Part shown: piece by piece, positions 1 through 64,000 of the stretch
Layout: each line of letters starts with the position of its first letter
Numbering within the stretch: the stretch's first letter is position 1
NCBI RefSeq assembly: GCF_005871165.1
Contig: NZ_SWKP01000008.1
Coordinates: forward strand, 1-64,000
Direction of reading: 5' to 3'
Origin: Maricaulis alexandrii
Lineage (GTDB): Bacteria; Pseudomonadota; Alphaproteobacteria; Caulobacterales; Maricaulaceae
DNA: 64,000 bases
Notes under the pieces: model-generated
Seen by the model: only the letters and a program-made list of their open reading frames with translations
What the model was told of the DNA's origin: nothing
The model's database searches: none
Made by a program: the position numbers and the translations under genes

Positions 1-27
1 AAGGTGCCCACGACCCGTCCGACGCCA

Positions 28-141
28 AGCCTGTCTGGCGGTGGTGCGCCAGACAGGCTGTCCCGGAAGACAGCCCAATCTAGCACCCAACTCACATACA
101 AGGTGCCGCGAAGCGGCGGATGAGGGGCGGCGCGAAGCGCC
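28..141. other. Cluster of three hairpins downstream of the methyltransferase gene
   Basis: Three inverted repeats lie in tandem: a perfect 13-bp stem with a 6-nt loop (28-40 with 47-59), a GCCGC/GCGGC stem around a GAA loop (105-117), and a GGCGC/GCGCC stem around a GAA loop (129-141). They follow the stop of the minus-strand gene ending at 151 and could act as a terminator, but no T-tract follows on either strand. The two small GAA-loop hairpins look like repeats of one another. Confidence 0.45.
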
Positions 142-150
142 AGAAAACTC

Positions 151-918
151 CTAAACCGCCTCAGCGAGCACGGCGAAGCTCGTCGGCATGTAGGCGTTGA
201 GCCGGGTCGCTTCGTCGGACCAGTCATCTTCGTAGAAGCCGATGATGCGGAAACCGGCGCGGATGAGACCGCCGATCTGGGCGTCGAGGCTGTGGGAGAA
301 TTCGAGCGCTTCGCCCTGGTCGATGCGGGCCTCGGGATTGTGGTCGAGATCGGAGAAGGGCAGCTTGAAGCGCACTTCCAGCGGGCCGCCCTTGTCCACG
401 TCATCATGGTCGAACAGGAAGAAGGCCGGGTTCATGGCGCCGGTCATCAGCCGGCCGCCGGGACGCAGGACGCGGCGGCACTCGCGCCAGACCGGTTCCA
501 GATCCGGCACGAAGACGGTCGACGCGGGATTGAAGACCCGGTCGAAACTGTCATCAGCAAAGACGGACAGGTCGGCCATGTCGCCCTGCTGCGTGACCAG
601 GTCCAGCCCTTCCTGCTCCGCGACCAGCCGGTCGCGGGCGAGTTGTTCGTCCGAATTGTCGAAACTGGTGACGCGCGCGCCGGCCGCAGCGAGGACCGGA
701 ACCTGCTGGCCGCCACCGGAAGCCAGGGCGAGGACATCCCGGCCGCGAATCTCGCCCAACCAGTCCCCCGGAACCGTCCTGTTCGGCGTCAGGATGACGG
801 ACCAGTCCCCCGCGCGGGCCTTCTCGATCACCGCGCTGGACACCGGCAAGGTCCACTCGCTTTCACCGGAGCGGGCATAGCCATCCCAGGCGGTACGGTT
901 GTGTGCGACGATATCCAT
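151..918 (-). CDS. Class I SAM-dependent methyltransferase
   Basis: A 255-residue cytoplasmic protein with a class I methyltransferase fold. Visible elements are the SAM-binding glycine loop ALASGGGQQ (about residues 64-72), the acidic end of strand 2 at FDNSD (about 86-90), and a motif-IV/post-I region EPVWRECRRVLRPGGRL typical of the Methyltransf_11/UbiE superfamily. The substrate cannot be inferred. I chose the ATG at 918 because it is preceded by an AAGGGGG ribosome binding site; an in-frame start 16 codons upstream (966) has none. It is divergent from the L36 gene. Confidence 0.85.
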   Translation of the reverse strand: MDIVAHNRTAWDGYARSGESEWTLPVSSAVIEKARAGDWSVILTPNRTVPGDWLGEIRGRDVLALASGGGQQVPVLAAAGARVTSFDNSDEQLARDRLVAEQEGLDLVTQQGDMADLSVFADDSFDRVFNPASTVFVPDLEPVWRECRRVLRPGGRLMTGAMNPAFFLFDHDDVDKGGPLEVRFKLPFSDLDHNPEARIDQGEALEFSHSLDAQIGGLIRAGFRIIGFYEDDWSDEATRLNAYMPTSFAVLAEAV

Positions 919-974
919 GGCGGCCCCCTTGTGTATTTTGGCGTGCCACGCGCCGATTGAGCGCACAAGCCATG

Positions 975-1003
975 TTGACAGGGCCGGAAGCCTCCAGTAT
1001 CTC
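975..1003 (+). promoter_or_regulatory. Candidate sigma-70-type promoter for rpmJ
   Basis: A perfect TTGACA (975-980), a 17-bp spacer and TATCTC (998-1003) lie 45 bp upstream of the L36 start codon. The -10 match is only moderate. The element is in the divergent gap between the methyltransferase and rpmJ. This is inference from consensus only. Confidence 0.4.
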
Positions 1004-1047
1004 CCGCGCTCCTTTGAATTCGCTTGTTAGACCCTAGAGGCCGAACG

Positions 1048-1173
1048 ATGAAAGTCCGCAGCTCGATCAAATCGCTGAAAAACCGCCACCGCGATTGCCA
1101 GGTCGTGAAGCGCCGTGGCCGTATCTATGTGATCAACAAGACCGACCCGCGCTTCAAAGCCCGCGCCGGCTAG
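1048..1173 (+). CDS. rpmJ: 50S ribosomal protein L36 (cysteine-poor form)
   Basis: A 41-residue basic protein starting [17 protein letters not shown] and containing [16 protein letters not shown], the L36 signature. It belongs to the large ribosomal subunit. The canonical zinc ligands (three Cys and one His) are absent: only one Cys (C17) is present. This marks it as the zinc-independent, YkgO-like type usual in alphaproteobacteria. The gene stands alone between a divergent methyltransferase and a HAD hydrolase, not in the ribosomal protein operons. It is short enough to be missed by length-filtered gene finding. Confidence 0.93.
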
Positions 1174-1285
1174 TCCGTCGCTGGTTCGGGGCCGAGGTTA
1201 TTCCCGCCCCGCACGCGCATCGCAATACGCTTGTCGCATAGCCCGTGCACATCGTGCGCGGGTTTTGCGTTATGGAGGAACCGTC

Positions 1286-1906
1286 ATGACGACCCGTGCC
1301 GTCCTGTGGGATCTGGGCAATGTCCTGATCGACTGGTCCCCCCGCCGCCTCTACGAGAAACTCTTCCGCACGCCCGAGGAAGTGGACCAGTTCCTGTCCG
1401 AGGTCTGCACGATGGACTGGCATGCCGCCCATGATCGCGGCGTGTCGATGGCAGAGAATCGCGAACCGCTGATCGAGGCCCACCCGCATCTGGAAGACGC
1501 GATCCGCGCTTGGGAAAGCGGATTTGAAGGCATGGTCGATGGCACGGTCGACGGCACCGCCGAAGTGATGGACGCCCTCGCCGGTCAGGGCGTGCCGCAA
1601 TATGCGCTGACCAACATGCCGGCCGAATGGATGGAACCGGTCAACCGGCTCTACCCGTCCATGCGCCATATGCGGGATGTGATCGTGTCGGCCCATGAAG
1701 GCGTCATCAAGCCGGACCGGAAGATCTACGAGATCACCGCCGCCCGCCTGCCCCACGAACCGGGCGAGGTCCTGTTCTTCGATGATCGCGAGAGCAATGT
1801 TCTGGCGGCCCGGGACTTCGGCTTTGATGCCGAGATCTTCACCGGGGCCGACAGCCTGCACACCGCCCTGGCATCCCGCGGCCTGCCGAGCCTGGCCCGC
1901 GTCTGA
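1286..1906 (+). CDS. HAD-superfamily phosphatase, YihX-like
   Basis: A 206-residue HAD-IA family hydrolase. Motif I is VLWDLGNVLID with nucleophile D9; motif II is ALTNMP (about residue 110); the conserved lysine lies in GVIKPDRKIY; and motif III is LFFDDRESNV. The DLGNV form of motif I resembles the E. coli sugar-phosphatase YihX, so a sugar phosphate or another small phosphomonoester is likely, but the substrate is not determined. The start at 1286 has GGAGG eight bases upstream; an in-frame start at 1265 is less well placed. Confidence 0.87.
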   Translation: MTTRAVLWDLGNVLIDWSPRRLYEKLFRTPEEVDQFLSEVCTMDWHAAHDRGVSMAENREPLIEAHPHLEDAIRAWESGFEGMVDGTVDGTAEVMDALAGQGVPQYALTNMPAEWMEPVNRLYPSMRHMRDVIVSAHEGVIKPDRKIYEITAARLPHEPGEVLFFDDRESNVLAARDFGFDAEIFTGADSLHTALASRGLPSLARV

Positions 1907-2143
1907 GCCCTGCCGCGCCTGACGGTGCGCAAACCGGCCCCATCACACCCCATACCGCTTTCCCCTAGCGTCAAGCCGGGCTGCGCCGCACTGCCGCACT
2001 GAATGCTGCATCTGCGCACTATTCACATCCCCTGCTTTTGGCCTAAATACATACCCAGTCATCGAAACGGTCCGAAACGCCATCAGAGCGGGACCGGGTC
2101 GTAGCAGACAAGATGCGGTCGACTAGGGCGCGAGGAGACAGAT

Positions 2144-3325
2144 ATGGACCTGAATTACACGCCGGAGGAGGAGGCCTTCCGCCAGGAAGTCCGCGACTTC
2201 CTGAAAGAGAACCTTTCCGAGGAACTGGCCACCAAAGTCCGCAATGGACGCGAGCTGAACCGGGACGACATGGTCGGCTGGCACGCCACGCTGCAATCGC
2301 GCGGCTGGCTGGCGATGACCTGGCCTGAAGAATATGGCGGCCCGGGCTGGGACGCCGTCCAGCGCCACATCTTTGAAGAGGAATTGGCCCTGGCCAACGC
2401 GCCGCGCACTGTTCCCTTCGGTCTGGCCATGCTGGGCCCGGTGCTGATCAAGTTCGGTACGGAAGAACAGAAATCCACCATCCTGCCGCGCATCCTGGAC
2501 GGCTCCGACTGGTGGTGTCAGGGCTATTCGGAGCCGGGCGCCGGTTCGGACCTGGCCAGCCTGAAGACGCGCGCCGTGCGCGATGGCGACCACTATGTGA
2601 TCAATGGCCAGAAAACCTGGACCACGCTGGGCCAGTTCGCCGACAAGATTTTCTGCCTCGTGCGCACCTCCACAGAAGGCAAGCCGCAGCAGGGCATTTC
2701 CTTCGTGCTGGTCGATCTCGACACGCCGGGCATTGAAATGCGTCCGATCAAGCTGATCGAGGGCGGTTATGAGGTGAATGAAGTCTTCTTCACCGATGTC
2801 CGCGTACCGGTCTCCAACCTGGTCGGTGAAGAGAATATGGGCTGGACGATCGCCAAATATCTGCTGGGCCATGAACGCACCAATATTGCCGGCGTGGGCG
2901 CCTCTTACGAAGCGCTGAACCAGCTCAAGGCCCTCGCCCGCAAGGTGAAGCGCCATGGCCAGCCGCTGGCCAAGGATCCGCTCTTCGCCGCCAAGGTGGC
3001 CGAGGTGGAGATCGACCTGGAAGCCATGCGTCTGACCAATCTGCGCATGCTGTTCGGCTCGTCCGACGCCCAGGGCTCGGTGTCCTCCATGCTGAAGATC
3101 AAGGGCACGGTGATCCGCCAGGCGCTCAATGACCTGTCGCGCCGCGCGCTGGGTCCGGCTGCAGCGCCCTTCCCGTCCGAAGAAGTGATCGGCAATTACA
3201 GCGTGGCGCCGCCGGAAGCGGCCAGCAATGCCGCCAATTACTTCAACAACCGCAAACTCTCGATCTTTGGTGGGTCGAACGAGATCCAGCGCAACATCAT
3301 CACCAAAGAAACCTTCGGAGCCTGA
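2144..3325 (+). CDS. Acyl-CoA dehydrogenase family protein, first of a pair
   Basis: A 393-residue FAD-dependent acyl-CoA dehydrogenase that would oxidise an acyl-CoA at the alpha-beta bond. The signature YSEPGAGSDLAS (about residues 128-139), the flavin-contacting region WTTLGQFADK and the C-terminal IFGGSNEIQRNIITKE are clear. In the C-terminal motif the Glu of the usual YEGT is replaced (FGGS), so the active-site base is either elsewhere or supplied by the partner. The downstream gene begins three bases after the stop and is a shorter, diverged homologue. This suggests a heteromeric enzyme like mycobacterial FadE pairs. The start is preceded by an AGGAG-like site (GCGAGGAGACAGAT). Confidence 0.93.
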   Translation: MDLNYTPEEEAFRQEVRDFLKENLSEELATKVRNGRELNRDDMVGWHATLQSRGWLAMTWPEEYGGPGWDAVQRHIFEEELALANAPRTVPFGLAMLGPVLIKFGTEEQKSTILPRILDGSDWWCQGYSEPGAGSDLASLKTRAVRDGDHYVINGQKTWTTLGQFADKIFCLVRTSTEGKPQQGISFVLVDLDTPGIEMRPIKLIEGGYEVNEVFFTDVRVPVSNLVGEENMGWTIAKYLLGHERTNIAGVGASYEALNQLKALARKVKRHGQPLAKDPLFAAKVAEVEIDLEAMRLTNLRMLFGSSDAQGSVSSMLKIKGTVIRQALNDLSRRALGPAAAPFPSEEVIGNYSVAPPEAASNAANYFNNRKLSIFGGSNEIQRNIITKETFGA

Positions 3326-3328
3326 TCC

Positions 3329-4408
3329 ATGGATTTCACGCCGACAGAAGACCGCCGGATGATCGCGGACAGCTTCCGCCGTTTCCTGGCTGACAAATTC
3401 CCGGCCGAACGCCGTAACGAGATCGCCTATGAGGGGGCCTGCCACGATCCGGACGCCTGGGGCGGCCTGGCCGAGCTGGGCATTCTCGGGGCCCTGGTCT
3501 CCGAAGAGGATGGCGGGTTCGGCGGTGCCGGTTTCGACATCACGACCGTGTTCGAAGAAGCCGGCCGCGCCCTGTGCCCGGAACCGCTCCTGGGCAATCT
3601 CCTGGCCCTTCGCCTCTATGCAGCCCATGGCAAGGCGGATCGTGTCGAGGCCATCATTGCCGGTGCCGAGCGCGCCGCCTTTGCCGTCGACGAGACCGAC
3701 AGCTTCGGCGATCTGGGCGAAATTTCCGCCAAGGCCGAGGGTGACACGCTGACCGGCCGCAAGACCGTGGTCTATGGCGGTCAGGCCGCCGACTGGATCC
3801 TGGTGGCCGCCAAATCGGCCTCCGGCAAGCTGGGCCTCTATGAGGTGAAGGCTTCGGATGCGGAAGTCCTGTCCTACCCGATGATCGATGGTGGCGGTGC
3901 TGCCGAGATCGTCCTCGACAAGACCCCGGCCACCTGCCTGTCCGACGATGCCGAAGCGGCCATCGAAGCCGCGCTGGACGCCGGCCGTCTGGCCCTGTGC
4001 GCCGAAGCCGTGGGCGCCATGGACGTGCTCAAGGACATGACGCGCGACTATCTCATGCAGCGCCAGCAATTCGGCCGCCCGATCGCGACCTTCCAGGCCC
4101 TGCAGCACCGTCTGGTGGATTTCTCCATCGAGATCGAACAGGCCCGGTCCATCGTGATCTATGCCGCCGGCAATCTGGAAACCGGGGACCGCGCCCTGTC
4201 CGTGGCCAAGGCAAAGAACCTGATCGGTCGAGCCGGCAAGCTGGTCGCCGAGGAATGCGTGCAGATGCATGGCGGCATCGGCATGACCTGGGAATATGCC
4301 GGGTCGCACTATGCCAAGCGCCTGATCATGATCGACCACCAGCTGGGTGATACCGAGGACATGCTGCGCAAGGTGATGGCCCTGACGGACATTTCCGTCG
4401 CCGCCTGA
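3329..4408 (+). CDS. Acyl-CoA dehydrogenase family protein, second of a pair
   Basis: A 359-residue member of the acyl-CoA dehydrogenase family. N-terminal helices (MDFTPTEDRRMIADSFRRF) are followed by a C-terminal domain with QQFGRPIATFQALQHRLVD and QMHGGIGMTWEY, both typical FAD-binding segments. The central beta domain is divergent and the family signature seen in its neighbour is not recognisable. It is probably co-translated with the gene three bases upstream and may be the second subunit of one heterotetrameric dehydrogenase; this is inferred from known paired FadE proteins. A 13-bp-stem hairpin follows. Confidence 0.9.
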   Translation: MDFTPTEDRRMIADSFRRFLADKFPAERRNEIAYEGACHDPDAWGGLAELGILGALVSEEDGGFGGAGFDITTVFEEAGRALCPEPLLGNLLALRLYAAHGKADRVEAIIAGAERAAFAVDETDSFGDLGEISAKAEGDTLTGRKTVVYGGQAADWILVAAKSASGKLGLYEVKASDAEVLSYPMIDGGGAAEIVLDKTPATCLSDDAEAAIEAALDAGRLALCAEAVGAMDVLKDMTRDYLMQRQQFGRPIATFQALQHRLVDFSIEIEQARSIVIYAAGNLETGDRALSVAKAKNLIGRAGKLVAEECVQMHGGIGMTWEYAGSHYAKRLIMIDHQLGDTEDMLRKVMALTDISVAA

Positions 4409-4433
4409 TCCCGCAGAACACGTCGACAATCGC

Positions 4434-4463
4434 AACAGGCGCCACCCCCGGGTGGCGCCTGTT
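4434..4463 (+). terminator. Hairpin terminator after the acyl-CoA dehydrogenase pair
   Basis: A perfect 13-bp inverted repeat (AACAGGCGCCACC with GGTGGCGCCTGTT) encloses a CCCG loop, 25 bp after the stop codon. It is followed only by CGCATTT, a weak U-tract, so termination is likely but perhaps incomplete. Confidence 0.65.
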
Positions 4464-4513
4464 CGCATTTGCAGCAAGATTGGGGCTTATCGCAGCGCAG
4501 GAATTGGTCTTTT

Positions 4514-7159
4514 GTGTCGGGTGTGCAGGGACTGTCCAAACCGAGCTCCGACCTGACGAACATTCCGCGTGTCCGGATTGCCATCGCGCTGGGCATCGCC
4601 GCGGTGTGTCTCGGCGAGATTTCGGTCTATCTGTCCGTGCCGCCGGACCGGTTCGTGCCGGTCTGGATTGTTGCCGCCCTGGCCGTGACCCTGCCCTGGA
4701 TCTGGGGCCGCGTGATGGCCCTGCCGCTTGCCCTGGGGACAGGGCTGGTCGGACTGGATCTGTCCCTCCGGCTCTTCCACATGGATTGGCCGCCCGCCCT
4801 GATCCTGTCGGCCTGCCTGACGCTCTCCAGCCTGATCCAGTCCGAGCTCGGCCTGCAGCTGCTGCGGCGCAAGGATCGCGGCCGCTACGCGCGGCAGGAC
4901 CAGCTGAATGACATCGCCCACCTGGTCGGCATTGTCGGGCCCTTGTGCGCCCTGCCCATGGCGGTGCTGTTTCCAGCCGGCGTCGCGCTGGGCCCGCTCG
5001 TGCCGGATGCCGGTTATTGGGGCATCGGTTTTCGCAGCTGGCTGTCCAGCTTGCTGGGCATTGTCGCCTTCGCACCGCTGTGCCTGGTCATATTCGGCCC
5101 GGCCCCGAATGCCTGGCGCCGGAAGCTCGCTCTCGCCCTGCCCACCGGCATCCTTCTGATCGTGCTGACGATCGTTTTCGCCTTCACCCGCATGGACGGG
5201 GTCGGCGACCGGCGCGAAGCCTTCCGGGCCCTTACGGCAGAGGACCGCCAATCCCTGGAGGATGAGCTCAACGGGGTGGAACGGCGCCTGCTGGAACTGG
5301 GCGGATTGTTCGAAGCCTCCGAAACCGTGACCGCCGAGGAATTCTCCACTTTCGAGAGCATCGCCTTTGTCGGCCTGCCGCCGGACCGGATTGTCCGCTG
5401 GGCGCCGCGCGTGGAGGCGGCCAACGCTCCACAGCATGATTACAGGGTGCCAAGCGGCCCCGGTGACGGCGTGGACGAGCAGGACATTCCGCTGGATCCC
5501 TCGTCGGCCTATCCGGCCTTGCGCACCGGTCTGCAGGCGCAAGGCAGCCGGGATCTGGTGACACACGTGGTCAGGACCCGGCAAACCCGGGCCTTGGCGA
5601 TACCGGCACAGGGTGAGGCGGCGGCGCGGCTGGTCTTGGCGGTCCCCACCGTCCGCCAGACAGCGGACGGTGACAGCGTGCTGTCCGGCGTGGCCAGCGC
5701 CGAACTGTCCTGGCCAGACATTTTCCTGCTGGCGACACCGCGCTCCTCCCACGCCTATCGCCTCACCCTGGCCGATGCGAGCCAGTCGCCACCGCGCCTG
5801 CTTCTGGGCGGCGCCGCGCCGCTCAACGATGTTCAGGAGAGCTATGCGATCGAGCTGGGCGGACAAACCCTGGTCCTGACCTACAGCGCCACCTACAGCT
5901 TCATGTCCGAACACCAGAGCCTGACCGCCTGGTTCGTCCTGGTGTTCGGCCTGCTGTTCGCCGCCCTGCTCAACGCCCTGACCCTGATCAGTACCGGCCG
6001 AACGGAATTCGTGCAGCGCCTGGTCGAGCTCAAGACCGAGGAAGCCGAAAGCCTGGCCCGTGACCTGGCCACGATTGTGGAGAGTGCGGCCGACGGCATT
6101 TTGAGCCTCGATGCGCAGGGGCGGGTCCGGACAGCCAATTCCGCCGCGGCCCGCCTGTTGGGGCAACCGGTCAGCGCCCTGACCGGACAGCCCGTCCGCG
6201 ACCTGCTGGGCGATGAATTGCCGGACGGGATCGGCGATGCGGCTGCGGACCGGATCGACAATGCCTATACCCGGTTCGAGCAGGCCGGCGGCCCGGCCTT
6301 CCCGGCGGAATTCTCCTGCGCCCCGATTGCCGGTGATGACGGCGCGTCCCAGGGCCAGGTCATCGTCTTTCGCGACATTTCCGAGCGCGAGAACTTCATC
6401 GCGGAACTCTCCCGCGCCAATGAGGAGCTGGAGCGCTTCGCCTTTGCCGCCAGTCATGACCTGCAGGAACCCCTGCGCCTGATCGCCAATTTCAATGCCC
6501 TTCTGGAGCGGCGCTATGGCGATCGCCTGGATGAGGATGGCCGCACCTTCATCCAGCACTCCATCGACGCCGCGACACGCATGCAGACCCTGATCGCGGA
6601 CCTGCTGACCTATGGCAAGGTCGAGCACGAAGCCCAGTCGCCAAGGTCCCGCGTCGATCTGGGCGGGGTCATCGCGGACGTGCTGAAAAATCTGGAAAAC
6701 ACGCTGAACACGGCCGAGGGCGAGGTTCGTGTCGGTGAGATGCCCGTGGTGTCGGGGATTCCCAGCCAGCTCAACCAGGTTTTCCAGAACCTGATCGGCA
6801 ATGCCCTGAAATACCGTCGGCCCGATACCCAACCGGTCATCACGGTGCGCTGCGAGGACGCCGGCGATGACTGGAAACTGGAGGTCTGCGACAACGGAAT
6901 CGGCATCCAGCCGCAATATGCCGAGATGATTTTCGAACCCTTCAAACGCCTGCATGGGAAGACCGAATTTTCCGGTACCGGCATGGGCCTGGCCATCTGC
7001 CGGAAGATCGTCGAGAGCCATGATGGTGTGATATGGGTAGAGGCGAATCCCGAAGGCGGCAGCTGCTTCCTTTTCACATTGCCGAAGGCCGACACGGACT
7101 CAGATGCCCCAGAACAAGACCCAGACCAAGCCGCGCATCCTTCTCGTCGAAGACAATGA
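4514..7159 (+). CDS. Membrane-bound sensor histidine kinase with CHASE and PAS domains
   Basis: An 881-residue kinase. The N-terminus has several hydrophobic segments (about residues 15-220, MASE1-like), then an extracytoplasmic CHASE-like sensor domain (about 225-400), a transmembrane helix (about 469-490), a PAS domain (about 517-625), a HisKA domain with ASHDLQEPLR (phospho-His near 648), and a HATPase domain with N box LIGNALKYRR, G1 CDNGIGI and G2 GTGMGLAI. The H-box type is that of phytochrome-like kinases whose partners are Rcp1-type regulators; such a regulator overlaps the 3' end. No ATG is available near the N-terminus. I chose the GTG at 4514, behind AGGAA; a TTG at 4469 is the alternative. 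The ligand is unknown. Confidence 0.88.
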   Translation: MSGVQGLSKPSSDLTNIPRVRIAIALGIAAVCLGEISVYLSVPPDRFVPVWIVAALAVTLPWIWGRVMALPLALGTGLVGLDLSLRLFHMDWPPALILSACLTLSSLIQSELGLQLLRRKDRGRYARQDQLNDIAHLVGIVGPLCALPMAVLFPAGVALGPLVPDAGYWGIGFRSWLSSLLGIVAFAPLCLVIFGPAPNAWRRKLALALPTGILLIVLTIVFAFTRMDGVGDRREAFRALTAEDRQSLEDELNGVERRLLELGGLFEASETVTAEEFSTFESIAFVGLPPDRIVRWAPRVEAANAPQHDYRVPSGPGDGVDEQDIPLDPSSAYPALRTGLQAQGSRDLVTHVVRTRQTRALAIPAQGEAAARLVLAVPTVRQTADGDSVLSGVASAELSWPDIFLLATPRSSHAYRLTLADASQSPPRLLLGGAAPLNDVQESYAIELGGQTLVLTYSATYSFMSEHQSLTAWFVLVFGLLFAALLNALTLISTGRTEFVQRLVELKTEEAESLARDLATIVESAADGILSLDAQGRVRTANSAAARLLGQPVSALTGQPVRDLLGDELPDGIGDAAADRIDNAYTRFEQAGGPAFPAEFSCAPIAGDDGASQGQVIVFRDISERENFIAELSRANEELERFAFAASHDLQEPLRLIANFNALLERRYGDRLDEDGRTFIQHSIDAATRMQTLIADLLTYGKVEHEAQSPRSRVDLGGVIADVLKNLENTLNTAEGEVRVGEMPVVSGIPSQLNQVFQNLIGNALKYRRPDTQPVITVRCEDAGDDWKLEVCDNGIGIQPQYAEMIFEPFKRLHGKTEFSGTGMGLAICRKIVESHDGVIWVEANPEGGSCFLFTLPKADTDSDAPEQDPDQAAHPSRRRQ

Positions 7160-7550
7160 AGGTGATGAATTCCTGATCCTCGATGCCTTCCAGCATGCCA
7201 GCTATCCCTATGAGATCGAAGTGGCGCGCGATGGCGAGGAAGCCCTCAACCGCATCCAGCGCACCAATGGCTTTGCCGACGCGCCCCTGCCTGACCTGAT
7301 CCTGCTCGATCTCAACCTGCCCAAGGTGGACGGACGGTCCGTGCTGAAAACGGTGAAGACGGATGAAGGACTGATGCAATTGCCGGTTCTGATCCTGACC
7401 ACGTCCTCGTCCGAGCGGGATATCGAGGAGTGCTATGAACTGCACGCCAACGCCTACATGACCAAACCGTTCAAGGTCGAGGATTACGAGAATATCGTGG
7501 AATCGATCGGCTCCTTCTGGTTCCGCGCCGTGAAATTGCCGGCCCACTGA
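7104..7550 (+). CDS. Single-domain response regulator, Rcp1-like
   Basis: A 148-residue CheY-like receiver with no output domain. Phosphoacceptor D69 lies in LILLDLNLP, the acidic pocket is VEDNEGDE (about 15-22), the switch Thr is in ILTTSS (about T100) and the conserved Lys is K121 in MTKPF. The NEGDEFL and DLNLPKVDG motifs are typical of Rcp1-type regulators that accept phosphate from phytochrome-like kinases. It starts inside the kinase gene (56-nt overlap in another frame), so the two are almost certainly a translationally coupled pair. Its output is probably protein-protein interaction or phosphorelay. Confidence 0.93.
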   Translation: MPQNKTQTKPRILLVEDNEGDEFLILDAFQHASYPYEIEVARDGEEALNRIQRTNGFADAPLPDLILLDLNLPKVDGRSVLKTVKTDEGLMQLPVLILTTSSSERDIEECYELHANAYMTKPFKVEDYENIVESIGSFWFRAVKLPAH

Positions 7551-7566
7551 TCCGGCCCACTGATCC
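7541..7566. repeat. 13-bp tandem duplication at the response regulator stop codon
   Basis: GGCCCACTGATCC occurs twice head to tail (7541-7553 and 7554-7566), with a partial third copy GGCCCG after it. The first copy contains the regulator's TGA stop; the second falls in the intergenic gap. Confidence 0.8.
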
Positions 7567-7640
7567 GGCCCGCCTAAAATCGCCGTCATGTCTGCCGCTG
7601 CCTGCTGGACGTGGCGCGCGTTGAAGCTATCCTCGCCGGC

Positions 7641-8231
7641 ATGAGCATGATGAGCCTTCTGGCCCTGGCGGCCCTGCTTTCCGCCCAGGATGCCCCGCCC
7701 TCGGAACCGGCCGATCTGACCGTCGCCCCGCAGACCGAATTCCGCACGCCGGAAGAACGGCTGAACGAGCGCCTCGACGCCCTCGCCGAAACGGAAACCA
7801 TGCGCGAGGCGGCGCCGCTGGTCGACGAAATCCTGGCACTGTGGGCGCATTCCGGATCCGACACGATCAGCCTGCTGATGGACCGCGGCCAGGCCGCCGA
7901 AGTGGCGGGCAATGAAGAGATCGCCGCGCGCATGTATGACCATGTCACCCGGCTGGAGCCGGATTTCGCGGAAGGCTGGCTCGCCGCCGGTCGCATGGCT
8001 GCCCAGTTCGAGGATTGGGGCTATGCACTGGAAACCCTGAACACGGCCCTGACGCTGGAGCCGCGCCGCTATGACGCCTATCTGACCCTGGGCCGCGTGC
8101 TGGAACGGGCGGAGCGCTATGAGGCCGCACTGGAAGCCTATGAGGCCGCCCTCGCCATTTTCCCGGCCCATGAGGATGCGCAGGAAGCCCGCGACCGCAT
8201 CCGTTCCGCCCTTGCCGGCCGCGCCCTTTGA
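7641..8231 (+). CDS. Secreted or membrane-anchored TPR-repeat protein
   Basis: A 196-residue protein with an N-terminal hydrophobic segment (MSMMSLLALAALLSA, likely a signal peptide). The C-terminal half forms about three tetratricopeptide repeats, for example GNEEIAARMYDHVTRLEPDF, DWGYALETLNTALTLEP and ERYEAALEAYEAALAIFP. TPR proteins are interaction scaffolds; no partner can be named. The start at 7641 is chosen because it begins the signal peptide; a GTG at 7611 is possible. Its stop overlaps the start of the downstream hydrolase, so the two are likely co-expressed. Confidence 0.8.
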   Translation: MSMMSLLALAALLSAQDAPPSEPADLTVAPQTEFRTPEERLNERLDALAETETMREAAPLVDEILALWAHSGSDTISLLMDRGQAAEVAGNEEIAARMYDHVTRLEPDFAEGWLAAGRMAAQFEDWGYALETLNTALTLEPRRYDAYLTLGRVLERAERYEAALEAYEAALAIFPAHEDAQEARDRIRSALAGRAL

Positions 8232-9217
8232 GTGAGCTGATCGCGTCCCAGCCCGGGCTGGCCGCCGGTATGGCCGGACTCGTCCTGCTGGCGGTTCTGG
8301 CGTTGGCCGCCTGGATCAATGTCCGCCGGATTGAAAAGAGCCACCCGCCGGGCGGGGAGTTTGTCACGGTCGACGGCGTCCGCCTGCACTACCGCGCCAC
8401 CGGCCCGGGCAACGGACCGGTCACGCTGGTCCTGCACGGTGCCGCCTCCAATCTGGAAGAGCCCCACCGGGCCATGGGCGAGGCCTTTGCCGGAGAACGC
8501 GTCATCTGGCTGGACCGGCCGGGCCTGGGCTGGTCGCAGCGTCCGCGCGGACCTTGGTCACCCCAGCGCGAGGCCGACCTGATCGCCGCCTTCCTGGATA
8601 CGCTCGACATCGGGACCGCGACGGTGATCGGCCATTCCTGGGGCGGGGCGATCGCCATGCGGCTCGCCATCGACCATCCCGAGCGCGTGGACGGGCTGGT
8701 CCTGCTGGCCCCGGCCCTGTCGGCCTGGATCGGACGCGCCGCGTGGTTCAATGCCGCCAGCTACTGGCCTGTGCTGGGACCTCTCATCACCCGCATCATC
8801 GTGCCGCTGGCGGGGCCCTCCCAGGCCCGGAGCGGCGCCGTGGCCGCCTTCCATCCGGAACCCATGCCGCCAGACTATGTCAGCGACACGGCCCTCGGCC
8901 TGTTGCTGCGGCCAGCCAACTGGCGCGCCAACGCCTGGGACATGGCCCAGGTCAACATGCACCTGGAAAAACAGGAAGCGCTCTACGAAACATTGGACCA
9001 TCCGACCGTGGTGATCGCCGGAAAGTCGGACACTGTGCTCTGGTCACACCGGCATGGCGGCCATGTTGCCAAGCGGATGCGGTGCGCCGAGATGCGCTGG
9101 ATCAGCGGCGCCGGACACAATCTGCATCACCATCACCCGTCGGCGGTCCTGCAGGCGGTCCACGATGTGCGCGACCAACTGCGCGAAACCGGGGCAAAAG
9201 CTGGCGCAGCGGGTTGA
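8228..9217 (+). CDS. Membrane-anchored alpha/beta hydrolase
   Basis: A 329-residue alpha/beta-fold hydrolase. An N-terminal hydrophobic helix (about residues 15-35) probably anchors it. The oxyanion region is LVLHGAASN, the nucleophile elbow is GHSWGG, the acid is likely in GKSDTVLW and the catalytic His in GAGHNLHHHHP. This is an intact Ser-Asp-His set, so an esterase or related hydrolase is expected; the substrate is unknown. The TTG at 8228 overlaps the TGA of the TPR gene as TTGA; an ATG at 8270, right at the membrane helix, is the alternative start. Confidence 0.85.
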   Translation: MSELIASQPGLAAGMAGLVLLAVLALAAWINVRRIEKSHPPGGEFVTVDGVRLHYRATGPGNGPVTLVLHGAASNLEEPHRAMGEAFAGERVIWLDRPGLGWSQRPRGPWSPQREADLIAAFLDTLDIGTATVIGHSWGGAIAMRLAIDHPERVDGLVLLAPALSAWIGRAAWFNAASYWPVLGPLITRIIVPLAGPSQARSGAVAAFHPEPMPPDYVSDTALGLLLRPANWRANAWDMAQVNMHLEKQEALYETLDHPTVVIAGKSDTVLWSHRHGGHVAKRMRCAEMRWISGAGHNLHHHHPSAVLQAVHDVRDQLRETGAKAGAAG

Positions 9218-9272
9218 GGCCCGACGCGCCGGGAATTAGTGTCGCGCCCGGTCCTTCAACGAGGTTTTCGAC

Positions 9273-9563
9273 ATGGCTTTCACCGACACTGCGCCCCATT
9301 CCGACGGTCCCATCGATCAGTCCGACGCTGTCGGCGGTGCCGCCCGCGAACAGATCAAGGCTTTCGTGGCCCGGATCGAACGCCTGGAAGAAGACAAGGC
9401 TGCCGTCATGGCCGACATGAAGGAAGTCTATGCCGAAGCCAAATCCATGGGTTTCGACACCAAGATCCTTCGCAAGGTCGTGTCCCTGCGCAAGATCGAC
9501 CGCCGCGAGCGCCAGGAAGCCGATGCCCTTCTGGAATTGTACTTGGGCGCTGTCGAAGGCTAA
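9273..9563 (+). CDS. GapR family DUF2312 DNA-binding protein
   Basis: A 96-residue protein of the DUF2312/UPF0335 family. The core [20 protein letters not shown] plus [21 protein letters not shown] closely resembles Caulobacter GapR, a nucleoid-associated protein that clamps over-twisted, AT-rich DNA ahead of replication and transcription forks. The predicted structure is an N-terminal coiled coil followed by basic helices. The N-terminal 20 residues are variable, as usual. That it is the GapR orthologue rather than a paralogue is inference. It is followed 28 bp later by a small unknown basic protein. Confidence 0.87.
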
Positions 9564-9591
9564 TCTGACTGCCTCGGCTTGATGAGGCAGC

Positions 9592-10053
9592 ATGACGCGC
9601 AAGATCGACGAGAAAAAGACGAAACGCGCCCTGCGACGGCTTGAGCGTGCGCGAAAGGCGGCCGAGGACTCCGGCACGCCCGAGCGTGAGCTGTCCGAAT
9701 GGGAAGGCGAATTCCTCGGCTCTCTCGAAGAACGGCTGGAAACCTTCGGCTCGGCCTTTGCCGACCCGGACAAGGGCAATCCGGACGAAGCCCTGTCCGC
9801 GCGCCAGGCCATCAAGCTCAAGGAAATCGAGAAGAAGGCCAAGGGCAAAGCCCGCAAGCCCATGTCACGCGGCAAGGGGTTTCGCAGCAAAACGCCCCCG
9901 CGTGTCTCGCGCAGCCGCGACATCCATGACGATATCGACGCGGAGGGGCCGGAGGCCCCGCCATCCGCCGCGACACCCCCGGCGGATGAAGCCCCCGAAG
10001 CCCGGCGCGCCCGCTTTCACATCGTCCCCGGCACTCCCGCCAAGGATGACTGA
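9592..10053 (+). CDS. Hypothetical charged protein
   Basis: A 153-residue protein I do not recognise. Residues 1-35 are strongly basic and helical (KKTKRALRRLERARKAAED), the middle is acidic and contains EWEGEFLGSLEERLETFGSAF, a second basic stretch (KEIEKKAKGKARKP) follows, and the last 50 residues are proline/alanine-rich and probably disordered, ending RFHIVPGTPAKDD. There is no signal peptide or membrane segment. The composition suggests nucleic-acid contact, and the position behind the GapR gene fits that, but both are only suggestive. Confidence 0.7.
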   Translation: MTRKIDEKKTKRALRRLERARKAAEDSGTPERELSEWEGEFLGSLEERLETFGSAFADPDKGNPDEALSARQAIKLKEIEKKAKGKARKPMSRGKGFRSKTPPRVSRSRDIHDDIDAEGPEAPPSAATPPADEAPEARRARFHIVPGTPAKDD

Positions 10054-10211
10054 GACCGGTCAAGGGCATGCTGTGGAGCACCGCCCCGTCAGCGCGCGCC
10101 AAATCGCTGCCAAGCCGAACTCACCCGCCTGCACTCGCCTCTGACCGGTGCATTAGGACAGGATTAAACCTGATACCGGTTCGAGCGCGATCCGGGTCCG
10201 CGGATTGGCTA

Positions 10212-10230
10212 TTCTGGTCTTCAACCAGAA
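10212..10230 (+). promoter_or_regulatory. Small hairpin just before a hypothetical gene start
   Basis: TTCTGGT and ACCAGAA form a 7-bp perfect stem around CTTCA, ending 12 bp before the ATG at 10243. It could structure the 5' leader. Nothing else was recognised in the 189-bp gap before this gene. Confidence 0.3.
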
Positions 10231-10242
10231 CCGGAACACGCC

Positions 10243-10665
10243 ATGGCCCGTCATCCCGATTGCCTGAAAAACCTCGAAGCCGAATTGTTCGACGCCCTGG
10301 ATGCCGCCGAGAAGGCGGGTCTGGACAAACCGGACGGGCATTTTGCCTTTCAGCGCGGCATGACGGCCCTGGACCTGGTGACGCTCGAACGCGCCGAACG
10401 GATCTATGAACCCCTCTCCGCCGACCCGGTCACCCGGGATTATGTTGTGCATCTGGACAATCAGCTGCGCGGACTGGTGGAGCGGATCGATGTCCTGCGA
10501 ACCCGGATCGAGGTGAGTCTGGAAGCCGAGCTGGATGATCGTGCCAGCCTGTCCCGGGAGCTTCACCGCCTGGCCGCGCAATTGAGGGCCCGCTTCCGCC
10601 GCGAGGCTGCCCTTCTGCCCGTGTTCAAGGCCTGGCAGGAACGTCAGGACCGGCTCTCCGCCTGA
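10243..10665 (+). CDS. Hypothetical helical protein
   Basis: A 140-residue soluble protein with no family I recognise. It looks entirely alpha-helical. The second half (VHLDNQLRGLVERIDVLRTRIEV onward) has a heptad-like pattern consistent with a coiled coil, and the C-terminus is basic (RARFRREAALLPVFKAWQERQ). There is no signal peptide, no Cys pair beyond a single Cys, and no catalytic motif. Codon usage is like its neighbours. It precedes an ASCH-domain gene by 54 bp on the same strand. Confidence 0.65.
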   Translation: MARHPDCLKNLEAELFDALDAAEKAGLDKPDGHFAFQRGMTALDLVTLERAERIYEPLSADPVTRDYVVHLDNQLRGLVERIDVLRTRIEVSLEAELDDRASLSRELHRLAAQLRARFRREAALLPVFKAWQERQDRLSA

Positions 10666-10719
10666 GCTTGACAGCCGCACCCGACTGACTGCTCACTCCG
10701 GCCCGGACCGGAGGCGCAC

Positions 10720-11184
10720 ATGACACCCGAACAATCAAAGGCCTGGCAGGCCTTCTGCCGGGAGACCGGCCATCAGGGCGATCCGGTCTATGCAGGACCC
10801 TTTGGTGACGGGCCGGAACTGGCGGACACGCTGGTGAATCTGATCCTGGCCGATGAGAAGACGGCCACTTGCAGCCGCAAGGCCTGGTATGAGGCGCGGG
10901 GGGAACCCCTGCCTGCCGCTGGCGATCTGTGTTTGCTGCTCGATGGGAAGGGCGAGCCCCGCTGCGTGATCGAGACCATCTCGGCACGGATTGCGCCCTT
11001 TTCCAGCGGCGATGCGGAATTCGCCCGCGCCGAAGGCGAGGGTGATCTGAGTTTCGAATGGTGGAGCGACGCCCATATCGATTATTTCAGCCGCGAAGCC
11101 GCCCGCGAGGGCCGAACCTTCGATATGGACGAGGATATCGTGTTCGAGCATTTCCGCCGGGTCTGGACCTGTCCGGCCGAATGA
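10720..11184 (+). CDS. ASCH domain-containing protein
   Basis: A 154-residue protein whose order of elements fits the ASCH superfamily (PUA-like beta barrel): TATCSRKAWYE near residues 48-58, then GDLCLLLDGKGEPRCVIETISARIAPF, then DLSFEWWSDAHIDYFSREA. ASCH proteins are thought to bind RNA or modified nucleosides, and some hydrolyse N4-acetylcytidine; the function here is not established. It is full length and begins behind a GGAGGC site. Confidence 0.75.
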   Translation: MTPEQSKAWQAFCRETGHQGDPVYAGPFGDGPELADTLVNLILADEKTATCSRKAWYEARGEPLPAAGDLCLLLDGKGEPRCVIETISARIAPFSSGDAEFARAEGEGDLSFEWWSDAHIDYFSREAAREGRTFDMDEDIVFEHFRRVWTCPAE

Positions 11185-11280
11185 GAAACGGGCCGGCCCC
11201 GAAGAGCCAGCCCGTCCATCCCCGCCCGCTAGTGGAGCGCGGTGCCGTCCCGTGGCAGGGAGGCCGATCTGCTTGTCCGG

Positions 11281-12747
11281 TCAGCCGGCGGCGCGAACGC
11301 CGTCGACATCCAGATCATATTCCCGGACCTTGCGGTAGAGCGTCGAACGTCCGACGCCGAGACGGCGGGCCACTTCACTCATCCGGCCGGCATAGGTCTC
11401 GATGGCGAACTCGATCAGATCGCGTTCAATGTCCTCGAGCGAGCGCAGATTGCCGCCCTCGTCCATGATCTCGACCGGTCCGTGGACGCCATTGGCCGCC
11501 AAGTCCAGGCCACTGCCCGGCAGCGGCATGACCATGTCCGGCACATCCGTGGCCGCCGGTGCCGCCAGATCCGGCGTCATGCCGGAAATCTGTGGGAAAT
11601 CCTCCGGCTTCAGCACGTCGCCATCCGACAGGATGACCGCGCGGAACACGGCGTTCTCCAGCTGGCGCACATTGCCCGGCCAGTCATAATTGGACAGCAA
11701 GGCATGGGTTTCCGGTGCCGCATCCTGGATCGACTTGTTTTCCTGGGCGTTGAACCGCCCGATGAAATGACGGACCAGGTGCGGAATGTCGTCCTTGCGG
11801 GCCCGCAGGGAGGGCACTTCGATCGGAAACACATTGAGACGGTAGAACAGGTCTTCGCGGAAGGCACCGGCAGCGACCTGTTCGGCCAGGTCGCGGTTGG
11901 TTGCGGAGATGATCCGCACATTCACCTTCACCGGACGCTTGGAGCCGACCGGATCGACCTCGCCTTCCTGCAGGGCGCGCAGCAGCTTGACCTGCATGTC
12001 GAGCGGCAGTTCGCCGATCTCGTCGAGAAAGAGCGTTCCGCCATCGGCTTCCTGGAACTTGCCCATATGCTTGCCGACCGCCCCGGTGAAGGCGCCCTTT
12101 TCGTGACCGAAGAGGGTGGATTCCACCAGGTTTTCCGGAATTGCACCGCAGTTCACGGCGACAAAGGGCGCATCGGCACGCTTGGAGGCGGCCTTGATGG
12201 AACCGGCCACCAATTCCTTGCCGACACCGCTCTCACCCGTGATCAGGATCGGAATGTCGGACTGCGCGGCGCGTTCACCCAGGCGAACCACTTGCTGCAT
12301 GGCCGGAGCGCCGGCGATCATGTCGGAGAAGCCCAGCTTGTTGTCCGCCTTCTTGGAGAGGCGTTGCACTTCACCCGACAGGTTCTGCACCTTGAGCGCA
12401 TTGCGGATCGACACGGCAATGCGTTCCGGAGAGGCCGGCTTCACGAAGAAGTCGCAGGCCCCGCCGCGCATCGCAGCGACGACGGTTTCAATCCCGCCGC
12501 TGGCTGTCAGCACAATCACCGGGAGGTCGATCTGCTTGCGCTGGATCGCCTCCAGCGTCTCCATCCCGTCCATGCCCGGCATGATCAGGTCGAGCAGCAT
12601 GACATCAATCCCCGGCGATGCCACGCGTTCCAGGGCGGCCTCGCCGCTTTCCGCGGTCTCGGCCCGATAGCCCTGTTTTTCAATTACCGCCTGAAGAAGG
12701 CGGCGTTGGGTCGGATCGTCATCGACGATCAGAACTGTCTTCACCAT
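11281..12747 (-). CDS. Sigma-54-dependent response regulator, TacA-like
   Basis: A 488-residue NtrC-family activator. It has a receiver domain (1-120, phosphoacceptor D53 in LLDLIMPG), an AAA+ domain with Walker A GESGVGKE, the sigma-54 contact loop GAFTGA and WPGNVRQLEN, and a C-terminal Fis-type helix-turn-helix (ARRLGVGRSTLYRKVREY). It would activate transcription by RNA polymerase with sigma-54 when phosphorylated. Architecture and receiver sequence resemble Caulobacter TacA, the stalk-biogenesis activator driven by the ShkA/ShpA relay; orthology is inference. No cognate kinase is adjacent. The start is the ATG at 12747; a much longer upstream frame has no supporting site. Confidence 0.92.
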   Translation of the reverse strand: MVKTVLIVDDDPTQRRLLQAVIEKQGYRAETAESGEAALERVASPGIDVMLLDLIMPGMDGMETLEAIQRKQIDLPVIVLTASGGIETVVAAMRGGACDFFVKPASPERIAVSIRNALKVQNLSGEVQRLSKKADNKLGFSDMIAGAPAMQQVVRLGERAAQSDIPILITGESGVGKELVAGSIKAASKRADAPFVAVNCGAIPENLVESTLFGHEKGAFTGAVGKHMGKFQEADGGTLFLDEIGELPLDMQVKLLRALQEGEVDPVGSKRPVKVNVRIISATNRDLAEQVAAGAFREDLFYRLNVFPIEVPSLRARKDDIPHLVRHFIGRFNAQENKSIQDAAPETHALLSNYDWPGNVRQLENAVFRAVILSDGDVLKPEDFPQISGMTPDLAAPAATDVPDMVMPLPGSGLDLAANGVHGPVEIMDEGGNLRSLEDIERDLIEFAIETYAGRMSEVARRLGVGRSTLYRKVREYDLDVDGVRAAG

Positions 12748-12913
12748 CACCCACGCCTTTTCGGTCGCTTCGTTATCCCCGCCGGGCCGTTTTCCGGCCT
12801 CACTACCTGTTGCGGTAGAGCGTCTATGCGCACCGTTATGGGACACTCTTCTAAATTTGACGTTTAAGCGTCGGCAACGACCGGTTAAGCATAACGCTCC
12901 GAGGGGGAGAGAC

Positions 12914-13750
12914 ATGCCGCATTCAGCCACATCCATGGCACGGGCATCCGTGCGCTGGCCGTTCCGGCCACGGGATGTGTTCTATAGCGTGACGGAGCCA
13001 GACCACCGTCTGGCGGTCATTCATTCCCTGCCCGGCATGCTGGTCTGGCCGATCCTCCTGATCGTCATCGCCTATGGCTTCCAGTTCGCCATCCTGTCGG
13101 CCTGGGTCGAGCTGGGTGGATTTGATCTGCCGGTCAATCCGATGACAGCCAGCTTCGCCGCCATTATCGCCAGCTATGCCTGTTTTGCGCTGATCCTGTG
13201 GCATCAGTTCAAACAGTCCGGCATTCATCGCGGGGCGTTTTCCATCCTTCCCCTGCGACCGGGCGAGATCGTGGCCGGCTGCCTGATCCTCGCCTTCATG
13301 GTGCTGGCCGGCGGCCCGCTGACGCGGATCCTGCATGACCTCGCCATGGCCGATCCCAGCCTGACCCTGTCCGGCGGGGCCGAGCTGCAGGATGTCACCA
13401 ATGTCGACGACTTCTCCCAGAGCGGCGCCTCGCTCTGGGCCGTGATCGCCCTCACCCTGATCGCCGCGCCGATCGTCGAGGAAGTCCTCTATCGCGGCTG
13501 GATGCTGCCCATGATGATGGCGCGCGGCGTTCCGGCCGCCTTCGCCATCATCCTCTCGGCCGGAGCCTTCGGCCTGCTGCACATCACCCAGGGACTGGGC
13601 GTGATGATTTCCACAACCCTTCTCGGCCTGGCCCTGGGTCTCGCCCGCGTCATGACGGGCCGCGTCGCTGCCCCGGTCCTGGGCCATGTCGCGAACAATG
13701 TCTGGGCAATCTTTGTCGCTCCGATGCTGATGCAGGCGGGGCCGGGCTGA
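12914..13750 (+). CDS. CPBP-family intramembrane protease-like protein
   Basis: A 278-residue polytopic membrane protein with about six to eight hydrophobic segments. The CPBP/Abi glutamic protease motif EEVLYRGWML is present (about residues 195-204), followed by the second-motif region FGLLHITQG with the conserved His and by NNVWAIF near the C-terminus. Members include Rce1-type CAAX proteases and bacteriocin-immunity proteins; the substrate here is unknown. The ATG at 12914 has an excellent GAGGGGGAGAG site; a longer frame from 12857 is unlikely. It is divergent from the TacA-like gene. Confidence 0.87.
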   Translation: MPHSATSMARASVRWPFRPRDVFYSVTEPDHRLAVIHSLPGMLVWPILLIVIAYGFQFAILSAWVELGGFDLPVNPMTASFAAIIASYACFALILWHQFKQSGIHRGAFSILPLRPGEIVAGCLILAFMVLAGGPLTRILHDLAMADPSLTLSGGAELQDVTNVDDFSQSGASLWAVIALTLIAAPIVEEVLYRGWMLPMMMARGVPAAFAIILSAGAFGLLHITQGLGVMISTTLLGLALGLARVMTGRVAAPVLGHVANNVWAIFVAPMLMQAGPG

Positions 13751-13798
13751 GGCCGGCCCGAGATTGACCCGTTCGAAGTTCGGGTCTAGCGCTATCTC

Positions 13799-14749
13799 AT
13801 GAGTCAGAACGCTGCCGCCTCCCCGCGCCCGCCCGCCCCGCTTGTCCAGTTCTCCGGAGCCAAACCGCCCGCGCCGGACTGGTTCGAAAAAGCGGTGTCC
13901 GTGCCCTTCGAACGTGGCCAGAGCGAAGTTGACGGCGCGGCGATCCACTGGAAGGCCTGGGGTGAGCGCGGCCAGCCGGGTCTGGTGATGGTGCATGGCG
14001 GTGTCGCCCACAAGGATTGGTGGGACAGTATCGCGCCCTTCCTCGCCCCGACACGGCGGGTCGTTGCCCTGGACCTGTCCGGCATGGGCGACAGTGATCA
14101 TCGCGAACGCTACCGGATGGAATGCTATGCCCGTGAAGTGCTGGCCGCCGGCCGCGATGGCGGCGCGTTCGATGCTGGCAAACCCTATGTCGTCGGCCAT
14201 TCCTTCGGCGGTTTCGTGTCGCTGACGACGGCGATGAATCATGGCGAGGAATTGCGCGGCGTGGCCGTGCTCGACAGTCCGATCCGGCCCGCCGAGCAGC
14301 AACGCCGCTCCTCGCCGCCCAGCCGGGGCGGGATGAGCTATCCGACTTTCGAGGCGGCGCTGTCGCGCTTCCGTCTTTTGCCGGAACAGGACTGCGCCAA
14401 TGCCTATCTGCTGGACCATATCGCCCGGCAGAGCCTGAAGCCCACCACACGGCCGGATGGCAGCGAGGGCTGGACCTGGAAGTTCGATCCGAAGCTCTGG
14501 GACAAGATGGATTATGACCGGCCGGCCCCGGCCGACCTGGTCGGCGGGCTGAAAACCCGGGTCGCCCTGTTCCGCGGCGAGAAATCGCGCCTGGTCACTG
14601 ACGAGATCTGGGATTTCATGCGGGAGATTTTCGGGCCGGAAACGACCATGGTGTCGATCCCGGATGCCGAACACCATCTCATCCTCGACCAGCCGATCGC
14701 TGTCGGGGCCGCGCTGGAAGTGCTGACCGGACCGGGCTGGGGCGGCTGA
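13799..14749 (+). CDS. Alpha/beta hydrolase family protein
   Basis: A 316-residue cytoplasmic alpha/beta-fold hydrolase. The oxyanion motif is VMVHGGVAHKDWW (about residues 62-74), the nucleophile elbow GHSFGG (about 134-139), and the probable catalytic His is in DAEHHLILDQP near the C-terminus. A proline-rich N-terminal 30 residues precedes the fold. Substrate is unknown; an esterase or epoxide-hydrolase-like activity would fit. It starts 48 bp after the CPBP gene and may share its transcript. Confidence 0.85.
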   Translation: MSQNAAASPRPPAPLVQFSGAKPPAPDWFEKAVSVPFERGQSEVDGAAIHWKAWGERGQPGLVMVHGGVAHKDWWDSIAPFLAPTRRVVALDLSGMGDSDHRERYRMECYAREVLAAGRDGGAFDAGKPYVVGHSFGGFVSLTTAMNHGEELRGVAVLDSPIRPAEQQRRSSPPSRGGMSYPTFEAALSRFRLLPEQDCANAYLLDHIARQSLKPTTRPDGSEGWTWKFDPKLWDKMDYDRPAPADLVGGLKTRVALFRGEKSRLVTDEIWDFMREIFGPETTMVSIPDAEHHLILDQPIAVGAALEVLTGPGWGG

Positions 14750-14755
14750 CGCCCC

Positions 14756-15004
14756 CTATTCGGGGTGGTTGTCGAGTTCCTCGGCGACATCCATCGGGAT
14801 GTCAGCCGGCCGCGCGGTGAAAGCCTTGCGCACGGCCGAGATCACGCCGATCAGGATGACCAGGCCGACCCAGATGCCGCCGATCAGGGCTGCCTTGTCC
14901 CAGACCGGATCGAAATACCCGAAATCGCGATAGGCCAGGGCGACCATTGCACCATAGGCAGCCAGGGCCAGAACAGCGGACCAAAGGGCAAAGGGTATTC
15001 TCAT
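14756..15004 (-). CDS. Small membrane protein of unknown function
   Basis: An 82-residue protein with two predicted transmembrane helices (FALWSAVLALAAYGAMVAL and ALIGGIWVGLVILIGVISAV) and an acidic cytoplasmic tail ending EELDNHPE. I do not recognise a family. The start at 15004 has GGGAG seven bases upstream; an ATG at 15022 is possible. It lies 46 bp downstream of the DesR-like regulator and could be the last gene of that operon. It converges on the hydrolase gene with six bases between the stops. Confidence 0.65.
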   Translation of the reverse strand: MRIPFALWSAVLALAAYGAMVALAYRDFGYFDPVWDKAALIGGIWVGLVILIGVISAVRKAFTARPADIPMDVAEELDNHPE

Positions 15005-15050
15005 GACAGCACTCCCACTCATGAGAACGCTTAGCAAGTGACGCGCCAGC

Positions 15051-15653
15051 TCACAACCAGCCCCGCTCCCGCGCCAGCCGGGCGGCTTCGATCCGGTTTG
15101 CCGCGCCGAGCTTGGAAATCGCGCTGTGCAGATAATTACGCACCGTGCCGCGGGCGAGGCCTTCCGCCTCGGCAATCGCGGGACTGTCCATGCCGGCTTC
15201 GGCCAGACGCAGCAGGCGGCGTTCCGTATCGGTCAGCGGATCCTCTGCACTCCAGGCCTGTTCCGCCAAACCGGGCGCAAGGACGCGCTCGCCAGCGGCA
15301 ATCCGCCGGACCGCATCCGCCAGCTCGGTGGAGGGCGTGTCCTTGAGCAGATAGCCGCTCACCCCGGCCTCCAGGGCGCGGCGCAGATAGCCGGGCCGGT
15401 CGAACATGGTGACGATCAGCGTGCGGGTCGGCAGGCCGTCCCGCTTGATCTGGGCGGCCAGTTCCAGCCCGGTCAGGCCGGGCATTTCGATATCCGTGAG
15501 CAGGATGTCGGGCTTGTGCTGACGGACCAGGTCCAGCGCCTCCCGGCCACTGCCGGCCGCGCCCGCAATCTCGATATCGCTTTCCAGCGACAGCAGCGTC
15601 GCCAGGGCATCCCGCAGCATGGTCTGGTCTTCGGCAATCGCGACGCGGATCAT
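15051..15653 (-). CDS. NarL/DesR-family response regulator
   Basis: A 200-residue two-domain regulator. The receiver domain has acidic pocket AED (7-9) and phosphoacceptor D54 in LLTDIEMPG; the LuxR-type helix-turn-helix follows (EAEGLARGTVRNYLHSAISKL, about residues 163-183). It is the partner of the histidine kinase gene that overlaps its start by four bases (ATGA). DesR regulates membrane lipid fluidity genes in Bacillus; the targets here are unknown and the downstream small membrane protein is a candidate. Confidence 0.92.
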   Translation of the reverse strand: MIRVAIAEDQTMLRDALATLLSLESDIEIAGAAGSGREALDLVRQHKPDILLTDIEMPGLTGLELAAQIKRDGLPTRTLIVTMFDRPGYLRRALEAGVSGYLLKDTPSTELADAVRRIAAGERVLAPGLAEQAWSAEDPLTDTERRLLRLAEAGMDSPAIAEAEGLARGTVRNYLHSAISKLGAANRIEAARLARERGWL

Positions 15654-16756
15654 GACATGCGGCCCTTGTCTGTCTCGCGCGCCGTCAGCCCGGCGCCCTT
15701 CCCGTCCAGCCCTTCGCCGAGCGTGAGAACGAGCCCGGCTCCGGCAAGCCGATCCCGCAGACCGTCCAGCCCGCGTCCGGCATAGTGGACACCGCCCTGC
15801 CCGTCATCCAGCAAGCGGCCCTCGAGCGCGCCGCCCTGCCGCCGGATATCAATCACCACCCGGCGTGCCCCGGCATGGCGCAGGATATTAGTGGCCCCCT
15901 CACGCAGGAACATGGCGAGAGCCTGTTGCAGCCCGTCCTCAAGGTCATCACCCGGTTCCAGGACCAGGCTGACCTCCAGCCCGGCCGAGCGCAGGCGGTC
16001 AGCGGTTTCATGGGCGGTCTCGGACAGGGAGCGGTGACGCAGGCCCACTACGGCTTCCCGGACCTCTCCCAGCGCATCCCGGGAAATCGTCTCGATATCC
16101 GACAATTCCTGCCGGACACGAGCGGGATCCGTCTCGAACAGGCGCTGGGCGATCTCGGCCTTCAGCGTCACGACGGACAGGGTGTGGCCCAGCAGATCGT
16201 GCAAATCGCGGGCGATCCGCTGGCGCTCGGCCTCTACGGCGAGGGCGGCGGCGCGTGCCTGGCGTTCGTCCTGTTGGGCATCCCGGTCCTCGCGCAGGGC
16301 CGACCAGGCCGTGGCTGCAGCGACCAGACCGCCAAAGGCCAGGAAACCGGCAGGATAGACCAGGGGCAGTCCCAGAAGGGCTGTACCGGCCACAATGCCC
16401 AGCGCCCAGGCGACCAGGCCGCCCTGCATCAGCCGCCTTTGGCGGATGCGGGCGACCATGGCAGCGGCATAGATCAGGAGCACGGCGGCGCCCGGATTGA
16501 CCGGCATCAGCACGAAGCCGGTCACCATCACCCCGGCCGCCGCCGGCAGGGCCGTCCAGTCCCGCCGGATCATGGCCACGAAGAACAGGACCAGGAAGAA
16601 GCCGATGGCGAGCAGGCCGGAGACCAGGTCCGTCCGTTCCGGCGTCCGGTAGAACCAGGGCAGGAAATACAGGACGAGATAGATCAGATAGAGCCAGGGC
16701 TGGTTGGGCGAGGCCAGCCGCAGCCAGCGGCGATATCCCGGTTCCGGCTTGCTCAT
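15650..16756 (-). CDS. DesK-type sensor histidine kinase
   Basis: A 368-residue kinase with an N-terminal membrane domain of about five helices (residues 18-150) without a sizeable periplasmic domain. A HisKA_3 domain follows, with ERQRIARDLHDLLGHTLS carrying the phospho-His, and then a HATPase domain with ATNILRHAGARRV and a degenerate G box (DDGQGG). This is the architecture of DesK, which senses membrane state through its helices. It is co-transcribed between an unknown membrane protein (2 bp upstream) and the regulator (4-bp overlap). The signal is unknown. Confidence 0.92.
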   Translation of the reverse strand: MSKPEPGYRRWLRLASPNQPWLYLIYLVLYFLPWFYRTPERTDLVSGLLAIGFFLVLFFVAMIRRDWTALPAAAGVMVTGFVLMPVNPGAAVLLIYAAAMVARIRQRRLMQGGLVAWALGIVAGTALLGLPLVYPAGFLAFGGLVAAATAWSALREDRDAQQDERQARAAALAVEAERQRIARDLHDLLGHTLSVVTLKAEIAQRLFETDPARVRQELSDIETISRDALGEVREAVVGLRHRSLSETAHETADRLRSAGLEVSLVLEPGDDLEDGLQQALAMFLREGATNILRHAGARRVVIDIRRQGGALEGRLLDDGQGGVHYAGRGLDGLRDRLAGAGLVLTLGEGLDGKGAGLTARETDKGRMS

Positions 16757-16758
16757 GA

Positions 16759-17358
16759 TTACGCGATGGCCTCTGCACTGCCCTGGATGACACCATCCTT
16801 CTTACGGCGCAGGCGCAGGATTTCCCACCGCATACCGGCGGCGGCGAGCAGATAGAGGGCGGCCACGGCCAGCGGCAAAATGTCGAACCGGCCCTCCGGC
16901 AGGGCAAACCAGAGCACGCTGACCACGGCCGCACGAACGAAGGCATGCACGATCGCCACCCGGCTGCCATAGGTCCAGCCGATCACCGGCCAATGCAGGG
17001 TCATGCCCAGGGCCAGGGTCAGGGGCGCGGCTTCCGGAGCCGCATTGAAGATGACGGCATGCACCGGCCAGAGCAGGTTGATCGAGGCGACCGACAGCAT
17101 GGCGGCACCGGACAGGGGCGATTTCGCCTTCATGAAGGGCGAGGCCAGCGGCTTCTGGAGCAGCAGGCCGAGCGGGAAGATCATCCCGGAAAAGACGGCG
17201 GCAATCATGGCCCAATTGGCCGGATCGAGATAGTTCGACGCCACGGCCAGGCCGATCCAGTAGATTGCTCCGGCGACCGGCAGGGCGATACCGCCACCGG
17301 CGGCGACGAAGTAGCGGTGTTTTTCGGCGCGCAATTGCGCGGCAAGATCGAGGGTCAT
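16759..17358 (-). CDS. Multi-pass membrane protein of unknown function, first gene of the DesKR operon
   Basis: A 199-residue integral membrane protein with about five to six hydrophobic helices and a basic C-terminus (WEILRLRRKKDGV). It weakly recalls the DUF7010 family, but I cannot confirm it. The start at 17358 has GGAGAG eight bases upstream; the longer open frame is not supported. Its stop is two bases before the kinase start, so it is translated together with the two-component pair and may supply the signal or be an accessory sensor. That role is inference. Confidence 0.75.
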   Translation of the reverse strand: MTLDLAAQLRAEKHRYFVAAGGGIALPVAGAIYWIGLAVASNYLDPANWAMIAAVFSGMIFPLGLLLQKPLASPFMKAKSPLSGAAMLSVASINLLWPVHAVIFNAAPEAAPLTLALGMTLHWPVIGWTYGSRVAIVHAFVRAAVVSVLWFALPEGRFDILPLAVAALYLLAAAGMRWEILRLRRKKDGVIQGSAEAIA

Positions 17359-17542
17359 GTCAGCTCTCCAATTCGATGTTGGCAGCAAGCTGACAGAGCC
17401 CGGCCGTCCGCGGCAGAAACCGGGGTCACCCTTTTGACATGACACCTGTCATGCTTGCGGCAGTCCGGCATCTTGGCGGGTGGGACGACCCGTGCTATCC
17501 GCTTCTCCGCAAATCGCATCTATGACGACAGGGGTTGCAGAC

Positions 17543-17848
17543 ATGGCGGCAGATCACGTTCGCGGCGAAATGGATATCTCGCACCACAAGGCCACTTTCG
17601 ACGGCTTCATGGCTGTCTCGACCTGGGGCGGCCTGCTGACGGCCCTGTCCGTGCTCCTGCTGACCCTGATCTTCGCGGTCGGCATGGACTGGATCGGTGC
17701 CCTGATCGCGACCACGGTTGTGAGCATTGTCGCCGGCCTTCTGCTGAAAATGTCGACGGCCTGGTATGTCACGGTCGGCGGACTTTTCGTGTTCACGCTG
17801 GTCTGCGGCGGCATTGCCCAACTGGCAGGAATGGCCCTCGCAGGCTGA
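17543..17848 (+). CDS. aa3-type cytochrome c oxidase subunit IV family protein
   Basis: A 101-residue protein. Its N-terminus (RGEMDISHHKATFDGFMA) is the hallmark of the small alphaproteobacterial subunit IV of aa3-type cytochrome c oxidase, which packs against the core of the terminal oxidase. Unlike the single-helix canonical subunit of about 50 residues, it has three hydrophobic segments (about 26-45, 50-67 and 72-95). The start at 17543 matches the family N-terminus; 17522 is also possible. No other oxidase genes are nearby. Confidence 0.85.
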   Translation: MAADHVRGEMDISHHKATFDGFMAVSTWGGLLTALSVLLLTLIFAVGMDWIGALIATTVVSIVAGLLLKMSTAWYVTVGGLFVFTLVCGGIAQLAGMALAG

Positions 17849-17885
17849 TTTCCGGCACGTTTGGCGCACGCCATCCAGCTTTAAA

Positions 17886-17900
17886 TACTGCACTGCACAA
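17886..17900. promoter_or_regulatory. TGCACTGCA dyad upstream of pntAA
   Basis: TACTGCACTGCACAA has the perfect 9-bp palindrome TGCACTGCA at its centre, 83 bp upstream of the pntAA start. The same core lies upstream of ppa and amt. A small TCAGGG/CCCTGA hairpin (17913-17928) follows. Confidence 0.45.
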
Positions 17901-17982
17901 AGATTTTGCCGATCAGGGCTTTCCCTGACGGATGAATTCTAGCATTGTCCCGGCAAAACAGCCGAAACTTGGCGGGACGGAT

Positions 17983-19113
17983 ATGCGAATTGCAATTTTG
18001 AAAGAACGGCATGCGGGCGAGACCCGCGTGGCGGCCACGCCCGAGACTGTGAAAAAGTTTGTCGGAGCGGGCCATGAAGTCGCCATCGAAAAAGGGGCCG
18101 GCCTGACAGCCGCCATCACGGACGAGGCCTTTGCCGAGGCCGGTGCCAAGATCGGCACGGCCGCCGCGACCCTGAAAGGCGCCGACGCCCTGTTCGGCGT
18201 GCGCAGCCCGGATGAGGCCACCCTGGCCAAGCTGAAGGGCGTGCTGCTCGTCTGCCATCTGGACCCGCACGGCAATACCGAGAAGGCCGAAGCGCTGGCC
18301 AAGGCCGGTGTCGATGCCCTCGCCATGGAATTCGTGCCGCGGATCACACGCGCCCAGGCCATGGACGCCCTGTCGTCGCAAGCCAACCTCGCCGGGTACC
18401 GCTCCGTCATCGAGGCCGCCGAACTCTATGGCCGCGCCTTCCCGATGATGATGACGGCCGCCGGCACGGTCGCTCCGGCCAAGACCTTCATCATGGGGGT
18501 CGGCGTTGCCGGCCTGCAGGCGATCGCGACGGCCCGCCGCCTTGGTGCCATCGTGACGGCCACCGACGTGCGTCCGGCGGTGAAGGAACAGGTTGCTTCG
18601 CTGGGTGCGAAATTCATCGCCGTCGAGGACGAGGAATTCAAGCAGGCCGAGACGGCGGGCGGGTATGCCAAGGAAATGTCCAAGGAATACCAGGCCAAAC
18701 AGGCCGAGCTGATCGCCTCCCACATCGCCAAGCAGGATGTGGTCATCACCACGGCGCTGATCCCGGGCCGTCCGGCCCCGAAACTCGTCTCCAAGGCGAT
18801 GGTGGAAAGCATGCGCCCGGGTTCGGTCATCATCGACCTGGCCGCCCCGACCGGCGGCAATTGCGAGCTGACCAAGGCCGACGAGATCGTCGAGCACAAG
18901 GGCGTCAAGATCGCCGGCTATGCCAACCTGGCCGGCCGGCTCGCCGCCGACAGTTCCGCGCTCTACGCCAAGAACCTCGCCAATCTCCTGCCCCTCCTCA
19001 TCGACGAGGACGGCAAGAAGGCACCGCACTGGGATGATGAAGTCATCCAGGGCATGGCGCTGACCAAGGGCGGCGACGTGGTGCATCCGACGCTGGTCAA
19101 AGAAAAAGCCTGA
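17983..19113 (+). CDS. pntAA: NAD(P) transhydrogenase alpha subunit, part 1 (domain I)
   Basis: A 376-residue soluble NAD(H)-binding domain I of the proton-translocating transhydrogenase, which makes NADPH from NADH at the expense of the proton gradient. The N-terminal MRIAILKERHAGETRVAATP and the dinucleotide fold GVGVAGLQAIATARRLGA (about residues 170-187) are diagnostic, as are DVRPAVKEQVASLGAKF and the hinge YAKNLANLL. This is the split form known from Rhodospirillum rubrum. The ATG at 17983 follows GGGACGG and matches homologues. The next gene is not pntAB but an unknown secreted protein gene. Confidence 0.96.
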   Translation: MRIAILKERHAGETRVAATPETVKKFVGAGHEVAIEKGAGLTAAITDEAFAEAGAKIGTAAATLKGADALFGVRSPDEATLAKLKGVLLVCHLDPHGNTEKAEALAKAGVDALAMEFVPRITRAQAMDALSSQANLAGYRSVIEAAELYGRAFPMMMTAAGTVAPAKTFIMGVGVAGLQAIATARRLGAIVTATDVRPAVKEQVASLGAKFIAVEDEEFKQAETAGGYAKEMSKEYQAKQAELIASHIAKQDVVITTALIPGRPAPKLVSKAMVESMRPGSVIIDLAAPTGGNCELTKADEIVEHKGVKIAGYANLAGRLAADSSALYAKNLANLLPLLIDEDGKKAPHWDDEVIQGMALTKGGDVVHPTLVKEKA

Positions 19114-19121
19114 GGCACCCG

Positions 19122-19874
19122 ATGATGCCTGCTTTTCGCATACTGGCCGGAACGGCCCTGGCCATGACGCTTGCCCTGATCGGCATCGCCGACGCGCAGA
19201 TGATCCGGCGGGCCGAGAACGCGAATGTCCGCTTCGCCGTCTCTGCACCGGTCGAGCTGGGCGAGACGGTGACGGTTTCCGATGGCGATACAATCTGGAC
19301 GGAGACGATGCTGCCGACCCAGGCGGTGCGCCTGATCGATCCGACGCCGGAACGCAATCGCCCCCGTCCGGCCGACGGTATCGAGGCCGGAACGCTCCTG
19401 TTCGGAGTAACCCTCTCCGACTCGGTCGCCTACTGCCAGCCGATCGATTACGAAGCGGCCGTGCGCCGGGTGCAGTGCTATCGCGACATTGACGGCAATG
19501 GCACGTTCGACGGCACCTATCTGTCGCGCCAGCGCGGCCTGGATGCCCGCTATCTGATTGCCTTTGTCCACGCGCTCACCGCCGCCGGGCAGATCCGCTA
19601 TGAAGCGGTCTCGCCGGCCGAACTTCCGGCGGCGCCCAGCGCGATCGTGCTGGACATTCACCGCGGTGAGCCGAGGTTCCGCCGCGTCGTGGACGAGGAA
19701 ATGCTCGATACGCGTTTCGACTGTACGCCCCTTGCGGGTCGTCCGGGCGAATGTGAAGTCTTCGGTGTCCGCCTGGCCATGGAAGAAACCGGCAACAACA
19801 CCTACGAAATCCGCATCATCGATGCTGCCCCCAATCGCGGCATCGTCGTTGAGATTGGAAATACCGGGCTGTAA
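19122..19874 (+). CDS. Secreted protein of unknown function within the pnt operon
   Basis: A 250-residue protein I cannot assign to a family. An N-terminal signal peptide (hydrophobic residues 7-22, likely cleavage ADA|Q at 25/26) places it in the periplasm. It is probably mostly beta strand. D122-I-D-G-N-G-T-F-D130 resembles a calcium-binding EF-hand or dockerin-type loop. Cys pairs at 105/119 and about 207/215 could form disulfides. It starts 8 bp after pntAA, behind GAGG, and ends 28 bp before pntAB, so it should be co-transcribed with the transhydrogenase. A role in that complex is unproven. Confidence 0.8.
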
Positions 19875-19902
19875 CAGCCCCAAGAGAGAGCGAGGTTCCC
19901 TC

Positions 19903-20244
19903 ATGGAAGCCGTAGATCCTGTCATCTTCCGCCTGGCGATTTTCGTCCTGGCGGTCTTCGTCGGCTATTATGTCGTTTGGTCGGTGACCCCGGCCCTGCA
20001 CACACCGCTGATGGCTGTCACCAATGCCATTTCCTCGGTGATCATCGTCGGCGCGCTTCTGGCCGCCACGGCGACAGCCGGGGGCGGCGGCGAAGCGGCG
20101 GCCGCGGCGGCAGGCGAAGGCGGCGGGGCCGGCTTCTCGCGCCTGCTGGGCTTCATCGCCATCATCCTCGCGAGTGTGAACATCTTCGGCGGCTTCCTGG
20201 TCACCCAGCGCATGCTCGCCATGTACAAGAAGAAGGAGCGATAG
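19903..20244 (+). CDS. pntAB: NAD(P) transhydrogenase alpha subunit, part 2 (membrane)
   Basis: A 113-residue membrane protein forming the alpha-subunit part of domain II, the proton channel. Helices are at about residues 8-28, 32-52 and 83-105. A glycine/alanine-rich linker ([20 protein letters not shown]) separates helices 2 and 3 and is longer than usual. Its C-terminal part ([19 protein letters not shown]) is strongly conserved in PntAB. The ATG at 19903 is preceded by GAGAGAGCGAGG. The gene ends one base before pntB. Confidence 0.95.
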
Positions 20245-20245
20245 C

Positions 20246-21649
20246 ATGTCTGCCAATCTTGCAGCCCTTCTCTATCTCGGCTCCGGCATTCTCTTCATCA
20301 TGGCCCTGCGCGGCCTGTCGAGCCCGGAAACCGCCCGCCAGGGCAATTTCTTCGGCATGGCCGGCATGGCGATCGCCATCGTCACCACCCTGCTCGCCGT
20401 GAACCTGGATTTCCTGTCCATCGTGCTGATCATCGGCGGGGTCGCCATCGGCGGCGTGGCCGGTGCGGTGATTGCCAAGCGCATCCCGATGACCGCGATG
20501 CCGCAGCTAGTGGCCGCCTTCCACTCCCTGGTCGGCCTGGCCGCCGTGCTCGTGGCCGCTGCCGCGCTCTACGCGCCGGAAGCCTTCCACATCGCCGGAC
20601 CGCTGGGCAATCTGAAGACCTTGTCCCTGCTGGAGCTGGCCCTCGGCACGGCCATCGGGGCCATCACCTTCTCAGGCTCGGTAATCGCCTTTGCCAAGCT
20701 GAACGGCAACATGTCCGGCGCGCCGATCCTGCTGCCGGCCCGACACCTGATCAATATCGGTCTGGGCGTCTTCATCGTCATCATGATCGCCTTCCTGATG
20801 GCCTCGGGCGGCGATGCGAAACTGGCCTTTTGGCTGATCACGATCACCGCCTTCATCGTCGGTGTCACCCTGATCATCCCGATCGGCGGCGCCGACATGC
20901 CGGTCGTGGTGTCGATGCTGAACTCCTATTCCGGCTGGGCTGCCGCCGCGCTGGGTTTCACGCTGGAGAACACGGCCCTTCTGGTGACCGGCGCGCTGGT
21001 CGGTTCGTCCGGTGCGATCCTGTCCTACATCATGTGCAAGGGCATGAACCGCTCCTTCATCTCGGTGATCCTGGGCGGGTTCGGCGAGACCGGTGATGCT
21101 GCGGCTGATGCCGGCCCGCAAGGCACGGCCAAGCAGGGCTCGGCCGAGGACGCCGCCTTCGTGATGAAGAATGCCGGCAAGGTCATCATCGTGCCGGGCT
21201 ATGGCATGGCCGTCGCCCAGGCGCAGCACGCGCTGAAGGAAATGGCCGACATCCTCAAGGAAGAGGGCGTCGACGTGGCCTATGCCATCCACCCGGTCGC
21301 GGGCCGGATGCCGGGCCACATGAATGTCCTGCTGGCCGAAGCGCAGGTGCCCTATGACGAGGTCTTCGAACTGGAGGATATCAACTCCGATTTCTCCAAT
21401 GCCGATGTGGCCTTCGTGATCGGCGCCAATGACGTCACCAACCCGGCCGCCGAGGATGATCCCTCCTCGCCGATCTATGGCATGCCGGTCCTGCAGGTCT
21501 GGAAGGCCCGCACTGTCTTCTTCGTGAAGCGGTCCCTGGGCTCCGGCTATGCCGGCGTCGAGAACCCGCTCTTCTTCCGCGACAACACGATGATGTTGCT
21601 GGGCGATGCCAAGAAGATGGCGGAGAGCATCGTGAAGTCGCTGGAATAG
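20246..21649 (+). CDS. pntB: NAD(P) transhydrogenase beta subunit
   Basis: A 467-residue subunit containing the remaining membrane helices of domain II (about residues 1-270) and the NADP(H)-binding domain III (about 285-467). Domain III shows VIIVPGYGMAVAQAQH, IHPVAGRMPGHMNVLLAEA, FVIGANDVTNPAAEDD and KRSLGSGYAGVENPLF, all PntB hallmarks. Together with PntAA and PntAB it forms the complete enzyme. A strong intrinsic terminator follows. Confidence 0.97.
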   Translation: MSANLAALLYLGSGILFIMALRGLSSPETARQGNFFGMAGMAIAIVTTLLAVNLDFLSIVLIIGGVAIGGVAGAVIAKRIPMTAMPQLVAAFHSLVGLAAVLVAAAALYAPEAFHIAGPLGNLKTLSLLELALGTAIGAITFSGSVIAFAKLNGNMSGAPILLPARHLINIGLGVFIVIMIAFLMASGGDAKLAFWLITITAFIVGVTLIIPIGGADMPVVVSMLNSYSGWAAAALGFTLENTALLVTGALVGSSGAILSYIMCKGMNRSFISVILGGFGETGDAAADAGPQGTAKQGSAEDAAFVMKNAGKVIIVPGYGMAVAQAQHALKEMADILKEEGVDVAYAIHPVAGRMPGHMNVLLAEAQVPYDEVFELEDINSDFSNADVAFVIGANDVTNPAAEDDPSSPIYGMPVLQVWKARTVFFVKRSLGSGYAGVENPLFFRDNTMMLLGDAKKMAESIVKSLE

Positions 21650-21676
21650 CGTCGCTTCCAATGGATGACGAGTTCA

Positions 21677-21706
21677 GGGCCCGGCGATTTCAGCCGGGCC
21701 CTTTTT
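21677..21706 (+). terminator. Intrinsic terminator of the pnt operon
   Basis: GGGCCCGGC and GCCGGGCCC form a perfect 9-bp stem with a 7-nt loop, immediately followed by TTTTT. It starts 27 bp after the pntB stop. Confidence 0.92.
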
Positions 21707-21743
21707 CATGTGCGGTTCAAGAAACCCCGGGCAGACTGGCTCC

Positions 21744-22031
21744 ATGCTGACCGCCCTCGCCCTTCTGGCCACGGACGTTGTCGCCGAGGACTGCACCCTC
21801 GACGGCATCCCGCTCTATGGCGAGGTGGAGATCGTCGAGCATTTCGCGGACTTCCAGGTCCAGGTGGTGACGAGCTTCCCGGACCTGAAGGTGGAGACGG
21901 TGTCCAGCTTCCCCGATGACTGCGGCGAATGGGAATTCGTCGACAGCTTCCCCGATTTCACGATCGAATTCGTGGAGAGCTTCCCGGATCTCAAGATCGA
22001 GTTCGTGGAGAGTTTCCCGGGTCTTCCCTGA
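21744..22031 (+). CDS. Small secreted protein made of SFPD repeats
   Basis: A 95-residue protein. A short signal peptide (MLTALALLATDVVA) is followed by about six copies of an 11-residue unit with consensus x-h-x-h-V-x-S-F-P-D-h: for example VQVVTSFPDL, VETVSSFPDD, WEFVDSFPDF, IEFVESFPDL and IEFVESFPGL. One unit carries an insertion DCGE, whose Cys may pair with the Cys near the mature N-terminus. Alternating hydrophobic residues and the constant period suggest a small beta-solenoid or hairpin array. It starts just after the pnt terminator. Function is unknown. The repeats are also visible at DNA level with a 33-bp period. Confidence 0.75.
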   Translation: MLTALALLATDVVAEDCTLDGIPLYGEVEIVEHFADFQVQVVTSFPDLKVETVSSFPDDCGEWEFVDSFPDFTIEFVESFPDLKIEFVESFPGLP

Positions 22032-22039
22032 TCACCGGT

Positions 22040-22510
22040 CTATTGCGGCGCTGCAGCCGCCACGTCAGACCGGACACGCCATTCACCCGGCGCCGCTTCA
22101 ATCCAGTGCGCGACATAATGGGCGCTGGCCGTGAAGGCCGGCATGTCCGCGGCCATGGCTTCATTGGGCTGGAAACTCAACTCGCCATATCCCCGTTCGA
22201 TGGCGGAACCCTGGCAGACCCAGACATCCAGAGCGGTCAGCGCAAACCGCCATTCCCCCAGGGTCGCCAGGCCTTCCCAGTGAGCCTGAATCGCAGCCTG
22301 GCCTTCCAGCGGCATGGAATTGGGCGAAACCTGCCAGGCATCCTCCATGAAGACTTGCGCATAGCGCGCCATGTCGCCGGCCTCGAGCGCAGCCTGCACT
22401 TCAGCATTCTGCGCCTCAATGGCAGCCAGCGCCTCGGCTTGTGACGCCGCATCACCGCAGCCGCCCAGTTCCGCATCCAAGGCCAGTCCGGCCATCAAAA
22501 TGGTGATCAT
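22040..22510 (-). CDS. DUF4440/SnoaL-like protein (NTF2 fold)
   Basis: A 156-residue protein whose core fits the DUF4440/NTF2-like fold: IEAQNAEVQAALEAGDMARYAQVFMEDAW followed by SPNSMPLEGQAAIQAHWEG and a beta-rich C-terminal half ending HWIEAAPGEWRVRSD. Such proteins are small cone-shaped binding or isomerase domains of varied function. A weak N-terminal hydrophobic segment and LGGC near residue 19 could be a lipoprotein signal but are not convincing. The start at 22510 is chosen over a longer frame. It converges with the SFPD-repeat gene, nine bases apart. Confidence 0.75.
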   Translation of the reverse strand: MITILMAGLALDAELGGCGDAASQAEALAAIEAQNAEVQAALEAGDMARYAQVFMEDAWQVSPNSMPLEGQAAIQAHWEGLATLGEWRFALTALDVWVCQGSAIERGYGELSFQPNEAMAADMPAFTASAHYVAHWIEAAPGEWRVRSDVAAAAPQ

Positions 22511-22575
22511 CGGCACCCCAACTTGTTTCGAAATCAGACTAAAGCAATCGCTCGCGACCGCCAAACACGGGACCA

Positions 22576-23196
22576 TCAGACCGGTGTGGCGGTGCCGATA
22601 TAGTCGAAGCCGGAAAAGCGCGGGGAGCCGGGCATGTATTCCGCTTCCATCTCGCGGATGGCGAACCCGCCGCCGACAATCAGCCGATCCATCGGCCGGG
22701 CCAGATGGCAGCCGCCGGCAATGCGTTTCCAGACCGGTTCAATCCGCTCCTGCCATCGCACCACGCCGGGGTCCGGAGCCCGCCCGTGCTCGCAGAACAG
22801 GAGCTGGCCCTCCGGTTTCAGCACACGGCGCATTTCCCGCATCGCCTGTTCGGCATCCGGAATGGAGCACAGCGTATAGGTCAGCACGATGGTGTCGACG
22901 GATGCGTCGTCCAGCGGCAAGGCCTCACCGCCGGCATCCAGGAGTTCATGCGCAATGGCCGTACCTGCGAGCTTTTTCGCGGCCTTGCGGCGCATGCCGG
23001 CCGAAGGGTCCACCCCGATCAGCTGCTCCACTTTGCCGCTATCATAGAGTTCCAGGTTCGGGGCGGCACCAATGCCCACTTCCAGGACGCGGCCCCGGGC
23101 CTTCGGGACCACTTTGGCCCGCTGCTTCATGATCGCGCCACGCGAGCACACACAGCCGATCAGGTTCGGCAGAATACGTTGGCCATAGAAACCCAT
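22576..23196 (-). CDS. Class I SAM-dependent methyltransferase
   Basis: A 206-residue methyltransferase. It shows motif I RVLEVGIGAAPNLELY (about residues 36-51), the acidic VDPSAGM (about 63-69), LPLDDASVDTIVLTYTLCSI as motif IV, and RRVLKPEGQLLFCEHG as post-motif region. It resembles the METTL7/thiol-methyltransferase-like branch of Methyltransf_11; the substrate is unknown. The RBS AAAGGGAG lies upstream of the ATG at 23196. It sits 65 bp upstream of the DUF4440 gene and may share its transcript. Confidence 0.88.
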   Translation of the reverse strand: MGFYGQRILPNLIGCVCSRGAIMKQRAKVVPKARGRVLEVGIGAAPNLELYDSGKVEQLIGVDPSAGMRRKAAKKLAGTAIAHELLDAGGEALPLDDASVDTIVLTYTLCSIPDAEQAMREMRRVLKPEGQLLFCEHGRAPDPGVVRWQERIEPVWKRIAGGCHLARPMDRLIVGGGFAIREMEAEYMPGSPRFSGFDYIGTATPV

Positions 23197-23301
23197 TTTC
23201 GTCTCCCTTTGACGGGAGATTACCGCATGTTGTCGTAGGGTCGAGCGCGGGCTGTTCTACCGGCGTTGACAGCGCGGGTGAGCCGGGACACCTAACAACC
23301 C

Positions 23302-23862
23302 ATGAGCGAGACGATTCCCGATCTTGAATCCGTCCGGGCCAGTCTTCTTGAGGCCCGTCTCTTTCAGCGCCTTTGGGCGTTTGATCCACGCTGGGTCGGA
23401 TCCATTCCGCTGGACATCCACGGCCCGGATGCGGATGTCGACATTGCCTGCACGGCGGGCGAATTCCTGGACGCATTCAAGGATCATCTGGAAGCCGAGC
23501 TGGCCGAGTTCGGGGCCGTGGTCACCGAGAACACCCATGCCGGCGAACCCTCCATCATTGCCCGCCTGGAGCTGGACGGGCTGCCGGTCGAGATTTTTGG
23601 CCGGGCGCGGCCGGTTGAAACCCATGAAAGCTATGTCCACTGGCTGGCCGAGGACCGTATCCTGCGGCTCGCCGAAGACCGGTTACGCACCGATATCCGG
23701 TCGCTCAAGCTGAGCGGTCTGAAGACCGAGCCCGCCTTTGCCAAGGCGCTGGGCCTGGGCGGGGATCCTTATGTGGAAGTGCTGAAACTGGCCTCACCCA
23801 GCGATGATGCGCTGCGCCAGATGATCGAAATGGCCGGATACGCGCTGAACGCCGACGTCTAG
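23302..23862 (+). CDS. DUF4269 family protein (nucleotidyltransferase-like)
   Basis: A 186-residue protein matching the DUF4269 pattern: GSIPLDIHGPDADVDIAC (about residues 33-50) corresponds to the GS...D.D motif of polymerase-beta-like nucleotidyltransferases, and VEIFGRARPVETHESYVHWLAEDRIL follows. Whether it transfers nucleotides is unknown. The final 4 bp overlap the end of the convergent dioxygenase gene. Confidence 0.8.
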   Translation: MSETIPDLESVRASLLEARLFQRLWAFDPRWVGSIPLDIHGPDADVDIACTAGEFLDAFKDHLEAELAEFGAVVTENTHAGEPSIIARLELDGLPVEIFGRARPVETHESYVHWLAEDRILRLAEDRLRTDIRSLKLSGLKTEPAFAKALGLGGDPYVEVLKLASPSDDALRQMIEMAGYALNADV

Positions 23863-24593
23863 CCCGGCCCCGGATCCTCACCCATGCGCAGCCAGCCCGT
23901 GATGGACAGGCGCGGCGGCTTCACCTTCTTGGCGACCGGCAGGACTTCATGCTTCTGGGGAACCTTGAACATGGAGAGCGTGTTCGGCCCCGGCACGAAG
24001 CGGTCGATCTCTTTGCCCGACGCATCCATGAATTTCAGGGTGCCGCCCCATTCGCGCTTCCACTCCGGCGACAGGGTCAGCACATAGGCGGCGACCCGGT
24101 TCTTGCCCTCCACACCATCATCATGGGTGTTCAGGAAATGACCGGTGCGATATCGGGTCAGCTGGGCGTCGGCAAAACTGATGCGCGGCTCGTCCAGCAG
24201 GGTGCGCATGGCACCCAGGAAGGCCTCGCCATTGAGCCATTCGAACAGATCGGCCAGGACCGGCACTTCCGGGCGGAGCGTGCCATTGTGCCATTTGTCG
24301 TACAGCGGATAGGTCTCGTAGAGGTATTGGAAGCCGGCCTTCGCATCACGCATGACCTGGCGCTCGAACTCGATCCGCTTGGCGGCGGGCAGGTCGTACA
24401 TGGCCTCGGCATCGAGATCGAGATGGCGGCCGCCCAGACGCGTCACGAGTACCCAGCGCGGCACATCGTCAATGGCCTTGAGGACCTTGGCGTAGTCGGC
24501 TTCGTCAAGCAGGCCCGGGATCTGGCAGCGCGTCTGCGTGACCAAGGCCTGGTGGGCGGTTTCCAGATCGATGGACGATCCCAGTTTGAACAT
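23859..24593 (-). CDS. 2OG-Fe(II) dioxygenase, prolyl 4-hydroxylase-like
   Basis: A 244-residue member of the prolyl-4-hydroxylase-like 2-oxoglutarate/iron dioxygenases. The iron ligands are H and D in NTHDDGVEG and the distal His in FKVPQKHEV; AAYVLTLSPEW and EWGGTLKFMD are the conserved double-stranded helix strands. It would hydroxylate a protein or small molecule. GGGGA lies six bases before the ATG at 24593; starts at 24605 (ATG) and 24617 (GTG) have no comparable site. Its stop overlaps the convergent DUF4269 gene by 4 bp. Confidence 0.85.
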   Translation of the reverse strand: MFKLGSSIDLETAHQALVTQTRCQIPGLLDEADYAKVLKAIDDVPRWVLVTRLGGRHLDLDAEAMYDLPAAKRIEFERQVMRDAKAGFQYLYETYPLYDKWHNGTLRPEVPVLADLFEWLNGEAFLGAMRTLLDEPRISFADAQLTRYRTGHFLNTHDDGVEGKNRVAAYVLTLSPEWKREWGGTLKFMDASGKEIDRFVPGPNTLSMFKVPQKHEVLPVAKKVKPPRLSITGWLRMGEDPGPG

Positions 24594-24668
24594 CGGCTTC
24601 CCCATTTGAGGCCGCACTGTTTCACAGCCGCTCCAGCGGGTTAAGTCTCCATTCTGTCACAGTCCCGG

Positions 24669-24992
24669 TCAGGCGCAGGCGGCACAGCGCGGTGCGGCCG
24701 GGTCGATGGACAGGCGTTTCTCGCCGATCGCCTCGCCGCATTCCACGCACCAGCCATATTCGCCCGCTTCCAGGCGCTGCAGCGCGACCTCGATCCGGCG
24801 CAATTCCTGGGTCCGCCGGGCGTCGGCCGCCTTGGCCATGGCCTGGACCTGCAGCGAGTCCTGGCGCGACAACCGGCCCACCGATTGCTGGTCCAGCTCC
24901 ACCGGCTTGCGGTCCTCGCTGGCCGCGTCCGACAGGGCGAGAAGCTCGTCGCGCAGGGCTTCAAGCCGCGCCCGGGCCGTCTGTTCGTCCAT
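24669..24992 (-). CDS. TraR/DksA family zinc finger protein
   Basis: A 107-residue protein with an N-terminal coiled coil (residues 1-75) and a C-terminal four-cysteine zinc finger, CVECGEAIGEKRLSIDP plus RCAACA, the zf-dskA_traR pattern. DksA-type proteins insert a coiled coil into the RNA polymerase secondary channel and work with ppGpp. It is shorter than DksA proper and lacks a clear DxxDxA tip, so it is a DksA-like paralogue. A long upstream extension of the frame is not supported; the ATG at 24992 follows AGG. Confidence 0.88.
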   Translation of the reverse strand: MDEQTARARLEALRDELLALSDAASEDRKPVELDQQSVGRLSRQDSLQVQAMAKAADARRTQELRRIEVALQRLEAGEYGWCVECGEAIGEKRLSIDPAAPRCAACA

Positions 24993-25142
24993 CACGCCTG
25001 ATCCTGTTTTCCCATGAATTTTCAGCCTAGTGGTCCTGTTGCAGCAGGGCAAACCGGAGCGGGTGGGACGCAGCACTGCGCAATACCGGTGGATCAGGCT
25101 GACGCGCCTGACTAGATTCGCCGTCCAGATTGGGAGGGCTTC

Positions 25143-26084
25143 ATGCGCGAGACCATTCTCTCGCTCGACCGGGTATCCAAGACCTATGGCGGCAAGCCGG
25201 CGGTGCGGAATGTGAGCCTGAATGTCGAGCGCGGCCAGATCACGGGCTTTCTCGGCCCGAACGGGGCCGGCAAGACCACTTCCCTGCGCATGTCCCTGGG
25301 CATTCTCCAGCCCGACAGCGGCACGGTCAGCCTGTTCGGCGGCCCGCCGCGCGCCCAGGCGCTGGACCGGGTCGGCTTCCTGCCGGAGGAACGCGGCATC
25401 TATCGCAAGATGAAAGTGATCGATGTCATCGTCTTCTTCGCCCGCCTGAAGGGTGTCGCCCCCGGCACGGCCCGCCAGCGCGGTCTGCAGATGCTGGAAG
25501 AATTCGGTCTCGCCGATGTCGCCCAGTCCAAGGTGAAGGAACTGTCCAAGGGCATGGCCCAGAAGGTCCAGATCATCTCCACCCTGATCCACGAGCCGGA
25601 ATTCATCATCCTGGACGAGCCCTTCTCGGGTCTCGATCCGGTCAACCAGTCCGCCCTAGAACAGGTTGTGCGCAAACAGGCCGAGGCCGGACGGACCATC
25701 CTGTTCTCGACCCATGTGATGGAGCATGCAGAACGGCTCTGCGACAAGATCGTGCTGATCGCCAAGGGCCAGAAAGTGTTTGACGGCAGCGTTTCCGAGG
25801 CCCTCGCCCGCGTGCCGCGCCGGGTGACTCTGGAAACGGCGTCTGATCGCAGTCTCGGCGAGGTCCTGGCCGGGCTGGGACGTCTGGATCGCGAACTGAC
25901 CAAGGACGGCACCATCTGGACCGTGGACCTGGCCCCCGATGCCGATGCCCAGGATGTGCTGAAAGCCTGTGTCGAGGCCGATGTGAAACTGACCCGGTTC
26001 GAACCGGTGCGGGCCCATCTGCATGATGCCTTCGTCCACCTGGTCGGCCAGGATGAAGCGGAACCGGAAGCGGAGAGCGTCTGA
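25143..26084 (+). CDS. ABC transporter ATP-binding protein, NatA-like
   Basis: A 313-residue ABC ATPase. Walker A is GPNGAGKTTS (about residues 39-48), the signature LSKGMAQKVQ (about 137-146), Walker B FIILDEPFSGLDP (about 155-167), and the H-loop STHVMEH. A DUF4162-like C-terminal domain follows (about 220-305). It is the energy component of an ABC-2 exporter of the NatAB (sodium efflux) or YhaQP type; the cargo is not determined. The stop overlaps the permease start (TGATG). Confidence 0.92.
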   Translation: MRETILSLDRVSKTYGGKPAVRNVSLNVERGQITGFLGPNGAGKTTSLRMSLGILQPDSGTVSLFGGPPRAQALDRVGFLPEERGIYRKMKVIDVIVFFARLKGVAPGTARQRGLQMLEEFGLADVAQSKVKELSKGMAQKVQIISTLIHEPEFIILDEPFSGLDPVNQSALEQVVRKQAEAGRTILFSTHVMEHAERLCDKIVLIAKGQKVFDGSVSEALARVPRRVTLETASDRSLGEVLAGLGRLDRELTKDGTIWTVDLAPDADAQDVLKACVEADVKLTRFEPVRAHLHDAFVHLVGQDEAEPEAESV

Positions 26085-27478
26085 TGCGCAATATCTATCT
26101 CATCGCCCGCCGCGAATTCCTCTCCTACGTCGCCACCTGGGGCTTCTGGCTGTCCCTCCTCTCCGTGCCCATGTTCATGGCGCTGGGATTCGGCATGCCG
26201 ATCCTCATCGAGAGCTCCCAGCCCACCCGCTATTACGTGCTGGTGGACGAGACTGGCGGCACGCTGGAACAAGCTGTCTATGACCAGATCGATGCGACGC
26301 GGGCGGAACAGGCCGAGCGCATGCGTGAGGTGACGCAGGACATGCTGGGCGACAATCCGCAGGTCCAGGCCGCACTGGAAAGCTCGATGCAGCTCTCCGA
26401 CGATGATTATATCCGCGTCAGCCCCCCAGAGACGTCGCTGGACGCGCTCCGCCCCTATCTGACGGGGCAGGCCGAACTGGAGACCCAGGACGGCCCGCAG
26501 GGCCTGTTCGCGGCGATCTATCTGTCTGAACCCTCACCCGGCCAGATCGAGATCGATTACTGGAGCGCCAATCTGACCGATAGCGGCCTGCGCGCCCAGA
26601 TCCGCAACGCCCTGCGCGACCACATGCAGCTGGAACACCTGGTGGAGGCCGGTGTGGATCCGGTCCTGATCGAACAGGCCGATGATCTCGCCCCCACCGT
26701 GCGCGAGCTCAATCCGCAGCGCAGCGCGGAAACCGCGGAAGTCTCCGAAAATGAGCGCCTGCCGATCTTTGTCGGTGTTGCTACCGCCTTCGGCCTTTGG
26801 GTGGTGATCTTCTCGGTCGTGAACATGCTGCTCACGGCCATGATCGAGGAGAAGGGCAATAAGGTGCTAGAAATGATGCTCGCCTCGGCGCGGCATCACG
26901 AAATCCTGGTCGGCAAGCTGCTGGGCGTGGCGGCGGTGTCCTTCACCCTGCTTCTGTTCTGGGGTGGACTTGCCTCGACGGGCGGATTCGCCGCCCAGCA
27001 ATTCATGGCGGCCGCCGACATTCCGGCCGCGGAGATCATGGGCACGCTGTTCAGCCCGGCCCTGATCGGCCCGGCCATCGGCTATTTCATCATCGGCTAT
27101 CTGATGTATGGCGCCATCTTCCTGGCGGTCGGCTCGCTGTGCGAGACGATCCAGGACGCCCAATCCCTGATGAGCCCGATCATGCTGATCATGATGGTGC
27201 CGCTCTTCCTGGTGATGATGGCCATCGATGCGCCGGACAATCCGATCGTGGCCGTCGCCAGCTGGGTGCCCCTGTGGACGCCCTTCATCATGCTGGTGCG
27301 CCTGCCGCAGGATATCGGCCTGTTCGAAGTGATCGGCACGACGCTGGGCATGATCGCCATGGCCACCGCCGTGATCTGGGGCGCCGGGCAGCTCTTCCGC
27401 ATGGGCGCCCTCAACCAGGCCAACCAGGACACGGTGAAGGGCTGGTTCAAGATCGGGAAGAAAAAGTCGATCGGGTGA
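26084..27478 (+). CDS. ABC-2 type permease, NatB/YhaP-like
   Basis: A 464-residue permease. It has an N-terminal transmembrane helix (about 15-38), a large extracytoplasmic segment (about 40-230), and five to six C-terminal helices (about 235-450). The loop EEKGNKVLEMMLASARHHEILVGKLLG is diagnostic of ABC2_membrane_3 permeases such as NatB. It works with the ATPase that overlaps it by one base. Palindromic repeats begin about 30 bp after the stop. Confidence 0.9.
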   Translation: MRNIYLIARREFLSYVATWGFWLSLLSVPMFMALGFGMPILIESSQPTRYYVLVDETGGTLEQAVYDQIDATRAEQAERMREVTQDMLGDNPQVQAALESSMQLSDDDYIRVSPPETSLDALRPYLTGQAELETQDGPQGLFAAIYLSEPSPGQIEIDYWSANLTDSGLRAQIRNALRDHMQLEHLVEAGVDPVLIEQADDLAPTVRELNPQRSAETAEVSENERLPIFVGVATAFGLWVVIFSVVNMLLTAMIEEKGNKVLEMMLASARHHEILVGKLLGVAAVSFTLLLFWGGLASTGGFAAQQFMAAADIPAAEIMGTLFSPALIGPAIGYFIIGYLMYGAIFLAVGSLCETIQDAQSLMSPIMLIMMVPLFLVMMAIDAPDNPIVAVASWVPLWTPFIMLVRLPQDIGLFEVIGTTLGMIAMATAVIWGAGQLFRMGALNQANQDTVKGWFKIGKKKSIG

Positions 27479-27508
27479 GGTGGCGGCATTACCCCTCTCA
27501 CCCATTTT

Positions 27509-27537
27509 TCCCGGAAGCGCGACAGCGCTGTCCGGGA
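27509..27537. repeat. Bulged hairpin after the ABC permease gene
   Basis: TCCCGGA + AGCGC pair with GCGCT + TCCGGGA around a GACA loop; a single G is bulged. No T-tract follows on the plus strand. It begins 31 bp after the permease stop and may serve as its terminator. Confidence 0.55.
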
Positions 27538-27576
27538 CCTGCGTGAGACCGATCACTCGTACACACGGGCGGTCGG

Positions 27577-27596
27577 CCCCGGACCTTCGTCCGGGG
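27577..27596. repeat. Short hairpin CCCCGGAC/GTCCGGGG
   Basis: A perfect 8-bp stem with a CTTC loop, followed by AAAA. It shares the CCGG-rich core with the flanking palindromes. Confidence 0.5.
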
Positions 27597-27627
27597 AAAA
27601 TGGAGTTTCGCCGGACAACCTCCTCTT

Positions 27628-27679
27628 TTTGTCATCCCGGATGGATGCCCGGCGCAGGCCATTCGGCCGGGATGACAAA
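27628..27679. repeat. Dispersed-repeat-like palindrome (TTTGTCATCCCGG type)
   Basis: TTTGTCATCCCGG (27628-27640) and CCGGGATGACAAA (27667-27679) form a 13-bp perfect stem. The inner arms ATGG/CCAT can extend the pairing. GTCATCCCGG...CCGGGATGAC palindromes are familiar interspersed elements in alphaproteobacterial genomes, so this is probably one copy of a REP-like family. Only one copy is in this window. Confidence 0.65.
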
Positions 27680-27936
27680 GATTGGGACAGCGAAAATAGC
27701 AGCCAGCGTGCAAGCGCGGCTGTTAGACAGGGCATTGCAGACGATCCGGCGGGGAAGTCTGGAAATGTGAAAAGTCGAGATGTCCCGCAGGACCGTCTGC
27801 AACCCGGTGAAGCGGATTAAGCGACGGTCCGGCCGGACCCGCCTCAGCGCCACCCTGCCCCGGTCCGGCGAGCTCACCGGGGCCGGGACAGTGGGGAGAG
27901 TCTAGGCGGCGTTTGCGAGGGTGGGGATAAGTGGAA

Positions 27937-28083
27937 GCTTTTCCTCCCCACAGTGTGGAGAGGTGGATTGCCCGAATGGCAAGACGGAGGGGCCGGCGAA
28001 GCCGGTTATTCGGCGCCCCGCGCCGCCCCATCGACCCGGCGCTGCGCACCGACCCACTTCCCCATGAAATGGGGAAGAAAGAA
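27937..28083. repeat. Long interrupted inverted repeat, interspersed-element-like
   Basis: A TTTTCCTCCCCA-type left end (from about 27942) is approximately inverted at the right end (TGGGGAAGAAAG, 28071-28082). Each end carries its own small hairpin (CTCCCCACAGTGTGGAGAG; CTTCCCCATGAAATGGGGAAG). Between them lies a GC-rich stretch with CCGGCGAAGCCGG. The structure looks like a non-autonomous interspersed element rather than a gene. Confidence 0.5.
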
Positions 28084-28174
28084 CCGACGTCGCCACGAAC
28101 CCCAGACAAACGAAAACGCCGCGCCCTCTCGGGCACGGCGCTTTCGCGAAAATTCATCGTGAGTCTGGCGACCC

Positions 28175-28405
28175 TTAGCGACGACCGCCACGCTTGGCGA
28201 TAAGGCCTTCGCGCTGCGCCCGCTTGCGGGCCAGCTTGCGCGCACGGCGAATGGCTTCAGCCTTTTGGCGAGCCTTCTTCTCCGACGGCTTTTCATAATG
28301 ATTGCGGCGCTTCATCTCGCGGAAAGTGCCTTCCCGCTGCATCTTCTTTTTCAGCGCGCGGAGCGCTTGCTCCACATTATTATCGCGCACAACGATCTGT
28401 ACGAT
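28175..28405 (-). CDS. rpsU: 30S ribosomal protein S21, apparently initiated at AUC
   Basis: S21 of the small ribosomal subunit, involved in translation initiation. The core [20 protein letters not shown] and the basic C-terminus leave no doubt. Homologues start with Met directly before VQI; here that codon is ATC (28405-28403), preceded by GGAGAG at a normal distance, giving 76 residues. There is no in-frame ATG upstream. The only conventional alternative is a TTG at 28438, which adds 11 residues not typical of S21 and has no good RBS. I favour AUC, but the start needs protein evidence. Confidence 0.9.
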
Positions 28406-28556
28406 GGCTCTCTCTCCATTATCTGGACGCGAGAACAATCCTCACGTCGCTAGTTCGCCAGAGGCGGGGCTACTACCAGAGCTGCGACGTCGTGTCCACA
28501 CTGCCAACACATACTGGTGTGGTGACGATGCCGCCGGTGTGGTCTAGAAAAGCCTC

Positions 28557-29234
28557 ATGACCGACACAGCAACGAAATCCCGCTCTCACAAGTATACCAC
28601 ACGCGAGGCGCTGCTCCAGCCCATGCTGGCACATGCGGCTTTCGACGGCTGGAGCGCCACGAGTTTTGAGGCCGCCCGCAAGGAAGCCGGCATTTCCGCG
28701 GGTGATGCGGAGCTGGCCTGTCCGCGCAAGGAACTGGATTTGCTGGCACATTGGTCGCGCAAACTGGATGACGCCGTGCTGGACGCCGTCAAGGCGGCCG
28801 ACCTGGCCAGCATGAAGATCCGCGAGCGCGTGCGCTTTGGCGTGATGGCCCGGCTAGAAGCCTTGGGCGAACATGAAGAGGCCGCCCGTCGCGCGCGCGC
28901 CCGCCTGCTTCTGCCCGATGCCGCCGTGGAAGCCCCGCAACTGCTCTGGGCGACGGCGGACACGATCTGGCGCGCGATCGGCGACACATCCACCGATGTG
29001 AACTTCTATTCCAAGCGGACGATTCTCTCCGGCGTCTATGGCTCAACCCTCGCCACCTGGCTGGGCGAGACCGATGCCGAAAAGCCGGAAGCCCAGGCCT
29101 TTCTCGACCGTCGCATCCAGAATGTGATGGATTTCGAGAAGACCAAGGCCCAGCTGCAAAAGATGACCGCCGACCTGCCGGACATGGCCGGCCTGCTCGG
29201 CAAGCTGCGCTACGGACCGGGGCCGCGGGTCTGA
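28557..29234 (+). CDS. COQ9 family protein (ubiquinone biosynthesis)
   Basis: A 225-residue COQ9-family protein. The N-terminal part resembles a TetR-like helical fold (LLQPMLAHAAFDGWSATSFEAA), and the C-terminal half carries the COQ9 signature TADTIWRAIGDTSTDVNFYSKR plus TILSGVYGSTLATWL. COQ9 binds lipid and assists the COQ7-type hydroxylation in ubiquinone synthesis. Divergent from rpsU. The ubiX gene 4.4 kb away belongs to the same pathway but is not co-transcribed. Confidence 0.9.
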   Translation: MTDTATKSRSHKYTTREALLQPMLAHAAFDGWSATSFEAARKEAGISAGDAELACPRKELDLLAHWSRKLDDAVLDAVKAADLASMKIRERVRFGVMARLEALGEHEEAARRARARLLLPDAAVEAPQLLWATADTIWRAIGDTSTDVNFYSKRTILSGVYGSTLATWLGETDAEKPEAQAFLDRRIQNVMDFEKTKAQLQKMTADLPDMAGLLGKLRYGPGPRV

Positions 29235-29241
29235 GCCGTCC

Positions 29242-30054
29242 CTACCCGTCCGGCCCGTTGGTCGGCCAGCGCGGTGAGTTGAACCATTCCTTGTGGGCCG
29301 GCACCTGGACGAGCTTTCGCTCGGGCCAGCGCATTGCCGTCAAATGACCACCGAAACAGCACCCCGTATCGATGCACAGGACATTATTGCGCTCGCGCAC
29401 ATCGGGCTCGGCGACATGGCCGTGCACCACCGTGGCCGGGCCGGAATAATTGCGCGCCCAGTCGAGCCGGATCGGCAGGCCATGCTCATCCCGCTCGCCC
29501 GTGGTTTCCCCGAACATGGCGAAACTGCGCACTTTCTTGCTGCTCTCCCCATGCATGTGCGCATGCAATCCGGCATGGGCCACGACCAGCCGTCCCCGGT
29601 CGAGCACGAGGTGGTCCGGCAGGGCATGGAGGAAATCATTCACCGCGTCGCGGAACTGCCGGGTTTCGCGGGAGAATTGCTCGATCGTGCGTTCGATACC
29701 GTGGGACAGAACCACGGAATTCCCGATCAGCCAGCGGCGGAATTTGTCATCATGATTGCCGACCACGGCATGCCCGCGCCCCGTTTCCACCAAGTGCATG
29801 GCGATGCGCAGGACGTCCGGCGAACGCGGGCCGCGATCGACCAGATCCCCAAGCAGGACCGGCTTGCGGCCTTGCGGATGCGTGATGTCATAGTCGCGCT
29901 GCCCTTCCGGCCCGTCCCAGTCGAGCTGATAGCCCAGCCGTTCCAGCAGGATTTCCAGCTCTCCGGCGCAGCCATGTACATCCCCGATGAGATCGAAGGG
30001 ACCGGCATCATCAAAATGCGTGTCAGGCGGCAGGGGGGACAAGTCGGACGGCAT
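29242..30054 (-). CDS. Metallophosphoesterase, PrpE/bis(nucleosyl)-tetraphosphatase-like
   Basis: A 270-residue calcineurin-type phosphoesterase with the full metal-binding set: GDVHGC (28-33), GDLVDRG (about 69-75), GNHD (about 98-101), HAGLH (about 162-166) and HGHV (about 216-219). The spacing resembles PrpE and the phosphatase module of bacterial Pnkp; a symmetric or asymmetric diadenosine tetraphosphatase or protein phosphatase is possible. It lies 38 bp downstream of purK on the same strand. Confidence 0.88.
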   Translation of the reverse strand: MPSDLSPLPPDTHFDDAGPFDLIGDVHGCAGELEILLERLGYQLDWDGPEGQRDYDITHPQGRKPVLLGDLVDRGPRSPDVLRIAMHLVETGRGHAVVGNHDDKFRRWLIGNSVVLSHGIERTIEQFSRETRQFRDAVNDFLHALPDHLVLDRGRLVVAHAGLHAHMHGESSKKVRSFAMFGETTGERDEHGLPIRLDWARNYSGPATVVHGHVAEPDVRERNNVLCIDTGCCFGGHLTAMRWPERKLVQVPAHKEWFNSPRWPTNGPDG

Positions 30055-30092
30055 GCGCCAAGTTTGGACGCAGCCGCGCCGAGATCAAAGCC

Positions 30093-31172
30093 CTAAAGCG
30101 TGGAGAGGCGGTTCACATGGCCCATCTTGCGGCCGGAGCGGACTTCGCGCTTGCCGTATAGATGAAGCCGGGCGGCCGGATCGGCGGCCAGGTCTTCCCA
30201 GGCCAAGGCGTCCTCGCCGATCAGATTGGTCATCACGCAGGCGGAATGCGGTGCCGGATCGCCCAGCGGCCAGCCGGCAACGGCGCGCATGTGCTGTTCG
30301 AACTGGCCGCAGCCGCAGGCATCCATGGTCCAGTGACCGGTATTGTGGACGCGCGGGGCGATCTCATTGACCACCAGGCCGGCCTCACCCAGATCAAAGA
30401 GCTCGACGGCAAACACGCCGACATGGTCCAAGCCATTGCCGATCGCCGTGGCGATCTCCAGCGCCCGGCCTTGCGTGGCGGCATCAATACCGGCGGCCGG
30501 TGCCTTGGTCTGTTTCAGGATGCCGTCACCATGGACATTCTCGGCCAGCGGGAAGGCTTTCACCTGTCCGTCGACGGAGCGGGCCGCGACAACCGACAGC
30601 TCCCGCGTGAAGGCGGCGGCACCTTCCAGGATGGCCGGCTGTTCCCCGATGGCTACCCAGGCCTTGCGGGCGTCTCCGCTCTCGCGGATCCAGGCCTGCC
30701 CCTTGCCGTCATAGCCGAAGCGGCGGGTTTTCAGCACCGCCGGCAATCCGATGGATTCGATCGCCGCTTCCAGACTGTCGATATCGTCGACCTGGGCGAA
30801 GGGCACGGTGTCGACACCCGCCCCATTGATGAACGTCTTTTCGATCAGCCGGTCCTGGGTCAGCTCCAGGGATTTGGAGCCGGGGCGAAGCACGGACACC
30901 CGGGCGGCCGCTTCCACGGTTTCCACCGGAACATTCTCGAATTCATAGGTGATGGCATCGCAGCGCCGGGCAAAGGCCTCGACCGCGCCGATATCATCCC
31001 AGGGCGCGCAATAGGATCGCGCTGCGACACGGCTGGCCGGACAGTCGGGCTCGGGCTCGTAGACATGCGCGTCGAAGCCCAGCGCAGCACCCGCCGTGGC
31101 CAGCATGCGGCCCAGCTGGCCGCCACCGAGAATGCCGATCGTGGAACCGGGCGCGAGCGGACCATGTGTCAT
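30093..31172 (-). CDS. purK: N5-carboxyaminoimidazole ribonucleotide synthase
   Basis: A 359-residue ATP-grasp enzyme of purine synthesis that makes N5-CAIR from AIR, bicarbonate and ATP. The N-terminal GILGGGQLGRMLA (14-26), VLKTRRFGYDGKGQ as ATP-binding loop, and FAVELFDLGEAGLVVNEIAPRVHNTGHWT are classic PurK motifs. It follows purE by five bases, so both steps from AIR to CAIR are encoded together. Confidence 0.97.
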   Translation of the reverse strand: MTHGPLAPGSTIGILGGGQLGRMLATAGAALGFDAHVYEPEPDCPASRVAARSYCAPWDDIGAVEAFARRCDAITYEFENVPVETVEAAARVSVLRPGSKSLELTQDRLIEKTFINGAGVDTVPFAQVDDIDSLEAAIESIGLPAVLKTRRFGYDGKGQAWIRESGDARKAWVAIGEQPAILEGAAAFTRELSVVAARSVDGQVKAFPLAENVHGDGILKQTKAPAAGIDAATQGRALEIATAIGNGLDHVGVFAVELFDLGEAGLVVNEIAPRVHNTGHWTMDACGCGQFEQHMRAVAGWPLGDPAPHSACVMTNLIGEDALAWEDLAADPAARLHLYGKREVRSGRKMGHVNRLSTL

Positions 31173-31177
31173 CAGGT

Positions 31178-31690
31178 CTAGTCCTCGACCGTCACCGGGA
31201 CACTGTCCGTCTGGGCCTGGCGCCAGGCCTCCAGACGCTCGGCCAGGGCCGGATCCATCAGGGAGAGGATCGAGGCAGCCAGCAGTCCGGCATTCTTCGC
31301 TCCGGCATCACCAATGGCCAGTGTGCCAACCGGGACACCGCCGGGCATCTGCACGATGGAGAGCAGGCTGTCCTGGCCGCTGAGCGCCTTGGACTTCACC
31401 GGAACCCCCAGGACAGGCAGCGAGGTCATCGAGGCGACCATGCCGGGCAGATGGGCCGCCCCGCCGGCGCCGGCGATGATCACTTTCACGCCTTGCGCCC
31501 GGGCCGACTTGGAAAACTCGACCAGCCGGTCTGGCGTGCGATGCGCCGACACGACCTGGTCGAGATGGGAGACACCCAGCTCGTCCAGCACGGCGGCGGC
31601 CTTTTTCATGGTCGGCCAGTCGGAACGGGAACCCATGACAATGGCCACATCGGCCGGGGTCTGGGCAGTAGACGGCGAAAGATCGCTCAT
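31178..31690 (-). CDS. purE: N5-CAIR mutase
   Basis: A 170-residue class I PurE that converts N5-CAIR to CAIR. Motifs are [11 protein letters not shown] (19-29), [11 protein letters not shown] (about 51-61), [12 protein letters not shown] (about 80-91) and [26 protein letters not shown]. The N-terminal dozen residues are variable. The RBS AGGAAG lies eight bases before the ATG but is inside a perfect hairpin (separate entry), suggesting translational control. Confidence 0.97.
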
Positions 31691-31692
31691 GA

Positions 31693-31718
31693 CGCTTCCT
31701 GGTCACAAAAAGGAAGCG
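31693..31718 (-). promoter_or_regulatory. Hairpin that sequesters the purE ribosome binding site
   Basis: Read on the minus strand, CGCTTCCT (31718-31711) pairs perfectly with AGGAAGCG (31700-31693) across a 10-nt loop. AGGAAG is the purE Shine-Dalgarno, two bases from the ATG-proximal end, so the folded form should block initiation. It would lie at the very 5' end of the mRNA if the promoter proposed at 31723-31750 is used. Confidence 0.6.
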
Positions 31719-31722
31719 CGGG

Positions 31723-31750
31723 ACCTTAACTCCAGTCTTGAGCAGGTCAA
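31723..31750 (-). promoter_or_regulatory. Candidate purE promoter
   Basis: On the minus strand TTGACC (31750-31745), a 16-bp spacer and TAAGGT (31728-31723) fit a vegetative promoter. Transcription would begin near 31716, at the foot of the purE hairpin. Consensus match only. Confidence 0.35.
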
Positions 31751-31848
31751 GATATCCCCGTCAGGCAAGGCTTTTCTTTTCCGGCTTGAGGGTTTCTTAA
31801 CCACACTTGGCGAGCCTGATCGTGAACAGATTCGAATTGGATCGAGCG

Positions 31849-32595
31849 ATGCGCATCGGCCCCTTGAACACTGGCGGCAATATTTCACGGACCGGGAAGC
31901 CGGAGTCCGGGAAATCGTCTGCGAGCAGTTCTGGTGCGCGCAGTGCCGCAGCCCCGCAGGATGCGGCCTCGATCATGGGTGTTCCGGAAAACGAGCTGAC
32001 GCCGAACGTCCAGCGCGCCCTCCTCTCCCTGATGGGTGAGGTCGACCAGATGCGCAAGGAAACCGAGCGCCTTCGCGGCCGGGTCCGCGAACTGGAATCA
32101 CTGGCCGATCACGACGTGCTCCTGCCGGTGCTCAACCGCCGAGCCTTCCTGCGCGAAGTCTCCAAGGCCCTCGCCCTGGCCGAGCGCCACAGCGCCCCGT
32201 CCGCCCTGGTCTATATGGATCTGAACGGGTTCAAGGCGATCAATGATGCCTACGGGCATGCCGCCGGTGATGAAGCCCTGCACCATGTTTCACGCCTGCT
32301 GACGGCCCATGTCCGGGAAACCGATGCGGTCGGCCGGCTCGGCGGGGATGAATTCGGCATCGTGCTGACGCTGACCGCCCAGGATGGCGCGGAAGCCAAG
32401 GCCGCCGAACTGGCCGAGATCATTGAAACCTCTCCCTTCATCTACAAGGGTGAGGCCCTGTCGGTCGGCGCAGCCTGGGGCTGCCATCCGCTGCAGGCGG
32501 GCGGTCAGGCAGAAGATGCCATGGCCGAAGCCGATGCGGCGATGTATGCGCGCAAACAGGCCCAGAAGGCCGACGCACAGCGCCGTCGCGCCTGA
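31849..32595 (+). CDS. Diguanylate cyclase (GGDEF)
   Basis: A 248-residue soluble cyclase making c-di-GMP from two GTP. A variable N-terminus is followed by a coiled-coil segment (LMGEVDQMRKETERLRGRVRELE, about 62-84), then the GGDEF domain with LVYMDLNGFKAINDAYGHAAGDE and the intact active site RLGGDEFGIV. RETD five residues before GGDEF is an inhibitory I-site (RxxD), so product inhibition is expected. The domain ends with AEADAAMYARKQ. The ATG at 31849 is chosen; GTG 31822 or TTG 31807 are possible. No receiver or membrane domain is present. Confidence 0.93.
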   Translation: MRIGPLNTGGNISRTGKPESGKSSASSSGARSAAAPQDAASIMGVPENELTPNVQRALLSLMGEVDQMRKETERLRGRVRELESLADHDVLLPVLNRRAFLREVSKALALAERHSAPSALVYMDLNGFKAINDAYGHAAGDEALHHVSRLLTAHVRETDAVGRLGGDEFGIVLTLTAQDGAEAKAAELAEIIETSPFIYKGEALSVGAAWGCHPLQAGGQAEDAMAEADAAMYARKQAQKADAQRRRA

Positions 32596-32609
32596 TCCGC
32601 AGCCGGACC

Positions 32610-32822
32610 CTAGGCGATGATGTCGGGGGTGATCTGGTCCTCGACCTCGGAAATCAGGTCCTTGATCCGCAGCTTCTCTTTTTTCAGCCGCGCGAATTTC
32701 AGCTGGTCCACGACCCCGTTTTCAGCGATCGCATCCACTTCCCGGTTGAGCGCATCATGCTCGGCGCGCAATTCTTCCAGACGTTCAACAAGCGCCTGTT
32801 GCTCGGGCGAAACTCCGTCCAT
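32610..32822 (-). CDS. YdcH/DUF465 family small coiled-coil protein
   Basis: A 70-residue protein: LVERLEELRAEHDALNREVDAI followed by VDQLKFARLKKEKLRIKDLISEVEDQI. The LK(F/V)ARLKKEKLRIKD core defines DUF465 (YdcH). These are short helical hairpins of unknown function, frequent in multiple copies in alphaproteobacteria. A second copy lies about 0.9 kb away. Stop is 14 bp from the convergent diguanylate cyclase stop. The start at 32822 is assigned by family length. Confidence 0.85.
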   Translation of the reverse strand: MDGVSPEQQALVERLEELRAEHDALNREVDAIAENGVVDQLKFARLKKEKLRIKDLISEVEDQITPDIIA

Positions 32823-33015
32823 TCGAGGGCCGTCTCTTTGTTGTTGCGGACAATGTACCGGTCTGCCGTGCACCGGGATCGGCTAGCAGATCGATGCCGC
32901 GGATGCCCTGTAGACGGGGCGCGAACAATAGCGGCATTCGGATCGGGAATAAATGCCCTGAGAGCGCTGCATGTGCGAAGACTGGCGACAAGCCCGCCAG
33001 CCTGCCCGTAGGGGG

Positions 33016-33603
33016 CTAGCGGCGGCCGCCCTCCAGGTCTTCCCCCCAGCGGCGCGTGCTGTCCCAGTCCAGATCAAACAGGTCCAGCGCCCGCCCGACC
33101 GACTGGTTGACCAGATCATCGAGGGTTTTCGGCTTGGCATAGAAGGCCGGCAAGGGCGGACAAATGATCGCACCCATCTCCGTCAGGGCCTCCATGGTCC
33201 GGATATGACCCAGATGAAACGGCGTCTCGCGCACCATGAGGACCAGACGCCGGCGCTCCTTCAGCACGACATCGGCGGCCCGCGTCAACAGGCTGGACGT
33301 CACGCCCGTCGCGATCTCCGACATGGTCTTCACCGAACAGGGCGTGATCAGCATGCCGCGCGTATGGAAGGAGCCGGAGGCGATGGAGGCGCCGACATCG
33401 GGCATTTTGTAGACCTGGTCGGCCTTGGCCCGGAAGTCCTTGATGGACATATCCGTCTCGTAATGGAGCGTCATCTCCGCGGCCTTGGAGGCCACCATGT
33501 GACTTTCCACGCCGAGATCCCGCAGCGCTTCCAGCGCACGGACCGCATATATCAGGCCGGACGCGCCTGAGACGCCCACAATCAGCCGATCTGGCTTCAC
33601 CAT
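33016..33603 (-). CDS. ubiX: Flavin prenyltransferase UbiX
   Basis: A 195-residue UbiX-type enzyme that prenylates FMN to make the cofactor of the UbiD decarboxylase in ubiquinone synthesis. Motifs are LIVGVSGASGLIYAVRAL (7-24), ITPCSVKTMSEIATG (about 86-100) and LVLMVRETPFHLGHIRTM. The C-terminal VNQSVGRALDLFDL is typical. Upstream 86 bp separates it from a divergent DUF465 gene. No ubiD is in the window. Confidence 0.95.
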   Translation of the reverse strand: MVKPDRLIVGVSGASGLIYAVRALEALRDLGVESHMVASKAAEMTLHYETDMSIKDFRAKADQVYKMPDVGASIASGSFHTRGMLITPCSVKTMSEIATGVTSSLLTRAADVVLKERRRLVLMVRETPFHLGHIRTMEALTEMGAIICPPLPAFYAKPKTLDDLVNQSVGRALDLFDLDWDSTRRWGEDLEGGRR

Positions 33604-33689
33604 CCTCTAACCCCGAAACGTTTCGTGAGTAGACATAATGCCGGAATTTGTTTCAATCGAGCTTCCCATACCAGTAGAGGAGACGTTCC

Positions 33690-33878
33690 ATGTCCATCGA
33701 AGCCCGCATCCGTGAGCTCGACGCTCGTCATACGCGCCTGGATTCCGAGATCGAAGATCTCAAGAAACATGCGTCCGCGGACTCTCTGGAGGTGGCCCGA
33801 CTTAAAAAGGAAAAGCTTCGAATTAAGGAGCAGGTCGAGTCGATGCGAATGTCGGCCCAGACCGAATTTGCCGAATAG
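33690..33878 (+). CDS. YdcH/DUF465 family small coiled-coil protein
   Basis: A 62-residue helical protein, RIRELDARHTRLDSEIEDLKK followed by LEVARLKKEKLRIKEQVESM, the DUF465 core. It shares the VARLKKEKLRIK segment with the copy at 32610-32822. The RBS GAGGAG lies nine bases before the ATG. A strong terminator follows 27 bp after the stop, so it is a monocistronic unit. Function unknown. Confidence 0.88.
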   Translation: MSIEARIRELDARHTRLDSEIEDLKKHASADSLEVARLKKEKLRIKEQVESMRMSAQTEFAE

Positions 33879-33904
33879 GCGACACGATCTGCCAAGCATG
33901 TCGG

Positions 33905-33930
33905 GGGCGGCCTTTCAGGCCGCCCTTTTT
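33905..33930 (+). terminator. Intrinsic terminator of the DUF465 gene
   Basis: GGGCGGCC and GGCCGCCC form a perfect 8-bp stem with a TTTCA loop, followed by TTTTT. Confidence 0.92.
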
Positions 33931-33987
33931 GCAGGTTAGACTGGCCATTCAAACACGTTGAAGCGTTGAAAGAGAGGAGACCCTGTC

Positions 33988-34845
33988 ATGCGGATGCTCG
34001 CTGCCCTGATCGCAACAGCCGCCCTGACCCTGCCGGCCGCTCATGGCCAGAAGGATGACGGCCTCTCCTCCTGTCTCGCGGGCGAGATGGCGCTGCAGGC
34101 TGGCGAAACCGCCGCCGCGGCGGATCACTTCGAGACCTGCCTGCAGAGCGAAGATCTCGAACCGCACCAGGAAGTCGGCGTCTATGCCGCCCTGGGCGCC
34201 GCCCTGCTCAATGAGGAACGCTATCAGGACGCCCTCAACGCCTATAATTTCGCCTTCGCCATCATCGACACACAGCTGGCCGACGTCGCCGAGCCGACCC
34301 TGTGGCGCAATCGCGGCATTGCCCGCCTGGAACTCGGCCAGCAGGAGGCGGCCCTGGAAGACCTGCAGCGCGCCGCCCGGGAATTGCCCGATGATGTGAT
34401 GACCCAGCTCAATCTGGGCATTCTCTATCAGGACATGGGCCGCACAGCCGATGCCGTGGTGGCCTATGACACCGTCGTGCGCCTGGAACCGGACTGGATG
34501 GGCGCCTGGATCAACCGCTCCAGCGCGCTGCTGGATGCGGGCATGACCCGCGCCGCCGTCGAGGATGCCCGCCGCGCTGTGGAACTGGAGCCGGAGAATG
34601 GCACGACGCTGAACATGCTGTGCTGGACGCTGATCCAGGATGGCCGCGCCCAGACCGCCCTGCCCCTGTGTGAACAGGCGGTGGCGCTGGAGCCGGAAGT
34701 CGGCGCCATCGTGCACTCCCACGCCTCCGCGCTGGAAGCGCTGGGCCGGATGGACGAGGCCCTGCCGCTCTACCGCCGGGCCTGGCAATTGTCGCCAGAC
34801 GATCCGGAAATCACCGAGGACTATCAGCGCACCCATAATCCGTAA
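33988..34845 (+). CDS. Secreted TPR-repeat protein
   Basis: A 285-residue periplasmic protein with a signal peptide (MRMLAALIATAALTLPAAHG, likely cleavage near residue 20) and about six tetratricopeptide repeats through to the C-terminus (for example ERYQDALNAYNFAFAIID, GQQEAALEDLQRAARELP, GRTADAVVAYDTVVRLEPD and GRMDEALPLYRRAWQLSPDD). It may scaffold envelope proteins; no partner is indicated. The RBS GAGAGGAG precedes the ATG. Confidence 0.85.
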   Translation: MRMLAALIATAALTLPAAHGQKDDGLSSCLAGEMALQAGETAAAADHFETCLQSEDLEPHQEVGVYAALGAALLNEERYQDALNAYNFAFAIIDTQLADVAEPTLWRNRGIARLELGQQEAALEDLQRAARELPDDVMTQLNLGILYQDMGRTADAVVAYDTVVRLEPDWMGAWINRSSALLDAGMTRAAVEDARRAVELEPENGTTLNMLCWTLIQDGRAQTALPLCEQAVALEPEVGAIVHSHASALEALGRMDEALPLYRRAWQLSPDDPEITEDYQRTHNP

Positions 34846-34929
34846 GCAGCGCGCCATTGCCTCGCGGGCAGTGCCATGCAAGGTCTCTGACCGGGCCGGA
34901 AACTACAGGACCAGGAAGAGGATCGGATC

Positions 34930-35724
34930 ATGGGTGACAGAGTCGCCATTGTGACGGGCGGTGCCAATGGAATCGGCAAGGCCTGTGCCCGCCGGCTGTC
35001 GGAAGACGGCTTCCTGGTCGTGATCGCCGATATCGACCGCGATGCCGGTGCCGCCCTCGCCGACGAGCTGGGCGCCGAGCGCAACAAGGCCCTTTTCGTG
35101 GCCTGCGACGTGTCGGACCGCCTGTCGGTGAACAATCTTCTGTCGGAAACCCGGTCCGCCTTCGACCGGCTCGACGTGCTGGTCAACAATGCCGGCATCG
35201 TTGCCAAGGGCGATATCCTGGACCTGTCGGAAGCGGATTTCGACAAGGTGATCGGCGTCAATCTGCGCGGCTCCTTCCTGGTCGCCCGCGAAGCGGCACG
35301 CCAGATGGTGGAGCAGATCGAGGAAGCCGGCGAACGCACCGAAGATGTCCGCCGCCGCTATGCCATCATCAACATGTCCTCGGTCAATGGCGTGATGGCG
35401 ATCCCGGACCAGCTGGCCTATTGCGTCTCCAAGGGTGCGATCAACCAGATGACGAAGTCCATGTCGCTCGCGCTGGCCAAATACGGCATCCGCGTCAACG
35501 CGATCGGCCCGGGCAGCATCAATACCGATGTCCTCAAATCGGTGAATGACAATCCCGAGGCGATGGCGAAGATCATGTCCCGCACGCCGCTGCAGCGGAT
35601 CGGCGATCCGGACGAAGTGGCCTCGGTCGCGTCCTTCCTGGCCTCCAAGGATGCCAGCTATATCACCGGCACGACCATCTATGCCGATGGCGGTCGTCTG
35701 GCGATGAATTACACGGTCAGTTGA
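34930..35724 (+). CDS. Short-chain dehydrogenase/reductase
   Basis: A 264-residue classical SDR. The Rossmann motif is TGGANGIGKA (9-18), the structural NNAGIVAKG (about 89-97), catalytic Ser in INMSSVNG (about 145) and Tyr/Lys in YCVSKGA (about 158-162). A proline-glycine loop AIGPGSINTD and the C-terminal ITGTTIYADGG follow. The acidic residue after strand 2 (VIADIDRD) predicts NAD rather than NADP. The substrate, an alcohol or ketone, is unknown; hydroxyacyl or glucose dehydrogenase-like members are nearest in feel. Confidence 0.9.
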   Translation: MGDRVAIVTGGANGIGKACARRLSEDGFLVVIADIDRDAGAALADELGAERNKALFVACDVSDRLSVNNLLSETRSAFDRLDVLVNNAGIVAKGDILDLSEADFDKVIGVNLRGSFLVAREAARQMVEQIEEAGERTEDVRRRYAIINMSSVNGVMAIPDQLAYCVSKGAINQMTKSMSLALAKYGIRVNAIGPGSINTDVLKSVNDNPEAMAKIMSRTPLQRIGDPDEVASVASFLASKDASYITGTTIYADGGRLAMNYTVS

Positions 35725-35731
35725 CATGAAA

Positions 35732-35753
35732 AGGCCCCGCCGAAGCGGGGCCT
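35732..35753 (-). terminator. Bidirectional hairpin terminator between the SDR gene and ppa
   Basis: AGGCCCCGC and GCGGGGCCT form a perfect 9-bp stem with a CGAA loop. On the minus strand TTTT follows directly, fitting termination of ppa; on the plus strand it follows the SDR stop by seven bases but lacks a T-tract. Confidence 0.85.
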
Positions 35754-35778
35754 GATCCAGTCTGGCAAGCGTCGCAAA

Positions 35779-36312
35779 CTAGGCCTTGGCCTGGGCGCGC
35801 TCGATGGATTCGGTCACGAGCTGACGGGCCTTGGCCGCATCACCCCAGCCGATCACCTTCACCCACTTATTGGGCTCCAGATCCTTGTAGTGCTCGAAGA
35901 AGTGCTTGATGCGCATCAGCTGCGCTTGCGGCACGTCGCCATACTCGATGACTTCATCATAGAGCGGGGACAGCTTGTGGTGCGGCACGCAAAGGATCTT
36001 CTCATCCATGCCGCTCTCATCTTCCATCATCAGCACGCCAATGGGGCGGGCGCGCACGACGCAGCCCGGCACCAGCGTGGTGTGACCGATGATCATGACG
36101 TCGATCGGATCGCCGTCCTCGGACAGGGTGTGCGGCATGAAGCCGTAATTGCACGGATAGGACATCGGCGTGTGCAGGAAGCGGTCGACGAACAACGTCC
36201 CGGCATCCTTGTCCATTTCATACTTCACCGGCTGGCCGCCGACCGGGACTTCAATGATGACGTTGATGTCCTCGGGGGCGTTCTCGCCGAGAGAAATTTT
36301 GTCGATCCGCAT
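35779..36312 (-). CDS. ppa: Inorganic pyrophosphatase
   Basis: A 177-residue family I pyrophosphatase that hydrolyses PPi and pulls biosynthetic reactions forward. It contains the signature DGDPIDVMI (about 65-73) with metal-binding aspartates, [29 protein letters not shown] and [16 protein letters not shown]. Length matches bacterial enzymes. A TGCACTGCA dyad lies about 65 bp upstream. Confidence 0.97.
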
Positions 36313-36376
36313 GGGACGCTCCTTGCAGCAATTCTTGCGCCCTCATACGCCGGAAGCGTTTGAGAACCAATGCCCT

Positions 36377-36391
36377 TGTTGCACTGCAATA
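36377..36391. promoter_or_regulatory. TGCACTGCA dyad upstream of ppa
   Basis: TGTTGCACTGCAATA is a near-perfect 15-bp dyad centred on TGCACTGCA, in the gap between the gltB stop and the ppa start. It nearly matches the site upstream of amt at 52965-52979. Confidence 0.5.
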
Positions 36392-36400
36392 GCTGTTTCG

Positions 36401-39400
36401 TCAGGCGGTACGGCTTTCATTGGCCGGTTGCAGGCGTGTCCGCTCGCGTTTGACCACTTCTGCCCCCCGAAGATGCACGAAGTCTCCACGCACACTATCC
36501 CACGCGGCCAGGATGCGGGCGGCGACCACCGATCCCGTAGCCTCTGCATGCGCCTCGATCAGGGCCCGGCAGCGCGCTTCCGCCTCCCCGGCCAGATCGA
36601 AGGACAGGACAGTCTCCGGATTGAGGCGGGCTTCAAGCCGGCCGTCCGGATCGTAGACAAAGGCATCACCGCCGGTCATGCCGGCCGCGAAATTATCGCC
36701 CACGGAGCCGAGGATCACGGCAGCGCCCCCGGTCATGTATTCGCACCCGTTCGTGCCACAGCCCTCGACCACCGTCTCGGCGCCGGAATTGCGGACCGCG
36801 AAGCGCTGCCCGGCCCGGCCGGCCGCGAACAGACGGCCGGATGTCGCGCCATAAAGACAGGTATTGCCGATGATGGAGTGATCCTCATTGGCGGCGCTGG
36901 ACCCGCCATAGGGGCGCACAATGATCGTCGCACCGGACAGGCCCTTGCCAACATAGTCATTGGCATCGCCATCCAGCTCGATCCGCAGGCCGCGGGCGGA
37001 GAAAGCGCCCAACGACTGACCGGCCGAGCCCCGCAGGCGCAGGGTGAGATGGTCCTCACCCAGACCGTCCGCGCCGAAGCGGGTGACGATTTCCGAGGAG
37101 GTCCGCGTTCCGACCGTGCGATCGGTATTCTTCACGCCATAGTCCAGCTGCATCTTCTCGCCGCGGTCAAAGGCCGGGGCGGCATCGACGATGATCTGTT
37201 CGTCCAGGCTCGGTGTGACCGCATTGCGCTGGGTCCGCGAGGACCGGGCCGGCCGCTCCACGGCGTCCGCCCGCGACATGATCACCGACAGGTCGAGATC
37301 GTCGAGCGCTTCGGACCCGCGCGACACCTGGGTGAGGAGGTCGGCGCGGCCGATCACGTCCTCCAGGGACGTGGCGCCCAGACCGGCGAGAATCTCCCGG
37401 ACATCCTGGGCCAGGAAGGTCATCAGATTGACGACATGGTCCGGGAAACCGCCGAAGCGGGCCCGCAGGTCATCATCCTGGGTACACACACCGACCGGGC
37501 AGGTATTGGAATGGCACTGGCGCACCATGAGACAGCCGAGCGCGATCAGGGAGGCCGTGCCGATGCCGAATTCCTCGGCGCCGAGCATGGCCGCAACAAC
37601 CATGTCCCGACCGGTGCGGATACCGCCATCGGCGCGCAGGGTGACACGGTCGCGCAAACCGTTGAGCGACAGCATCTGGTGCGCCTCGGCCAGCCCCAGC
37701 TCCAGCGGACCGCCGGCGAACTTGATCGAGGTCAGGGCCGCAGCCCCGGTACCGCCGACCGAGCCGGAGATATTGATGATATCGGCATTCGCCTTGGCGA
37801 CACCGGCCGCCACGGCACCGACACCGGCGGCCGCGACCAGCTTCACGCCAACACGGGCACGCGGATTGATCTGTTTGAGATCATAGATCAGCTGCGCCAG
37901 GTCCTCGATCGAGTAGATATCATGATGTGGCGGTGGCGAGATCAGGCTGACGCCCGGGGTCGCGTGACGCATGCGCGCGATGAAGTCGGTGACCTTGAAG
38001 CCGGGCAGCTGGCCGCCCTCGCCGGGCTTGGCGCCCTGGGCGACCTTGATCTCGAACTCGCGGCACTGGTTGAGATACTCCGCCGTGACGCCAAAGCGTC
38101 CGGAGGCGATCTGCTTGACCGCCGAATTCATGTTGTCGCCATTGGGCATGGGCTTGTAGCGGACCGGATCCTCGCCGCCCTCGCCGGACACCGACTTCGC
38201 GCCGATCCGGTTCATCGCCACATTGAGCGCGCCATGCGCTTCCGGGGACAGGGCGCCGAGCGACATGCCCGGCGTTACGAAGCGCCGACGGATCCCATTG
38301 ATCGACTCGACCCGGTCCAGACCGATCGACGGCCCGATGCCGCGCATGTCCATGAGATCACGCAGCTGGATCGGACCCTGCTTCTCGACGGCTTCGCGAT
38401 AGCGTTTCCAGGCATCGGCATCATTGCCGCGCACGGCAGCCTGAAGCTCGGTAATGACCTTCGCCGACAGGGCGTGGCGATCGCCTTTGGCCCGCTGGCG
38501 GTAGAAACCGCCAATCGGCAGTCGCGCCTCGCCGGACCAGGCCTTCTTGTGCAGGTCCAGCGTCCGCGCTTCCAGACCGGGCAGACCAATGCCGGAAATG
38601 CGGCTGACCACGCCCGGAAGGTAGGATTCCACCAGCGCCCGGGACAGGCCCAACACTTCGAAATTGCAGCCCCCGCGATAGGAGGAAATGATGGAAATCC
38701 CCATTTTGGAGAGGATTTTCAGCAGGCCGCCATCGAGCGCTTCCTTCAGGCGGCGTGCCCGCAGACAGGCCCATTCATCCCCGCCGACGGACTCGCGGCC
38801 GGCCGTGATTGTGTCGAAGGCGAGATAGGGGTTCACCGTCGTGGCCCCGAGGCCGATCAGCACGGCGGCATAATGCGAATCGAAGCACTCCGCCGACCGC
38901 ACATTGAGCGAGCAGAAATTGCGCAGACCTTCCCGGGTCAGCGTGGAGTGCACCGCGCCGGCGACCAGGATCATCGGCAGGCCGATCCGGTCCTCATCCT
39001 GACGGTGATCGGTCAGGACCAAATGGGCCGCGCCATCCCGGACGGCGGCAACGGATTGTTCAATGATGGAATCGAGCTGCTTGCGCAGGGCCTGACCATT
39101 GCCGGTCGCACCATCGCGGGGCAAGAGGCAGTCGATATCCTTGACCGCGCCGCCCATGTGCTCGCGCCAGCGTTCATAGGCCCCATTGGACAGAATCGGG
39201 CTGTCCAGCACCAGAACGGCGGCGCGCTCCTCGCCCTGGGCCAGAATATTGCCCAGATTGCGGAAACGGGTCTTCAGCCCCATCACCCGGCCTTCGCGCA
39301 AGGGGTCGATCGGCGGATTGGTGACCTGGGAGAAGTTCTGGCGGAAGAAGTGCGACAGGGGCCGGTAGGTTTCCGACAGCACGGCCAGAGGCGCATCATC

Positions 39401-40930
39401 GCCCATCGAGCCGACGGCCTCCTTGCCGTCCTCGGCCATGGCGTTGAGCACCAGTTCAATGCCTTCGAAGGAGAAGCCCGCCGCGGCCTGGTGGCGCAAG
39501 CGGGTCTCCTCGTCAAAGACCTGCGGTTCGGCACCCGGCCCGATGACCGGCTCGATATCCTCGAGCTCACCCAGCCAACGGGCATAGGGATGCTGCTCGC
39601 TCAGCTCGTCGAGGATTTCATGCTCGCGATAGAAGCGGCCTTCCTCGATATCCAGGGCGATCAGACGGCCCGGCGTGATCTGGCCGCGCTCGGTCACATG
39701 GTCCTGGTCAATCGGCGCCATGCCGGTTTCCGATCCGGCGACCAGAATGCCGGATTTCGTGATGGCATAGCGCATCGGCCGCAGGCCGTTGCGGTCCATG
39801 CCGGCAATGGCCCAGCGCCCGTCAAAGGCGGCAATCGCGGCCGGCCCGTCCCAGGGCTCCATGACCGAATTGCAGTATTCATACATGCGCGCCCAGCCTT
39901 CCGGCATCACATCGGAGCGCTTGGACCAGGCCTCGGGGATGAGGATGGTCTTGGTCATCGGCGCAGAGCGGCCCGCCCGCACCAGGATCTCGAAAGCCTG
40001 GTCGAGGGCGGCACTGTCCGACGCGCCGGACTGGATCACCGGGCGGACATCGCGCTCATCGCCCGGGAAGGCGGTCTCCGCGATGTGAACCTCATGGCTC
40101 CTCATCCAGTTGATATTGCCGCGGATCGTATTGATCTCGCCGTTATGGGCGAGCATGCGGAAGGGCTGGGCCAGCCGCCATTCCGGAAAGGTATTGGTGG
40201 AATAGCGCTGGTGGAAGATCGCGAAGGAGGACACGAATTCCGGATCCTGCAGGTCGCGATAGAAGGCATCGATATCCTCGGCGCGGAACAGGCCCTTGTA
40301 GATAATGTCACGCGAGGAGAGTGAGCATACGTAGAGGTCGCGCAGGTTTTCCTCGCGGGCCCGGCGCTCGATCCGGCGGCGGACAATATAGAGGATGCGC
40401 TCGACGCTCTCGATGTCACGGCCGCGCGGGTCGCGGAACAGGACCTGCTCGATTTCCGGCAGGGTGGCGCGCGCCTTGTCGCCCAGCACGGAAGTGTCAA
40501 TCGGCGGCTGGCGCCAGCCATAGAAGGCAAAGCCCTCGCGCAGGATTTCCGCCTCGATGATGGCGCGGGCACGCTCCCGGGCAGCGAAATCGGCGCGCGG
40601 CAGGAAGACCATGCCGACGATGACATCGCCGCGTTCCGGTTCGTGACCCGTGCGGGAGACGGCCGCCTTGAAAAAGGCCTGGGGCACACCGACACGCAGG
40701 CCGGCCCCGTCACCGGTCTTGCCGTCGGCATCCACGGCGCCGCGGTGCCAGACCGCCTTGAGGGCATCAATGGCCAGTTCGACGATTTCGCGGCGTGCCT
40801 CACCCTTCATGTCGGCGATCAGGCCGACGCCGCAGGCATCGCGTTCATCCTCAGGTCGCCACAGGCCGGTGCCTTCCAGCGTGTTCAGACCGGCGTGGAT
40901 CTTGGCGTGATTCCAGGATTGTTGGGTCAT
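36401..40930 (-). CDS. gltB: Glutamate synthase (NADPH) large chain
   Basis: A 1509-residue alpha subunit. It converts glutamine and 2-oxoglutarate to two glutamates. Order of parts: a propeptide of about 32 residues before the glutaminase nucleophile C33 in DACGVGLIAD; the glutaminase domain; the central domain; the FMN-binding synthase domain with PPPHHDIYSIEDLAQLI and GGTGAAALTS; the 3Fe-4S cysteines in QCHSNTCPVGVC (about residue 1140); and the GXGXG beta-helix domain at the C-terminus. The ATG at 40930 overlaps the gltD stop by four bases, so the subunits are translationally coupled with gltD first. Confidence 0.97.
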   Translation of the reverse strand: MTQQSWNHAKIHAGLNTLEGTGLWRPEDERDACGVGLIADMKGEARREIVELAIDALKAVWHRGAVDADGKTGDGAGLRVGVPQAFFKAAVSRTGHEPERGDVIVGMVFLPRADFAARERARAIIEAEILREGFAFYGWRQPPIDTSVLGDKARATLPEIEQVLFRDPRGRDIESVERILYIVRRRIERRAREENLRDLYVCSLSSRDIIYKGLFRAEDIDAFYRDLQDPEFVSSFAIFHQRYSTNTFPEWRLAQPFRMLAHNGEINTIRGNINWMRSHEVHIAETAFPGDERDVRPVIQSGASDSAALDQAFEILVRAGRSAPMTKTILIPEAWSKRSDVMPEGWARMYEYCNSVMEPWDGPAAIAAFDGRWAIAGMDRNGLRPMRYAITKSGILVAGSETGMAPIDQDHVTERGQITPGRLIALDIEEGRFYREHEILDELSEQHPYARWLGELEDIEPVIGPGAEPQVFDEETRLRHQAAAGFSFEGIELVLNAMAEDGKEAVGSMGDDAPLAVLSETYRPLSHFFRQNFSQVTNPPIDPLREGRVMGLKTRFRNLGNILAQGEERAAVLVLDSPILSNGAYERWREHMGGAVKDIDCLLPRDGATGNGQALRKQLDSIIEQSVAAVRDGAAHLVLTDHRQDEDRIGLPMILVAGAVHSTLTREGLRNFCSLNVRSAECFDSHYAAVLIGLGATTVNPYLAFDTITAGRESVGGDEWACLRARRLKEALDGGLLKILSKMGISIISSYRGGCNFEVLGLSRALVESYLPGVVSRISGIGLPGLEARTLDLHKKAWSGEARLPIGGFYRQRAKGDRHALSAKVITELQAAVRGNDADAWKRYREAVEKQGPIQLRDLMDMRGIGPSIGLDRVESINGIRRRFVTPGMSLGALSPEAHGALNVAMNRIGAKSVSGEGGEDPVRYKPMPNGDNMNSAVKQIASGRFGVTAEYLNQCREFEIKVAQGAKPGEGGQLPGFKVTDFIARMRHATPGVSLISPPPHHDIYSIEDLAQLIYDLKQINPRARVGVKLVAAAGVGAVAAGVAKANADIINISGSVGGTGAAALTSIKFAGGPLELGLAEAHQMLSLNGLRDRVTLRADGGIRTGRDMVVAAMLGAEEFGIGTASLIALGCLMVRQCHSNTCPVGVCTQDDDLRARFGGFPDHVVNLMTFLAQDVREILAGLGATSLEDVIGRADLLTQVSRGSEALDDLDLSVIMSRADAVERPARSSRTQRNAVTPSLDEQIIVDAAPAFDRGEKMQLDYGVKNTDRTVGTRTSSEIVTRFGADGLGEDHLTLRLRGSAGQSLGAFSARGLRIELDGDANDYVGKGLSGATIIVRPYGGSSAANEDHSIIGNTCLYGATSGRLFAAGRAGQRFAVRNSGAETVVEGCGTNGCEYMTGGAAVILGSVGDNFAAGMTGGDAFVYDPDGRLEARLNPETVLSFDLAGEAEARCRALIEAHAEATGSVVAARILAAWDSVRGDFVHLRGAEVVKRERTRLQPANESRTA

Positions 40931-42348
40931 TCGGCTGCTCCCAGAACCTGCAGTCGATTGTCGAGATAGGCGGTGATCGAGCGGGCGGCATCCATGCCGT
41001 CCCGGATCGCCCACACCACGAGAGAGGCGCCCCGGTGCAGGTCGCCGGCCACGAAGACACCGTCCAGGCTGGTCATCTTGGTGGCATCATCGCCTTCCAC
41101 ACGGCCATCGCGATGGACAGAGAGGTCGGGCGCGGAGAAGGCTTCGGGCAGATCTTCCGGCGTGAAGCCGAGCGCCGAGACCACCATGTCGGCAGGCACG
41201 TCGAAGGTGCGGCCCGGCTCCGGTTCCGGCGCGCGGCGGCCGGACGCATCCGGTGCCCCCAGGCGCATGCCCTGCACACGGACCGCGGAGATCGCCTCGC
41301 CCTTGGTCAGCACGGCCAGCGGAGAGGCCAGCCATTCAAAGACGACGCCTTCTTCCTCGGCATGTTTCACTTCACGGGCCGAGCCCGGCATGTTCTCGCG
41401 GTCACGGCGATAGAGACAGGTCACGGATTTGGCGCCCTGGCGGACCGCCGTGCGGACACAGTCCATCGCCGTATCCCCGCCGCCGATCACGACGACATTC
41501 TTGCCTTCGGCATTGAGCGTGGGGTCATTGTCCCGGACATCGTCAAGATCATCGCGGTTGGAGCGGGTCAGATAATCCAGCGCGGCAATCACGCCATCGC
41601 CGGACCCCGGACAGGTCAGCTGGCGCGCCGCATAGACGCCCGTCGCCAGCAGGACAGCATGGTGCTTGTCGCGCAGCTCCGGCAGGCTGGCATCGCGGCC
41701 AACCTCGAAATTCAGCTTGAACTCGACACCGCCCTCGGTGAGGCGGTCGAGGCGGCGCTGGACCACGGACTTGTCCAGCTTGAAGCCGGGAATCCCGTAC
41801 ATCAACAGGCCGCCGGCGCGGTCGGAGCGCTCATAGACGGTGACATCGAAACCGGTTTCGCGCAGGCGTTCGGCGGCGGCCAGACCGGCCGGGCCGGAGC
41901 CCACAATGCCGACACTCGCACCGCGGGCCGGACCCGGCTGCAGCGGTTCGACCCAGCCTTCCTGCCAGGCCGTGTCGGTGATGTACTGCTCCACGGAGCC
42001 GATGGTCACGGCGCCGTGTTTGGATTGTTCAATGACGCAGGCCCCCTCGCACAGACGGTCCTGCGGGCAGATGCGGCCGCAGATTTCCGGCATGGTGGAA
42101 GTCTCGGCGGAGATCTCATAGGCCTCGCGCAAACGCCCGTCCCCGGCCAGCATCAGCCAGTCGGGAATATTGTTCTGCAGCGGGCAGCCCGACTGGCAGA
42201 AGGGAATGCCGCATTGCGAACACCGCGAGGCCTGACCGGCGGCCTTCTGAGGATCGAAGGGGCGATAGATTTCCTTGAAATCCTTGCGCCGTTCCGCCTC
42301 AGAACGCTTCTCCGGATAGGCTTGGTCGATGTCTACAAATCTAAGCAA
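40927..42348 (-). CDS. gltD: Glutamate synthase (NADPH) small chain
   Basis: A 473-residue beta subunit that passes electrons from NADPH through FAD and two 4Fe-4S clusters to GltB. Cysteines in RCSQCGIPFCQSGC (C43, C46, C51, C55) and ICGRICPQDRLCEGAC bind the clusters; GSGPAGLAAAERL binds FAD and VVIGGGDTAMDC binds NADPH. The start is a TTG at 42348 (MLRFVDIDQ...), placed behind GGAGGAGAG; no ATG is close by. It precedes gltB, the reverse of the common gltBD order. Confidence 0.94.
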   Translation of the reverse strand: MLRFVDIDQAYPEKRSEAERRKDFKEIYRPFDPQKAAGQASRCSQCGIPFCQSGCPLQNNIPDWLMLAGDGRLREAYEISAETSTMPEICGRICPQDRLCEGACVIEQSKHGAVTIGSVEQYITDTAWQEGWVEPLQPGPARGASVGIVGSGPAGLAAAERLRETGFDVTVYERSDRAGGLLMYGIPGFKLDKSVVQRRLDRLTEGGVEFKLNFEVGRDASLPELRDKHHAVLLATGVYAARQLTCPGSGDGVIAALDYLTRSNRDDLDDVRDNDPTLNAEGKNVVVIGGGDTAMDCVRTAVRQGAKSVTCLYRRDRENMPGSAREVKHAEEEGVVFEWLASPLAVLTKGEAISAVRVQGMRLGAPDASGRRAPEPEPGRTFDVPADMVVSALGFTPEDLPEAFSAPDLSVHRDGRVEGDDATKMTSLDGVFVAGDLHRGASLVVWAIRDGMDAARSITAYLDNRLQVLGAAE

Positions 42349-42748
42349 TCCGCTCTCCTCCTGGCTCGCGAGCGCGACAATGCAGCACAGTCTTCGCTCC
42401 TGCACAAGACAGGCGGCTGCGGTGATATTGGCACATTTTGCCGCAATAGAGACTATAGCAGAATCTATTTGCGTTGATCTGCCTTTGATGTGGCGAGTTC
42501 CGCACGAATTATTCTCAGCCGCATCCTTGTATCACCGCGATGCAACACAACAAACCCAGCCAGAAACCGGCCCGGACCGCACAATGTCCCGGATTTGACC
42601 GGGTCTTGGAAGGATACTGCCTCGCGCAAACTTGTGCCCGGAGGATCATTTCACCTGCCACGATCACCCCTGCGCAAACCTGCGTGATCGGGCATCGATT
42701 TCAGGTCCTGCGGGGTCTAGGTTTGGTCAAACACGCATCCGGCCCCAC
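42349..42748. other. Divergent intergenic region, gltD and moaA
   Basis: This 400-bp gap must hold promoters for both operons. I see a 7-bp hairpin CGATCAC/GTGATCG (42661-42667 with 42684-42690), an 8-bp direct repeat GCGCAAAC (42624-42631 and 42672-42679), and a CCCGG/CCGGG hairpin (42588-42603), all in the moaA leader. None matches a riboswitch I can recognise with confidence. No tRNA or gene is seen. Confidence 0.5.
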
Positions 42749-43798
42749 ATGCCGGAAACAGCCATGCCAGGAGACATTCGGTTGGACGGCACGCCCCAGA
42801 CCGCAAGCCACGCCCCTTTGGTGGATCGCTTCGGACGAGAAATCCGCTATCTGCGCCTGTCCGTCACTGACCGGTGCGATCTGCGCTGCGTCTACTGCAT
42901 GGCGGAGCGACCGGATTTCCTGCCCAAATCCCGGCTGCTGACCCTGGAAGAATTGAGCGCCATCGGGGCGCACTTCATCGCCCGCGGCGTCAACAAGATC
43001 CGCATCACGGGTGGCGAACCCCTGGTACGCCGGGATGTGATCCACCTGATCGAGGCCCTGGGCAAACATATCGGCTACGGGCTGGACGAGCTCACCCTGA
43101 CCACCAATGCCACGCAGCTGGCCGGACAAGCCGGGCGCCTGGCCCGGGCCGGGGTCAAACGGATCAATGTTTCGCTGGATACCCTCAACCCGGACGCTTA
43201 TGCCCGGCTGACGCGCGGTGGCCAGCTGGCCACCTGCCTGGCCGGGATCGAGGCCGCCCGCAAGGCCGGGATCGCGATCAAGATCAATGCCGTGGCCCTC
43301 AAGGGTGAAAACGAGGACGGGCTGCCCGACCTCATCGCCTGGGCGCATGCACAAGGTTTCGACGCCACGCTGATCGAGGTCATGCCGCTGGGCGAGGTGG
43401 CGCAGGACCGGGCGGACCAGTTCCTGCCGCTCAGCGCGGTGCGCGACCGCCTGTCCGAACAGTGGACCTTGACCGATCTGCCGGACCGCACCGGCGGCCC
43501 GTCCCGCTATGTCCGCGTCGCCGAGACCGGTGGACGGCTGGGCTTCATCACGCCGCTGACCTCGAACTTCTGCGCCGGCTGCAATCGCGTCCGGCTGACC
43601 TGTACTGGCGAACTCTATACCTGTCTGGGTCATGAGGGCGCGATCGACCTGAAGACCGCCTATCGCGAACGTGGCACGGCCGGTCTGGAGGCCTGTCTCG
43701 ACCGGGCGATGGCGACCAAGCCGGAACGGCATGATTTCGATGTCTCGCGCGGGGCCGCACCGGCCGTGTCCCGCAACATGGCCCGAACGGGAGGCTGA
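42749..43798 (+). CDS. moaA: GTP 3',8-cyclase (molybdenum cofactor step 1)
   Basis: A 349-residue radical-SAM enzyme that converts GTP to 3',8-cyclo-GTP. The N-terminal cluster motif is CDLRCVYC (C43, C47, C50), the C-terminal cluster is [18 protein letters not shown], and the protein ends with the functional GG dipeptide (ARTGG). [13 protein letters not shown] is also conserved. The ATG at 42749 is chosen; 42764 is an alternative. It leads a six-gene operon for the cofactor, with the next gene two bases downstream. Confidence 0.96.
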
Positions 43799-43800
43799 TC

Positions 43801-44052
43801 ATGCAGATCACGATCCGCTACATGGCATCCCTGCGTGACCGGATGGGCAAGCGGGAGGACATCCTGGACCTGCCGGACACGATTGCCGACAGCGAGGCCC
43901 TGACCGCGCATTTGCAGACCCTCGACCCCGCTGCGAACGCGCTGGCGCATCCGGCGATCCGCCTGATCCTGAATGATGCCATCGTGCCGCGGCCGAGCGC
44001 CGTGAAAGACGGCGACACGCTGGCCTTTTGCCCGCCCTTCACCGGAGGCTGA
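43801..44052 (+). CDS. moaD: Molybdopterin synthase sulfur carrier subunit
   Basis: An 83-residue ubiquitin-like protein ending in the thiocarboxylate-forming GG (CPPFTGG). ITIRYMASLRDRMG at the N-terminus and LNDAIVPRPSAVKDGDTLAF are typical of MoaD. It delivers sulfur with MoaE to make molybdopterin. moaE starts one base after the stop. Confidence 0.95.
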   Translation: MQITIRYMASLRDRMGKREDILDLPDTIADSEALTAHLQTLDPAANALAHPAIRLILNDAIVPRPSAVKDGDTLAFCPPFTGG

Positions 44053-44053
44053 G

Positions 44054-44527
44054 ATGGCGACTATCTCCATTACCGTGTCCCATGATCCAATCGACAGCGG
44101 CGCCCGGCTCGACGCGCTCGCCGGCGCCGATCCGGACTGCGGCGGGCTGGCCAGTTTTGTGGGACAGGTCCGTGAAGAGCCGGGCCTGGTCGCGCTGGAA
44201 CTGGAGCACTACCCCGCCGTCACCGAAAAGGCCCTGCAGACCATCGCCGAGACCGCCGCGCGGAAATGGGATTTGCACCGGGCCGTGATCCACCACCGGG
44301 TCGGCCGGATGGAGATCGGCGAAGTGATTGTTTTCGTGGCCGCAACCGCGCCGCACCGACGCGCCGCCCTGGACGCGGTGGGCTATATGATCGACCTCCT
44401 GAAAACCGAGGCCCCGTTCTGGAAACAGGTCCACTCGAACAAGGGCTCACATTGGGTCGAAGCGCGGGACACCGACCGGGATGCCGCGGATTACTGGACC
44501 GACCAGATCGCCAGCGAGGATGCATGA
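44054..44527 (+). CDS. moaE: Molybdopterin synthase catalytic subunit
   Basis: A 157-residue MoaE. The GGLASFVGQVR (32-42), LELEHYPAVTEKAL (about 49-62), HRVGRMEIGEVIVFVAATAPHR and FWKQV motifs match the family, including the conserved lysines that contact the MoaD tail. Its stop overlaps the moaB start by four bases. Confidence 0.95.
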   Translation: MATISITVSHDPIDSGARLDALAGADPDCGGLASFVGQVREEPGLVALELEHYPAVTEKALQTIAETAARKWDLHRAVIHHRVGRMEIGEVIVFVAATAPHRRAALDAVGYMIDLLKTEAPFWKQVHSNKGSHWVEARDTDRDAADYWTDQIASEDA

Positions 44528-45039
44528 TGACGGACACACTGGGCTTTGCGGTCCTGACCATTTCCGACACACGGGATGAAAGCACGGACCGGACCGGCCC
44601 CTGGCTGCGCGAACAGATCGCTGAGGCCGGTCACACGGTCCGGGCACACGCCATCATCGCCGATGATGCCCCCAGCATCCGCAAGGCCTGTGAAGATCTG
44701 ATCGCCGACCCGGGCATCCATTGCATCATCACCACGGGCGGGACCGGCCTGACCGGGCGTGATGTCACGCCGGAAGCCGTCCGGCCCTTGCTGGACAAGG
44801 AAATCGACGGGTTCAGCGTGGTCTTCCACATGATCAGCTATCAGTCGGTGGGCGTGTCGACCCTGCAGTCGCGGGCCCTGGCCGGAATTGCTGGCGGCAC
44901 TTATCTGTTTTCGATCCCCGGTTCGATGGGGGCGGTGAAGGATGCCTGGAATGGCGTGCTGAAAGCCGAATTCGATGCGTCCCACAAACCCTGCAACCTG
45001 GTGGAAATCCTCCCCCGTCTGACGGAGCATCTGGCATGA
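44524..45039 (+). CDS. moaB: MogA/MoaB family molybdenum cofactor protein
   Basis: A 171-residue MoaB/MogA-type domain that adenylylates molybdopterin before metal insertion. Motifs are [17 protein letters not shown] (14-30), [18 protein letters not shown] (about 72-89) and [13 protein letters not shown] (about 136-148). There are two adjacent ATGs (44524 and 44527); the first gives a 4-bp overlap with moaE, the same arrangement as the next two junctions. Confidence 0.92.
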
Positions 45040-45515
45040 GCGGACTGACCCACCAGGACGAAGAAGGCCGGGTGCGCATGGTGGATGTCGCCGACAAGCC
45101 GGCGACCCGGCGCCGGGCCGTGGCGACGGCGCGTATCTCCATGAATTCACAGGCCTTTGAAGCCATCCGTGACGGTGTCGGCCCGAAGGGCGACGCCCGG
45201 CAGACCGCCGAACTGGCGGGGATCATGGCGGCGAAACAGACGTCCAGCCTGATCCCGCTCTGTCACCCCCTGCCCCTGACCAAGGTGAAAGTCGCAATCG
45301 AACCCGTAACTTCCGGGGTTTTCGAAGTGCGGGCGGAAGTCCGGACGGACGGCAAGACGGGTGTCGAGATGGAAGCGCTGACAGCGGCTTCGGTGGCGGC
45401 CCTGACGCTCTATGACATGGCGAAAGCCCTGGACAAATCCATGCAGATCGACGCGGTCCGGCTGGAGGAAAAGCAGGGCGGACAATCGGGCGATTATCAA
45501 CGGGCCGACCCATGA
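45036..45515 (+). CDS. moaC: Cyclic pyranopterin monophosphate synthase
   Basis: A 159-residue MoaC, which converts 3',8-cyclo-GTP to c[19 protein letters not shown] (15-30), [14 protein letters not shown] (about 70-83) and [21 protein letters not shown] (about 108-128) carry the active-site residues. Overlaps both neighbours by four bases. Confidence 0.96.
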
Positions 45516-46699
45516 TCCCGCTCGCCGAGGCGCAAGCCATCCTGGCGCAGGACTTGTCACCCCTGCCGGCGATTGCGGTCGGACTGGACCAGGCCTGCGG
45601 GAAAATTCTCGCCGAACCGGTCCGCGCCGCCCTCACCCAGCCGCCCTTCGCGGCCTCGGCCATGGATGGCTATGCCGTCCGCTCGGCCGATCTGGGGGAT
45701 ACGGTCTCCCTGCGACTGATCGGCGAGGCTGCGGCCGGTCATGCCTTTGACGGCAAAATCGGACCGGGTGAGGCCGTGCGCATCTCCACCGGCGCGGTGG
45801 TTCCGGACGGGGCCGACCAGGTCGTGATCCAGGAAAACACGCAGTGCCACGGTGATCGCGTCAGCACGGATCAGCCCGCCGGGGCAGGCCAGCACATCCG
45901 CCGAGCGGGTCAGGACTTCGAGGCCGGACAGGTCCTGCTGGAGGCCGGACACCGGCTGACACCGGACGCGCTGGCCCTGATCGCGGCCGCCGGACATGAC
46001 CGGGTCCCTGTGTCCCGGACACCGCGCATTGGCGTCCTGGCCAGCGGGGACGAATTGGTGGAACCGGGCGAAACACCCGCACCGGGACAGATCGTCAATT
46101 CGATCACCAGCGGGCTGATGGCGCTGATCCGGCAATGGGGCGGTGAGCCGGTCTATCTGGGCATTGCCCGCGATACCGAAGCCGACATCGCCACCAAGCT
46201 CGATGCGGCCCCGGCGCTGGACCTGCTGGTTCCGGTGGGCGGGGCCTCGGTCGGCGAGCACGACCATATGCGCCGGGTTATCGTGTCCCGGGGCGGGTAT
46301 ATCCGCTTTGCCAAGATCGCCGTGCGGCCGGGAAAACCGACCTGGTTTGCGCGCCTGCCGGAGGGGCAGCCAGCGCTGATCGGCCTGCCGGGCAATCCGG
46401 TTTCGGCCCTCGTCATGGCCCGCCTCATCCTGCGCCCGGCGCTGCAGACCCTGCGCGGGGAGACCGCGCAAACATCGCGCATTCGTGTGAATTTGGGGTC
46501 TGAAATGGCACCAAACGGGGATCGCGAAACGTATGTGAGAGGTGTGTGGAACGATCAGGACGGTATCGTCACAGCGCTCTCCCGGCAGGACAGCGCCATC
46601 CTGACAACCCTGGTGACGGCCAATGCGCTGATCCGGCGCCCGGTGGGTGCCGAAGCGGCTCAAGCGGGCGATCAGGTGGAGATCATTCCGCTGGACTGA
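45512..46699 (+). CDS. moeA: Molybdopterin molybdenumtransferase
   Basis: A 395-residue MoeA that inserts molybdate into adenylylated molybdopterin. [16 protein letters not shown] (about 45-60), [18 protein letters not shown] (about 93-110), [27 protein letters not shown] and [11 protein letters not shown] are the family motifs. Last gene of the Moco operon. No molybdate transporter follows. Confidence 0.96.
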
Positions 46700-46775
46700 T
46701 CACACGCCGATTGCGTGACACGGGTCCGGCCAGACGATAGCCTGAACACCTGTTTTGGGGTCAGGAGTCTTGTCC

Positions 46776-49265
46776 ATGAAATCCGGTTTGATCTGGCGCG
46801 CGGCCGCCTGTGCGCTTTCGCTGTCCTTTGTCCCGTCCGCCCTGGCCGATGACTGGTCGGACGCCACGGACGATCTGGAACGCCGGGACGGTTTCCTGCC
46901 CCTTCAGATCGATGAAACGGATGGCCGGGTCCTGGTGGAGCTGGCGCCGCAGGATGACGGCTCGCTGGGCCGGATGATCTACACGGCGCGCCTGACCTCC
47001 GGTCTCGGCTCCAATCCGGTCGGTCTGGATCGCGGCCTGGGGACGAGCTCCCAGATCCTGCGCTTCTTCCGGGTCAATGATCAGGTCTTCGCCGAGTTCG
47101 AGAATACCGGCTATCGCGCCATCGGCGCCGATGCGGACGAAGCCAATGCGACGCGGCAATCCTTTGCCCGCTCGGTGATCTGGAACACGGATATTGTCGC
47201 CGAGGATGACGGCCGGGTGCTGATCGACCTGTCCGGCTTCCTGACCCGTGATCCGATCGGCACGGCCGCCCAGTTGTCGGACACCGGCCAGGGCAGTTTC
47301 TCGATCGATGCCGGCCGCAGCGCCCCGCTGACCGACGCCGCCCTCTCCTTCCCGGAGAATGTCGAGATCGATGCCCTCCTCACGCTGCAATCGAGCAATC
47401 CGGGTTCCGAAGTCCGGGCCGTGGCGCCCGATCCGCAATCGGTGACCCTGACCGTGCACCATTCCTTTGTGGCCCTGCCGGAAGACGGGTTCGAAATCCG
47501 CGAAGCCGATCCGCGTTCGGGGAGTTTCGGGGTCGATTTCTACGACATGGCCTCACCGCTGAGCGATCCGGTCCGCCGGTCCTACGCCTTGCGCCACCGG
47601 CTGGAGCGGGTCGATCCGTCGGCCGAGAGCGGGCCGGTGGTGGAGCCGATCGTCTATTATCTGGACCGGGGCACCCCGCCGCAGATCCGCGACGCCCTGA
47701 TCGAGGGCGGGAACTGGTGGGCCCAGGCTTTCGAAGCGGCCGGCTATGAAAACGCCTTCCGGGTCGAGCTTCTGCCGGAAGGCGCCCATCCGCTGGACGT
47801 TCGCTACAACATCATCCAATGGGTGCACCGCCAGACCCGCGGCTGGTCCTATGGCGCCTCGGTCGCCGACCCCCGCACCGGCGAGATCATCAAGGGCCAT
47901 GTCATCCTGGGCAGCCAACGCGTCCGCCAAGACCGGATGATCTTTGAAGGCCTGCTGGGGGTTTCGGAGACCGGCAGTGGCACGGCGGACGACCCGCTGG
48001 AGATTGCCCTGGCCCGCATCCGCCAGCTCTCCGCCCACGAGATCGGCCATACGCTGGGCATCGCCCACAATTTCGCCGCCAGCATTTCCGACCGCGCCTC
48101 GGTGATGGATTATCCCGCCCCGCTGGTCAGTCTCGACGCGTCCGGCGCCTTCGACCTGTCCGACGCCTATGACACCGACATCGGGGAATGGGACCAGGTC
48201 GCCATCCGCTGGCTCTATGGCGAGTTCGGCGACGGTGAAGAGGAAGCCGCCGCACTGGACGCCATCCTGGCCGAAGCGCAGGCGGACGGCCTGCACTACA
48301 TCACCGACCGGCATGCGCGCGGCAATGATTCCGGCCATCCGCTGGGCAATCTCTGGGACAATGGATCCGATCCGTCGGCCATGCTGACCGAGACAATGGC
48401 GATCCGCCGGGCCGCGCTGGACCGGTTCGGTCCGCACGTCCTGGCCGAAGGGCAGCCGACCAGCGCCCTGCGCGACGTGTTCTCACCGCTCTATCTCTAT
48501 CACCGCTACCAGGTGGAAGCCGCGGCCAGCGCGCTGGGCGGGGTGGACTTCGCCTATGAGCGCAATGGTGAGCCCGGCCGGGGCATCACCCCGACCGATG
48601 CGGCCACACAGCGTGCCGCCCTGACCGCCCTCCTGGCGACGCTGGAACCGGAAGCACTGGACATTTCCGACGCCAATCTGGCCCTGATGGCGCCCGCGCC
48701 CTTCGCCGATTATGACGCGGCTGCCACGCGGGAATTGTTCGATTCGCCGGCCTATCCGGCCTTCTCGCGGACCACGGCCGCGGGTGCCGCCGCCCGTATC
48801 TCGCTGGACGCCATGCTGTCGCCGGGCCGGATGGCCCGGCTGGCCGACCAGAGCGCCCGCAACCCGGAACAGCTTTCGGCCATCGAGGTGCTCGATGCGG
48901 TCGAAGCCGTCCTGTTCGACGCACCGCGTGACGAGGCCGACCGGCTGCAGCCGGTGCGCGCTGCCATCCAGACGGAATATGCCGATCAATTGCTGGACCT
49001 CGTCGCCCAGGGCTCGCCGATCGTGTCCGGCCTAGCCCGTCAGCGCCTGGAAGCCATGGCCGGCAATCTGCCCGGCCGCCGCGCCAGCGGACCGGCCGCC
49101 GCGCACCAGCTCTGGCTGGCGCGGGCCATTGTCGCCGGACTGGACCGGATCGATCAGGGAGAGACGCCGGAACTGGCTGACACGCCGATCCCGCCGGGCA
49201 GCCCGATCGGTGCCGACAGCTGCTGGCATTGCGACAGCGCCGTCCTGCTGGGTCTGGACCGTTGA
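46776..49265 (+). CDS. Secreted zinc-dependent metalloprotease (DUF5117/DUF4953-like)
   Basis: An 829-residue exported protease. A signal peptide (MKSGLIWRAAACALSLSFVP, cleavage about ALA|DD) is followed by an N-terminal DUF5117-like beta domain and a metzincin-type catalytic domain with HEIGHTLGIAHN near residues 420-431 (zinc ligands H, H and H), preceded by a strand ending IKGHVILG. A helical C-terminal domain follows. It most resembles a bacterial family with DUF5117/DUF5118/DUF4953 domains; substrates are unknown. GGAG precedes the start. Its stop overlaps the start of a lipoprotein gene (TTGA). Confidence 0.88.
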   Translation: MKSGLIWRAAACALSLSFVPSALADDWSDATDDLERRDGFLPLQIDETDGRVLVELAPQDDGSLGRMIYTARLTSGLGSNPVGLDRGLGTSSQILRFFRVNDQVFAEFENTGYRAIGADADEANATRQSFARSVIWNTDIVAEDDGRVLIDLSGFLTRDPIGTAAQLSDTGQGSFSIDAGRSAPLTDAALSFPENVEIDALLTLQSSNPGSEVRAVAPDPQSVTLTVHHSFVALPEDGFEIREADPRSGSFGVDFYDMASPLSDPVRRSYALRHRLERVDPSAESGPVVEPIVYYLDRGTPPQIRDALIEGGNWWAQAFEAAGYENAFRVELLPEGAHPLDVRYNIIQWVHRQTRGWSYGASVADPRTGEIIKGHVILGSQRVRQDRMIFEGLLGVSETGSGTADDPLEIALARIRQLSAHEIGHTLGIAHNFAASISDRASVMDYPAPLVSLDASGAFDLSDAYDTDIGEWDQVAIRWLYGEFGDGEEEAAALDAILAEAQADGLHYITDRHARGNDSGHPLGNLWDNGSDPSAMLTETMAIRRAALDRFGPHVLAEGQPTSALRDVFSPLYLYHRYQVEAAASALGGVDFAYERNGEPGRGITPTDAATQRAALTALLATLEPEALDISDANLALMAPAPFADYDAAATRELFDSPAYPAFSRTTAAGAAARISLDAMLSPGRMARLADQSARNPEQLSAIEVLDAVEAVLFDAPRDEADRLQPVRAAIQTEYADQLLDLVAQGSPIVSGLARQRLEAMAGNLPGRRASGPAAAHQLWLARAIVAGLDRIDQGETPELADTPIPPGSPIGADSCWHCDSAVLLGLDR

Positions 49266-50314
49266 GCCGCCGCCTTCTCGCCACAGCCTCACTGCTCGCT
49301 GGCCTGGCCGCCTGCAGCCCGCCGGCCGACCCGCTGGCCGGGATCACGCTGGAGGAGCAGGCCAGTGGTGTGACGTCCAGCCTGCGGGGGCTCGCCGTGG
49401 TCAGCGATGACGTGGTCTGGATCGGCGCACCGGGCGGGCAGGTCCTGCGCACGGTGGATGGGGGCGCGCATTGGGACGTGCTCACCATCGACGCGGCCGA
49501 GGGCGCAGACCTGCGTTCGGCGCACGGTTTTTCGGCGGATCGCGCCCTTTTCTTCACTGCGGGTCAGCCCGCCCGCCTGTTCCTGACCGAGGATGGCGGG
49601 GCCAGCTTCCGCACTGTGTGGGAGGATCCGACCGGCAATGCCTTCTTTGATTCCCTGGTGTTCTGGAACAGCGAGATCGGTATCGCCTTTTCCGACCCGA
49701 TTCCCGGCGGTTTTCTGGTCCTGGGAACCCAGGATGGCGGCGAGAGCTGGACCCGGATTCCGGGCCTGCCGGAACCGCTGGAAGGCGAGGCCGGGTTTGC
49801 CGCCTCCGATTCCTCAATCGCCACGGCCCCGAATGGCTGCGCCTGGATCGGTACGGGCGGCGGTGAAACGGCGCGCGTCCTGCGGACCTGCGAGTTCGGG
49901 GCGGAATGGGATTTTGTCGACACGCCGATGGCGGCCGGCACGCCCGGCTCCGGGATTTTCGCCCTGGCCTATACGGGGGAAAAACTGATCGCAGCGGGCG
50001 GCAATTACGAACAGGCAGACGCGACAGACGGCAATCTGGCCTGGTCGGATGATGGCGGGACGAGCTGGGAATTGCCCATCGCGGCGCCAGCTGGCTATCG
50101 CTCGGATGTGGCCGTCTTGCCGCTGGGTGACAACAGCCTGGTCGCGACCGGTCCGAACGGGACCGACATTTCCCGCAATGGCGGGGAAATCTGGACGCCC
50201 TGGCCGGACCTGCCGGGCCATCACGCCATCGCCTTCTCACCCTCAGGCCGGACCGGCTGGGCGGTGGGCTCGGACGGACGCATCACCCGGATCACTTTGC
50301 CACCACGAAACTGA
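49262..50314 (+). CDS. Lipoprotein with Asp-box (BNR) repeats, Ycf48/sialidase-like propeller
   Basis: A 350-residue predicted outer- or periplasm-facing lipoprotein. The signal ends in the lipobox LAGLAAC (Cys at about 18). Four Asp-box motifs of the form S-x-D-G-G-x-x-W/F are visible: RTVDGGAHWD, LTEDGGASFR, GTQDGGESWT and WSDDGGTSWE, indicating a beta-propeller like Ycf48/HCF136 or exosialidases. There is no sialidase active site evident. The TTG at 49262 overlaps the protease stop, implying coupling and possibly a joint function in exported protein turnover. Confidence 0.83.
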   Translation: MSRRLLATASLLAGLAACSPPADPLAGITLEEQASGVTSSLRGLAVVSDDVVWIGAPGGQVLRTVDGGAHWDVLTIDAAEGADLRSAHGFSADRALFFTAGQPARLFLTEDGGASFRTVWEDPTGNAFFDSLVFWNSEIGIAFSDPIPGGFLVLGTQDGGESWTRIPGLPEPLEGEAGFAASDSSIATAPNGCAWIGTGGGETARVLRTCEFGAEWDFVDTPMAAGTPGSGIFALAYTGEKLIAAGGNYEQADATDGNLAWSDDGGTSWELPIAAPAGYRSDVAVLPLGDNSLVATGPNGTDISRNGGEIWTPWPDLPGHHAIAFSPSGRTGWAVGSDGRITRITLPPRN

Positions 50315-50374
50315 CCGCGCTCCGGTCAGGTGTCAGCCAAACGAAACCGGGCCCGGCATGACTGCCGGGCCCGG
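50311..50374. terminator. Two hairpins between convergent genes
   Basis: A 7-bp hairpin CTGACCG/CGGTCAG (50311-50329) overlaps the lipoprotein stop. A very strong 12-bp stem CCGGGCCCGGCA/TGCCGGGCCCGG with a TGAC loop (50347-50374) follows. On the minus strand the second is followed by TTTCGTTT, fitting termination of the TorF-like gene. Confidence 0.8.
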
Positions 50375-50420
50375 ATACGCGTACGCAACACACTCACTCG
50401 GAGCGGGTCAGGTGGCGAGA

Positions 50421-51083
50421 TCAGCCACCGAAGGATTGCGAGAAGGTCACGAAGAACCCGTCATCACCACCATTGGTGGCCTTGTAGTAACGCAGGTCCC
50501 AGCCGACATTCTCGAGCACCGTGCCGGACACACCGATCTGGTAGTCTTCATAGTCGGCCGCCGGCAGGTCGTCGAAGGAGCTGGAGCCGACGCGGGCATC
50601 CACGGTCACCGGACCGAATTCGACGGCGGCACCGGTGTTGAGGTAGAGGCCCTCACCGATCTCACCATAGAATTCCGGCGAGAAGGCCACGCCCGCATCC
50701 CAGGCAATCGGGCCGAATTGACGGCTCACACCGCCATAGACTTCCACGAAGTTCTGGCCGTCCGGGCTGTCCGGATAGGCGTAATAGATCACGCCCGTGT
50801 CAAAACCCCAGCCATAGGCTTCCCAGCCATAGCCGGCATAAACGTCCAGCTCCATCGTGGTGTCGTCGGAGAAGTCCACGCTGGACCCCCAGACACCGAC
50901 ATAAAGACCGGATTCGGTGGCGACATCGAAACCGCCGGAGATGGCGGCCGCATCACCCGTCTGGGAGATGCCGCGGAAGACGTAGTTGCTGGTGATGGCT
51001 ACATTGCCTTCGACCTGGGCAGCGACCGGGGCCGTCATGGCACCGGCGGCCACCAGGGCAAGTGTAAGGATCTTGGCTTTCAT
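50421..51083 (-). CDS. TorF-family putative outer membrane porin
   Basis: A 220-residue outer membrane protein. A signal peptide (MKAKILTLALVAAGAMTAPVAAQ) is followed by SNYVFRGISQTGDAAAISGG, the signature of the TIGR02001/TorF group of small beta-barrels, and by alternating amphipathic strands to a C-terminal aromatic-containing FSQSFGG. Members often sit near ammonium transporter genes; here amt is immediately upstream on the same strand (276 bp). It may be a porin for nitrogen compounds, but that is inference. RBS GAGGAG precedes the ATG. Confidence 0.85.
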   Translation of the reverse strand: MKAKILTLALVAAGAMTAPVAAQVEGNVAITSNYVFRGISQTGDAAAISGGFDVATESGLYVGVWGSSVDFSDDTTMELDVYAGYGWEAYGWGFDTGVIYYAYPDSPDGQNFVEVYGGVSRQFGPIAWDAGVAFSPEFYGEIGEGLYLNTGAAVEFGPVTVDARVGSSSFDDLPAADYEDYQIGVSGTVLENVGWDLRYYKATNGGDDGFFVTFSQSFGG

Positions 51084-51359
51084 AACTTCACTCCTCGTTT
51101 GATCCTGGCGCCTTTGAGAGGCGTCGACCGGTCGGTTTTGAGCGCCGTCTTTCCGGGGCGCGCAGTTGGACCGGTTGTGATTTCAATCCCGGGCTCGGGC
51201 TGGGTTTGGACCGTCTCGTCCTGCCCGGCTTGTCTGCATGCTTGGTGTCTTCAAGCGGTTTCTGGGGTTCGTCTGGACCGGCCCCGGGTTGGCCGGCCGG
51301 TGAGGCTGGAAGCTCCGCTCCCGCAACACCGGCCGTCATCCCCGTTGTTTGGCCGGGGC

Positions 51360-52697
51360 CTACGCCTTTCCCTCGGAAGGGGAGGCGAAGATGGAGCCCG
51401 CAGGTGCGCCCAGTTCGGACAGGTCACCGCCGACCACTTCAGCATCCGGCGAAAGGCGGACACCCAGGGTGATCTTCAGGACCAGCCACACCACGAAAGA
51501 GGTGACGAAGACGAAGGCACCGATGGCACCGACACCGACGGCCTGACCGAAGAAGGTCGCGTCGGAATTGGTGAGCGGAACCGCCATCGTGCCCCAGATA
51601 CCGGCGAACAGGTGGACCGGGATGGCACCGACGACATCGTCGATCCGCACGGCTTCCAGCAGTTTCGCACCGAAGGTGGCGATCACGGCACCCACCGCAC
51701 CGATGGCGATGGCTTCCATGATGGTCGGCGTCAGCGGCTCGGCGGTGATGGACACCAGGCCGGCCAGGGCACCGTTCAGGCAGTAGGCGAGGTTGGCCTT
51801 GCCGCCGCCCAGGACGAGCGAGAGCAGGTAGGCCGTCACGACACCGGCCGCAGCGGCCATGTTCGTATTCGCGAAGATCTGCGAGATGGCGACCGCGTCA
51901 GCGGCGGACCCCATGGCGAGTTGCGAGGCACCGTTGAAGCCGAACCAGCCGAACCACAGGATGAAGGTACCCAGCGTGGCCAGCGGCAGCGAGGACGGCA
52001 CCATCGGCGTGGCGTTCGGACCGAAACGGCCGGAGCGGGCACCGATCAGGATGGCACCGGCCAGAGCCGCCCAGCCACCGGTGGAGTGCACCAGGGTGGA
52101 ACCGGCGAAGTCGGAGAAGCCGAACTCGGAGTCGAGCCAGCCGCCACCCCATTCCCAGGAGCCCTGGATCGGGTAGATGAGGGCCGTCAGCACGACGACG
52201 AAGAGGAAGAAAGAGCCCAGCTTGACGCGTTCGGCGACCGTGCCGGACACGATCGAGGCCGCGGTGGCCACGAACACCATCTGGAAGAACCAGTCGGAGG
52301 CGGCCGCATAACCGGTCTCCAGCGAGATGGCTTCATCGCTGGCCAGTTCGGACGGACCCCAGATCGCCGGGATGCCGAAATAGGGCGTCTCGCCGCCATA
52401 CATGACCTGATAGCCCACCAGGTAGAACATCAGACCGGCGATGGAATAGAGCGCGATGTTTTTCAGGCAGATCGCCGCAGCGTGCTTGGTGCGCACGAAG
52501 CCGACTTCCAGCATCGCGAAACCGGCGGCCATCAGCATCACGAGGAAGCCGCCGATCAGGAAAAGAAGTGTGTTGAACACGAAGGCGGTCTCTTCCGACA
52601 CTTCGGCATGAGCCGAGCCGGATACCAGCGCCCCCGTTGCAAGCGCGATCAGCGCGCCCCCCAAAAGTTTTTGTCGCATGTTCGTCTTGCCAATCAT
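51360..52697 (-). CDS. amt: Ammonium transporter
   Basis: A 445-residue Amt/MEP/Rh channel with an N-terminal signal-like segment (LLGGALIALATGALVSGSAHA) and about eleven helices. Conserved features include FVFNTLLFLIGGFLVM, DFAGSTLVHSTGGWAALAGA with a pore histidine, ILWFGWFGFNGAS, and VHLFAGIWGTMAVPL near the C-terminus with the second pore His. It imports ammonium when nitrogen is low. No glnK partner lies next to it. The ATG at 52697 follows GGGAGAT. Confidence 0.95.
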   Translation of the reverse strand: MIGKTNMRQKLLGGALIALATGALVSGSAHAEVSEETAFVFNTLLFLIGGFLVMLMAAGFAMLEVGFVRTKHAAAICLKNIALYSIAGLMFYLVGYQVMYGGETPYFGIPAIWGPSELASDEAISLETGYAAASDWFFQMVFVATAASIVSGTVAERVKLGSFFLFVVVLTALIYPIQGSWEWGGGWLDSEFGFSDFAGSTLVHSTGGWAALAGAILIGARSGRFGPNATPMVPSSLPLATLGTFILWFGWFGFNGASQLAMGSAADAVAISQIFANTNMAAAAGVVTAYLLSLVLGGGKANLAYCLNGALAGLVSITAEPLTPTIMEAIAIGAVGAVIATFGAKLLEAVRIDDVVGAIPVHLFAGIWGTMAVPLTNSDATFFGQAVGVGAIGAFVFVTSFVVWLVLKITLGVRLSPDAEVVGGDLSELGAPAGSIFASPSEGKA

Positions 52698-53256
52698 TGG
52701 GATCTCCCGCTCTGGCAACTCGTCCCTAAGAACCCGCAGATGCGCACGCACACCCCAGGCGGAGCCCCCCAGCCGGGATGCCCACTTATGTTCAGTTTTG
52801 AGGATCAAATGAGCGCGCACGAAATGTGCACAAAACGGCCGAAAATCCTTTCGGCAAACACCACCTGACCCGCATCGCCTTTTGACGATGACGGACCCAA
52901 TCATTGCGCTCTGCGGACGGCCGCCTCGTGGCAGCTCTTGATTTGACGACTCTATGACAGCCCCTGTTGCACTGCAACAAATTTCTCAGCGGCCATAAAA
53001 CCGGGAAGCTTTCGCTACTTTCGACGGAATTTACGCCGCTTCGTGCAACAAACTTCCAATTTCGGAGAAAAGAGCTGGCGACCGAAGCCGCCAGCAGTTC
53101 AATCCACAGAGTCGCGACATGATCGGATGCCGCGGGAAAATCTCCGGACCCGGGCCGTGGATGGGTCAACCGGATTCCTGCATATTTTTACCGCCCCGAC
53201 GGGCTTGCTCGATATTGAGACAATTTGCTCGAATTCAGGGCAAACTGAATCCGGCC
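52698..53256. other. Intergenic region upstream of amt
   Basis: A 559-bp region without a credible gene. It must hold the amt promoter. The clearest element is the perfect dyad at 52965-52979. I looked for a GG-N10-GC sigma-54 promoter in front of amt and did not find a clean match. The ybaN stop bounds the right end. Confidence 0.5.
52965..52979. promoter_or_regulatory. Perfect TGTTGCACTGCAACA dyad upstream of amt
   Basis: TGTTGCA-C-TGCAACA is a perfect 15-bp palindrome, about 270 bp upstream of the amt start. Two further TGCACTGCA sites in the window also lie upstream of metabolic genes. TGC...GCA dyads of this kind are reported for PhaR-type regulators in alphaproteobacteria; the identity of the factor here is not known. 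Confidence 0.55.
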
Positions 53257-53637
53257 TCAGCTTTCCGGGTCCGCCGGACCATGCGGGCGAGTCAGGATAA
53301 AACAGGCCGCCGCGCCCATGCACAGGGCCTGCACGCCGATCAGACGCCAGGACAGACCGATCAGCACACTGAGCAGGAGCGCCGCCAGCATGACGAGGAC
53401 GGCACCGATCTTCACCCGTGGCCGGATTGCCCCATGATCCCGCCAGTGGCGGATCAGGGGCCCGAAGCGCGGATGGGTCACCAGCCAGTGATGCAGCCGG
53501 TCCGAGCTCCGTGCGAATCCGTAGCAAGCGAGCAGGAGGAAGGGTGTCGTCGGTACGAGCGGCAGGAGGATCCCGACCACCGCAAGTGCGAAGAAGACCC
53601 CGCCGAAGGCCAACCAGAAGAGCCGGATCAGCCCCAT
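53257..53637 (-). CDS. YbaN/DUF454 family membrane protein
   Basis: A 126-residue inner membrane protein. The PLVPTTPFLLLACYGFARSS core (about 26-45) followed by HHWLVTHPRFGPLIRHW is the DUF454 signature. Predicted helices at about 5-30 and two in the C-terminal part (77-112). Function is unknown. It is divergent from the ilv-leu leader region. Confidence 0.9.
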   Translation of the reverse strand: MGLIRLFWLAFGGVFFALAVVGILLPLVPTTPFLLLACYGFARSSDRLHHWLVTHPRFGPLIRHWRDHGAIRPRVKIGAVLVMLAALLLSVLIGLSWRLIGVQALCMGAAACFILTRPHGPADPES

Positions 53638-53744
53638 TTCACGCCCCGCAGGCAGACGGGTTCGACCCCGGGCAAAACAGGCGCTGGAATAAGCATGCTC
53701 AAACTGACCTCATGCGGTGGATTTTTGCCACGAAATTCACTTAA

Positions 53745-53759
53745 TGCAGCGCCGCTGCA
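53745..53759. promoter_or_regulatory. TGCAGCGCCGCTGCA palindrome upstream of the ilv operon
   Basis: A perfect 7+1+7 palindrome in the gap between ybaN and the ilv leader. It has the same TGC...GCA ends as the TGCACTGCA dyads but a different centre. It may be an operator of the operon. Confidence 0.35.
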
Positions 53760-53804
53760 GTAATTTTCCAAAACGGGGGTTGCAATCTTTACCATCTCCG
53801 TTCA

Positions 53805-53819
53805 CGTTGCAGCGCAATA
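53805..53819. promoter_or_regulatory. GTTGCA..GCAATA dyad just before the ilv leader peptide
   Basis: CGTTGCAGCGCAATA matches the ppa-upstream site TGTTGCACTGCAATA at 12 of 15 positions. It ends 19 bp before the leader ATG, so it could lie in or after the promoter. Confidence 0.35.
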
Positions 53820-53838
53820 GGAACACGGACACACCGTC

Positions 53839-53970
53839 ATGCCGACCAACGCGATCACCCAGCTGGCCACGCCGGCCGCCGCCCCGAAGGGCGTGCGGGT
53901 GCTCGAACTCGGCCTCCTCCTTCTCGTACTCGTACTTCTTATTACCAGCTCCATAACGGGAGTGGCGTAA
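53839..53970 (+). CDS. Branched-chain amino acid operon leader peptide
   Basis: A 43-codon open frame too short for usual gene calling. Codons 26-35 (53914-53943) read Leu-Leu-Leu-Leu-Val-Leu-Val-Leu-Leu-Ile, ten branched-chain codons in a row, several in minor forms for this GC-rich genome (CTT, GTA, ATT, then ATA at codon 39). Overall 18 of the 43 residues are Leu, Ile or Val. It lies immediately upstream of a strong terminator and ilvD. This is the design of ilv and leu attenuator peptides in enterobacteria: when charged Leu/Val/Ile tRNA is scarce the ribosome stalls on the run. A weak GGA lies nine bases upstream of the ATG. Confidence 0.88.
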   Translation: MPTNAITQLATPAAAPKGVRVLELGLLLLVLVLLITSSITGVA

Positions 53971-54024
53971 GCGCCTGCCAAAAAAGGACCGAACGTCCGG
54001 CAGACACGAAAAAGCCCCGCTCCC
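53958..54024 (+). promoter_or_regulatory. Candidate antiterminator of the ilv-leu attenuator
   Basis: GGGAGTGG (53958-53965, at the end of the leader frame) can pair with CCGCTCCC (54017-54024), which is the left arm of the terminator; the 8 pairs include one G-T. A ribosome stalled on the Leu/Val run ending at 53943 leaves 53958 free, so this pairing would form and prevent termination. A ribosome at the stop codon (53968) would cover it. An extra hairpin, CTGCC/GGCAG with GGAC/GTCC (53975-54003), sits between. Confidence 0.6.
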
Positions 54025-54043
54025 TGACAGGAGCGGGGTTTTT
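54015..54043 (+). terminator. Attenuator terminator of the ilv-leu operon
   Basis: CCCCGCTCC (54015-54023) and GGAGCGGGG (54030-54038) form a perfect 9-bp stem with a CTGACA loop, followed by TTTTTCGTTTT. It is located between the leader peptide stop and ilvD, 24 bp before the ilvD start, so default transcription ends before the structural genes. Confidence 0.93.
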
Positions 54044-54066
54044 CGTTTTGCCTCCACGGATTTCTG

Positions 54067-55800
54067 ATGACTGACACACCGAAGAAAATCTCTGACGCCA
54101 TCACACGGGGCCCGGCTCGTGCCGCTGCCCGGGCCATGCTGCGCGCGACCGGCATGGATGATGCCGATTTCGACAAGCCGATGATCGGCGTGATCAATAC
54201 CTGGACGACGGTGACGCCGTGCAACATGCACCTGGCCGATCTGGCGGCCCCGGTGCGCGACGCGGTGCGCGAGGCCGGCGGTCACCCGGTCGACTTCAAC
54301 ACGGTGGTCGTCTCGGACGGCATCTCCATGGGCTCGGAAGGCATGCGGGCCTCGCTGATCTCGCGGGAAGTCATCGCCGACTCCATCGAGCTGGCCACGC
54401 GCGGCCACTGCCTGGACGGTGTCGTCATCCTGGTCGGCTGCGACAAGACCATCCCCGCCGCCGCCATGGCGCTGGCGCGCATGGATGTGCCCGGCTGCAT
54501 CCTGTACGGCGGCACGATCATGCCCGGCCGCCTGGGCGAGAAGGATCTGTCCATCCAGGACGTGTTCGAAGCGGTCGGTGCCCATGCCGCCGGCACGCTG
54601 GACGATGCCGGCCTGAAGGATGTCGAGAAGGCCGCCTGCCCCGGCGCCGGGGCCTGTGGCGGCCAGTTCACGGCCAACACGATGGCCACCATCCTGTCCG
54701 TGATGGGCTTCTCGCCGATGGGCGTGAATGACATCCCGGCCCCACACCCGGACAAGCCGGCCGCCGCCGCGCGCTGCGGCAAGCTGGCCGTCGAACTGGC
54801 CAAGTCGGGCACCCGGCCGCGCCAGTACGTGAGCCAGGCCTCGCTGCGCAATGCGGCGATCGCGGCCTCGGCCTCGGGCGGGTCGACCAATGCCATCCTG
54901 CACCTGGCCGCCATCGCTGCGGAAGCCGGACAGCCCTTCTCCATCGACATTTTCGACGAGGTCTCCGCGACCGCGCCGGTGATCACCGATCTGAAGCCGG
55001 GCGGCCGTTTCCTGGCCCACCACATGTTCCTGGCTGGCGGCACCCGCCTGTTCACCCAGCGCCTGGTCGAGGCCGGCCTTCTGGCCGACACGCCGACCGT
55101 CACCGGCCGCTCCCTGCACGAGGAAGCCGCCGAGGCCGTCGAATCCAAGAACCAGCGCGTCATCTATTCCGTCGACAATCCGGTCAAGCCGGATGGCGGC
55201 TTCCGCATCCTCTACGGCGATCTGGCGACCGAGGGCGGTGTGCTGAAACTGTCCGGCCATTCGCGCACGGAGTTCACCGGTCCGGCCCGCGTCTTCGAAA
55301 GCGAAGAAGACGCTTTTGCCGAAATCGAGGCCAACAGGATCAAGGCCGGCGATGTCGTCATCATCCGCAATGAAGGGCCCAAGGGCGGTCCCGGCATGCG
55401 CGAAATGCTGGGCGTCACGGCTGCCCTGGTCGGTCAGGGCCTGTCCGAGGACGTCGCCCTGATCACCGATGGCCGCTTCTCCGGCGCCTCCAAGGGTTTC
55501 GTGATCGGCCATGTCAGCCCGGAAGCTGCCGCCGGCGGCGCGATCGGCCTGATCGAGGAAGGCGACATGATCAAGATCGATGTCGCCGCCCGCCGCATCG
55601 ATGTCGAGGCCGACCTGTCCGCGCGCCGCGCCGGCTGGGTCCGCCCGGATCCGAAATCCGTCGGCGGCGTGTTCGCCAAATATGCCGCCCTGGTCTCTTC
55701 GGCCGCCCGCGGCGCCGTCACCATTCCCACCGAGGCTGCGGCCCCGGCGGCTCACTCTTCATCCGATACACAAGCATCCAAGCAGGAGATCAACGCATGA
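54067..55800 (+). CDS. ilvD: Dihydroxy-acid dehydratase
   Basis: A 577-residue iron-sulfur dehydratase of the IlvD/Edd family, making the 2-oxoacid precursors of valine and isoleucine. Cluster cysteines lie in [11 protein letters not shown] (about C49), [18 protein letters not shown] (about C122) and [16 protein letters not shown] (about C195), with [15 protein letters not shown] and [16 protein letters not shown] near the C-terminus. The C-terminal 20 residues are extended. First structural gene of the operon; its stop overlaps ilvC by four bases. Confidence 0.96.
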
Positions 55801-56822
55801 CCGCGTCTGCATCCACCCCGGCCCCCAAGCGCGCTGCCTTTGAGGTCGACACCACCGCCTTCAAGTCGAAACCGATTGCGGTGATCGGCTATGGCAGCCA
55901 GGGCCGCGCCCACGCCATGAACATGAAGGACAGCGGCTGCGATGTGATCGTCGGCGTGCGTCCCGGCGGGGCCGGCGAAAAGAAGGCCCAGGCCGACGGC
56001 CTGAAGACGGCGACGCCGGAAGAGGCCACCAAGGCGGCCCATCTGATCGCCATCCTGACGCCGGACATGTCCCATGAGGAGGTCTATCGCGACATGGTCG
56101 CGCCGAACCTGGACGCCGGTGACACGGTCCTGTTCGCCCACGGCTTCTCCGTGCATTTCGGCCGCGTGAATCCGGCTGACAATATCAATGTGATCCTGGT
56201 CGCCCCGAAGGGTCCGGGTGATCTGGTCCGCCGCGAATACGAGATTGGCCGCGGCGTGCCCTGCCTGTTCGCCATCCACCAGGATGCCAGCGGCACCGCC
56301 CGCGAGATGGCGCTGAGCTATACCACCTGCATCGGCGGCGCCACGGCCGGCGTGATCGAGACGAATTTCGCCGAGGAAACCGAGACCGATCTGTTCGGCG
56401 AACAGGCCGTGCTGTGCGGCGGTGCCACCGAACTGGTCCAGGCCGGTTTCGAGACGCTGGTGGAAGCCGGTTACCAGCCGGAAGTCGCCTATTTCGAATG
56501 CCTGCACGAGCTCAAGCTGATCGTCGACCTCCTCTACGAAGGCGGCATGGCGAAGATGCATGAATTCATCTCCGAGACCGCCATCTACGGCGATCTGCGC
56601 TCCGGTCCGCGCGTCATCAATGAAGAGACGAAGGAACGCATGCGCGAGGTTCTGAAGGACATCCAGGACGGCACTTTTGCCCGCGACTGGATCACCGAGA
56701 ACCAGGCCGGCAAGCCGCAATACCAGGCCCTGCTGCGCAAGGATCTGGAACATCCCATCGAAAAGACCGGTGCCGCCCTGCGCGCCGACATGCCGTGGCT
56801 GCAGCCCGGCGCCAACCAGTAG
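55797..56822 (+). CDS. ilvC: Ketol-acid reductoisomerase, class I
   Basis: A 341-residue class I (short) KARI. The NADPH-binding loop is [19 protein letters not shown] (about 29-47), with [20 protein letters not shown] and the metal-binding segment [20 protein letters not shown] follow, then [16 protein letters not shown] non-conserved 14-residue N-terminal extension precedes the fold. It is coupled to ilvD by a 4-bp overlap and followed 13 bp later by ilvG. Confidence 0.97.
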
Positions 56823-56835
56823 ATCCGAGCGTATC

Positions 56836-58548
56836 ATGACCGCCCTGCCCGTCACCGATCCCCATACCGACGCCCCGTCGGCCACCGCCCAGCCCAGACA
56901 GACCGGGGCGCATGCGGTTGTCCGCACCCTGGAAGCCCTGGGTGTGGAGCGGGTATTCGGCTATCCGGGCGGGGCGATCATGCCCGTCTATGATGCGCTG
57001 ACCGGCTCGTCGCTGAAGCACATCCTGGTCCGCCATGAGCAGGCGGCGGCCTTTGCCGCCGATGCCCAGGCCCGCCTGACCGGCAAGGCCGGGGTCTGCA
57101 TGGCCACGTCGGGTCCCGGCGCGACCAATCTGCTGACCGGCATCGCCAATGCCTACATGGACAGTGTCCCCATGGTGATCCTGACGGGCCAGGTCCCGTC
57201 GGGCCTGATGGGCACGGACGCCTTCCAGGAAGTCGACGTGTTCGGCATGTCCATGCCGGTCGTGAAACACTCGATCATCATCCGCGATGCCGAGCGCATC
57301 CCGGAGCTGATCGCCGAAGCCTTCGACATTGCCGAATCGGGCCGCCCCGGCCCGGTCCTGATCGACATGCCGAAGGATATCCTTCAAGCCGAGGTGTACC
57401 CCACCTTACCCCCAGTACCTCGGCCCACAGCAGGGCCGTCCCGGGTCGATCAATCTGAGATCGATGCGGCGGCGGCTCTGCTGTCCCAATCCAAACGCCC
57501 GGTCCTGTATATCGGCGGCGGCGTCGCCCTGGGCGGTGCGGTTGATTCCGTCCGCGCCTTCATGGAGCGCACCGGCATTCCCACCGTTGCCACGCTCAAG
57601 GGGCTGGGCTGTCCGCACCCGGACGCCCCGGACTATCTGGGCATGCTAGGCATGCATGGCGGCCGCGCCGCCAATGTCGCCGTGGACGAGAGCGATTTGC
57701 TGATCTGCTGCGGCGCTCGGTTTGACGACCGGGCCACCGGCCGGCTGGACAGTTTCGCCAAGGGTGCCCGCATCATCCACATGGACCTGGACAGCGCCGA
57801 GATCGGCAAGTTGCGCAATGCGGACGTCGCCATGGCCGGCGATATCGGCGAGGCGCTGGACCGCATGGATCCGGGCTATCTGGACATTGCCGACTGGCGC
57901 ACCGAATGCCGCGACCGCAAGGCGCGCCATGAATTCCGCTATGACGCGCCGGGCAATGGCGTCTACGCGCCGGCCATGCTGAAGCAATTGTCCGAAGCGG
58001 CCGGTGATGACTTCATCGCCGCCTGCGATGTCGGCCAGCACCAGATGTGGGTGGCCCAGCATTGCCGCTTCGCCCGCCCGGAAGCGCATCTGACCTCTGC
58101 TGGTCTGGGCGCGATGGGCTACGGCCTGCCCGCCGGGATCGGCGCGGCCATGGAACGCCCCGACAGCAAGGTCGTCACCATCACCGGCGACGGCTCGATC
58201 ATGATGAATATCCAGGAGCTGGCCACGGCCCGCCGCTATGGCGTGCCCATCCGCATCCTGCTGCTGGACAATGCCTCGCTGGGCCTGGTGCGCCAGTGGC
58301 AGGAATATTTCTTCGACCAGAATTTCTCGGAGATTGATCTGTACGACAATCCCGACTTCGCCGAGGTGGCGCACGCTTTCGGTATCGAGGCCTTCACGGT
58401 TCACAGCCGCGAAGAAGTCCCCGGTGCCATCGAGCGCCTGCTCAATTCGCGCGGCCCGATCCTGGCCCATGTGCTGATCGATCCGCGTGAGAACGTCTGG
58501 CCGCTGGTGCCGCCAGGCGCATCCAATGCCGACATGATGGAGGACTGA
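56836..58548 (+). CDS. ilvG: Acetolactate synthase large subunit
   Basis: A 570-residue TPP-dependent AHAS catalytic subunit. RHEQAAAFAADAQARLTGK contains the catalytic Glu (about E71), and TITGDGSIMMNIQELATA with LLLDNASLGLVRQWQ forms the TPP-binding region (GDGS near 452). ATSGPGATNLLTG and GQVPSGLMGTDAFQE are typical AHAS. The small downstream subunit identifies it as part of an IlvG/IlvM-type (AHAS II-like) enzyme rather than IlvB/IlvH; the symbol is assigned on that basis. Confidence 0.93.
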   Translation: MTALPVTDPHTDAPSATAQPRQTGAHAVVRTLEALGVERVFGYPGGAIMPVYDALTGSSLKHILVRHEQAAAFAADAQARLTGKAGVCMATSGPGATNLLTGIANAYMDSVPMVILTGQVPSGLMGTDAFQEVDVFGMSMPVVKHSIIIRDAERIPELIAEAFDIAESGRPGPVLIDMPKDILQAEVYPTLPPVPRPTAGPSRVDQSEIDAAAALLSQSKRPVLYIGGGVALGGAVDSVRAFMERTGIPTVATLKGLGCPHPDAPDYLGMLGMHGGRAANVAVDESDLLICCGARFDDRATGRLDSFAKGARIIHMDLDSAEIGKLRNADVAMAGDIGEALDRMDPGYLDIADWRTECRDRKARHEFRYDAPGNGVYAPAMLKQLSEAAGDDFIAACDVGQHQMWVAQHCRFARPEAHLTSAGLGAMGYGLPAGIGAAMERPDSKVVTITGDGSIMMNIQELATARRYGVPIRILLLDNASLGLVRQWQEYFFDQNFSEIDLYDNPDFAEVAHAFGIEAFTVHSREEVPGAIERLLNSRGPILAHVLIDPRENVWPLVPPGASNADMMED

Positions 58549-58551
58549 GAC

Positions 58552-58854
58552 ATGTTCGACACCCTTTGCGTTGAACTCGCCGAGACCGAAGGCGCCCTGA
58601 TGCGGCTTATCGGCCTTGTCGAACGTCGCGGTTTCACCATCGCCACGTTCGAAAAAAGCGAAGCCCGGGACGGGTTCGCGACGATCTCCATGCGCCTGGG
58701 CGCACGGGATGGTGCGCGCAATCTGGATATTCTGTCCCGTCAGATCGGCCGGCTGATCGATGTCCGCGCCGTCTTTACCCCGGAAATTGCCGCGGCCGCC
58801 CAGGCCGCGCATGCCCCCCATCAATGGAGTCCGGCATGTCCGCCCCGAAACTGA
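58552..58854 (+). CDS. ilvM: Acetolactate synthase small subunit, IlvM-like
   Basis: A 100-residue single ACT domain (about 1-75: LCVELAETEGALMRLIGLVERRGF) of the IlvM type, much shorter than IlvH/IlvN proteins of about 160 residues. It regulates or stabilises the adjacent large subunit. The last residues (HQWSPACPPRN) are encoded by sequence overlapping the leuA start by 19 bp. It starts three bases after ilvG. Confidence 0.88.
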   Translation: MFDTLCVELAETEGALMRLIGLVERRGFTIATFEKSEARDGFATISMRLGARDGARNLDILSRQIGRLIDVRAVFTPEIAAAAQAAHAPHQWSPACPPRN

Positions 58855-60425
58855 CCCCGATCACCAGCCCGCAACCGGACCGGCTGCGGATTTTCGACAC
58901 CACGCTGCGCGATGGTGAACAGGCCCCGGGCTTCTCCATGTCGCCCGGCGAAAAGCTGGAAATGGCGCATCTGCTGGCTGCCATCCGCGTCGACACGATG
59001 GAAGCCGGCTTCGCCGCCGCCTCGCCGGGCGATGCCGAAGCCATCCGCCGGATTGCCGAGGAAGTGCGCGGTCCGACCATCTGCTCCCTGGCCCGCGCCA
59101 GTGAAAAGGATATCGACGCGGCGGCCTACGCCCTGGAACCGGCCCAGCGCAAACGCGCCCACATTTTCCTGGCCACCAGCCCGATCCACCGGGAGGCCAA
59201 GCTGAAAATGTCCCGCCACGAAGTCCTGATGACGATCGAGCGGACGCTGAAGCATGCCGCCGACCATTTCGACGAGATCGAATTCTCGGCCGAGGATGCG
59301 CTGCGCACCGAGCCGGAATTCCTGGTGGAAGCCCTGTCCTGCGCCGCCGCGCACGGCGCCGATGTGCTGAACGTGCCGGACACGGTCGGCTATTCGGAGC
59401 CGGACGAGATCTACAAGGTCTTCAAGATGCTGGTCGACGAGGTGGAACGCCCGGACCATGTGATCTTCTCGGCCCACTGCCATGACGATCTGGGCCTGGC
59501 CGTGGCCAATTCCCTGGCCGCTGTGAAAGCCGGCGCGCGCCAGGTGGAATGTGCCCTGAACGGGATCGGCGAACGGGCCGGCAATTGCTCGATGGAAGAA
59601 ATCATCATGGCGCTGAATGTCCGCGCCGACATCTTCCCGGCCGTCAGCCATGCCCAGGCGAATGCGATCTGGCCGGCCAGCCAGCGTCTGTCCCGCATCA
59701 CCGGCACGGCGATCGCGCCGAACAAGGCGATTGTCGGCCGCAATGCCTTCGCCCACGAGGCCGGCATCCACCAGCACGGCATGCTGGCCGACCGCCGCAC
59801 CTATGAAATCATGACCCCGGAAAGCGTCGGCGCGCCCGGCTCCTCCCTGGTGCTGGGCAAGCACTCGGGCAAGCATGCGCTGAGCCAGCGCCTGGGCCAG
59901 CTGGGCTATCAGCCGGGACCGGACGAGCTGTCGCGGATCTTTGCCCAGTTCAAGGAGGCTGCCGACGAGCATGGCGAGATCAATGATGCCGATCTGATCG
60001 CGATGATGGAGGGGTATTCCGCCTCCGGATCGCAATGGACGGTGCTGCGCACGGAATTGCGCACCACGGCCGGCCGCAAGCCGAAACAGTTCGCCCGCGT
60101 GGAGCTGGAACACCCGACCCGGGGCCGCATCTCCGACATTGCCTCCGGCGATGGACCGGTCGCGGCGGCCTTTGCCGCGGTGGAACGGATCACCGGATAC
60201 GAGACCGATGTGATCAGCCTGGAAACGCGCCTGCGCACCCATGAGGGCCAGCGCGAATTCGTGGCCGACATCGAAGTGGAAATCGACGGACGGCGCTTCA
60301 CCGGCCGGGCCCGCGGTCCCGACATCGTCACGGCGGCAATCGACGCCCTTCTGTTCACTCTTGATCGTGGCGAGGCCAAGGCCAAAGCCGACTCCCAGAA
60401 CACAAAAACGGCTCAGGCCGTCTGA
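58836..60425 (+). CDS. leuA: 2-isopropylmalate synthase
   Basis: A 529-residue LeuA that condenses 2-oxoisovalerate with acetyl-CoA, the committed step of leucine synthesis. The HMGL-like barrel starts at DTTLRDGEQAPG (about 24-35), FSAHCHDDLGLAVAN binds metal, NGIGERAGNCSMEE is catalytic, and the C-terminal regulatory domain (about 395-515) ends the protein. The ATG at 58836 has GGAG upstream and lies inside ilvM; 58824 is possible. Confidence 0.95.
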   Translation: MSAPKLTPITSPQPDRLRIFDTTLRDGEQAPGFSMSPGEKLEMAHLLAAIRVDTMEAGFAAASPGDAEAIRRIAEEVRGPTICSLARASEKDIDAAAYALEPAQRKRAHIFLATSPIHREAKLKMSRHEVLMTIERTLKHAADHFDEIEFSAEDALRTEPEFLVEALSCAAAHGADVLNVPDTVGYSEPDEIYKVFKMLVDEVERPDHVIFSAHCHDDLGLAVANSLAAVKAGARQVECALNGIGERAGNCSMEEIIMALNVRADIFPAVSHAQANAIWPASQRLSRITGTAIAPNKAIVGRNAFAHEAGIHQHGMLADRRTYEIMTPESVGAPGSSLVLGKHSGKHALSQRLGQLGYQPGPDELSRIFAQFKEAADEHGEINDADLIAMMEGYSASGSQWTVLRTELRTTAGRKPKQFARVELEHPTRGRISDIASGDGPVAAAFAAVERITGYETDVISLETRLRTHEGQREFVADIEVEIDGRRFTGRARGPDIVTAAIDALLFTLDRGEAKAKADSQNTKTAQAV

Positions 60426-60439
60426 CCAGGACACCTATC

Positions 60440-61396
60440 ATGGCTATTCAGGAAACCGACTTCATCTGGCGCAATGGCGAGCTGATCGACTGGCATGAGG
60501 CCCAAACCCATGTCTTGAGCCACGCGCTGCATTACGGAACCTCCGTCTTCGAGGGCATCCGCTGCTACAACACGCCCGACGGTCCGGCGATCTTCCGTCT
60601 GAGCGACCATATCCGGCGCCTGTTCGACAGCGCCCGCGTCTATCACATGCCCATCCCCTACACCCAGGAAGAGGTGGAGGCGGCCTGCCGCATGGTGATC
60701 CGCTCCAACCACCTCAAGGACGCCTATATCCGCCCGATCGCCTTCTTCGGCTATGGCGGGATCGGCGTGCTGCCGGGTAAGGATACGAGCATCGACGTCA
60801 ATGTCGCGGCCTTCCCCTGGGGCGCCTATCTGGGCGAAGAGGCCCTGGCGAACGGCGTGAATTGCTGCATCTCCAGCTGGAACCGGGCCGCCCCGAACAC
60901 GATCCCGACCGGCGCCAAGGCCGGCGGCAATTACCTGTCCTCCGTGCTGATCAGCCATGAAGCGCATTCGCGCGGCTTTGATGAAGGCATCGGACTGGAT
61001 GTGAACGGGCTGGTCTCCGAGGGCGCCGGCGAGAATATTTTCGTCGTCTCCGACGGCGTCATCCGCACGCCCCCGACCTCGGCTTCCATCCTGTCCGGCC
61101 TGACCCGCGACTCGGTGATCAAGCTGGCCGAAGCGGAAGGCTATGATGTTCGTGAACAGACCCTGTCGCGCGAAAGCCTCTATGTCGCCGACGAGATCTT
61201 CTTCACCGGCACGGCCGCCGAGATCACCCCGGTCCGCTCGGTTGATGGCCATGTCGTGCGCTGCGGTGGCCGCGGCCCGATCGCGGAGAAGATGCAGGAA
61301 CGCTTCTTCGGCCTGTTCACCGGCGAGACGCCGGACCGCTGGAACTGGCTGCAGCCGGTGACCGACAATGCGATGGAGGTCCAGCATGTCGCCTGA
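60440..61396 (+). CDS. ilvE: Branched-chain amino acid aminotransferase
   Basis: A 318-residue fold-type IV PLP enzyme performing the final transamination of Val, Leu and Ile. [16 protein letters not shown] (about 30-45) and [19 protein letters not shown] are typical; the PLP Lys lies in GAKAG. The C-terminal [20 protein letters not shown] contacts the cofactor. Its last 11 bases overlap leuC. Confidence 0.95.
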
Positions 61397-62819
61397 GGGC
61401 TCCCGTCCCGCACCGCGATCCCTGTTCGAGAAGCTGTGGGACCGGCATCTGGTGAAGGCCGAGACGCCGGAAACCCCGGCCATGCTCTATATCGACCTTC
61501 ATCTCGTGCATGAGGTGACCTCACCGCAGGCCTTCTCCGTGCTGGCCGAACGCGGGCTGAAGGTCCGTCGGCCGGACCGGACGCTGGCGACGATCGACCA
61601 TTCCACACCGACCCTGGATTTCGCGCCGGGCGAGACCCCGCCCTATGCGACCGAGGCGGCGCGCCACCAGGTGGAAACCCTGCAGGCCAATACCAAGGCC
61701 CAGGGCATCACCCTGCATGGCTGGGACAGCCCGCATCGCGGCGTGGTCCATGTCATCGGGCCGGAGCTGGGCGCGACCCAGCCGGGCATGACGATTGTCT
61801 GTGGTGACAGCCACACCGCCACGCATGGGGCCTTCGGCGCCCTGGCTTTCGGCATCGGCACCACCGAGGTCGGCCATGTCCTGGCGACGCAATGCCTGCT
61901 GCAGCGCAAGCCGAAATCCATGCGCATCAATGTCGAGGGCGAGACCGCGCCGGGCATCAGTGCCAAGGACATCATCCTGGCCATCATTGCCGAGATCGGC
62001 GTCGATGGCGGGACGGGCTGCGTGATCGAATATGCCGGTTCGGCGATCAAGGCACTGGACATGGATGGCCGGATGACGGTCTGCAACATGTCGATCGAGG
62101 CCGGGGCCCGCGCCGGCATGATTGCCGCCGACGAGACCACGTTCGCCTGGCTGAAAGGCCGCGAGCGCGTGCCGTCCGGCGCCGATTGGGACAAGGCCGT
62201 CGAAGCCTGGTCGAACTATCGCAGTGATCCGGGTGCGCATTTCGACAAGGAAGTGACGATCGACGCCAGCGCAATCCAGCCCATGGTGACCTGGGGCACG
62301 GCCCCGGATACCGGGATTGCCGTGGACGCGCCGGTCCCGGACGCTCGCTCCGCCTCCCACGCCAAGGCGCTCAATTACATGAAGTTCGAAGCCGGCATGC
62401 CGGTCTCGGGCCAAAAGGTGGACCAGGTCTTCATCGGCTCCTGCACCAATTCGCGGATCACCGATCTGCGGGCCGCCGCGGCGATCATGTCCGGCCGCCA
62501 GGTCGCACCGGGTGTGCGCGCCCTTGTCGTACCGGGCTCCGTCGCCGTGCGGGCCCAGGCGGAAGCGGAAGGCCTGGACCGGATCTTCATCGAGGCCGGG
62601 GCCGAATGGCGCCAGCCGGGCTGTTCCATGTGCATCGCCATGAATGGTGACAAGGGCGAGCCGGGCCAGCTGATCGTGTCGACCTCGAACCGCAATTTCG
62701 AAGGCCGCCAGGGTCCCGGGGCCCGCACCGTGCTGGCCTCACCGGCCACAGCCGCCGCGGCCGCGATTGCCGGCCATGTCATCAATCCGGCCACGCTGAT
62801 GGAGCCGGCCCATGCCTGA
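61386..62819 (+). CDS. leuC: 3-isopropylmalate dehydratase large subunit
   Basis: A 477-residue aconitase-family subunit. [17 protein letters not shown] (Cys about 355) and GCSMCIAMN (two cysteines about 415-418) ligate the 4Fe-4S cluster; [25 protein letters not shown] and [12 protein letters not shown] are conserved. With LeuD it isomerises isopropylmalate. The start has GGAGG upstream and overlaps the end of ilvE. Confidence 0.96.
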
Positions 62820-63381
62820 GCAATTCAACACGCTGACCTCGCGCACTTTCGTGATCGACCAGGAAGACATTGATACCGACCAGATCATCCCGGCCCGCTT
62901 CCTGACCACCACGACGCGGGATGGTCTGGGCAAGCTGGCCTTCCATGACTGGCGCTATGACAGTAACGGCAAGCCGCTGGAAAATGTCTCGCTCAATTCG
63001 CTGGATACCGGCACGCATCAGGTCCTGGTCGCCGGCCGGAATTTCGGCTGCGGCTCCTCGCGCGAACATGCGCCCTGGGCGCTGTATGATTTCGGCTTCC
63101 GCGCCGTCATCGCCTCGGAGATTGCCGACATCTTCCGGTCCAATTCGGCCAAGAACGGGCTGGTCCCGATCGTCGCCCCGCCGGAAGCCCATGATTGGCT
63201 CATGGCGCATCCGGATGTGGAGATCGAGATCGACCTGGCCGATCAGAGGGTTGATCTGGGCAATGGTCCGAGTTTCCATTTCGAGATCGAACCCTTTGCC
63301 AAGCACTGCCTGATGGAGGGTACGGACCCGCTGGGCTATCTGACCGCCCAGTCCGACGCCATCACCGCCTACGAGACGTAA
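62812..63381 (+). CDS. leuD: 3-isopropylmalate dehydratase small subunit
   Basis: A 189-residue swivel-domain subunit. [11 protein letters not shown] (about 23-33), [19 protein letters not shown] (about 74-92) and [13 protein letters not shown] are the substrate-gripping motifs. It overlaps leuC by eight bases and is followed five bases later by leuB. Confidence 0.96.
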
Positions 63382-63386
63382 AACGC

Positions 63387-64000
63387 ATGACCTATAAAAT
63401 CACGCTCCTGCCCGGTGACGGGATCGGCCCGGAAATCACCCAGGTGGCGCGCGCCGTCCTGGAACACACGGCCTCCCTGTCCGGCTTCTCCGTCAAATTC
63501 ACCGAATGCGCCTTCGGTGGCGCCTCGATCGACCAGTATGGCGAGCCGCTGACCGACAAGACGCTGAAAGCCTGCCAGTCCGCCGATGCCGTCTTCCTCG
63601 GTGCGGTGGGCGGTCCGAAATGGGATCATGCGCCGGAGCGTCCGGAAATGGGCTTGCTGGCCCTGCGCAAGGCGCTCGGCGTCTATGCCAATCTGCGCCC
63701 GGCTGCCGTCCACCCGGCCCTGGCCGACAAGTCGCCGCTGCGCCCGGACCTGGTCGCCGGCACGGATGTGTTGATCGTGCGGGAGCTGACCGGCGGCATC
63801 TATTTCGGTGAGCGGGAGCGCTCCGAGGACAAGGCGTCCGACAAATGCACCTACAGCCGCGCCGAGATCGAGCGTGTCGCCCGCGTCGCCTTCGAACAGG
63901 CCCGCCTGCGCCGCGGCAAGCTGACCTCGGTGGACAAGGCGAATGTGCTGGAAACCTCCAAGCTCTGGCGTGCCGTGGTGACCGAGATGGGCCAGCGCGA
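63387..64000 (+). CDS. leuB: 3-isopropylmalate dehydrogenase (partial, cut by window end)
   Basis: The first 204 residues of LeuB, which oxidises 3-isopropylmalate with NAD. ITLLPGDGIGPEIT (about 5-18), LGAVGGPKWD (71-80), LRKALGVYANLRP and VRELTGGIYFGER with SVDKANVLETSKLWR are hallmarks of the isocitrate/isopropylmalate dehydrogenase family. Frame is open to the last base. It ends the recognisable ilv-leu operon in this window. Confidence 0.96.
   Translation, partial: MTYKITLLPGDGIGPEITQVARAVLEHTASLSGFSVKFTECAFGGASIDQYGEPLTDKTLKACQSADAVFLGAVGGPKWDHAPERPEMGLLALRKALGVYANLRPAAVHPALADKSPLRPDLVAGTDVLIVRELTGGIYFGERERSEDKASDKCTYSRAEIERVARVAFEQARLRRGKLTSVDKANVLETSKLWRAVVTEMGQR

Follow-up and report, generated by a model that had tools for sequence, protein, structure and literature searches.

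The window analyzed here, a 64-kb stretch of DNA from Maricaulis alexandrii, ends in nine genes of branched-chain amino acid synthesis that lie on one strand in the order ilvD-ilvC-ilvG-ilvM-leuA-ilvE-leuC-leuD-leuB, preceded by a short leader (Table 1). The nine ilv and leu genes of the preliminary description are borne out by family matches, with the ninth, leuB, running beyond the window; the part of leuB within the window scores below the TIGR00169 cut-off. Neighboring genes from ilvD to leuB overlap or sit a few bases apart and the next long ORF is on the opposite strand, a spacing that suggests a single transcript over all nine. The acetolactate synthase of the operon is of the E. coli ilvG type, and ilvG is the only gene of the genome that matches TIGR00118 above the cut-off (the second match reaches 334 bits, the cut-off being 538). 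Because the genome also contains a single IlvD match at 1e-100 and only one full-length LeuA match, a switch in front of this operon probably sets nearly all of the branched-chain amino acid synthesis of the cell. The ilvM-like gene is far more variable than its neighbors (31-67% identity where detected) and is not detected by tblastn in the operons of several relatives.

Table 1. Leader elements and operon genes, with positions in the window
Feature	Position	Strand	Basis
Divergent upstream gene, DUF454-like (below family cut-off)	53257-53637	-	
Promoter-like pair: TTGCAA (53780-53785), 17 bases, CACGTT (53803-53808)	53780-53808	+	similarity among genus members
Inverted repeat TTGC-AGC-GCAA at presumed start site	53807-53817	.	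sequence
Leader peptide ORF, 43 codons, MPTNAITQLATPAAAPKGVRVLELGLLLLVLVLLITSSITGVA	53839-53970	+	sequence, translation, counterparts in relatives
Control codons (codons 26-35), LLLLVLVLLI	53914-53943	+	sequence, translation
Hairpin 1:2, weak (53948-53952 with 53959-53963; -6.3 kcal/mol)	53948-53963	+	
Arm 2, antiterminator left arm, GGGAGTGG	53958-53965	+	sequence, swap test, alignment, folding
TAA stop of leader ORF	53968-53970	+	
Inner antiterminator helix, 5' arm CTGCC (partner 53999-54003)	53975-53979	+	folding, swap test
Inner antiterminator helix, 3' arm GGCAG	53999-54003	+	folding, swap test
Arm 3: terminator left arm CCCCGCTCC; antiterminator right arm CCGCTCCC	54015-54023; 54017-54024	+	
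Arm 4 GGAGCGGGG; T tract TTTTT; intrinsic terminator	54030-54038; 54039-54043	+	sequence, covariation
ilvD, dihydroxy-acid dehydratase	54067-55800	+	NCBIfam TIGR00110 over cut-off
ilvC, ketol-acid reductoisomerase	55797-56822	+	TIGR00465 over cut-off
ilvG, acetolactate synthase II-type large subunit (predicted start codon)	56836-58548	+	PRK08978 over cut-off
ilvM-like small subunit	58552-58854	+	weak acetolactate synthase small-subunit matches, below cut-off
leuA, 2-isopropylmalate synthase	58824-60425	+	PRK00915 (NF002086) over cut-off
ilvE, branched-chain transaminase	60440-61396	+	TIGR01122 over cut-off
leuC (predicted start codon)	61386-62819	+	TIGR00170 over cut-off
leuD	62812-63381	+	TIGR00171 over cut-off
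leuB, truncated by the window (the gene reaches 64445 on the contig)	63387-64000	+	TIGR00169

The leader ORF and the ten consecutive branched-chain codons within it were exact when the sequence and translation were read again: codons 26-35 are CTC CTC CTT CTC GTA CTC GTA CTT CTT ATT, and with seven of them encoding Leu, as opposed to two for Val and one for Ile, the response is expected to be mainly to leucine. Equally exact was the 9-bp terminator with its TTTTT tract, the stem of which can be extended to 14 pairs through A-T pairs and which leaves only 23 bases between the T tract and the ilvD start. The 8-bp antiterminator pairing of arm 2 with arm 3, consisting of seven Watson-Crick pairs and one G-U, stands as described earlier, with arm 3 common to terminator and antiterminator; overlooked at the time was an inner helix, between arm 2 and arm 3, that appears in most rows upon folding the antiterminator segment alone. 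The 103 bases from 53946 to 54048 fold with a z score of -5.3, none of 200 shuffles being equally stable. On its own, the antiterminator segment is moderately better than shuffles in the window (z of -2.8) and is at the chance level in some relatives (-1.1 in L022, -1.0 in L023 and -0.2 in L127). Hairpin 1:2 is probably not a strong protector. Run and terminator jointly (at least 8 Leu/Val/Ile codons in 10, then a terminator) were found in 3 of 1272 stretches of 465 bases covering both strands of the window, and all three are this locus; chance co-occurrence of an ORF and a terminator is rejected on the strength of this control and of the relatives.

Upstream of the leader, the promoter-like pair would place the transcription start near 53815; a consensus promoter scan of 53600-54200 yielded no sigma-70-type site. 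The inverted repeat at the presumed start, which is exact as TTGC-N3-GCAA in 10 of the 18 closely related loci (window included), could be a regulator site.

Conservation of the run and of the paired arms

The preliminary description had proposed looking for the run and both hairpins among relatives. An IlvD search at 1e-100 identified 44 of 61 genomes (own genome included), and the region before ilvD was examined in the best 30 (the window and 29 relatives). A Leu/Val/Ile leader frame (at least 6 of 10) together with the terminator precedes ilvD in 27 of the 29 relatives, the frame being absent in L030 and L031, and, as detailed below, both helices pair and covary. Among four of the 14 remaining loci (L126-L129), the leader is clear in one, weak in one and absent in two. 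The genomes of the latter two (G032 and G031) carry the element before ilvC instead.

The choice of codons within the run departs strongly from that of the operon. In the nine genes, Leu is encoded by CTG in 84.5% of the cases, Val by GTA in 1.3% and Ile by ATT in 12.1%; the run contains no CTG among its seven Leu codons, all of which are CTC or CTT, uses GTA for both Val codons and ATT for Ile. At the operon's own usage, the probability of seven Leu codons all being CTC or CTT is 2.9e-7 and that of two GTA codons is 1.7e-4. The same preference is seen in 43 leaders pooled, where CTT, CTC and CTG account for 48%, 37% and 8% of 169 Leu codons, GTA for 53% of 88 Val codons and ATT for 80% of 61 Ile codons, compared with 64% CTG, 3% GTA and 19% ATT in ilvD of the respective genomes. 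One tRNA decodes both CTC and CTT. Leaders with a strong codon bias are known, the bias being explained for E. coli by selective tRNA charging in the relevant part of PMC1183508, according to which the Leu codon favored in E. coli leaders is CUA; thus, the codons themselves do not carry over to the leader in the window, and the codon choice here allows the theory of selective tRNA charging to be tested outside E. coli.

For a wide alignment, 37 rows (window included) were picked from 66 ilvD-upstream regions for a visible leader and terminator; left out were six near copies retained in another alignment (L003, L004, L009, L011, L014 and L019), four regions in which a leader-like frame and a hairpin are visible and the terminator was poorly found automatically (L044, L045, L046 and L053), and 19 regions with no such leader visible. 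In the plain MAFFT alignment of these selected rows, 85.7% of the 2:3 pairs are formed, compared with 39-60% for slid versions, and 87.3% of the 3:4 pairs, compared with 38-55%. The covariation scores of 2:3 and of 3:4 each exceed those of all 500 shuffles, a result that relatedness of the rows can inflate; 2:3 pairs changed on both sides number three, which is reached by 150 of 500 shuffles and exceeded by three slid versions. Within the 18 close rows (window included), the antiterminator and inner helix are paired in 99.1% of the cells as against 32-54% for slid versions; these helices hardly vary, and the covariation score is reached by 17 of 500 shuffles.

We further applied an alignment-free swap test in which the run-to-terminator region of each genome was confronted with its own arm 3 and with those of other genomes. 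In the swap tests, as in the 43-row folding test, arm 2 was defined as the segment that pairs best with arm 3. On this definition, the native arm 2 and arm 3 pair better than exchanged partners (z of -5.0, 29 distinct arms, 0 of 20000 permutations). For the inner helix, the z scores are -9.2 for the 37 rows and -8.0 for 26 thinned rows, again with 0 of 20000 permutations each. The sequence of this helix changes from CTGCC:GGCAG in the genus to TGGAG:CTCCA, TAGGT:ACCTA or TTAGG:CCTAA elsewhere, with the pairing kept. In L024, L028 and L126, the stop codon of the leader lies within the 5' arm of the inner helix.

Ribosome position and the proposed switch

The effect of the ribosome on the competing helices was modeled under the assumption that its downstream edge on the RNA lies 13 bases beyond the first nucleotide of the A-site codon. 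With the A site at codons 20-36, the 2:3 pairing forms before arm 4 exists, with a mean pair probability of 0.92-0.93; at codon 37 the value is down to 0.67, and from codon 38 through the stop it is 0.00, so that, the last control codon being codon 35, the antiterminator is lost two to three codons past the run. The geometry proposed earlier, in which stalling on the run frees arm 2 and a ribosome at the stop masks it, is reproduced by this folding model. In 40 of 43 rows, the antiterminator forms when the ribosome is at the first of the control codons tested and is lost when it is at the stop (the exceptions being L033, L035 and L040); with the ribosome at the last control codon, the antiterminator forms in only 33 of the 43. 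Two proven E. coli attenuators used as positive controls behave in a similar way: in ilvL, 2:3 drops from 0.75 to 0.02 at the last Ile codons, and in leuL from 0.98 to 0.00 within three codons past the last Leu of the run.

With arm 4 in place, the terminator has a pair probability of 1.00 at every ribosome position at equilibrium; the modeled switch must therefore be kinetic, with the outcome presumably decided by the order in which events occur, as the textbook model has it. If no ribosome is present, the antiterminator forms in the model in a total of 34 of the 43 rows, the window among them. In the trp system, the protector hairpin 1:2 brings about termination when the leader is not translated. 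Given the two-helix antiterminator and the apparent near absence of a protector hairpin, the present leader, unlike that of trp, is predicted to switch the operon on when its translation is lost.

Taken together, these features point to a ribosome-mediated transcription attenuator that adjusts the transcription of the nine-gene ilv-leu operon to the availability of the charged tRNAs for Leu, Val and Ile, a reading to which we assign a probability of roughly 0.93. RNA polymerase would transcribe the leader from the putative promoter at 53780-53808. With the tRNAs charged, the ribosome would pass the control codons, reach the stop and cover arm 2, leaving arm 3 to pair with arm 4, and transcription would end at about 54043. 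When the tRNAs are scarce, the ribosome would stall on the run and leave arm 2 free to pair with arm 3 as soon as the latter is made, the inner helix would stabilize this antiterminator, and the polymerase would read through into ilvD; in the model, this depends on the antiterminator forming first and persisting. Speaking against this reading, the peptide is not conserved outside the run, and a codon-position test of the leader ORF gave a weak signal, with third positions varying only slightly more than the other two (0.311 versus 0.248 and 0.265).

Alternatively, the terminator might end an upstream or spurious transcript, with the Leu/Val/Ile frame being a chance ORF and the ilvD promoter lying downstream. 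That the consensus scan found no promoter upstream is compatible with such an arrangement, but the upstream gene is divergent, so that no upstream plus-strand gene needs ending, and the space between the T tract and ilvD is very short. Moreover, the run, arm 2, arms 3 and 4 and the codon choice recur together in relatives, and this locus alone fits within the window; we consider this possibility very unlikely. Another possibility is that the leader produces a small membrane peptide with a function of its own, the RNA fold being secondary; the hydrophobic character of the run and the retention of the frame in relatives would fit this. Against it stand the wide variation of the N-terminal part and of the length among relatives, the absence of the last codons of other genus members from the peptides of the window, L003 and L004, and the covariation of both arms of the RNA helices. 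We consider a functional peptide even less probable than a chance ORF.

Attenuation without a ribosome, through a ligand-binding RNA (riboswitch) or a T-box, is conceivable insofar as such elements, T-boxes in particular, regulate branched-chain operons elsewhere among bacteria. A passage of PMC8632094 mentions weak riboswitch candidates located before ilvD and ilvB. In the leader described here, the inner part changes its sequence between genera with the pairing kept and the control codons stay, unlike what would be expected of a ligand pocket. No Rfam family, with leader families, T-box and riboswitches included, matches anywhere in the 64-kb window at the gathering score, which also disposes of a known Rfam leader family; the best sub-threshold match is RF00506, Thr_leader (25.8 bits, the cut-off being 55), that is, a leader which we take to be of the ribosome-mediated type. 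A riboswitch or T-box is accordingly as improbable in our judgment as the membrane peptide, and annotators gain an RNA element that lacks an Rfam family.

Distribution of the element

A search model built from the 18 close rows was run against 299 genomes of the order. At E 0.01 it matches 168 of them, with many of the matches covering the terminator part only, and at 1e-6 it matches 52 (own genome included). Among the best 30 order-level loci, 19 are located before ilvD (window included), 10 before ilvC and one before neither. In other genera of the family (L145, L146, L148, L150, L151 and L154-L158), the element precedes ilvC-ilvG, which indicates that the leader follows the front of the operon. 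In the order search at 1e-6, the match in L161 (genome G277, from another family) precedes no gene of the branched-chain pathway: on the minus strand of L161:1-1600, a short Met/Ile/Thr-rich frame (TTMIIMTPTSIAGRTRAT) lies before a terminator and further ORFs, possibly an attenuator for another pathway.

At the class level, 6 of 385 genomes were matched at E 1e-5, two of which are real, namely the window and L162, where the leader precedes ilvD; in the other four, tblastn detected no gene of the branched-chain pathway. One of the class-level matches, in L163, falls at about 1425-1565 of the reverse complement on a small hydrophobic ORF whose end is rich in His (MKNLTSKLGNPKFLVAAGIIAIAIAVFSIVIFGTGGGIDSGHGHTH); branched-chain genes are absent from its vicinity, and the ORF probably represents a small membrane protein.

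The gene order behind the leader is widely shared: of 20 longer loci including the window, 17 have ilvD followed by ilvC, ilvG, leuA, leuC, leuD and leuB, two have ilvD only and one is without ilvC and ilvG, with ilvM and ilvE undetected in several of the 20. The same order is present in named records of Brevundimonas, Parvularcula, Chiayiivirga and Lysobacter. Among 80 named ilvD loci, the leader scan covered the region before ilvD in 32, and an independent scan for the combination of run, terminator and antiterminator was run over all 80 (2.96 million bases, both strands counted). It returned 15 distinct places, of which 13 are directly before pathway genes, namely ilvD (11), ilvC (Alkalicaulis) and leuA (a Rhodanobacter MAG), and two are elsewhere; the scan is strict, given that Brevundimonas leaders visible by eye are not among the 15. 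The two Acidobacteria matches (L080 and L081) look weak. In contigs labeled Verrucomicrobia (L074 and L108), a Leu/Val/Ile run and a terminator lie just before ilvD, which suggests similar attenuators outside Pseudomonadota, with the caveat that these bins may be mislabeled.

Relation to known attenuators

Vitreschak et al. reportedly described in 2004 an alpha-proteobacterial leader element before ilvB/ilvIH. A branched-chain leader peptide before ilvB of alpha-proteobacteria is mentioned, with reference to Vitreschak et al. 2004, in a passage of PMC1273637, and a cis element of ilvIH is listed for Sinorhizobium in part of PMC2573895; the element described here differs, as far as these passages go, in being located before ilvD or, in other genera, before ilvC. 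For Caulobacter crescentus, the section of a ribosome profiling study that deals with ilvBN (ilvIH) reports an attenuator leader with tandem branched-chain codons and a rho-independent terminator, citing Tarleton et al. 1994 (PMC4117421). This system is similar to that in the window in belonging to an alphaproteobacterium, presumably of the same order, and in having a leader before acetolactate synthase genes and a terminator. It is set apart, by its description in that section, by tandem Ile and Val codons, whereas those in the window are mostly Leu, and by the control of ilvBN, whereas the leader in the window precedes an operon of nine genes that starts with ilvD and encodes an enzyme of the acetolactate synthase II type.

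The E. coli operons ilvGMEDA (ilvL) and leuABCD (leuL) resemble the present one in their leader codons, in the competition of 2:3 with 3:4 and in the switch near the end of the run; they are separate operons with separate leaders, whereas a single leader serves here. The enterobacterial precedent invoked in the preliminary description is not the nearest one, because the mechanism has been reported for Caulobacter ilvBN and for alpha-proteobacterial ilvB/ilvIH. For the same reason, the kind of attenuator is already known and the window provides a further instance. The open literature, to which our search was largely confined, most subscription papers being outside it, yielded no description of an attenuator for this operon in this group. 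Possibly new are the location of the leader ahead of an operon for the whole pathway in this family, the antiterminator made of two parts and the prediction that the operon is on by default.

A broader reading, which we hold to be somewhat less likely than not, is that one attenuator, through few tRNA species (those for CTC/CTT and GTA), governs the whole valine-leucine pathway and the shared isoleucine steps, is on by default in the absence of translation, and has stayed at the front of the operon through gene reordering. The reordering part of this reading refers to the ilvD-, ilvC- and leuA-first forms, in relatives of Caulobacter, relatives of Lysobacter and perhaps other phyla. Leaders with different operon orders and stop positions form a natural series that can be used to test what an attenuator needs.

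With regard to the stop position, the stop codon lies 10 bases past the start of arm 2 in the window compared to 31 in both E. coli leaders. Compared with other genus members, the leaders of the window, L003 and L004 are shorter by about six codons at their end, apparently owing to a TAA in place of the TAC of L006: the L006 peptide extends past arm 2 (ending in TGVAYAPAG), and the other three end at the TAA within GTGGCGTAA. In the folding model, arm 2 would remain masked even with the ribosome at the earlier stop.
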